From IMG/VR virus record IMGVR_UViG_3300049222_000322, positions 1-31,366 of that record: 31,366 nucleotides of DNA, one strand, 5' to 3'. Made by a program: the position numbers and the translations under genes. Under the pieces are notes generated by a model. It saw only the letters and a program-made list of their open reading frames with translations. It was not told where the DNA came from and searched no databases. Position 1 is the stretch's first letter; every line of letters begins with the position of its first letter. Below, one piece after another: positions 1-31,366 of the stretch. This stretch comes from a virus.

Positions 1-695
1 CAATCGAAGACTTAGCAATATTAACTGGGGCTACAGTCATTAATGAAGAGCTTGGCGATGATTTGGATCTGATCAATCCCGAAGTGTTAGGAGAAGCGGT
101 AAAATCCGTTACCTCTTCAAAGAACACTGTGATGCAGGTAGAGGCCGACCATGAGCAGCTTCTTGACCGTATTGAAAATGTACGTGAAAGAATTGGTTCT
201 GAAACAAACCCTTACTTTAGGGGTAAGCTCGAAGAGCGTTTATCAATGTTAACCGGTAAGGTTGGACTGATTTATGTAGGAGCTGACTCACAGGTCGAAC
301 TCAAAGAAAAGAAAGATAGAGTAGAAGATGCCATCTATGCAACGCAAGCCGCGTTAAAAGAAGGTATTGTAGCAGGGGGTGGCGCAGCATTATTGCATGC
401 ATCATTAAAGATTAAACATAAGAATGTTGGATACACTGCTCTTCTTAGAGCTCTTAGTTCTCCGTTTAATACCATTCTTGAAAACGCAAATATTGTGCTC
501 GACGAGCCGGTTGCACGTAAAGGTTATGGGATTGATGCTACTTCGGGGAAGAAAGTAAATATGGTTAAGGCTGGTATTATTGATCCGGTACTCGTAACCA
601 AAACCGCACTAAAGAATGCAGTTAGTGTAGCAACAACAATTATTTCTGCAGATTGTGTAATCTCTAATATGAGAATGGATGAAAGCGGTAAATAA
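1..695 (+). CDS. groEL: Phage chaperonin GroEL (Hsp60), C-terminal part, 5' truncated
   Basis: Group I chaperonin subunit, which would form the ATP-driven folding ring that works with GroES. The reading frame is open from base 3, so the gene starts before the window; 230 codons are visible. They match the second half of GroEL: an LTGATVI strand of the apical domain, then VGADSQVELKEKKDRVEDA, the intermediate/equatorial hinge VAGGGAALL, the nucleotide-contact stretch GYGIDATSG and the closing helix IIDPVLVTKTALKNAVSVA. The protein ends at MDESGK and lacks the GGM-rich tail of many bacterial GroELs. It overlaps groES by 17 bases, so the two are probably translated together. The surrounding phage genes make this a viral chaperonin rather than a host gene. 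The apical substrate-binding face is mostly outside the window. The identification is secure; its client proteins are unknown. Confidence 0.95.
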   Translation, partial: IEDLAILTGATVINEELGDDLDLINPEVLGEAVKSVTSSKNTVMQVEADHEQLLDRIENVRERIGSETNPYFRGKLEERLSMLTGKVGLIYVGADSQVELKEKKDRVEDAIYATQAALKEGIVAGGGAALLHASLKIKHKNVGYTALLRALSSPFNTILENANIVLDEPVARKGYGIDATSGKKVNMVKAGIIDPVLVTKTALKNAVSVATTIISADCVISNMRMDESGK

Positions 696-936
696 TTATA
701 TTATTATAAAGAAAATCAAGGAGGCAGTCAAAAAGGTTGCCGGCCTTGAATTAACTGAAAAGCAGAATAGTGACGTTAGGTATTTAAAAGCTGAAGTTAT
801 TAGCTGCGGACCATTAGTAATCGGTGTTGAAGTTGGTGATACAATTAGATACGATAAGCACGCTGGACATGGTATAGAATGGAATGAAGATTTATTTCAT
901 GTAATTACCGTAGGCGACGTTGTTATTGTAGAATGA
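679..936 (+). CDS. groES: Phage co-chaperonin GroES (Cpn10)
   Basis: An 85-residue co-chaperonin that would cap the GroEL ring. The Cpn10 pattern is visible: an N-terminal strand (NYIIIKKIKE), a mobile-loop segment around residues 14-30 with AGLEL in place of the usual GGIVL, the strand AEVISCG (38-44), the VGDTIRY turn (52-58) and the closing strand GDVVIVE. It is shorter than bacterial GroES (about 95 residues). The ATG at 679 lies inside the end of groEL, 17 bases before its stop codon, and the stop codon shares ATGA with the next gene. The order groEL-groES is reversed relative to the common bacterial groES-groEL operon. The altered mobile loop may tune it to the phage GroEL; that is inference. 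Confidence 0.88.
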   Translation: MKAVNNYIIIKKIKEAVKKVAGLELTEKQNSDVRYLKAEVISCGPLVIGVEVGDTIRYDKHAGHGIEWNEDLFHVITVGDVVIVE

Positions 937-1373
937 GACTAACACCCGCGGATTTACGCGATATGAATTTGTTTAAGTATTACAGGCTCGTTAGGAAATG
1001 GGCCTGTAAGACTTACGATATATTAGATGCTGACCTAGAGCTGCTGATATATCTTGATTGCAAAGAGCGTTTTACGCGTAATGATTTTATAGAAGGGTCA
1101 TACACCTATGCATGGGATAAAAACCGCTGGGAAAGACTTAGAAATGATGGCTGGATTGATGTCTGGCGTCATCGGAATAGGACTACAATCAAATACAGTG
1201 TTTTCACAACATCACCTAAAGCTAAACGCTTGATTACACGCATGTATCGAGTTATGCTTGGGGAAGAAGATTTACCAATCGGTAGATCAAGCAAATTTTA
1301 CAAAAACAAGAGTTATACTGATAAAGTCTATAACAAAGCTATAGACGATATGATTAAAGACAAAGAACGATGA
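933..1373 (+). CDS. Small winged-helix-like protein, possible DNA-binding regulator
   Basis: A 146-residue basic protein of unproven function. Residues 32-43 (LDADLELLIYL) look like the first helix of a MarR-type winged helix. Residues 61-75 (WDKNRWERLRNDGWI) fit a recognition helix, and 76-100 (basic, then TTIKYSVFTTSPKAK) fit a beta wing and the following helix. I recall similar proteins near the chaperonin and structural genes of uncultured marine phages, without an assigned role. It starts by an ATGA overlap with groES and ends by an ATGA overlap with the next small gene, so it belongs to the same transcript. A role as a late-gene regulator or structural DNA-binding protein is possible but inferred from fold-like pattern only. 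Confidence 0.7.
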   Translation: MRLTPADLRDMNLFKYYRLVRKWACKTYDILDADLELLIYLDCKERFTRNDFIEGSYTYAWDKNRWERLRNDGWIDVWRHRNRTTIKYSVFTTSPKAKRLITRMYRVMLGEEDLPIGRSSKFYKNKSYTDKVYNKAIDDMIKDKER

Positions 1374-1507
1374 AAAATCACTTAGAACCTATTACAAAGC
1401 GCGCATTAGCTAATTATAAGCCTGCTCCAGCAACTAGCGCTAAAGAAAAGCACGTAAACTTTACCAACGCAGGAGACTGTGGTTGCATGGGTAAGTGTGA
1501 CTGCTAA
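1370..1507 (+). CDS. 45-residue cysteine-tailed peptide
   Basis: A short gene read directly from the sequence: ATG at 1370, stop TAA at 1505-1507. Its start overlaps the preceding stop (ATGA) and its stop overlaps the next ATG (TAATG), which is the same coupling used by the surrounding real genes and is the main support for its reality. The first 30 residues are basic and proline/alanine-containing. The last nine residues, CGCMGKCDC, hold four cysteines (37, 39, 43, 45) in a CxCx3CxC pattern that could bind a metal ion. I do not recognise a family. It sits directly before a small HEXXH protein, so a metal-related partnership is a possible but unproven reading. Confidence 0.7.
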   Translation: MKNHLEPITKRALANYKPAPATSAKEKHVNFTNAGDCGCMGKCDC

Positions 1508-1854
1508 TGCCATTTAAGCTTAAGGATAAAAGTACCCTGTTCGGTTACGATAAGCAAACCTCAACATTTGATGCACCTGTATTTGAAAAAGATTTAGGCA
1601 GTCAAGTGATGGCGGAAGCTAATCGTGACGGAACTATTTTTATTAATAAAGGTTTATCGCCAAAGCAAAAGGAAGAAGCGGTAGAGCACGAAAAAGTGCA
1701 TTTAAATCAAATGCATCAAAATCGACTAGATTATACTGAAAATGAAGTAATCTGGAAACGAGATACTAAATCCCCAATGAAAGTTTATAAAAGACACGAG
1801 CTTAATGAAGGAGCTTCGGAACTAGAATGGGAAAACGAAGCATATAAATCATAA
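1507..1854 (+). CDS. Small HEXXH metallopeptidase-like protein
   Basis: 115 residues. Residues 61-65 read HEKVH, an HEXXH zinc-binding motif set in an amphipathic helix (KEEAVEHEKVHLNQM), preceded by a strand-like IFINKGLS segment as in small zincin folds. A C-terminal acidic stretch, LEWENEAYK (106-114), could supply the third ligand; I recall comparable endings in marine-phage homologues. A plausible role is proteolysis of a virion or host protein, or a non-catalytic zinc fold. The gene also carries SPMK at 89-92, a motif shared with neighbouring proteins. It starts on a TAATG overlap with the cysteine-tailed peptide. No signal peptide is visible, so it should act in the cytoplasm or in particles. 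Confidence 0.75.
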   Translation: MPFKLKDKSTLFGYDKQTSTFDAPVFEKDLGSQVMAEANRDGTIFINKGLSPKQKEEAVEHEKVHLNQMHQNRLDYTENEVIWKRDTKSPMKVYKRHELNEGASELEWENEAYKS

Positions 1855-1858
1855 CATT

Positions 1859-2779
1859 ATGTATAATAAACCTATTACACAAAAAGCAAAGTCTCCGCTT
1901 AAAAAAGACAAACCCGGTAATATTGTAGTGTCGGACACAAAAACCATTAAGGGCACTGAGGCCACAGCTGGCACACCGGGAACATCGACTACTACTTATT
2001 CTTATAGTGGTAAGCTTGATTCTGGTGTATACGATGCTTTGCAAAAAGAAATGGACTCTGGCTTTGCTAAGAAAAAATATGGTTTTGAAGGTACTGATGT
2101 AAAAGAGTATGAGCAATTTAAGCTAGGCAACATGAAAAGCCCTAATGTTACTGCCACAACTACACAAACAGAAGGTACTCCAGGCACGCCAGGTACACCT
2201 GATTCTGAAGAAAAAACTGTATCGGATATATATACAAGAGATAAAACTGATGCAATACGCCCATACGCAGCGTACCAAAATCGCATTGTAGAAAGACGTG
2301 AAGGTGGTAAGCTAAAAAGATCTGCAAAAAAGAACTTAAATAACTTAGCCAAGCGTTATGCTCAGGACACTGATGATGATGGTAAAAAAGGATTTGGAAA
2401 GTTTTTATCTAACCGCAAACAGAAGCGTGATTTTCGCCGTGGGGATGTAACGCTTGCAAATAAAGAAGACCAAGCAAAAGCACAAGAGCTTAGAGATTAC
2501 CGTGATGGTGTTTCTGATGTGCAGCTTGATATGAGTGACAACGTTCAAACCTTAGAAAGAGCTAGAGATCAAAGAAAACAAGGGGCTTCAGGTAATGACG
2601 CTGTTATTTCTGATCCTAGACTTGCCAACCAAACAGATATCCTGGCAACAGATGTTCAGGGTCAATTAAAAAACAGTGTAGGTAATGTTGAATTTACGCC
2701 GTTTAAAAAAATGTATGACAAAAATGTCGGCATTAAAACAGCAAGCCCTATGAAAAAAGGGTACTTTAAAGGTAAATAA
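1859..2779 (+). CDS. Low-complexity basic protein with terminal SPxK motifs
   Basis: 306 residues, not a family I can name. It begins with a lysine-rich segment containing SPLKK (12-16) and ends with SPMKKGYFKGK (296-306), so nearly the same short motif stands at both ends. TPGT repeats occur at about 39-42 and 107-114. The middle (144-215) is strongly charged. It includes a DxDDDG run at 170-175 that resembles a calcium-binding loop, followed by a basic patch (RKQKRDFRRG, 186-195). It starts four bases after the HEXXH gene and ends one base before the next start codon. The composition suggests an extended minor virion or DNA-associated protein; this is inference, and its position upstream of terminase is compatible with it. 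Confidence 0.75.
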   Translation: MYNKPITQKAKSPLKKDKPGNIVVSDTKTIKGTEATAGTPGTSTTTYSYSGKLDSGVYDALQKEMDSGFAKKKYGFEGTDVKEYEQFKLGNMKSPNVTATTTQTEGTPGTPGTPDSEEKTVSDIYTRDKTDAIRPYAAYQNRIVERREGGKLKRSAKKNLNNLAKRYAQDTDDDGKKGFGKFLSNRKQKRDFRRGDVTLANKEDQAKAQELRDYRDGVSDVQLDMSDNVQTLERARDQRKQGASGNDAVISDPRLANQTDILATDVQGQLKNSVGNVEFTPFKKMYDKNVGIKTASPMKKGYFKGK

Positions 2780-2780
2780 T

Positions 2781-3095
2781 ATGGCATACGTACAAAACAA
2801 CTCGCCTTTTAAGGCTAAAGGTGACGCGCCTTCTCGTAAAAAATCTAAAGGATATTACAATGAGGCTAATAAAACCGGTACAGGAGCAGCCGCGGGTGGC
2901 GGAATGACAAAAAAAGGTGTCGAAAAGTATAAAAGTGACAATCCAGGTAGTAAATTGCAGACAGCAGTAACTACCCCGCCTTCAAAGTTGAAGCCCGGAA
3001 GTAAAGCTGCAAAGCGTCGCAAAGCATTTTGTGCTCGCTCAAAAAGCTGGACAAGTGAACGTGGTAGAGCAGCACGCCGTAGATGGAACTGCTAA
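2781..3095 (+). CDS. Small basic marine-phage protein (DUF6321-like)
   Basis: A 104-residue, very basic protein. Residues 8-11 are SPFK. A conserved core follows: GGGMTKKGVEKYK (39-51), NPGSKLQTAV (54-63), then KRRKAFCARS (78-87), ending in WNC. I recognise this core as a small protein family widespread in marine phages, which I believe is catalogued as DUF6321; the family name should be verified. The function is unknown. The lysine/arginine load and lack of hydrophobic segments suggest nucleic-acid association or a packaged basic protein. Two cysteines (84 and the final residue 104) are conserved-looking. It is transcribed with its neighbours and followed by a 35-base AT-rich spacer. Confidence 0.78.
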   Translation: MAYVQNNSPFKAKGDAPSRKKSKGYYNEANKTGTGAAAGGGMTKKGVEKYKSDNPGSKLQTAVTTPPSKLKPGSKAAKRRKAFCARSKSWTSERGRAARRRWNC

Positions 3096-3130
3096 TTTTA
3101 AAATAAAACAATTAAATTAAATTAAATCAA

Positions 3131-3397
3131 ATGGGAAAGAAGAAAGCAGCGGTTGCTAAAGCAATCACAGCAGACGAGCTAACTGAAGTACAAAAGTACG
3201 TTAATGCTCTACAGCAGATTCAAATGCAGATTGGAGCATCGGAAATGCAAAAAAGCGAGCTTATGGATAATGTTAAAGCATTACGCACTAAGCTAGCTGA
3301 AGTACAAGCTGAGCTAGAAAAAACTTATGGAGACGTAAGTATCAACTTACAAGATGGGGCTATCACTCCTAATGATGCAGATAATAAGAAAGCTTAG
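3131..3397 (+). CDS. Small coiled-coil protein
   Basis: 88 residues. A basic start (MGKKKAAVAK) is followed by a continuous heptad-like helix from about 15 to 65 (ELTEVQKYVNALQQIQMQ and onward), ending in a short polar tail. The pattern resembles the prefoldin-like or short coiled-coil proteins often seen beside marine-phage morphogenesis genes. I cannot assign a function. The leader (3096-3130) is made of A/T with repeated ATTAA units and no purine-rich ribosome site, typical of starts in this genome. Its end overlaps the following gene. Confidence 0.72.
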   Translation: MGKKKAAVAKAITADELTEVQKYVNALQQIQMQIGASEMQKSELMDNVKALRTKLAEVQAELEKTYGDVSINLQDGAITPNDADNKKA

Positions 3398-3593
3398 TAT
3401 CGGCAAGGACTATAAAAATGACGCCATGCACTATTCTGTTGGACAGGAAGTGTATGGTGGTCATACTATAGTTAACATATTAGAAGAGGAAGATAAGTAC
3501 TCTGTCTATATTCAAAAAGGAGATTTGGTAATGCCGTGGAAAGACTTTAATAAGAACATGGCTATCTCTATTGAATATGATCTTAAGTGGTAA
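3372..3593 (+). CDS. Small conserved marine-phage protein of unknown function
   Basis: About 73 residues. I chose the ATG at 3372 because the recognisable family start is near MQIIRKLSIGKDYK; an ATG three bases later and one upstream at 3354 are also possible. The product contains SIGKDYKNDAMHYSVGQEV, then alternating strands (TIVNIL, KYSVYIQ) and a PWKDFNKNM segment, ending in ISIEYDLKW, which suggests a small beta-rich domain. I recall homologues placed just before the GroES-like gene in marine phages, always uncharacterised. It overlaps the preceding gene by about 26 bases and its stop overlaps the next ATG (TAATG). Confidence 0.7.
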   Translation: MMQIIRKLSIGKDYKNDAMHYSVGQEVYGGHTIVNILEEEDKYSVYIQKGDLVMPWKDFNKNMAISIEYDLKW

Positions 3594-4183
3594 TGCAAAG
3601 CATATACAACTTTATGGTATCTCCGTATGCTAAGAGAACCACATCAGAAAAAGAAATAAATGGTGTAACACTGTTGTTAAATACAGAATTACAAAACCAT
3701 CTTTATACTAGTAGACACGGGGTAGTCAAAGCTATACCCAAAGTAAACGATTTAGGGTTGCTTCCTGGTGATGAAGTTATTGTTCATCATAACGTCTTTA
3801 GAAGATTTAGAGATGTAAGAGGCGCTGAAAAGAACAGCCGCTCATATTACGAAGAAGATAAGTACTTTGTATACCCTGATCAGATATATGCGTTTAAACG
3901 TGATGGAGAATGGAAACCTGTAGCAGGTTTCATATTCGTTAAGCCCATGTTAGACGAGCGTATGTTTTCCGAACATAACGAACTTCCTTTGATAGGAAAA
4001 GTTAAATACGCTTACGAAGGGTTTGAAAGTGGAGAGCTTATAGGGTTTACACCTGGTACAGAATACGAATTTAATATTGAAGGGGAGAAGGTTTACCGTG
4101 TTCCCGCAAATCGAATTACAATCAAGTATGGACACCAAGCAAGCGAAAAAGAATATAATCCTAGCTGGTCGCAAAGCAGTTGA
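3593..4183 (+). CDS. Double-lobed GroES-like (Cpn10-fold) protein
   Basis: 196 residues from the ATG at 3593; an upstream GTG is less likely because the ATG forms the usual TAATG overlap. Residues 6-101 align by eye to Cpn10: strand NFMVSPYAKR, loop with NGVTLLLN in the position of GGIVL, RHGVVKAIP in the position of RGEVLAVG, LLPGDEVIVHHN in the position of VGDIVIFND, and a closing YFVYPDQIYAF. Residues 111-179 repeat the scheme: FIFVKPML, LIGKVKYAY, GELIGFTP, then YRVPANRITIKY. Tandem Cpn10 lobes are known from chloroplast Cpn20. With groEL and groES three kilobases upstream, this may be a specialised co-chaperonin or a descendant with another head-assembly role. The fold call is moderately sure, the function is inferred. 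Confidence 0.68.
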   Translation: MQSIYNFMVSPYAKRTTSEKEINGVTLLLNTELQNHLYTSRHGVVKAIPKVNDLGLLPGDEVIVHHNVFRRFRDVRGAEKNSRSYYEEDKYFVYPDQIYAFKRDGEWKPVAGFIFVKPMLDERMFSEHNELPLIGKVKYAYEGFESGELIGFTPGTEYEFNIEGEKVYRVPANRITIKYGHQASEKEYNPSWSQSS

Positions 4184-4406
4184 GGAACTTATAAAGGTTG
4201 CGCAAGAAAAAATCATTACCAATACGGAAGATGATGTTTCTGCCGACCGCTTAAAAAATGCTGCTGCAACTAAAAAGCTAGCAATCTTTGACGCGTTTGA
4301 AATACTTACTCGCATCGAAGAGGAAGAACGCATACTTGAGAACAAACCGAAAGAAGAAAAAGAAAAGAAAACATTCTCAGGGTTTGCTGAAAAAAGATCT
4401 AGATAA
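4128..4406 (+). CDS. terS: Terminase small subunit (probable)
   Basis: 92 residues from the ATG at 4128; an upstream TTG at 4077 would lengthen it but overlaps the previous gene more. The protein is helical: MDTKQAKKNII, then a segment with DVSADRLKNAAATKKLAIFDA (residues 37-57), and a highly charged lysine/glutamate tail. The ADRLKNAAATKKLAIFDA core is one I recall from small terminase genes of marine phages. It sits immediately before terL, sharing TAATG with it, the classical position. It would recognise the packaging site in the concatemer and recruit the large subunit. No classical helix-turn-helix can be shown by eye, so the call leans on position and the core motif. Confidence 0.68.
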   Translation: MDTKQAKKNIILAGRKAVEELIKVAQEKIITNTEDDVSADRLKNAAATKKLAIFDAFEILTRIEEEERILENKPKEEKEKKTFSGFAEKRSR

Positions 4407-6616
4407 TGTACGAGCAGAGTCTAGTAAAAGTTGTTGAGCCTGTAAAGCTTACCACAATCAGCAGATTAAATAGATCCAAGTCTTGGAAATATGGTTACAA
4501 CAAAGAACACGATATAGTTGTTATCAGTAAGACTGGGCAGATAGGGCAAATACTAGAAGTGCAAAACTTGTGTATAGCATTGCCGCCAGCGCCGAAAGGA
4601 TTAACTAAAGGCTTAGATAAATGGGCTGTTCAGGAGTATCCTAAGGAGCTTAAAAGAATCAAGAGTATATTCGATTGGCAAACCTATCCAGATGAGTTTA
4701 AGAGCAATTGGGAGGGATACATTGATGAAGAATTCAACAGACGTGATGGTGGTTACTGGTTTTATAACAAGGGGACTCCTACTTATATCACTGGGACTCA
4801 TTACATGTACTTGCAGTGGAGTAAGATTGATGTCGGTAATCCCGACTACCGTGAAGCAAACAGACTCTTCTTTATATTTTGGGAAGCCTGTAAAGCCGAT
4901 ACAAGAAGCTACGGAATGTGCTATCTTAAGAACAGACGGAGTGGATTCTCATTTATGGCTTCAGGAGAAACAGTCAACTTGGCGACCATCTCCAGTGATG
5001 CCAGATTTGGTATACTATCAAAGTCAGGTAGTGACGCCAAAAAAATGTTTACCGATAAAGTTGTGCCGATATCCGTTAACTACCCGTTTTTCTTCAAACC
5101 TATACAAGATGGTATGGATAGACCGAAGACTGAACTGGCATATAGGGTTCCTGCTTCTAAGCTAACCCGTAAATCGATTCAGGCAAAGGAAAAGCAAATA
5201 GAGCTTGAGGGTCTTGATACAACTATTGACTGGAAGAATACAGGAGACAACTCTTATGATGGTGAAAAGTTAAGACTTTTAGTACATGACGAGAGCGGTA
5301 AATGGGAAAGACCGGATAACATATTAAACAACTGGCGGGTTACAAAAACTACGTTACGTTTGGGGGCTAGAATTATAGGCAAATGTTTAATGGGTTCAAC
5401 ATCGAATTCATTAGATAAAGGAGGCGAGAACTTCAAGAAGTTATATAATGACTCTGACGTAAGTAAAAGAAACTCGAATGGTCAAACAAAATCCGGGTTA
5501 TATTCACTCTTTATACCGATGGAGTGGAACTACGAAGGATTTATTGATCAGTATGGACAACCAGTATTTAATACCCCTGAAGAAAAAGTGTTAGATCCTT
5601 TTGGGGACACTATTGAACAAGGGGTTATAGATTATTGGAACAATGAAGTTGAAGGTCTTAAGCAAGACCAAGACGGGTTAAACGAATATTACCGTCAGTT
5701 TCCACGTACAGAAGAGCACGCATTTAGAGATGAAACAAAAAATAGTTTGTTTAATCTTGCAAAAATATACGAACAGGTTGATTATAATGAAGATCTGCGT
5801 AATACTAATGTTATAACCACTGGCAATTTTCAGTGGGTTAACGGTGTGAAAGATACAAAAGTTGTGTTTATGCCAACTCCTCAGGGAAGATTTAAAGTGT
5901 CCTGGATACCAGGAGCTGAACTTCAGAACAGGCAAATCACAAAAAATGGTGTTAAATACCCGGGCAATGAACACGTCGGCGCATTTGGTTGCGATAGTTA
6001 CGACATATCAGGAACTACCGACGGTAAAGGTTCAAAAGGAGCTTTACACGGGCTCACTAAGTTTACTATGGAAGATGCACCGCCAAGTTCATTCTTCCTT
6101 GAATATATAGCCAGACCACAAACCGCTGAAATATTTTTTGAAGATGTATTAATGGCGTGTGTATTTTATGGTATGCCTATACTAGCAGAGAATAACAAAC
6201 CTAGGTTGCTTTATCATTTTAAGCGCCGCGGTTACAGAGGATACTCTATGAACCGACCGGATAGACTTTGGAACAAGCTATCAGTAACGGAAAAAGAAAT
6301 TGGTGGTGTTCCTAACTCGAGCGAGGATATGAAACAAGCACACGCTGCCGCAATTGAAATGTACGTAGATAAGTACGTAGGTTTAATGGAAGACGGGCAG
6401 TATGGCAACATGTACTTTAACGAAACACTAAACGACTGGTCTAAGTTTGATATAAACAAACGTACTAAATATGATGCTGCGATAAGCTCAGGCTTAGCGA
6501 TAATGGCATGTAACAAAGAGCTGTATAGGCCAGTAGGTAAATTAGAAAGAACAAAGTTGAATATAAAGATTTCAAAATTCCGTCAAGAGGGTTTGAGTTC
6601 AGAAATAATAAAATAA
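4406..6616 (+). CDS. terL: Terminase large subunit (packaging ATPase/nuclease)
   Basis: A 736-residue motor that pumps DNA into the prohead and cuts the concatemer. ATPase: the Walker A-like site is KNRRSGFSF at 175-183 (arginine-type, as in many phage terminases), Walker B is LRLLVHDE at 289-296 with D295/E296, and the coupling motif is GSTSN at 330-334. Nuclease: an RNase H-like fold with FGCDSYD (D530), a second acidic site at FFED (E579/D580) and a late KYDAAISSGLAIM segment (D690), giving three candidate metal ligands. The N-terminal 120 residues form an extension including a GYWFY stretch. The gene starts by a TAATG overlap with terS and is followed after three bases by the portal gene. 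Identification is strong from the motif order plus context. Confidence 0.92.
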   Translation: MYEQSLVKVVEPVKLTTISRLNRSKSWKYGYNKEHDIVVISKTGQIGQILEVQNLCIALPPAPKGLTKGLDKWAVQEYPKELKRIKSIFDWQTYPDEFKSNWEGYIDEEFNRRDGGYWFYNKGTPTYITGTHYMYLQWSKIDVGNPDYREANRLFFIFWEACKADTRSYGMCYLKNRRSGFSFMASGETVNLATISSDARFGILSKSGSDAKKMFTDKVVPISVNYPFFFKPIQDGMDRPKTELAYRVPASKLTRKSIQAKEKQIELEGLDTTIDWKNTGDNSYDGEKLRLLVHDESGKWERPDNILNNWRVTKTTLRLGARIIGKCLMGSTSNSLDKGGENFKKLYNDSDVSKRNSNGQTKSGLYSLFIPMEWNYEGFIDQYGQPVFNTPEEKVLDPFGDTIEQGVIDYWNNEVEGLKQDQDGLNEYYRQFPRTEEHAFRDETKNSLFNLAKIYEQVDYNEDLRNTNVITTGNFQWVNGVKDTKVVFMPTPQGRFKVSWIPGAELQNRQITKNGVKYPGNEHVGAFGCDSYDISGTTDGKGSKGALHGLTKFTMEDAPPSSFFLEYIARPQTAEIFFEDVLMACVFYGMPILAENNKPRLLYHFKRRGYRGYSMNRPDRLWNKLSVTEKEIGGVPNSSEDMKQAHAAAIEMYVDKYVGLMEDGQYGNMYFNETLNDWSKFDINKRTKYDAAISSGLAIMACNKELYRPVGKLERTKLNIKISKFRQEGLSSEIIK

Positions 6617-6619
6617 TTT

Positions 6620-9049
6620 ATGGTTAAGTCGGTTTCAAATAGCGCTTTCCCCAGCCAAATAGCTAGCGATGCTGAAAAGATGTCGCAGGAGTATGGGTTG
6701 CAAGTAGGTAGAGCTATTCAAAACGAATGGTTCTCGAGTAATTCGGGTACCACTCGTTTCAGAAGCAACCAAAATACGTTTCATAACCTGAGATTGTATG
6801 CACGTGGTGAGCAAAGCGTTCAGAAATATAAAGATGAGCTATCTGTTAATGGTGATTTGTCTTACTTAAATCTTGACTGGAAGCCGGTACCTATCTTATC
6901 TAAATTTGTAGACATTGTAGTTAACGGTATTGCAGATCGTTCTTTTGATCTAAAAGCATACTCACAAGACCCGTATGGCGTAAGCAAACGCACAAAGTAT
7001 ATGGAGTCTATTATACGTGATTTGCAAACAAAGCAATTAAATGAATTTGCCAAAGAAGCTTTTGACGTAAATTTATTTGAAAACAGCCCAGAGCAGTTGC
7101 CGGATTCTAAAGAAGAACTAGAGTTGCACATGCAGCTAAGTTATAAGCAAGGAGTTGAAATTGCTGAAGAGGTAGCTATAAATACTTTACTTGATGGTAA
7201 CCATTACGACTTAACTAAAAAGCGTCTTTATTACGATCTTACAACTTTAGGAGTTGCTGCGGTTAAAAATAGCTTTAACCAATCAGAAGGAGTAATGGTA
7301 GACTATGTTGACCCCGCTTATCTAGTGCACTCTTATAGTGAGTCTCCTTACTTTGAGGACATATATTATGTAGGTGAAGTAAAGTTTGTACCGCTAAACG
7401 AGCTTAAAAAGCAATTCCCTGATTTAGATGAAGCACAGCTAGATAAAATACAGAAGCAAGGAACAAAAAATCATAGTGCTGGATACGATCAGTCATTAGT
7501 AAATCATGATGTTCGTGACAGTAACGTAGTGCAGGTATTATACTTTAACTATAAGACATACATGAACGAAGTGTATAAGGTTAAAGAAACTGCAACTGGC
7601 GCTTCTAAAATTATAGTAAGAGACGATCAGTTTGATCCTCCGGTAGAATTGCTAGAAGCTGAGTTTGGCAAAATGGCTCGTTCATTAGAAGTGTTATACG
7701 AAGGTGTACTTATATTAGGTACTGACATCATGCTTAAGTGGGAAATGGCCAAGAATATGATGCGTCCTAAGAGCGATTACGCTAAGGTTAAAATGAACTA
7801 CAGCATCGTAGCACCTCGTATGTATAAGGGTAAGATTGAATCTATTGTAAGCCGTTGTACTGGCTTTGCTGATATGATACAGCTTACGCATTTGAAAATG
7901 CAACAGGTGTTGCAAAGAATGATGCCTGATGGTGTATATATGGATGCTGATGGCTTGGCCGAAATAGATTTAGGTAACGGCACAAACTACAATCCACAAG
8001 AAGCACTTAACATGTTCTTCCAAACGGGTTCTGTTATTGGACGCTCATTTACTAGTGAGGGTGATATGAACCCTGGCAAAGTACCAATTCAGCCACTACA
8101 AACAGGAGCGGGTGGCCAAAAGCTACAAACTCTTATACAGACATATAACTATTACCTGCAGATGATTCGTGATGTAACGGGTCTTAACGAAGCTCGTGAT
8201 GGTTCTTCACCTGATTCAAGAGCATTAGTAGGTGTACAAAAGATGGCTGCTGCTAATTCTAATACTGCAACGCGTCATATATTAGATGCAGGATTATTCT
8301 TAACAGCAGAAACTGCCGAATGTTTGTCTTTGCGTATTTCAGACATATTAGAATTTGACCCATCTAGAGAAGCATTTATACAAAAAGTAGGTGGGCATAA
8401 TGTAGGTATACTAGAAGAAATGGAAGATTTGCATTTGCACGACTTTGGCATTTCTTTAGAGCTGTCTCCAGATGAAGAAGAAAAATCGCTTTTAGAAAAC
8501 AACATTCAAACAGCTTTATCCGCTGGGCTTATAGACTTAGACGATGCTATTGATATCCGCGAAGTTAAAAACTTAAAGCTAGCTAACCAATTATTGAAGC
8601 TACGCCGTAAGAAAAAGCAAGAGCGGGATCAAATGATGCAGCAGCAGAATATGCAAGCTCAAGCCCAAGCAAACGCACAAGCACAACAAGTTGCAGCTCA
8701 AGCAGAAATGCAAAAAGATCAAGCGGCTCTGCAAACAAAAACACAGCTAGAGCAAGTTAAAGCGCAATTAGAGCAAGCTAGAATTGATAAAGAGGTGGAA
8801 GCTAAGATGCAATTAATGGCACTTGAGTTTCAATATAACATGAAGTTGAAGGGGCTGGAAGTAGATGCGGCAAAAACCAAAATCTCTGAAACTGAAGACC
8901 GCAAAGACAAAAGAACCAAAATACAAGCTACGCAACAAAGCGAACTTATAGACCAAAGACAAAAAGGCGGAGCACCTAAAGACTTCGAATCCTCTGGTAA
9001 TGATATACTTGGCGGTGGATTTGGTTTAGGAAGCTTCGAACCTAGGTAA
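6620..9049 (+). CDS. Portal protein
   Basis: 809 residues. It follows terL directly and precedes the scaffold-like and capsid genes, the usual portal position. The N-terminal region contains the typical helical and beta segments with WKPVPILSKFVDIVVNGIAD (90-109). A central region with TGLNEARDGSSPDS (about 527-540) resembles the loop and tunnel segment of portals. The final fifth (about 663-780) is a long glutamine/alanine-rich coiled coil with QAQAQANAQAQQ, followed by a glycine-rich end (GGGFGLGSF). The length is above the usual 500-700 residues because of this extension, which may form a barrel inside the head. The dodecameric channel role is family knowledge; the assignment rests on position, size and internal pattern. 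Confidence 0.88.
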   Translation: MVKSVSNSAFPSQIASDAEKMSQEYGLQVGRAIQNEWFSSNSGTTRFRSNQNTFHNLRLYARGEQSVQKYKDELSVNGDLSYLNLDWKPVPILSKFVDIVVNGIADRSFDLKAYSQDPYGVSKRTKYMESIIRDLQTKQLNEFAKEAFDVNLFENSPEQLPDSKEELELHMQLSYKQGVEIAEEVAINTLLDGNHYDLTKKRLYYDLTTLGVAAVKNSFNQSEGVMVDYVDPAYLVHSYSESPYFEDIYYVGEVKFVPLNELKKQFPDLDEAQLDKIQKQGTKNHSAGYDQSLVNHDVRDSNVVQVLYFNYKTYMNEVYKVKETATGASKIIVRDDQFDPPVELLEAEFGKMARSLEVLYEGVLILGTDIMLKWEMAKNMMRPKSDYAKVKMNYSIVAPRMYKGKIESIVSRCTGFADMIQLTHLKMQQVLQRMMPDGVYMDADGLAEIDLGNGTNYNPQEALNMFFQTGSVIGRSFTSEGDMNPGKVPIQPLQTGAGGQKLQTLIQTYNYYLQMIRDVTGLNEARDGSSPDSRALVGVQKMAAANSNTATRHILDAGLFLTAETAECLSLRISDILEFDPSREAFIQKVGGHNVGILEEMEDLHLHDFGISLELSPDEEEKSLLENNIQTALSAGLIDLDDAIDIREVKNLKLANQLLKLRRKKKQERDQMMQQQNMQAQAQANAQAQQVAAQAEMQKDQAALQTKTQLEQVKAQLEQARIDKEVEAKMQLMALEFQYNMKLKGLEVDAAKTKISETEDRKDKRTKIQATQQSELIDQRQKGGAPKDFESSGNDILGGGFGLGSFEPR

Positions 9050-9081
9050 TAATAACCATAACAATTATATAATATTTTATC

Positions 9082-10212
9082 ATGAGTGAAGAAACTAAAG
9101 ACACATCACCTGTTTCACAGGGTGATGATGGTACTATTAAAGTGGATTTCTCAGCAACACCGCAAGAAGCACCAGCAGAAGAACCTGTTGAGCAACCTGT
9201 AGAAGAAGCTCCAGTAGAGGAGCCAGTTGTTGAGGAAGCACCGGTCGAGGCACCGGTAACAGAAGAAGCGCCTGAAGAGCCTGTCTTAATGGAAATTACA
9301 GACGAAGAGGTAGAAGAGGCTACAGAACAGCTGGAAGAAGAAGTTGCAGAAGCAATTCAAGAATCCGCGAAAGCTGGGGCTAGCTTACCTGAAAATATTC
9401 AAAAGGTTGTAGACTTTATGGATGAAACGGGTGGCTCTTTAGAAGATTATGTACGTCTTAACACGGACTACTCTAGTTTAAACGAAGATCAATTGCTTCG
9501 TGAATACTATGAAACTAAGTTCAGTGCTTATGACCGGGAAGACATCGACTTCTTATTAGCCGATAAGTTTTCTTACGACGAAGATGTTGATGACGAACGT
9601 GAAATACGTTTAAAGAAGCTAGAGCGTAAGCAGGCATTAGCAGAGGCTAAAAATCATTTAGACGGTTTAAAGTCTAAATACTACGACGAAATTAAAATGG
9701 GTTCAAGATTGAATCCAGAACAGCAAAAAGCGGTTGAATTTTTCAATCGTTATAATAAGGAGAGTGAAGAGGCTGCTAAAGTAGCAGAACGACAAACCAG
9801 TAGGTTTAAACAAGAAAGCGAGAAAGTATTCAGCAACAAATTCGAAGGTTTCGATTACAGCGTTGGAGACAAGAAGTACCGCTTTAAGGTTAAAGATGCT
9901 GGCCAGGTTAAAGAAACTCAAGGCGACATTAACAACTTTATCAAGAAGTTCTTGGATGAAAAGGGGGAAATGAAAGATGCTAAGGGTTATCATAAATCGC
10001 TGTTCACCGCTATGAATGCCGATCAAGTTGCACAACACTTTTACGAGCAAGGCAAAGCCGATGCAGTAAAGGATAGTATGGCACGCACGAAGAATGTCGA
10101 TATGAATCCGAGAGGGACTCATGAAAAAGTTACGACACAAAACGGGTGGACTATACGCGCTGTAAATGATGGTGAAAGCACTTCTAAACTCAAAGTCAAG
10201 TTTAAAAAATAA
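9082..10212 (+). CDS. Scaffold-like protein with acidic Pro/Glu/Val repeats
   Basis: 376 residues lying between portal and capsid genes, where scaffolding proteins are encoded. The first 75 residues are acidic repeats (EEAPVEEPVVEEAPVEAPV), followed by a glutamate-rich stretch. The middle (about 85-270) is highly charged and helical, including LKKLERKQALAEAKNHLD. The C-terminus is lysine-rich and ends KLKVKFKK, a typical basic capsid-binding tail of scaffolds. No serine protease or HK97-type prohead protease motif is seen here or nearby. The leader is AT-only (TATAATATTTTATC before ATG). The scaffolding role is inferred from position, charge pattern and helix content. Confidence 0.75.
   Translation: MSEETKDTSPVSQGDDGTIKVDFSATPQEAPAEEPVEQPVEEAPVEEPVVEEAPVEAPVTEEAPEEPVLMEITDEEVEEATEQLEEEVAEAIQESAKAGASLPENIQKVVDFMDETGGSLEDYVRLNTDYSSLNEDQLLREYYETKFSAYDREDIDFLLADKFSYDEDVDDEREIRLKKLERKQALAEAKNHLDGLKSKYYDEIKMGSRLNPEQQKAVEFFNRYNKESEEAAKVAERQTSRFKQESEKVFSNKFEGFDYSVGDKKYRFKVKDAGQVKETQGDINNFIKKFLDEKGEMKDAKGYHKSLFTAMNADQVAQHFYEQGKADAVKDSMARTKNVDMNPRGTHEKVTTQNGWTIRAVNDGESTSKLKVKFKK
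9166..9287 (+). repeat. Coding tandem repeats of acidic EEAPVEEP units
   Basis: A protein-level degenerate repeat within the scaffold-like gene: units of about 6-8 residues built from E, P, V and A recur roughly eight times. Codons vary between units, so this is amino-acid rather than recent DNA duplication. Such extended acidic arms are common in disordered regions. Confidence 0.6.
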
Positions 10213-10232
10213 TTCATTAAAACAAATAAGAA

Positions 10233-11660
10233 ATGAGTTTTGCAACGTCGCCAGCTGGTCTGGCAAACTTAGCTCACCTTACTCCACGTCCTATTAAGGG
10301 CTTGTTTGGTGACAACTATTTGTCTGTGTCTGACATGGACTTTACACAACAATTCCTTCCTGAGGTATACGAGAAAGAAGTAGAGCGCTACGGAAACCGT
10401 ACAGTATCAGGATTCTTGCGCATGGTTGGTGCAGAAATGCCTATGGCTTCTGACCGCGTAGTATGGCAAGAGCAAGGACGTCTACACATCGCTTACGATG
10501 GTCTTACAGTAAACGCTGCTGGTACTACTATTACATTCCCAGCTAATCACTTGATTGGTGCTGGTATGACATTAGTTGTATCTAAAGGATACAAGACTTT
10601 CAAAGCGTATGTTGTATCTGTAGCGGGTAATGTAGCTACTATTAAAGTTTACGATAGCGCTGACGGTTCATTGCCTGCAGGTACTGGTACTTTGCGTGCT
10701 GCTACTGATGCTAAAGCATTCGTTTACGGTTCTGAGTACACTAAAGGTTCTAGCGGTGCTGGAAACTCAATGGATGCTTCTTTCACTACTTTTGACAACA
10801 AGCCTATCATCTTACGTGATAAGTACAACGTTAAAGGTTCTGATGTAGCTCAAATTGGTTGGGTTGAAGTAACTACTGAAGCTGGTACTTCTGGATACTT
10901 ATGGTACTTGAAGTCTGAGCACGAGTCTCGTCTACGTTTCGAAGACTACCTCGAAATGAGCATGGTTGAAGCTGAAAAAGCACAATCTACTATCGCTCAA
11001 GCTGCTGCTTTTGGTAACACTGCCTCAATCGAAGGTTCTGAAGGTTTATTCGCGGCTCTAGAGTCTCGCGGTTTGGTATTTAACGACCAAGACTTCAACA
11101 ACGCTTCTGGTTTGACTGGTTTAGGTGACTTCGACGTAATTCTTCAGGAATTAGACAAGCAAGGTGCTATTGAAGAGAACATGATGTTCTTGGATCGTAC
11201 TACTGCTTTGGATATCGATAACATGCTTGCTCGTGCTAATAGCTACGGATCAGGTGGTACTTCTTACGGAGTATTCGATAACTCTGAAGATATGGCTTTG
11301 AACTTAGGTTTCTCTGGATTCCGTCGTGGTTCTTACGATTTCTACAAGACAGACTGGAAATACTTGAACGATTCTGCAACTCGCGGTAGCATTGCTGACG
11401 TAGAGGGCGTTATTGTTCCTGCTGGTACTTCTACTGTATACGACCAAAACTTGGGTCAGAACATTGCTCGTCCGTTCTTACACGTACGTTACCGTGCTTC
11501 TGAAGCTGAAGATCGTCGTATGAAGTCTTGGGTTACTGGCTCAGTTGGTGGAAACTACACTAGTGATGCTGATGAAATGAACGTACACTTCCTTTCTGAG
11601 CGTGCACTTTGTGTTCAAGCTGCTAACAACTTCGTAATGCTGAAGAAAACTACAGCATAA
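10233..11660 (+). CDS. Major capsid protein
   Basis: 475 residues. It follows the scaffold-like gene and is the most codon-biased gene in the window: Arg is almost always CGT or CGC, Gly GGT, Ala GCT and Ser TCT, and C-ending Asn, Tyr, Phe and Asp codons are frequent, the mark of very high expression. The N-terminal helix region (residues 28-60, YLSVSDMDFTQQFLPEVYEK) and the C-terminal segment (FLHVRYRASEAEDRR, then SERALCVQAANNF) fit an HK97-like capsid. Residues about 90-170 are strand-rich and glycine-rich, probably an inserted beta domain (NHLIGAGMTLVVSKGYKTFK). It ends 17 bases before a strong hairpin. The HK97 fold is inferred; the capsid role is well supported by context and codon use. 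Confidence 0.9.
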   Translation: MSFATSPAGLANLAHLTPRPIKGLFGDNYLSVSDMDFTQQFLPEVYEKEVERYGNRTVSGFLRMVGAEMPMASDRVVWQEQGRLHIAYDGLTVNAAGTTITFPANHLIGAGMTLVVSKGYKTFKAYVVSVAGNVATIKVYDSADGSLPAGTGTLRAATDAKAFVYGSEYTKGSSGAGNSMDASFTTFDNKPIILRDKYNVKGSDVAQIGWVEVTTEAGTSGYLWYLKSEHESRLRFEDYLEMSMVEAEKAQSTIAQAAAFGNTASIEGSEGLFAALESRGLVFNDQDFNNASGLTGLGDFDVILQELDKQGAIEENMMFLDRTTALDIDNMLARANSYGSGGTSYGVFDNSEDMALNLGFSGFRRGSYDFYKTDWKYLNDSATRGSIADVEGVIVPAGTSTVYDQNLGQNIARPFLHVRYRASEAEDRRMKSWVTGSVGGNYTSDADEMNVHFLSERALCVQAANNFVMLKKTTA

Positions 11661-11677
11661 TTGAGTTAATACTTATT

Positions 11678-11717
11678 CACCCTCGGCTTCGGTCGGGGGT
11701 GATTATTATCTTTTATT
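11678..11717 (+). terminator. UUCG-tetraloop hairpin terminator after the capsid gene
   Basis: Bases 11678-11701 form a 10-pair stem (CACCCTCGGC with its complement, two G-U pairs) closed by a C(TTCG)G tetraloop, one of the most stable RNA loops. A T-rich stretch (TCTTTTATTT) follows about eight bases later. It lies 17 bases past the capsid stop codon. The T-run is further away than in a textbook intrinsic terminator, so partial termination or 3'-end protection of the capsid message are both plausible. Confidence 0.8.
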
Positions 11718-11732
11718 TAATTATATTATATC
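11702..11732 (+). promoter_or_regulatory. AT-only leader between hairpin and next gene
   Basis: A 31-base stretch consisting of A and T except for a G at its first base and two C bases, with ATTATATTATATC directly before the start codon. There is no Shine-Dalgarno box. It could hold a promoter restoring transcription after the hairpin, but no match to the Bacteroidetes TAnnTTTG element is clean. Confidence 0.25.
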
Positions 11733-12581
11733 ATGGCACAAGCTAAAAAGCCTGCCGCTAAGAAACCAGCGGCAAAACCAGCACCTGCAGCAGCAGTTGT
11801 TGAACAAATAGTCGAAGCACCAGCTCCGGCAGCACCTGTAGACACATGGGTATTTAAAGATAGATTGTACGAAATTACTTCAGGCCGTAAGCCATTAGCG
11901 TTTACATTACCTACAGTACATTCTGCGCGTACTCCTTTACTATATTTTGACGAAACAGTAGGTTACAACCGTGAGTTGCGTTATGCAACAAACCAACGTA
12001 CTCCATTTGTTGATGAGCAAGAGGGTACAGCCACATTAGGGCGTATCGTATTTAGAGACGGTATCTTGCGCGTACCAAAAGAAAACGTAGTTTTACAAAA
12101 GCTTCTTTCTTTGTACCACCCATATACACTACAAGGTCGCATTATGGAATACAAGCCAGAACAGATCGCAGAAAACGAAACTGACTGGATTGAATTAGAG
12201 TTAGAAGCAATGACCGTTGCAAAAGCGATGGACATTGACGAAGCAGAAGCAATTTTAAGAGCTCAATACGGCTCAGCACAGGTATCTAACGCGTCATCTA
12301 AGGAACTTAAACGCGATTTACTAATACTTGCGCGTAATCAACCTGGTTTGTTCTTAGATCTAGCTAACGATGATAACGTTATGCTGCGTAACATTGGCAT
12401 TAAAGCTACTGAAACCGGTATTTTAACTTTATCACAAGATCAACGCACATTCACATATGCAAGTAACGGTAGGAAACTATTGACGGTACCGTTTAATGAA
12501 CATCCATATTCAGCTCTCGCTGCTTATTTTAAAACAGATGAGGGTATGGAAGTATTACGAGCCGTAGAAAAACAGCTATAA
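11733..12581 (+). CDS. Head-region protein with Lys/Ala/Pro histone-like N-terminus
   Basis: 282 residues, function unknown. Residues 1-36 are low-complexity (AKKPAAKKPAAKPAPAAA), resembling histone H1 tails and other disordered DNA-binding arms. The rest is a folded, strand-rich then helical domain: WVFKDRLYEITSGRKPLAF (39-57), TPLLYFDETVGYNRELRYA (67-85), then LQKLLSLYHPYTL. I recall similar domains next to capsid genes of marine phages and large myoviruses, uncharacterised. It is flanked by hairpins on both sides (11678 and 12595), implying separate transcript ends. A head-completion, head-decoration or DNA-binding role is plausible from position; none is shown. Confidence 0.72.
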   Translation: MAQAKKPAAKKPAAKPAPAAAVVEQIVEAPAPAAPVDTWVFKDRLYEITSGRKPLAFTLPTVHSARTPLLYFDETVGYNRELRYATNQRTPFVDEQEGTATLGRIVFRDGILRVPKENVVLQKLLSLYHPYTLQGRIMEYKPEQIAENETDWIELELEAMTVAKAMDIDEAEAILRAQYGSAQVSNASSKELKRDLLILARNQPGLFLDLANDDNVMLRNIGIKATETGILTLSQDQRTFTYASNGRKLLTVPFNEHPYSALAAYFKTDEGMEVLRAVEKQL

Positions 12582-12594
12582 TACATATCTTTTT

Positions 12595-12628
12595 GTAATT
12601 AGGCTGCTGTAAAAAGCGGCCTAATTAC
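12595..12628 (+). terminator. Long perfect hairpin, probable terminator or RNA-processing signal
   Basis: GTAATTAGGC (12595-12604) pairs perfectly with GCCTAATTAC (12619-12628), and four more pairs (TGCT with AGCG, one T-G) close a GTAAAA loop. The hairpin lies 13 bases after the stop codon, in a 71-base gap. Only two T bases follow, while a T5 run precedes it, so it may function in RNA protection or termination on either strand. Confidence 0.6.
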
Positions 12629-12652
12629 TTAATACACATAAACAAACACAAA

Positions 12653-13339
12653 ATGGCAGTAAGCGTAGATACAGTATACCAGAGAGTATTAGCTATCCTT
12701 AACAAAGAGCAAAGAGGGTACGTAACTCCTCAGGAATTTAACTTGTTTGCTAATCAAGCACAGTCTGATATTTTTGAGCAATACTTTTATGATATCAATC
12801 AGTTTGGCCGAATGCATGGTAATGACACCGAGTATTCAGACATGCTCAACTTATTAAACGAAAAGATTAATATTTTTGAGAAGACTGGTAATATGACTTA
12901 CTCAGCACCTAATTGGACAGTTCCTAGTGACCTTTACCGGTTAGGTACAATTATTTATAACAATATTGAAGCAGAGCGTATTAATGCAAATGAGTACTTA
13001 TATATTAATGCTTCACCGCTTACTAAACCTACAAACGATCGACCAATATTTGTAGCTAGTGCTGCAGGGTACAAAGTGTACGGAGCTGCAGCATTAACTT
13101 CAGGAGTATCGTGTAATTATATTAAAGTACCTGCAACAGTAGAGTGGGCTTACAACACAGTAGCCGGAAGAGCTGTATATAACGCAACAAACGCTACTAA
13201 TTTTGAGTTACACGCTTCTGAAGAAACAGAATTGGTATTTAAAATACTACAATTAGCGGGGCTTTCTATCAAAGAACTTCAGGTTTACCAGATCGGTAAT
13301 CAAATGGAAGGACAGAACACACAACAAGAAAAAGCTTAA
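12653..13339 (+). CDS. Head-tail connector/adaptor-like structural protein
   Basis: 228 residues. The start (AVSVDTVYQRVLAILNKEQRG, then PQEFNLFANQAQSDIFEQYF) is a helical pattern I recall from structural proteins of marine flavophage-like genomes. The middle is strand-rich (NWTVPSDLYRLGTIIYN) and the final third is helical with ELVFKILQLAGLSIKEL. It lies after the head genes and before the next structural gene, spaced by three bases. This fits a connector or adaptor that joins portal to the tail nozzle, but no diagnostic catalytic motif exists and the exact role is inferred. The leader (ATAAACAAACACAAA) is A-rich with no Shine-Dalgarno sequence. Confidence 0.68.
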   Translation: MAVSVDTVYQRVLAILNKEQRGYVTPQEFNLFANQAQSDIFEQYFYDINQFGRMHGNDTEYSDMLNLLNEKINIFEKTGNMTYSAPNWTVPSDLYRLGTIIYNNIEAERINANEYLYINASPLTKPTNDRPIFVASAAGYKVYGAAALTSGVSCNYIKVPATVEWAYNTVAGRAVYNATNATNFELHASEETELVFKILQLAGLSIKELQVYQIGNQMEGQNTQQEKA

Positions 13340-13342
13340 TAA

Positions 13343-14248
13343 ATGGGATTAATTAGTCAAACACAAAAAGCCTATTACGAAGGTGCCGACGGCAATTGGA
13401 ATAGTGGCGACGAAAATTACGGCGACTACCAGTTTATAAGCATTAAAGATATCATTAACAATTTCATCATTGCTTATGTTGGAGAAGATAAAGTCATTAG
13501 CAAAATTAAGCGCACGGATGTTGCATTTCATGCTCAGCGTGCTTTACAAGAGCTTTCCTTCGATATACTACCCTCAGAAAAAGCTTTAGAAATAGAGTTA
13601 GGGCCAGCCCTTGAGATGATTCTGCCCCAAGATTATGTTAACTATGTTAAGTTTACTTGGTCCGATGCTTCGGGTATTGAGCATGTGATCTATCCTACTC
13701 GCCATTCAAGCAACCCAAAAGCTATTGTTCAAGATAGTGACTACGAATATACTTTTGATGGCAGTGGGGAAAAGCAATACGCAAATAAATCTGAAACATT
13801 AAAAGCATTTGAAGGCGCTAGTGCTGCGGATAACAACAAAGCAGAGCTTAGCACAAGCGAACTGTTCAACTTGTATCGCCATGGCCGTCGTTATGGCTTA
13901 AACCCTGAGTTTGCTCAAAGCAACGGGGTTTTTTACATTGATAAACTAAAAGGTATCGCACACTTTAGCTCAGGCTTAGTGAACAAAGTCGTTACCCTTA
14001 AATACATAAGTGATAGCTTAGGAACTGATGAAGAAATGCGTGTGCATAAATTCGCAGAAGAAGCTGTATACAAATATCTCGCTCACGCTATTCTGGCTAC
14101 AAGAGCAAATACTCAAGAATATTTAGTCGCGCGCTTTAAGAAAGAAGCGTTTGCAGCAAAAAGAGTTGCAAAACTCCGTATGTCTAACCTTAAGATTAGC
14201 GAAATTGCTCAAATTATGCGCAACCAGGCTAAATGGATTAAACACTAA
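13343..14248 (+). CDS. Virion structural protein, probable tail adaptor (T7 gp11-like position)
   Basis: 301 residues. An N-terminal helical region (SIKDIINNFIIAYVGEDKVI, residues 33-52) is followed by helices with AFHAQRALQELSFDILP (62-78) and a strand-rich segment (ALEMILPQDYVNYVKFTW). The C-terminal half has VVTLKYISDSLGTD, then a long helix bundle with EEAVYKYLAHAILATR and basic AAKRVAKLRMSN. This pattern recurs in phage head-tail adaptor/tail-tube proteins of podoviruses. It is one of two consecutive connector candidates, directly upstream of the nozzle-like gene with a three-base gap. Tail adaptor role is inferred from pattern and position. Confidence 0.68.
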   Translation: MGLISQTQKAYYEGADGNWNSGDENYGDYQFISIKDIINNFIIAYVGEDKVISKIKRTDVAFHAQRALQELSFDILPSEKALEIELGPALEMILPQDYVNYVKFTWSDASGIEHVIYPTRHSSNPKAIVQDSDYEYTFDGSGEKQYANKSETLKAFEGASAADNNKAELSTSELFNLYRHGRRYGLNPEFAQSNGVFYIDKLKGIAHFSSGLVNKVVTLKYISDSLGTDEEMRVHKFAEEAVYKYLAHAILATRANTQEYLVARFKKEAFAAKRVAKLRMSNLKISEIAQIMRNQAKWIKH

Positions 14249-14251
14249 TAC

Positions 14252-17200
14252 ATGCCAAAATTAGCACACAACTTTGTCCAGGGCAAAATGAACAAGGATC
14301 TTGATGAGAGACTTGTGCCCTCAGGCCAATATCGTGACGCTTTAAACATTCAGGTTTCAACATCTGAAGGTTCAGACGTCGGCGCTGTTGAGAATATATT
14401 AGGTAATACTAAGCTAAATAAGAAGTCGTCCTCTGTAAATTGGGCGGCTAATTTTGGTTTAACCTCTCCGCAGTGTATAGGTGCTGCTCGGGATACTCAA
14501 AATAATAAACTATACTGGTTTGTTACCTCAGCATCAGTTGATGCTATTTTAGAATATGACGAGGCTACAGGTTTTGTTGCACCTATATTAGTTGATACAG
14601 GCACAATATTAAATTTTAACACAGCTAACTTTATAACCGGTGTTAATGTTTTTGAGGGGCTATTATGCTGGACTGATAACTTAAATGAACCTAGAAAAAT
14701 ATTAATATCTAGATTTAAAGCTGGGAGTGCAAACCAAACCGGAACGCAAGCCGGAACGAGTATAGACACTCATACGCAAGTGTATAGCAGGCCGTTTATT
14801 GCGTCTGATATTACTGTAATAAAGAAAAAGCCAAACGAAAGATTGCATTATGTTGCTGCTTCTTCTACAAGAACAGGTAATGGTGTAGGGCTAGATAGAG
14901 TTACTACGGATAAAACTTTTGTAGAAACAGTAGGAGGAGAGAGAGTAACTATGGATATCGGTAGTGCTCGTACATTTACAACTAGTGCTGCTCCTAATTG
15001 GCAAAACGGAGACATAATTACTTTACGAGCGTCAGAGTTTAATAACGACAGAAATGCAGACGATAACTACGAAGTGCGAATGCAGCTTACAGCTAATCCT
15101 TCTGGTTCGGCATTAAAGTTTATTAATGCTAAAATACTATCTATATCTTCAGATATGCCGGATATAGAGCTAACATGGGAGTGTGAGCTACAGGAAGACC
15201 CCCCTATGTTCGAGTTTTCTTTTCCTAGATTTGCTTATAGATGGAAATATGTAGATGGCGAGATATCAGCTTTTTCGCCATGGACTAATGCTATTTTTGT
15301 TCCCGGTCCTTTTGAGTATGGCAGCTATGATGCTTATAATGAAGGGATGATTAATAATCTGCGCAAGCTTACTTTAAGCGGATTTGAAACTCCACCAGCA
15401 GATGTGGATAAAGTTGAAATATTATATAAAGATTCTTCTGAAAACATAATTTATAGAATAGAAGAAATAGCGCCTACAGTCAGTTCATTAGATATAACTT
15501 CTGAAATTGCAGTAAATGTTATAGACTCTAACCAAATACTAAGACCGTACGATAACGTGCCTCTTAAAGCTTTAGCCCAAGAAGTTATTGGTAATAGACT
15601 TGTATACGGTAATTACGTACAACAAAATAATATAGGGGATGAAGTTGATCTAACTGCTAATTTGCAGTCAAACAATATAACAGCAGTTAAAACGCCAGAA
15701 GAGAGTGTTAAGTCTTTAAGAGATTACCAAATAGGCGTTGTATATATTGATGAGCATGGGAGAGAAACACCGGTTTTTACAAATAGCTACTCTACGGTAA
15801 AGATAGGTATAGACAAAGCTTCTAAAGTGAATAAGCTTAAGGCTAGAGTAGAAAATGACTCCCCTGGATTATGGGCAAAGCATTTTAAATACTATGTAAA
15901 AGAAACCTCAAACGAGTACTATAATGTTTCGCTTGACCGGTATTATGCTGACCCTGACGGTTTTATGTGGTTATCTATACCTAGTGCTGAAAGAAATAAA
16001 GTACAAGATGGAGATTTCTTAATACTTAAGAAACAACATAACACAGATCTTCCTGTTATTTCAGAAGCTAAGTTTAAAGTCTTAGACATAAGTAATGAAG
16101 CACCAGATGCTGTTGCTGTAAAACGCAAGTTTAAATCTTTAGTAGGTATTACCAGAGGTACAGCAGCTACTAAAATTACTACAGGTTTAACTGAGTTTAC
16201 TTTCGAGGGACCAACCCCAAATGCAGGTAATGATCATTTTGTTGACGCCCTGCAAGAAGATGTTTATGTTAGGTTTATACACAACACTAATAAAACTAGA
16301 TTTTATAAAGTTGTTACGGGAGGTTATTCAGGCATTGCAAACGCTGGATATTCAATAGAAATTTCAGAAAAGCTGCAGTTAGATGATGCATCTTTTATAA
16401 ATGCTTTAGCCTCTAGCGCTGAGTTTAAGCTGGAATTGCATGAAGAAAAAAGATTAACCCTTCCGGAATATCAAGGTAGGTTTTTTGTTAAAATTAATAG
16501 AAGTACAGCGTTTGATGAAAACGTTGTATATAATTTTACAAATAATCCGGAAGATTATAAAGAAAAAGGTGACACAGATGCTCACCCAGACGACACTGCT
16601 TTTGATGACCCTGATAACAGTGGTAATATAGGCGCAATTACAGGGCTTAGCTGGGCGGAACACGCTAATGCTAACGTAGGTAGTGTAGTATTAACAGGTA
16701 AACCTACAGAAAACTCTAAAAAATTCGGAGTTGTGCAGGCACCTTACATTTCTGGCACACCGGGAGAAAACATAAACGGCAATGATAAAATGGCTGATTT
16801 TGTAACTGGGGCTGAAGCTGGAGATTATATACAATTTGGATCTGCCGCAGGCGTTTGGTCAAATCTTTATACTTTAAATTCAGTAACCAAAGGAACTTAC
16901 TCCCGTAACGCATCAGTTACTGGTGATACTGACGATGAAACAGGATACAGATGGGAATTTGTATTAAATGAACCTTATACAGACACAGATATAGCTGCCG
17001 ATAGATTTAGATTAGCTGAAAGAAAAAGGCTGCAGCCAACTATTATTGATGAAAATAGCGAGGTGTTACCTTCAATGAACCCTGCTGTATTTGAAGTTGA
17101 GCCTAAGGAAGCAATAGATTTAGAATTGTATTACGAAGCTAGCGAAGCTTACCCTATATCAGCCATAGACACTGAGCATACGCTCGATTACTTTAATTGT

Positions 17201-18592
17201 TACAGCTTCGGTAACGGAGTAGAGTCAGATAGAGTACGAGACGATTTCAATGCCAAGCGCATTGGCAAGGGCGTTAAAGTTTCTAGTATAATTGAAACGG
17301 AATACAAGCAAGAAAGAAGAAAGGCAGGTTTAATATATAGCGGTCTATTTAATAACACTAGTGGCGTAAATGAGCTTAATCAGTTTATTCAGGGTATTAA
17401 AATAACAAAAGACTTAAACCCTGTATACGGTGGCATACAAATTTTAAAAGCAAGAGATACTGACTTAGTGACTCTTTGTGAAGACAAATGCTTTAGAATA
17501 CAAGCTAATAAAGATGCGTTATTTACTGCGGACGGTAATCCTAATGTTACTTCTACAAACAATGTACTCGGGCAAACAATGGCATATGCAGGTGAATTCG
17601 GTATATCTAATAACCCCGAATCTTTTACAACATATGGCTTTAGGTCTTACTTTACAGATAAGTCTAGAGGTACTGTAATACGCTTGTCTATGGACGGCAT
17701 TACCGAAATAGCTGAAAACGGCATGTCGGATTACTTTGAAGATAAACTTAAGACTGCTTCAGGGGCTATTCTAGGCTCGTATGACGAAGCTGCCGGTTCT
17801 TATAACGTATCATTCAGTAGCGACGAATCTGTAGCCTTTAAAGAAGGTGTGAGAGGCTGGACTAGCAGAATGTCTTTTGTACCTGAAGCGGCAATATCGT
17901 TAAACAACGATTATTACACTATGAAAAATGGTGAGCTATGGGTACACAACAGTGCAGCCCGCTCTAACTTTTATGGTGTTCAAGCTAATTCTACGGTAAC
18001 TCCTATATTTAACGACGCCCCGTCTAGTATTAAAAACTTTAAAACACTATCTTACGAAGGTGATGCAGGCTGGGTAGCAGATGTGCTTACCGACCAGCAA
18101 GACGGAGAAGTAGAAGCTTGGAAAAAGAAAGAAAACCTTTACTTTAACTATATTAAAGGGAAGGCTACGACATTATCCAACATTGATACAGGGGAGTTTT
18201 CAGTGCAGGGATTAGGTAACCCATCTGCAACTAGCGATGACACTTTAGTAATTGATGGGGTTCAAAATCAAGTGTATGAAATTACATTTGTAGAAGACTT
18301 AAATGTATCGTTGCAACTAGGTGACATAATATATTTTACAGACTCAAGCAACAGTGATACATTAGTATCTCTTGGAGCTGTTTTAGAAATAAGTGGCAAT
18401 ACTATTAAAGCTGCCTGGAATGGCTCTAGTGCCGAACCTACAACCTCGGACTTTATATTATTTGCTAAAGACTCTGAAAAGAACACTTCCGGTATAATAG
18501 GCTACCATGCGTCTGTCGAAATGAAAACAACTAGCTCGGACAAAAAAGAGCTCTTTGCTGTTAACTCGGAAGTGTTTATCAGCAGTGAATAA
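14252..18592 (+). CDS. Large tail-nozzle/stabilisation-like protein
   Basis: 1446 residues. The start (HNFVQGKMNKDLDERLVPSG, then QYRDALNIQVSTSEGSDVG) matches the N-terminal signature I know from tail nozzle/stabilisation proteins of marine podovirus-like phages, comparable in role to T7 gp12 or P22 gp10. The rest is mostly beta-rich, with repeated modules ending in segments such as VYGGIQILKARDTDLVTLCED (about 1053-1073). Length is well above T7 gp12 (about 790 residues), with additional domains that may act as tail fibres or receptor-contact parts. Codon use (AGA, ATA, TTA) differs from the capsid gene. Being between the adaptor gene and internal virion proteins fits tail tip assembly. Which domain touches the host is unknown. 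Confidence 0.7.
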   Translation: MPKLAHNFVQGKMNKDLDERLVPSGQYRDALNIQVSTSEGSDVGAVENILGNTKLNKKSSSVNWAANFGLTSPQCIGAARDTQNNKLYWFVTSASVDAILEYDEATGFVAPILVDTGTILNFNTANFITGVNVFEGLLCWTDNLNEPRKILISRFKAGSANQTGTQAGTSIDTHTQVYSRPFIASDITVIKKKPNERLHYVAASSTRTGNGVGLDRVTTDKTFVETVGGERVTMDIGSARTFTTSAAPNWQNGDIITLRASEFNNDRNADDNYEVRMQLTANPSGSALKFINAKILSISSDMPDIELTWECELQEDPPMFEFSFPRFAYRWKYVDGEISAFSPWTNAIFVPGPFEYGSYDAYNEGMINNLRKLTLSGFETPPADVDKVEILYKDSSENIIYRIEEIAPTVSSLDITSEIAVNVIDSNQILRPYDNVPLKALAQEVIGNRLVYGNYVQQNNIGDEVDLTANLQSNNITAVKTPEESVKSLRDYQIGVVYIDEHGRETPVFTNSYSTVKIGIDKASKVNKLKARVENDSPGLWAKHFKYYVKETSNEYYNVSLDRYYADPDGFMWLSIPSAERNKVQDGDFLILKKQHNTDLPVISEAKFKVLDISNEAPDAVAVKRKFKSLVGITRGTAATKITTGLTEFTFEGPTPNAGNDHFVDALQEDVYVRFIHNTNKTRFYKVVTGGYSGIANAGYSIEISEKLQLDDASFINALASSAEFKLELHEEKRLTLPEYQGRFFVKINRSTAFDENVVYNFTNNPEDYKEKGDTDAHPDDTAFDDPDNSGNIGAITGLSWAEHANANVGSVVLTGKPTENSKKFGVVQAPYISGTPGENINGNDKMADFVTGAEAGDYIQFGSAAGVWSNLYTLNSVTKGTYSRNASVTGDTDDETGYRWEFVLNEPYTDTDIAADRFRLAERKRLQPTIIDENSEVLPSMNPAVFEVEPKEAIDLELYYEASEAYPISAIDTEHTLDYFNCYSFGNGVESDRVRDDFNAKRIGKGVKVSSIIETEYKQERRKAGLIYSGLFNNTSGVNELNQFIQGIKITKDLNPVYGGIQILKARDTDLVTLCEDKCFRIQANKDALFTADGNPNVTSTNNVLGQTMAYAGEFGISNNPESFTTYGFRSYFTDKSRGTVIRLSMDGITEIAENGMSDYFEDKLKTASGAILGSYDEAAGSYNVSFSSDESVAFKEGVRGWTSRMSFVPEAAISLNNDYYTMKNGELWVHNSAARSNFYGVQANSTVTPIFNDAPSSIKNFKTLSYEGDAGWVADVLTDQQDGEVEAWKKKENLYFNYIKGKATTLSNIDTGEFSVQGLGNPSATSDDTLVIDGVQNQVYEITFVEDLNVSLQLGDIIYFTDSSNSDTLVSLGAVLEISGNTIKAAWNGSSAEPTTSDFILFAKDSEKNTSGIIGYHASVEMKTTSSDKKELFAVNSEVFISSE

Positions 18593-18623
18593 TACGTAAT
18601 AATGAACTATAAACTAATATAAT

Positions 18624-19286
18624 ATGATACCTTTAGCTTTAGGACTTCAAGGCGCCATGGGGATTGCGAGTGGTATAATTGGCCATAAGAAAAGAAAGCA
18701 AGAGCAAAAAACTGCTCAAGCTGAATTTGAAGCATCTCGTGCACAATATATGAATCAGGATCTTTCTAACCCATATGCAAATATGGAAAACACTATGGAA
18801 GATCTTACGGTAAATACTCAGGCGGCAGACTTCACAGCTCAGCAGCAGGCTCAAGGCATGGCTAACATTATGGGCAATATGAGAGGTGCAGCGGGGGGAT
18901 CCGGCATAGCGGCTTTAGCTCAGTCACTTGCTGGGCAGCAATCTCAAAATGCGCAACAAGCTTCCGCTGCTATTGGTGCTCAAGAAGCTAGCAACCAGGC
19001 AGCCGCGCGGCAAATGGCTGGAGAATTGCAAATGGCAGAGCGCAAAGGAGACGTGATGTCTCGTAACATGAAGCGTGAACAATACAGTACTGAATTAGGA
19101 ATGGCTATGGATCGTAAAGGTCAGGCGGATTTAGCTAGGCAAGAAGCTACCCAATCATTAATGAGTGGTGTCGGTAACTTAGCAATGGGTGGTGTAGGAT
19201 TTATGGCAAACCCACAACGCGCGTCAGCAGACAGCATATTTGGCCAGCTATTAGGCATGCCGGGTGAAGCTGCTACTGAAGAATAA
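18624..19286 (+). CDS. Internal virion/ejection protein, Gln/Ala-rich
   Basis: 220 residues. A short hydrophobic glycine-rich start (PLALGLQGAMGIASGIIG, 2-19) is followed by basic KKRKQEQK, then a glutamine/alanine-rich helical region with AALAQSLAGQQSQNAQQ (about 94-110) and a second glycine-rich hydrophobic patch (SLMSGVGNLAMGGVGFMAN, about 175-194). This resembles the T7 gp14-type small ejection proteins that insert into the host membrane to start the DNA channel. It stands before two further candidate internal proteins, matching the T7 gp14-gp15-gp16 order. Function is inferred from composition and order. Confidence 0.7.
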   Translation: MIPLALGLQGAMGIASGIIGHKKRKQEQKTAQAEFEASRAQYMNQDLSNPYANMENTMEDLTVNTQAADFTAQQQAQGMANIMGNMRGAAGGSGIAALAQSLAGQQSQNAQQASAAIGAQEASNQAAARQMAGELQMAERKGDVMSRNMKREQYSTELGMAMDRKGQADLARQEATQSLMSGVGNLAMGGVGFMANPQRASADSIFGQLLGMPGEAATEE

Positions 19287-19299
19287 TAGATTTAACATT

Positions 19300-20415
19300 A
19301 TGGCAGATAAAAGTTTAATAGACGCGAATAGAAGAATGCTACAAAGCGGTCGTAGACCTGTGGTAGAGTTTAATGCACCACAGGGCGATAACTTGTTTGA
19401 GGGGCATCGTGCCATTAACGCTGCGAGAAGAAACAAAATAGCAAATATAAACGCGAGTGTTTCCACCTCAATGGGTAAGATGAAGTCAGATGTAGACTTA
19501 ACCGCTTATTCTAAGGAAGAGCAAAAGAATATTGGTAAGTTTTTAACTGGGCAACGCTCTATATATGCTAACTCAGCAAATGCTTTAGCCAAGATTAGCG
19601 ATACGTCATCTCCTGAATACCAGTACCACGTTGATGTAATGAATGGCATTAACAATAGTTTTACCAACTTAAAAAATCAATTAGATTCTTATAAAGAAAA
19701 TAAAATTGAGTTTGCTGAAGGTATAAGAACAGGTTTGTTTTCTGAAGGTAACGACGACATGCAGTACTCAAATGCTGCAATGATGTACGGATTGATCGAC
19801 GGAGAAAAAACTAATGTACCATTTGAAATTGCTGAAAACGGTGACTTAGGGTTTAATATGGGTGGCGAGTATGTCAGATATAACGATTTTGAACAGCCGT
19901 TTCCGAAAGATTACAAAGTAGCATCGAGTATATTAAGCCAATCAGCTGACTTGTATAAAAATCACACCTTGCTACAGGGGCCGCAAAAAGACATGCTCAG
20001 ATTAAGTCTTATGGCTTCTTTGCGTGATCCTAATACTATTAAGTCATTAGTTTCTGATTTTGAATCTGACGGTTTAAACCTTTCAGACATTCCGCTAGAT
20101 GATATAGAAGTTGCTAGAAATATGATTGCTGACCGTATAATGAATAGTTATACTGATGTAGCAGCACAAGGTAAAGCTGATTACGATGCACGCAACCCGA
20201 GTAGATCAGGCGGCGGCAGAAGTGGTAGCAGCGGAAGTGGCGGTAAAGACTACACTGAAAGATGGGCGGATATAGATAACAATCAAAATGTAGGTGTAGA
20301 ATATACTATTAGCGGTCATAAAATAAAACGCGACACAGAAAATCCTGATATATATTATGTAGACGGAATAGCTTTTCCTAATAGAGAGCTAGCTTACGAC
20401 GCGGTGACTAACTAA
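19300..20415 (+). CDS. Internal virion protein (T7 gp15-position)
   Basis: 371 residues from the ATG at 19300; an upstream GTG at 19264 would overlap the preceding gene and adds an unlikely leader. The protein is mostly helical with few motifs: ADKSLIDANRRMLQSGRRP, central DGEKTNVPFEIAENGDLGF, and a low-complexity linker RSGGGRSGSSGSGGK (about 305-320) joined to a final small domain (GHKIKRDTENPDIYYVDGIAF) that resembles a short beta module. It lies between the small ejection protein and the giant protein. A structural role inside the head or ejection tube is inferred from this location; I do not recognise a named family. Confidence 0.62.
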   Translation: MADKSLIDANRRMLQSGRRPVVEFNAPQGDNLFEGHRAINAARRNKIANINASVSTSMGKMKSDVDLTAYSKEEQKNIGKFLTGQRSIYANSANALAKISDTSSPEYQYHVDVMNGINNSFTNLKNQLDSYKENKIEFAEGIRTGLFSEGNDDMQYSNAAMMYGLIDGEKTNVPFEIAENGDLGFNMGGEYVRYNDFEQPFPKDYKVASSILSQSADLYKNHTLLQGPQKDMLRLSLMASLRDPNTIKSLVSDFESDGLNLSDIPLDDIEVARNMIADRIMNSYTDVAAQGKADYDARNPSRSGGGRSGSSGSGGKDYTERWADIDNNQNVGVEYTISGHKIKRDTENPDIYYVDGIAFPNRELAYDAVTN

Positions 20416-20440
20416 CTTACAATTAATCCAATATAAAAAT

Positions 20441-23400
20441 ATGGATCTTAATAAATTTAGCCCTGAAAAATTGCAACAAATTGCGGAACTAAACGGTTTA
20501 ACCGTTGAAGAGCTATTAGCAAATAATAATGAGGGAAAGCAGAACGACTTGATGGAAACCGACCCGCCAACGAGTCAGAACACAGAAACGTCCGCTGGGG
20601 AATCCAGTTCGGGCGATATTTCTTTGGGGTCACCCGTAATATCTATTGAAGACTTTTTTGACGAAGACGGAAAATATCTTGATGAAGAAGATGTTTCTAC
20701 TGCTCTAAACTCAAAACTAGCTAAGTATGGCGTAACTGTTGAAAGCGACATTTTAGGTTCAGATGCTGTTAAATTCCGTAATATGGAAGACAAGTATAAA
20801 GAATCCGCTTCTTATTCCTATAAAGGTTTACTTGGTGCTAAGTCTAAAGATGAGCTCGCTAAAATGGTGGCGCTCATGAACAGAGATTTGTTTACAGTAG
20901 GTGAAGAAAACTACCTAAGCAAGGTGCAAGAGCGCTCAACAGGTTTGCATGAAGAATATAAGCAAAGTGTAAAAGCTGATGACATTCCGGAAAATGAATC
21001 AATTGATCTTGCAAAAGAAACAAAACTTGATAGGTTCGAAGCGTTTGAAAAAGCAGGTAAAGCTGGTAATGAAATTCTTTTTGATAGTCAAGAAGATAAA
21101 GATGATTATGAAGAATGGATTAATACCGGCGTTGTTCCAGAACCTAGAGAAGAAGAAATACGCGGCTTAGAGCAAACTATAAAATCTAAACAAAGAAACG
21201 ACAGATCAGATGAATTTGTATTTGATTTAAATCAAGTACAAAGAAATGATATTTTTGTATTAGAGCAAATTAGAGTTGAAGATATAAGTAAAAAAAGACA
21301 GGCTTTCCCAGCGGATCTTGATAACTTTAATAAAAATAAGGCAACTTACGAAGCGGAAGTTGAAAGATATAATGCAGGAGGTGTTTACAATGAAAGCACT
21401 GAAGCAAGACTACAAGACATTCAAAAAGGCTTACTACTTGATTATTCAAATTTAAATGCAATTGCTGAAGAATTACAAGATTCTGAAATTGCGCCTGACG
21501 GATTGCAGCAGCTAAGCGCTTATTATGGCATGGGTGCTGGTTTGATTAATACCAGTAAATCTATTGGTCTTGGAATATTAAAGAGTATTGCCGAGCTTGG
21601 TAATTTTGTTGCTGCAGGCCAATATGTTGCTGCGGTGGCCCCTTCACTTGATTCTGAAGAAGAGTTAGATGAAGCTTTTTTTGATATACTAGAGCAATCA
21701 AACGCACGAACTGCCAAAGCTTTTCTTGGTGCAAATTTAGACTTAGAAAAAGAAGCTGCCAAATTAGTTCAACGCCCAGAGTTTTCAGAAATAGAAAATT
21801 TTAAAGATGCTAGAAGATGGGGAGCGGGTGTTGTAGCGCAGGGACTTCCTTCAATGGCCGTTAGCCGCGCAGGAGCAGTAGCTATGCCAGCTTATTTTCT
21901 TATGGGTGCTGGGGGTAAAAGCTTAGAGCGTGATAAAGAAAAATATTATGCTTATGAGCAGCTAACTGCTAATACCAAAATATTAGAAGACGGAGGTTAT
22001 ACTGATAAAGCCGGTAATTTTATAGCAATTGATGAATTCGAAGCCCGCAAACTAGAGGCACAAAATACAGAAAGTAAAAGGTTGCTAGATATACCCATAG
22101 GCAAAGAATACACCTCTATGGCTTTAGCGGGCGCTACTGAAGTTGTGTTTGAAGGATTGTTTGATAAAATGCTTACTGACGGATTGTTAAGAGCGCTAAA
22201 AGAAGCTCCAACTGAAGGCATGAAGTCTGCAGCTGGAAATTTTATTAAGTCAGCATTAAAAAACATGCCTGCTGAAGGAGGTTCCGAAGGCGCCACCCAG
22301 TTTGCAAACAATTATTTTGACCAGGTATTATTAGGGAAGGATGTTAATCTTTTTGAAGGTGTTACTGAAGCAACCGCTGGTGGTGCACTTATGGGAGCAG
22401 GCTTTTCAAGTGTTCCCTCTTTAGCAGGCTTTAATCAAGCCATAGTAAATGAGCTTGCAACAAGACAAGAAAAAAGAGAATTAAAAGAGCTAGAATCTAA
22501 AATAGAGTCTTTATCTGGTGTTGGTGCGTTAGATCCTTTAGATCCTTCAAAGCGTCGTAAAAAACAAGACGCAGAAACAGAAGCTTTAATACAAGAGCTA
22601 ACATTAGAAAGAGATGATATAACGCGCAATATATCTAGAAGACTTGGTACTGATTTGTCTATTGCTGATGCTAAAGCTGTTGGTGAAATAAATAGAGAAA
22701 TTAGAAAGCTAAACGAAAAGGCTTATAAAATTGGTTATGGCAATACTTCTAACAAGCAAAAGCTTAAGTCGCAGGAAATAATTTCACAAAAGCTAGATAA
22801 TCTTTTACAACAAAGAGAGGATATATTAACAGATAAAGCTCGCAGTAAGGCTGCAAAAAAACATAATGCTTCTTTAAAAATACATCAAGACGCATTAGAT
22901 GGATACCGACAAATATCTGTAGCTATTGCAACAGACAAAGGGCGTCAGCAACGTGCAAAGTTTTTTCAACAACCAAGAAAACTAAAGCAAGAAGCATTTA
23001 AGATTGCTAAAGAGCAACTTGAATCGGAGGGAGGAGACACAAGAAGAAGCTCTGTTGAGCATCGTGCTTCTGAAAACTATAGAATTGAAGAAAACAAAAG
23101 AGAACTAAAGGCAAGTGCAGAAAATGTAAAAGCTTTTGCAGAACAAAGTGGTTTAAGCGAACAATTATCTATAGATGCTACAGATTCTTTAGAAGAAGCA
23201 ATTGCTTGGGTTGAAAAAAATGTGGCCGATAAAGACAAAAAAGAAACCATTGAAAAGCTAAAAAGCGGACAGCTTAACGCGGTTATTGCGGATGGCGGCT
23301 TTATGATTAACATGACTAACGCTGCAAAAAACAATGCAGTAGGGGCGTTCGCTCACGAGCTATTACATGCTGTAACACGATCAAAGCTTAAAGACCAGAA

Positions 23401-26400
23401 ATCTTTAAATGAGGCTGGCGGAAAGTTATTAGAATACTTACAACAAGCACACCCTGAACTAGCGGCAAAAGTATCGCTCGCTACGCAAGGTTATTTTGAA
23501 GAAAACAGGGAAGAGGCTTTTGAAGAACTTATGAATGCTCTTAGCGATGCATTAGCGGAAGGCTATCAATACAATGAAAGCTTACTGCAAACCGTTAAAA
23601 GATTTATAAACACCGCTTTAAAAGGAACTGATTTAGAAATAAGCTCTGAGGGGCAAGATATTTTTTACTTTATTAGGGACTTTAATAAAAAAGCGCATGT
23701 AGGTAAGAAAGGTAAGAACGCTAAGTATAAGCTTTCATCGTTTTCTGATGACGATAAAACAAAAATGTCTGTGTCTGTCCAGGCAGATAGAGCTAAGCAA
23801 GTTTTAGAGAAGGTAAGCGCAAACATGGACTTTTTTGACCCTAACTCCCCGCTTATTGCTCGTGTTCTTCCGGGAATGATTCAAGCGCAACTAGCCAAGC
23901 TTTCTGCTAAAGGCCTGCAGTTTGACATGGACGAAGCTAATAGCGACATTATTTATAGACTATATTCCAATGGCGATATAAATAAGTTTGACGGGCGCGG
24001 TACACTATACGGTTATATAAATGGTCGTATTAGTTTCCGTATTAAAGATATGCTTAAAGCTTCCGGTGAAGGTAAAAACGACATTGTTGAAGACTTTAAC
24101 CAGAGCGACATAGAAGACCTTAAAGGTGCGGCGGCTGATGTTACTACTACAGAACAAATAGAAGAGCGTGCGGCAAACGAAAAGCCTGAATACAGACCGC
24201 TTTTAAACAGCCGTATTGCTAAGCCTGAGCTTATTGAAAGTATATTAGCTAAAATACCTAGAATAGTAGGAACGCTAAAAAGTCGTATTGACGCGCCCAT
24301 ATCTAAAAACACTACAGTTACCCCTTTAGTAAATGAGCTAAGGTTAGCTTTAGGTAAACAGGTGGACATTGACTTGAAAAAAGCAATGGGCGGCAAAAAA
24401 GATGGCGTACTTAGAAGATTCTTAACGGACAATAAGAAAGCTATTCTTGAAAACATGACCACCACTTACTTAATGACCGCATTCCCGGCCGCGGTACAAA
24501 AGCAGGTAAACGGCGTGTTTACTAGTGATTGGAAAGGTAAAAAAATTGATAGAGAAACTACTAATACAGACAAAGCAGGTAGAACATCTGGTGCTGAATT
24601 AGTCCGAAGATTACCTAATGCTTCAATAAAAATAGATGACAAAACCTTTTTGTCTTTTATTCTTGATGAAAAAGGTAATCCATTGCGTGGTAAAAAAGAA
24701 TCTCTCGCTAAAGCAATTGGGGAAGAGTTAGCTATAGAAATTATTAATCAGGAAATGCAAGATCCTGATAGCCCAATTCGTCAAGCTTTTGAGGCTAATC
24801 AAGAACGTTTAGGAACTGAAATTGTAGACAACTATGTAGCTAAGCTTAAGCTTGACTTTGAAAGAGGCAATGTTAAGTACTCTATGGCTAATGGCTTTAC
24901 ACAAACGGAGCTGCAGTCAGCTGTAAACACATCGGCTTTAGATATTATTTTAAATAAAATAGTAAAATCTAATAAAGTTTTTCCAAATGATTATGCACTG
25001 GACAATGAAAACTTTAGTCCTAGCGTAATTAAACAGTTTAAAAAAGAGGCTAAAGAGCAAGGAGTAAATATTGATAATGTTGACTTTAAAAAGGTTTTTT
25101 GGCATACTTCAGAAATACTTAATAGTCCTGCTATTAATGACAAGTCACTCAAGGACGCTAGATTTTTAAATTTAATTCCGCTCGCTTCTAAAGAAGTCCA
25201 AAAAGGGCTAGAAAATTACATGTCAGTAAGCCGTTTGAAAAGCAAAGGCGAACTTAAAGATTTAAAAGCACACAGAGAATCTACTGGATTAATAAAAAGC
25301 AGAATTAACATTAATGAGTTAAGGGTATTTAATTCACAAGCGTTTGATAATAGTATTCAACCAGAAGCTATAGTCGCTGGTTCAAAATTAAATAAGCAAG
25401 ATCTTAATAATGTAACCAAATACAATACAGAAGAAACAAGCGCTAAAGCGTTGTTTGAGTTACAAAAAAGAGGTGATCTTAACAATACCTTACAATCTAC
25501 CGATACGGTTGGATTGCTTCAAGCGCAAAACTCGGCAAATAAAAAGTTATCTAGTAGAATTGCAGGAGAATTTATTTTAGGGGTTCAAACTGGCGAAATT
25601 AGTTTAATGGATTTTGCAAGGTTTTTACAGGAGGATAACAGCAGAAAACGTGGGTTTGGACCATTAGGGCAATTAACAATTATTGATGGTAATATAAATG
25701 CTGATTCAAACCAATATATAGAGCATATGTATCCTCATGTGCAATTTTTGTTCGAATTGCTAGAAATAGCCGCTAACCCTAATCTATCTACTCACAATGG
25801 TGAGCTAAGTAAAGAAACTATTAACGCTATAGATAAGGCCTACGACAAAAATATATTAATGTCTACGGACCAATTAACGGCAACACCTGTTCTTGATAAA
25901 GTTTTAGGCCCTACTAACGCTAGCAGCATAGAAAGATTAAGACTATACGGAGAAGCTGCGCGCGACAATACATATTTTGCGGCGGTTAATGAAGAAGGAA
26001 ACTTAATAACTTTGACAGAACACTTTGAAAGTTTAACAGAAGCCGAAGCTATTACGGAACAGTTAGCTATAAACTTTGATGCTGTTAATTCTTTTCAAGG
26101 GTGGCTGGAAGCGTCTACTAAGTTTTCTATGTCAACTCCTGTAGCTGTGTTTATGGTTGGCGGGCCAGGCTCTGGTAAATCTAGTACTTTAAAATCTTTA
26201 GGCTTAATTGATAAAGGTTTTAGGTTGGTTAATCAAGACCCTTATCTAGAAAAGTACATTAAAGATGCTGGTCTTGCAAGCGATGAAAAAACTTATAACA
26301 AAGAAGAAAGATCATTACGAGCTAAGCTAGGTTGGAAAGCTAGAAAAGCTGCGGAAGAAGATTTAGCTAATAACACTGCCGCAAGAGAAAGCATGGTGAT

Positions 26401-28903
26401 TGATGGTACTGGCGCTTCATATAAAGCTACAACTAAAAAAATGAAAGCTTTAGAAGCAGCCGGGTTTGAGATACACATGATCCATGTTAATACCAGCAAA
26501 GATGTTGCGGTGCAAAGAAACCGTGCTCGGGCTGAAAGATCGTTAGCGGATTTTATAGTGACTAAAACATGGGACAGCGTACAAGAGAGCGCTGCGCAAT
26601 ATAAAGAAGATTATGCAGGTCGCTTCTATGAGGTTAATACCGACAACATTTCTTACGGTGAAGCCTTACCTGAAGCATTTGTAAATCAAGTAACTACAGG
26701 GCTGGAAGCGTCTGGTGTTAAATTTAGCCAGGGATTAAGCGAAGAGCTTAATGGAATGATTGAGCGAACTAAAGGAGTAGCGGCTGATAAAATCTATTCG
26801 AAAGCTCAGGCTCGTATGATGGGTGAGGGTAAGGGTAAATACAGATTATTCGTACCCGCGTCTGCCGAAGACTTTAGAGGTTTAACTTCGTATACATTTG
26901 CAGGTAAAGGAAAACAAGGTGAAGCTGATCAAAAGTTTATTGAAGATAATTTAATCACACCATATACTAGAGGCATCGCAATGATCGAAGCCATTAAACA
27001 GCAGGTTCGTCGTGAACTTAATGCTTTAAGAAAAGCAGATAAAAAGTTGTTTAAAATGCTGGGTAAGAAAATTACAAATAGCGATTACACTTACGACCAC
27101 GCATTAAGAGTATATATGTGGACTCAGCAAGGCATTGAAATACCTAATATGAATAAAGATGATATTAGGTTTTTGATCAACGCTATTAATGCAATGCCTC
27201 AACTTATTGAGCTTGGCAACGCAATGCAACTTGTATCTAGACAAGACACATGGATGGAACCAGGTGATCATTGGCTATCTCGCACTCTAGTTTCCGATTT
27301 GAACGGAATGACCGAAAGAGTAGGTAGAAAAAAATATTTGCAGGAATTTATTGAAAACTCTCAAGCAATATTTAGTCCAGAAAATTTAAATAAAATAGAA
27401 GCTATTTACGGAACACGTCATAGAGAGGCTATAGAAGATTCTTTATTTGCAATGACCAACGGTACAAACCGTACTACAGGACCAAATAAACAAGTTAATT
27501 CGTGGCTAAACTGGGTAAACAACTCTACTGGGGCTATCATGTTCTTTAACCGCCGTTCTGCAATATTACAAACTCTTTCGTCTACCAACTTTATTAATTG
27601 GTCTGATAACAATCCTTTAAAAGTAGCAGCAGCTTTTGCTAACCAACCCCAATATTGGTCTGATTTTGCAATGATATTTAATTCCGATAAGTTAAAACAA
27701 CGTAGATCGGGGCTGCAAACAGATGTAAACCAAGCAGAAATTGCTAATGAGGCTAGAGGAGCAAAAAATAAAGCAGGTGCTGTAATTGCTTACTTGTTAA
27801 AAATTGGTTTTACACCTACTCAGATTGCAGATAGCTTTGCTATTGCTGCTGGTGGTTCAAGCTTCTATAGAAACAGAGTTAATACATATCTTAAAGATGG
27901 TATGAAACAAGATGCTGCAGAAAAGCTTGCTTTTGAAGACTTTAGTAAAACAGCTGATGAAGCACAGCAATCTTCTGATCCGTACTTGGTTTCTCAAGAG
28001 CAGCGCAGTGTTTTAGGTAGATTGGTATTAGCATTCCAAAATACGCCAATGCAGTATACTCGCTTGATGAAGAAATCAATGCAAGATCTTGCCAATGGCA
28101 GGGGTGATGCTAAAACACATATATCTAAGATTATTTATTATGGCGCAGTACAAAACTTTATATTTTCTGCATTACAAAGCGCCTTGTTTGCGGTTATACC
28201 AGGGTTTGATGACGAAGAAGAGTCTGAGATGACAGAAAAAGAGTTGGAAAAACTTGAACGTAAAAATGACCAAAGAACGTTGCGCATTATTAATAGCATG
28301 ACAGATTCTGTTTTAAAGGGTAGTGGTGTTAGAGGCGCTGTGATTGCAACACTTAAGAATACTATTACAGAGTATTTTAAACAAGAAGAAAAAGGATTTA
28401 CTGCAGATCACACTTATACTATACTACAGGCATTAAGTTTATCTCCGCCTATTGGTTCAAAAGCTAGAAAACTTTACTCAGCTATCCAAACCAAAAAGTT
28501 TGAAAGAGATGTATTAACAGCAAGAGGTTTTGATGTTACGGCTGATGGTAAATTAAATTTAGGTCCTGCTTATTCTATTATAGGCAGCCTTGCATCAGCT
28601 ACCGTAAACCTACCACTTGATCGTGTTGTTGATGAGCTTAATTCAATAGTTGAAGCATTAGATTCTCGAAATACAACTTGGCAACGTATAGCATTAGCAC
28701 TTGGCTGGAAGACTTGGGATGTTGGTGCTAAAAATGAAGAAAACGATCTTATTAAAACAGAAGCTAAAGCAAAGCGTAAAGAAGAGGGTAAAGCTAAGGC
28801 TAAAGAAACACGGAGCGTAAATAAGAAAAAGAAAGAAGCTACAGAAAGAGAAAAAAAGCTAGAGGATATGTATAGAAGATTTCCTGAAAGCCGACCTAAA
28901 TAA
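20441..28903 (+). CDS. Giant polyvalent internal virion protein: metallopeptidase, sigma-like and zeta-kinase domains
   Basis: 2820 residues, the largest gene here, in the position of T7 gp16. In order: acidic N-terminus with LDEEDVSTALNSKLAKYGV; hydrophobic glycine-rich segments at 361-402 and about 463-490; EGGSEGATQ at 612-620, a pattern seen in polyvalent phage proteins; long charged coiled coils (about 670-950); HELLH zinc site (H972, E973, H976) with candidate third ligand in EEAFEE (1024-1029); a sigma-70 region-2-like stretch at 1138-1207 (NKFDGRGTLYGYINGRI); a zeta-toxin-like P-loop kinase with GGPGSGKSS (1907-1915), NQDPYLEKYI (1931-1940), IDGTGA (1987-1992) and lid arginines (2026-2030); then a C-terminal helical module (2361-2730) with a hydrophobic helix at 2572-2589 and a basic tail. 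Likely packaged and injected; enzyme activities are predicted only. Confidence 0.85.
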   Translation: MDLNKFSPEKLQQIAELNGLTVEELLANNNEGKQNDLMETDPPTSQNTETSAGESSSGDISLGSPVISIEDFFDEDGKYLDEEDVSTALNSKLAKYGVTVESDILGSDAVKFRNMEDKYKESASYSYKGLLGAKSKDELAKMVALMNRDLFTVGEENYLSKVQERSTGLHEEYKQSVKADDIPENESIDLAKETKLDRFEAFEKAGKAGNEILFDSQEDKDDYEEWINTGVVPEPREEEIRGLEQTIKSKQRNDRSDEFVFDLNQVQRNDIFVLEQIRVEDISKKRQAFPADLDNFNKNKATYEAEVERYNAGGVYNESTEARLQDIQKGLLLDYSNLNAIAEELQDSEIAPDGLQQLSAYYGMGAGLINTSKSIGLGILKSIAELGNFVAAGQYVAAVAPSLDSEEELDEAFFDILEQSNARTAKAFLGANLDLEKEAAKLVQRPEFSEIENFKDARRWGAGVVAQGLPSMAVSRAGAVAMPAYFLMGAGGKSLERDKEKYYAYEQLTANTKILEDGGYTDKAGNFIAIDEFEARKLEAQNTESKRLLDIPIGKEYTSMALAGATEVVFEGLFDKMLTDGLLRALKEAPTEGMKSAAGNFIKSALKNMPAEGGSEGATQFANNYFDQVLLGKDVNLFEGVTEATAGGALMGAGFSSVPSLAGFNQAIVNELATRQEKRELKELESKIESLSGVGALDPLDPSKRRKKQDAETEALIQELTLERDDITRNISRRLGTDLSIADAKAVGEINREIRKLNEKAYKIGYGNTSNKQKLKSQEIISQKLDNLLQQREDILTDKARSKAAKKHNASLKIHQDALDGYRQISVAIATDKGRQQRAKFFQQPRKLKQEAFKIAKEQLESEGGDTRRSSVEHRASENYRIEENKRELKASAENVKAFAEQSGLSEQLSIDATDSLEEAIAWVEKNVADKDKKETIEKLKSGQLNAVIADGGFMINMTNAAKNNAVGAFAHELLHAVTRSKLKDQKSLNEAGGKLLEYLQQAHPELAAKVSLATQGYFEENREEAFEELMNALSDALAEGYQYNESLLQTVKRFINTALKGTDLEISSEGQDIFYFIRDFNKKAHVGKKGKNAKYKLSSFSDDDKTKMSVSVQADRAKQVLEKVSANMDFFDPNSPLIARVLPGMIQAQLAKLSAKGLQFDMDEANSDIIYRLYSNGDINKFDGRGTLYGYINGRISFRIKDMLKASGEGKNDIVEDFNQSDIEDLKGAAADVTTTEQIEERAANEKPEYRPLLNSRIAKPELIESILAKIPRIVGTLKSRIDAPISKNTTVTPLVNELRLALGKQVDIDLKKAMGGKKDGVLRRFLTDNKKAILENMTTTYLMTAFPAAVQKQVNGVFTSDWKGKKIDRETTNTDKAGRTSGAELVRRLPNASIKIDDKTFLSFILDEKGNPLRGKKESLAKAIGEELAIEIINQEMQDPDSPIRQAFEANQERLGTEIVDNYVAKLKLDFERGNVKYSMANGFTQTELQSAVNTSALDIILNKIVKSNKVFPNDYALDNENFSPSVIKQFKKEAKEQGVNIDNVDFKKVFWHTSEILNSPAINDKSLKDARFLNLIPLASKEVQKGLENYMSVSRLKSKGELKDLKAHRESTGLIKSRININELRVFNSQAFDNSIQPEAIVAGSKLNKQDLNNVTKYNTEETSAKALFELQKRGDLNNTLQSTDTVGLLQAQNSANKKLSSRIAGEFILGVQTGEISLMDFARFLQEDNSRKRGFGPLGQLTIIDGNINADSNQYIEHMYPHVQFLFELLEIAANPNLSTHNGELSKETINAIDKAYDKNILMSTDQLTATPVLDKVLGPTNASSIERLRLYGEAARDNTYFAAVNEEGNLITLTEHFESLTEAEAITEQLAINFDAVNSFQGWLEASTKFSMSTPVAVFMVGGPGSGKSSTLKSLGLIDKGFRLVNQDPYLEKYIKDAGLASDEKTYNKEERSLRAKLGWKARKAAEEDLANNTAARESMVIDGTGASYKATTKKMKALEAAGFEIHMIHVNTSKDVAVQRNRARAERSLADFIVTKTWDSVQESAAQYKEDYAGRFYEVNTDNISYGEALPEAFVNQVTTGLEASGVKFSQGLSEELNGMIERTKGVAADKIYSKAQARMMGEGKGKYRLFVPASAEDFRGLTSYTFAGKGKQGEADQKFIEDNLITPYTRGIAMIEAIKQQVRRELNALRKADKKLFKMLGKKITNSDYTYDHALRVYMWTQQGIEIPNMNKDDIRFLINAINAMPQLIELGNAMQLVSRQDTWMEPGDHWLSRTLVSDLNGMTERVGRKKYLQEFIENSQAIFSPENLNKIEAIYGTRHREAIEDSLFAMTNGTNRTTGPNKQVNSWLNWVNNSTGAIMFFNRRSAILQTLSSTNFINWSDNNPLKVAAAFANQPQYWSDFAMIFNSDKLKQRRSGLQTDVNQAEIANEARGAKNKAGAVIAYLLKIGFTPTQIADSFAIAAGGSSFYRNRVNTYLKDGMKQDAAEKLAFEDFSKTADEAQQSSDPYLVSQEQRSVLGRLVLAFQNTPMQYTRLMKKSMQDLANGRGDAKTHISKIIYYGAVQNFIFSALQSALFAVIPGFDDEEESEMTEKELEKLERKNDQRTLRIINSMTDSVLKGSGVRGAVIATLKNTITEYFKQEEKGFTADHTYTILQALSLSPPIGSKARKLYSAIQTKKFERDVLTARGFDVTADGKLNLGPAYSIIGSLASATVNLPLDRVVDELNSIVEALDSRNTTWQRIALALGWKTWDVGAKNEENDLIKTEAKAKRKEEGKAKAKETRSVNKKKKEATEREKKLEDMYRRFPESRPK

Positions 28904-28912
28904 AAATAAATA

Positions 28913-29374
28913 ATGAAATTATCAGATAACTTAAGCGTTGCTGAGGTAATTAAATCAACCACAGCAAAAAGATGCGGCATCAATAATGAGCCTACAATAG
29001 AGCATTTGGAAAATTTAAAGGCAATTGCACTAAACATTTTCCAACCTACGCGTGATTATTTTAACAAACCCATTTGCGTAACTTCCGGATACCGCAGTGA
29101 AGCGCTTAATGAACGTATCGGTGGAAGTAAAACTTCTCAGCATTCTAAGGGCCAAGCTCTTGATCTCGACGCCCAAGCATTTGGCGGCTTAACCAACAAC
29201 CAACTATTTAATTATATTTCTGAGCATACAGACTTTGACCAGCTAATTTGGGAATTCGGAAACGAAGAAGAACCGGATTGGGTGCATGTTTCTTATGTTA
29301 GCTACCGCAAAAACCGTGGAGAAAGATTAATCGCCTATAAAAAAGAAGGCAAAACAAAATATAAGCATTACTAA
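28913..29374 (+). CDS. M15-family peptidoglycan peptidase (endolysin)
   Basis: 153 residues, the Peptidase_M15 fold used by phage lysins and D,D-carboxypeptidases that cleave peptidoglycan peptides. The hallmark SxHxxGxAxD is present as SQHSKGQALD (75-84), giving zinc ligands H77 and D84; the third ligand H125 is in DWVHVSY (122-128). VTSGYRSEALNERIGG (56-71) is the typical loop upstream. No signal peptide, so it needs a holin or other route to the periplasm. The gene follows the giant protein by nine bases and precedes a small membrane protein, a normal lysis pair. Endolysin is the most likely role; virion-associated lysin is an alternative. Confidence 0.88.
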   Translation: MKLSDNLSVAEVIKSTTAKRCGINNEPTIEHLENLKAIALNIFQPTRDYFNKPICVTSGYRSEALNERIGGSKTSQHSKGQALDLDAQAFGGLTNNQLFNYISEHTDFDQLIWEFGNEEEPDWVHVSYVSYRKNRGERLIAYKKEGKTKYKHY

Positions 29375-29376
29375 AA

Positions 29377-29652
29377 ATGGCTAAAGAAATTTCAGAAAAC
29401 ACAGTAGTAGGTTTATCCTTAAAAACTATTGGTGCTATTATGGCCGCGGTTGGGGTGGTTACACTCGGATATTTTGACCTACAGGCGGGCATTGAAGAAG
29501 CTAAGCTCCTGCCACCTGCTGAGGTTGGTAGAATGGAATACGATCTTAAAGATCAGTTAATACGTGAAACCATCATGAATACGCAAGATGATGTAGGCGA
29601 TATTAAAGAGCAGCTTGACAAGATGGAAAAGAGACTATTTGAAATGAAGTGA
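29377..29652 (+). CDS. Holin-like small membrane protein
   Basis: 91 residues. One transmembrane segment at about 11-32 (VGLSLKTIGAIMAAVGVVTL) follows a short charged start, then a helical charged tail with a heptad pattern (residues 55-90, DDVGDIKEQLDKMEKRLFE). One TM plus a cytoplasmic or periplasmic coiled coil is compatible with a class III holin or a spanin-like/anchor protein. It starts two bases after the M15 peptidase gene, the strongest clue to a lysis role. It ends one base before the next start codon. No lipobox is visible. Function is inferred from size, topology and neighbour. Confidence 0.68.
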   Translation: MAKEISENTVVGLSLKTIGAIMAAVGVVTLGYFDLQAGIEEAKLLPPAEVGRMEYDLKDQLIRETIMNTQDDVGDIKEQLDKMEKRLFEMK

Positions 29653-29653
29653 T

Positions 29654-30004
29654 ATGAAAAAGACAATACTTTTGTTAATCGCATTTTCACTATGTTCTTT
29701 TGCTTCTAGCACTATTAGCAAACGGGGCATAGTTTTAGTGCATTACAACGCGTCCTTCAACTCTGCAAATAATTATGTGGACGTTGTTAAAATTAAAGAC
29801 GCTAAAATATTTAAAGCGTCTATTGACGGTAACGCTACTCTTAAACAAGATGAGCGTATAAGGTCAGTGCCTACATTAGTATTGTATAAAAACGGTAAAG
29901 AGATTACAAGATGGGAAGCAGGCATTAATTTGTCGCTTAGCCATATAGATTATCGTGAGATACAAAAAGAAGTTGATCAGCTAACAGGGGCTAATAAATT
30001 TTAG
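29654..30004 (+). CDS. Exported thioredoxin-fold protein lacking the CxxC site
   Basis: 116 residues with an N-terminal signal peptide (MKKTILLLIAFSLCSFASS). The remainder fits a thioredoxin fold: strand GIVLVHYNAS (25-34), helix, strand KIFKASIDGNA, then the cis-proline loop SVPTLVLYKNGKEI (71-84, P73) and a final helix. At the place of the usual WCGPC motif the sequence is ASFNSANN, so no redox-active cysteines remain; the only cysteine lies inside the signal peptide. It is therefore likely to act as a binding or chaperone-type thioredoxin-like domain in the periplasm. The lipobox rule is not met (leucine before cysteine). It sits between holin-like and barrel-like genes, an envelope cluster. 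Confidence 0.75.
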   Translation: MKKTILLLIAFSLCSFASSTISKRGIVLVHYNASFNSANNYVDVVKIKDAKIFKASIDGNATLKQDERIRSVPTLVLYKNGKEITRWEAGINLSLSHIDYREIQKEVDQLTGANKF

Positions 30005-30006
30005 GC

Positions 30007-31098
30007 ATGAAGAATCTACTTATAACATTTTTTATATCAACCTCAGCTTTTGGGCAGGGATTGTTAAAGTACAGCACGTTGTACACAAGTGTGTACGGAG
30101 CGTCGCCAATGGAAGCACAGTCAGAGTACTTTGTTTCTCAAGGTGGGGACCTAATGGATATAACCGTTGAAAACCCGTTTGATTACAGATATACATTTGG
30201 CATACGCCGTGTAGCCCGTTACGATTACGAAAAAAGACAAAACCCATTTTACGATGGGCACAACCAGTCTACAACATCTTTATTTGCAACTGTAGGTGCT
30301 GTTGAGGGTTTTGAGTACTTAGCTCAATTTGACCGCGGCAGACAACAAGGCAATGACTATATAAACCAACGTTACTTCTTAAGATACCTAGCTAAGTATT
30401 GGATGGTAAAGGCAGAGCTGTTTAATCAGGGATTGGTTAATCTAGATTACACTCAAGTTGAAGTAAGAGGAAGACTACACGTTGGTGAAGTAGATTTTAG
30501 TTTAGGTGTTGCGGCAAGACAGCACCAAGCTTACGGTTATAATCCTATTGCAGAATATCTATCTACCAGTCCATGGTGGGATTTAGTTCGTGATATGGGT
30601 TACGAAGATATTTATTACGGTATCGATTATGATAATGATGATGAAGTAGACAATTATGATTGGTATTGGCTCGACCCTGAAGGTAATAAAGTTGCGGATA
30701 CTGATTTAGATTTTAGAAAGTATATATATGGTGATATTGTAAATGCATACAACGCTGAGCAACTAGCGGGCATTGGGGCACTTGGTTCTTTATCAGCTAT
30801 AATTGGTATTGACTATTATCACTACTCAGAAAACTTTTGGATTCATTCATGGGCAAGTATGTTGCCCTGGCATACTCATATAATAGGAGATCATATGTTT
30901 TCCTATGAGCAATTTGCTGATGAGCTAGAAAATACAAATCATTTCATTCCAGGTCAGTGGATCGACTACAACTTCGGTGGAGTTATAGGTTACAAGATAG
31001 GGTTGAACTGGGGTATATTCGCGGAAGGCGAGTATATGAAATACTGGGATAAAGAAGTCTTTGAAATCAAAGCAGGAATTAATTACCAATTCAGATAA
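30007..31098 (+). CDS. Exported outer-membrane barrel-like protein
   Basis: 363 residues. A short signal peptide (MKNLLITFFISTSAFGQ) of flavobacterial style is followed by a protein rich in alternating aromatic/polar strands (FLRYLAKYWMVKAELFNQG, about 123-141, and VDFSLGVAARQHQAYGY) that ends in KAGINYQFR, close to the aromatic C-terminal signal for outer-membrane barrel insertion. Residues 201-220 hold an Asp-rich run (YDNDDEVDNYDWYW) resembling a calcium-binding loop. I recall homologues in uncultured marine phages with this start (LLKYSTLYTSVYG). A phage-made surface protein could block superinfection, alter the envelope before lysis or aid release. The barrel call is from pattern, not a structure; function is open. 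Confidence 0.7.
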   Translation: MKNLLITFFISTSAFGQGLLKYSTLYTSVYGASPMEAQSEYFVSQGGDLMDITVENPFDYRYTFGIRRVARYDYEKRQNPFYDGHNQSTTSLFATVGAVEGFEYLAQFDRGRQQGNDYINQRYFLRYLAKYWMVKAELFNQGLVNLDYTQVEVRGRLHVGEVDFSLGVAARQHQAYGYNPIAEYLSTSPWWDLVRDMGYEDIYYGIDYDNDDEVDNYDWYWLDPEGNKVADTDLDFRKYIYGDIVNAYNAEQLAGIGALGSLSAIIGIDYYHYSENFWIHSWASMLPWHTHIIGDHMFSYEQFADELENTNHFIPGQWIDYNFGGVIGYKIGLNWGIFAEGEYMKYWDKEVFEIKAGINYQFR

Positions 31099-31113
31099 TA
31101 AAAACAAAAAATC

Positions 31114-31366
31114 ATGAGTTACAAAAGATCGCCGTTTAAGATGGCACCAAAGTCACCTTTAACGAAAGCGCTTAAGGGTAATCAAGGAAAACTTCCGCAG
31201 CATTTGCAAGAAGCAATTAAAGCTGCACCGGAATCTCCAGCTAAAGCAATGACTGGGCCTGGCGTACGACCAGAAGCGGGTAAAACAGGAACAGCTGGTG
31301 CAAACAGTGCTGCAGGTAAAAATGCAAAATCTCCGCAACGTAGCTATGCTCCAGGAACACCTCAAT
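31114..31366 (+). CDS. SPxK-repeat basic protein, 3' truncated by window end
   Basis: 84 codons are visible from the ATG at 31114 (leader AAAACAAAAAATC, no Shine-Dalgarno). The sequence begins YKRSPFKMAPKSPLTK and has further SPAK and SPQR sites, then a glycine/alanine/threonine-rich low-complexity stretch (TGTAGANSAAGKNAK). This is the same style as the proteins at 1859-2779 and 2781-3095, which carry SPFK, SPLKK and SPMKK near their ends. The gene is not complete, so length and domain content are unknown. It follows the barrel gene by 15 bases. A virion-associated or DNA-binding disordered protein is a guess from composition. Confidence 0.7.
   Translation, partial: MSYKRSPFKMAPKSPLTKALKGNQGKLPQHLQEAIKAAPESPAKAMTGPGVRPEAGKTGTAGANSAAGKNAKSPQRSYAPGTPQ

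What the first reader, a model, noticed from the sequence alone, without database searches (positions are those of the whole stretch)
20441..28903. 2820-residue virion protein that combines a zincin, a sigma-like stretch and a zeta-toxin-like kinase
One uninterrupted frame in the T7 gp16 position contains HELLH (972-976), a full P-loop kinase signature (GGPGSGKSS 1907-1915, NQD 1931-1933, IDGTG 1987-1991, lid arginines 2026-2030) and membrane-like segments at both ends. Zeta kinases are known to phosphorylate UDP-N-acetylglucosamine and poison wall synthesis; here no epsilon antitoxin is adjacent. If packaged, the protein would deliver several enzymes into the host together with the DNA.
Basis: partly seen in the sequence, partly recalled or inferred. 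Interest (0 to 1): 0.75.

Follow-up and report, generated by a model that had tools for sequence, protein, structure and literature searches.

The report
Giant cysteine-free phage ejection protein
This phage gene encodes a 2820-residue protein of a kind that phages carry in the virus particle and push into the host together with their DNA; it joins a probable self-cutting protease, a domain shaped like part of a bacterial transcription factor, and an exchangeable enzyme slot that here holds a kinase looking more like a nucleic-acid repair enzyme than like the cell-wall toxin first suggested.

Summary
The frame and motifs are real and at the stated places. The protein is the third gene of a T7-like 14-15-16 cassette in a podovirus related to Flavobacterium elemo and Cellulophaga phi38:1/phi18:3 phages. 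Its N-terminal ~800 residues are homologous to the syntenic giants of those phages, recorded as virion proteins by MS/MS. It has no cysteine (94 relatives: 9 in 260,792 residues), like T7 gp15/gp16 and N4 gp50-52, so ejection into the host is likely. The zincin is supported: H972, E973, H976 and E1029 are invariant in 91 relatives. The sigma-like stretch is supported by fold: the 39 best structural matches of residues ~1100-1215 are all sigma factors, though Z is only 5.5-7.4. The kinase is real, but the UDP-sugar zeta-toxin reading is not favoured: its fold is nearer to polynucleotide kinases (Z 16.8 against 14.8), and it sits in an exchangeable slot that holds a HAD phosphatase of PNK-phosphatase type in 55 of 95 relatives; in one the kinase lies inside the HAD. 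A new variant of the 'polyvalent protein' class (Iyer 2017), best read as an ejected, self-processing carrier with swappable end-processing enzymes.

The parts
20441..28903 (+). ORF, 2820 aa, no cysteine: giant ejection/polyvalent protein
20441..23290 (+). N-terminal virion module (residues ~1-950), fast-evolving, homologous to syntenic MS/MS-identified virion proteins
   Evidence: HMM of relatives: elemo gp18 1e-67, phi38:1 gp101 3e-48, phi18:3 gp123 1e-39, no other hit among 332 sequences incl. shuffled decoys
23354..23368 (+). HELLH (972-976) of the zincin domain
   Evidence: H972, E973, H976 invariant in 91 relatives
23525..23527 (+). E1029, probable third zinc ligand
   Evidence: invariant in 91 relatives; lies in a predicted helix C-terminal to the HExxH helix
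23738..24085 (+). sigma domain-2-like helical domain (residues ~1100-1215)
   Evidence: VIA-align: top 39 rows all sigma factors, Z 5.5-7.4; NCBIfam sigma70-ECF only E 0.13
24233..24886 (+). most conserved middle block (residues ~1265-1482), unknown fold and function
   Evidence: no family match
24908..26713 (+). exchangeable enzyme slot (residues 1490-2091)
   Evidence: census of 95 relatives and tree
26126..26665 (+). P-loop kinase domain (residues ~1896-2075); P-loop 26159-26185, NQD 26231-26239, IDGTG 26399-26413, RNRAR 26516-26530
   Evidence: Pfam AAA_33/Zeta_toxin, fold, alignment
26714..28900 (+). conserved C-terminal block (residues 2092-2820), at least 314 relatives in IMG/VR, unknown function
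28142..28201 (+). single strong hydrophobic segment (2568-2587)
18624..19286 (+). 220-aa protein in T7 gp14-like position, no cysteine
   Evidence: position and cysteine content only
19264..20415 (+). ~371-383-aa protein in T7 gp15-like position, no cysteine
   Evidence: position and cysteine content only

Best explanation
A packaged, ejected polyvalent protein. (1) It is built into the virion with two smaller cysteine-free partners encoded just upstream and is threaded through the short tail with or before the DNA (inferred from MS/MS-identified homologues, gene order and absence of cysteine). (2) The zincin cuts the chain, before or after transfer, to free the functional domains (inferred, after the P1 DdrB precedent cited by Iyer 2017). 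(3) The sigma domain-2-like part probably touches host RNA polymerase to favour early transcription from the incoming genome, or to hold back host transcription (inferred from fold only). (4) The slot before the C-terminal block carries an exchangeable enzyme: a HAD phosphatase in most relatives, a P-loop kinase here. Both are of the kind found in polynucleotide kinase-phosphatases, so the likeliest job is to process nucleic-acid ends, for instance to repair RNA or DNA cut by host defences. My odds: virion/ejection ~0.85; active zincin ~0.85; sigma-2 fold ~0.75; kinase acting on nucleic-acid ends ~0.4, on a sugar-nucleotide or other small molecule ~0.4.
For: The syntenic last structural gene is annotated from experimental MS/MS in phi40:1 gp101 and phi18:3 gp123, and the window's N-terminus is homologous to phi38:1 gp101 (same locus and length as phi40:1 gp101) and phi18:3 gp123. 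Cysteine: window 0/2820; 94 relatives 9 in 260,792 against 150 in 30,524 for other long ORFs of the same loci; T7 gp15 and gp16 0, N4 gp50/51/52 0; the three-protein cassette has 1 cysteine in all across five sequenced relatives. Zincin. Sigma fold. Kinase. Slot: 7 kinase only, 1 kinase inside HAD, 54 HAD, 33 neither; HAD presence changes at least 10 times and the kinase was gained twice on the C-terminal tree. The HAD matches PHROG 415 'polynucleotide kinase' in 12 of 16 members (best 3.3e-7) and, weakly, Pfam HAD/DUF2608.
Against: No proteomics or biochemistry on this phage; it is a metagenomic fragment. MS/MS is taken from record annotation. Sigma Z-scores are middling for a helical bundle and Foldseek gave no significant hit; no sigma region 4 was identified. 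The zincin fold was not matched separately. The kinase lacks the arginine three residues after the catalytic aspartate that T4 Pnk has (R38; here L1936), so it is not an ordinary PNK. In the window clade the kinase has no HAD partner in the same chain.
Confidence: 0.6

Rival explanations
1. The kinase is a true zeta-type toxin: injected, it phosphorylates UDP-N-acetylglucosamine and weakens wall synthesis to help DNA entry or lysis, as Iyer 2017 proposed for zeta-like kinases in polyvalent proteins.
For: Pfam Zeta_toxin 35.9 bits against a cut-off of 22.3; zeta 1gvn_B at E 2.5e-6 by profile; zeta ranks first by Foldseek E; IDGTG resembles zeta's EGTG in the alignment; proposal in PMC5512222 section 25.
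Against: AAA_33 scores higher (46.4 bits); VIA Z 16.8 for bacterial polynucleotide kinase against 14.8 for zeta, with rmsd 2.9 against 3.6; the profile alignment with zeta stops before the RN..R lid that aligns with T4 Pnk; the nearest free-standing relatives are single genes of myoviruses with no named toxin role; the slot partner is a PNK-phosphatase-type HAD.
Confidence: 0.25
2. The enzyme domains are degenerate and the protein is only a structural core or pore protein like T7 gp16; zincin and kinase are relics.
For: T7 gp15/gp16 are structural ejection proteins with the same gene order and lack of cysteine.
Against: All four zincin residues are invariant while the surrounding N-terminal half drifts to 10-40% identity; kinase catalytic residues are invariant down to 28% identity; the kinase has been acquired twice.
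Confidence: 0.1
3. Effector without ejection: a large late protein that stays in the producing cell and acts there, for example in assembly or lysis.
For: An M15 peptidase (endolysin-like) gene follows directly.
Against: Homologues are virion proteins by MS/MS; absence of cysteine fits transit.
Confidence: 0.07

Closest known systems
Polyvalent proteins (Iyer et al. 2017, PMC5512222)
   Same: Giant multidomain phage protein with zincin, unrelated enzymes and virion-gene neighbourhood; zeta-like kinases and ADP-ribosyltransferases are named as polyvalent domains there.
   Different: The paper's main text does not mention a sigma-like domain, a HAD domain or any phosphatase; the window protein matches no LPD or PolyVal Pfam model.
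N4 virion RNA polymerase gp50 with gp51/gp52
   Same: Giant, no cysteine, HExxH (residue 2228), one of three ejected proteins (PMC12633501, PMC2784036).
   Different: No RNA polymerase domain found here; instead a sigma domain-2-like part and a kinase slot; no sequence match.
T7 gp14-gp15-gp16 internal core
   Same: Order after the tail genes and lack of cysteine in the two large members.
   Different: No lytic transglycosylase detected in the window protein; twice as long.
Syntenic giants of Cellulophaga phi38:1/phi40:1 gp101, phi18:3 gp123, Flavobacterium elemo gp18
   Same: Homologous N-terminal module, same locus, virion proteins, no cysteine.
   Different: The zincin-sigma-mid-block profile finds nothing in them; only elemo has a weak match to the zincin region.
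Polynucleotide kinase-phosphatase (T4 Pnkp, Clostridium thermocellum Pnkp)
   Same: Kinase fold, RN..R lid, and HAD partner in relatives.
   Different: Arginine after the catalytic Asp is missing; in the window clade there is no HAD in the chain; one relative nests the kinase inside the HAD.
Zeta toxin / PezT
   Same: P-loop, catalytic Asp, DGTG-like loop.
   Different: Lower fold score, lid does not align by sequence, no antitoxin gene recognised next to it.

Membership tests
Polyvalent proteins | Several unrelated activities in one giant chain | tested here: met
   zincin, sigma-like fold, kinase
Polyvalent proteins | Zincin-like metallopeptidase with HExxH and a downstream Glu | tested here: met
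   invariant H972, E973, H976, E1029 in 91 relatives; activity not tested
Polyvalent proteins | Gene among late virion genes | tested here: met
Polyvalent proteins | Injected with the DNA | not testable with these tools
   indirect only: MS/MS homologues and lack of cysteine
Polyvalent proteins | Match to a Pfam LPD/PolyVal model | tested here: inconclusive
   none in the window protein; ART-PolyVal 3.7e-5 in relative L082, below the curated cut-off
Zeta toxin | Pfam Zeta_toxin above curated score | tested here: met
   35.9 against 22.3 bits
Zeta toxin | Homology over the whole catalytic domain including the lid | tested here: inconclusive
   profile alignment ends at position 123 before the lid; fold match spans it at Z 14.8
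Zeta toxin | Adjacent epsilon-type antitoxin | tested here: inconclusive
   neighbours are an M15 peptidase and a 383-aa gene in a virion-gene position; no specific antitoxin model was run
Zeta toxin | Phosphorylates UDP-GlcNAc | not testable with these tools
   assay needed
Polynucleotide kinase | Walker A, catalytic Asp, RN..R lid | tested here: met
   K1913, S1914, D1933, R2026-N2027...R2030
Polynucleotide kinase | Arg three residues after the catalytic Asp (T4 R38) | tested here: not met
   NQDPYL aligned with T4 NRDDYR
Polynucleotide kinase | 5'-OH kinase activity | not testable with these tools
   assay needed
Sigma-70 domain 2 | Fold of regions 1.2-2.4 | tested here: inconclusive
   39 of 39 best rows are sigma factors but Z 5.5-7.4; Foldseek not significant
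Sigma-70 domain 2 | Significant sequence match | tested here: inconclusive
   NCBIfam sigma70-ECF E 0.13 over residues 1158-1241
Podoviral ejection proteins | Last of three core genes after the tail genes, cysteine-free | tested here: met

The most novel reading that the evidence does not exclude
A widespread family of Bacteroidota podovirus ejection proteins delivers a sigma domain-2-like module that captures host RNA polymerase for the incoming genome, in place of a virion RNA polymerase, together with a swappable counter-defence slot in which PNK-type kinase, HAD phosphatase and ADP-ribosyltransferase domains are exchanged or nested inside one another.
Probability: 0.25. Interest if true: 0.8.

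Novelty: new variant of a known kind. Interest (0 to 1): 0.55.

Why it matters
It ties an unannotated giant protein with hundreds of environmental relatives to the virion proteins of the phi38:1/phi18:3/elemo group. It shows where in the chain payload enzymes are exchanged, and it gives a simple sequence mark (no cysteine) that supports ejection. If the sigma-like part binds host RNA polymerase, it would be a route for phages without a virion polymerase to start transcription at once; if the slot enzymes mend nucleic-acid ends, it would be a virion-borne answer to nuclease defences. Isolated relatives exist, so packaging and processing can be tested directly.

Tried and rejected
Sequence search of the whole protein against PDB and of the zincin/mid-block and C-terminal profiles: nothing. 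Pfam/PHROG scans of mid-block and C-terminal block: only chance matches. Plasmid search and scan of bacterial genomes for the C-terminal block: no relative found, so no prophage or host evidence. Idea that the kinase is a fixed core part: rejected (8 of 95 relatives). Distant DNA search of the two upstream genes: nothing. Literature searches for a sigma-like domain in an injected virion protein and for cysteine-free ejection proteins as a general mark found no paper beyond the N4-like polymerase remarks; the library holds open-licence papers only.

Full report
What is there. The window is an IMG/VR record of 31,366 bases, classed linear, probably a fragment. Its terminase, portal and tail genes match Flavobacterium elemo phages, Cellulophaga phi38:1 (Pervagoviridae), phi18:3 (Pachyviridae), Calle, Tenacibaculum Gundel, Maribacter Panino and the Manatee Spring genome MW202828. 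Gene order after the tail genes is 220 aa, ~380 aa, 2820 aa, as in T7 gp14-gp15-gp16.

Is it a virion protein? The same locus in isolated relatives holds a giant last gene. The records of phi18:3 gp123 and phi40:1 gp101 say 'experimental MS/MS proteomics'. A profile of the N-terminal part of the window protein and its relatives, run against 332 sequences (ORFs of six related genomes plus shuffled decoys), hits exactly three: elemo gp18 (1e-67), phi38:1 gp101 (3e-48) and phi18:3 gp123 (1e-39). The C-terminal profile finds the giant structural protein of Gundel (4e-8).

An unexpected mark. The protein has no cysteine. Of 94 giant relatives 88 have none: 9 cysteines in 260,792 residues, against 150 in 30,524 residues of other long ORFs in the same loci. 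All three proteins of the cassette are cysteine-free in phi38:1, phi18:3, elemo and Panino; the Manatee giant has one. Known ejected proteins behave alike: T7 gp15 and gp16, N4 gp50, gp51 and gp52 have none, although T7 gp14 has one. The lack of cysteine in N4-like virion RNA polymerases has been noted and ascribed to passage through tail and periplasm (PMC2784036, PMC3715699). The mark was noticed after the fact, but it is independent of the homology to the MS/MS proteins.

Architecture. Scans of IMG/VR with profiles gave at least 314 relatives of the C-terminal block, 82 of the middle block, and only 8 of the kinase. In 94 non-redundant ORFs the order is constant: variable N-terminus, HExxH, middle block, slot of 111-941 residues, C-terminal block. 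The two without HExxH (L054, L021) begin at the middle block, so the part that would carry it is missing from those ORFs.

Zincin. In 91 relatives only 12 columns of residues 926-1495 are invariant, four of them H972, E973, H976 and E1029: the complete HExxH...E set in a region that otherwise drifts to 10-50% identity. The model has the HExxH helix and a following helix with E1029.

Sigma-like part. An AlphaFold model of residues 926-1495 (mean pLDDT 81) was compared with the PDB. Foldseek gave nothing significant, but realignment by VIA-align puts 39 sigma factors in the first 39 rows, over residues ~1100-1215, with Z 5.5-7.4 and rmsd down to 2.1 over 66-70 residues. By itself such a Z is middling for helices; the uniform identity of the rows is what persuades. 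NCBIfam's ECF sigma model touches the same residues at E 0.13. No region 4 was identified. The block after it (1265-1482) is the most conserved of all and unassigned.

Kinase. Residues ~1896-2075 match Pfam AAA_33 and Zeta_toxin. By profile against PDB, T4 Pnk (1.8e-6) and zeta (2.5e-6) tie, but only the T4 Pnk alignment runs on through the RN..R lid. By fold, Clostridium thermocellum Pnkp kinase leads (Z 16.8, rmsd 2.9 over 164), then seryl-tRNA kinase (16.1), zeta (14.8) and T4 Pnk (14.2). Foldseek E-values put zeta first by a hair. P-loop, D1933, DGTG and the lid arginines are invariant down to 28% identity, including free-standing genes of marine myoviruses. The arginine after the catalytic Asp of T4 Pnk is missing. 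It is therefore a PNK/zeta-like kinase of its own branch, substrate unknown.

The slot. The kinase belongs to a minority. Of 95 slots (window included) 7 carry the kinase alone, 54 a HAD phosphatase, 1 both, 33 neither. The HAD has DFDDT, LTARP, K and DD motifs, matches PHROG 415 'polynucleotide kinase' in 12 of 16 members and Pfam HAD/DUF2608 weakly. In L039 the kinase lies inside the HAD: HAD model positions 2-29 precede it and 26-171 follow it. In L082 the same insertion site holds an ART-PolyVal-like domain (3.7e-5, below the curated cut-off). On a tree of the C-terminal block, HAD presence needs at least 10 changes and the kinase two (window clade, fully supported, and L039). Kinase and HAD phosphatase trading places, or nested, is the pairing of polynucleotide kinase-phosphatases, which is why end-processing is placed above UDP-sugar phosphorylation, without excluding the latter.

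Comparison with what is known. Iyer et al. 2017 defined polyvalent proteins, with zincin as the commonest domain and zeta-like kinases among the payloads. The present family fits that class in design. What the paper's main text does not have is the sigma-like part, the HAD slot with nested insertions, and this family's middle and C-terminal blocks. Hence 'new variant of a known kind'.

Shown: frame, motifs, conservation, homology to annotated virion proteins, lack of cysteine, domain exchange. Inferred: ejection of this protein, self-processing, contact with RNA polymerase, substrate of the kinase.

Noticed in passing
window 18624-28903: Three consecutive proteins (220, ~371-383 and 2820 aa) contain no cysteine; the same cassette is cysteine-free in phi38:1, phi18:3, elemo and Panino, with one cysteine in the Manatee giant. 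Could serve as a mark for ejected proteins.
   Followed up: yes
L039:6526-9003: P-loop kinase inserted inside a HAD phosphatase domain, between motif I and motif II.
   Followed up: partly
L082:6916-9003, L172:10963-13482: Insertions of ~138 and ~184 residues at the same HAD site; that of L082 resembles ADP-ribosyltransferase (ART-PolyVal), that of L172 (begins near YYHGTS) has no family match.
   Followed up: partly
window 3-936: Phage-encoded chaperonin: the end of a GroEL-like ORF (by eye and by annotated groEL in relatives) and a GroES-like (Cpn10) gene.
   Followed up: no
window 1507-1854: 115-aa ORF with HEKVH, weakly like phage metallo-proteases (PHROG 87, 2.5e-4).
   Followed up: no
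window 28913-29374 and 29654-30004: M15 peptidase (endolysin-like) directly after the giant gene, then a thioredoxin-like gene with an apparent signal peptide.
   Followed up: no
window residues 1265-1482 (24233-24886): The most conserved block of the whole family has no recognisable fold or family.
   Followed up: partly
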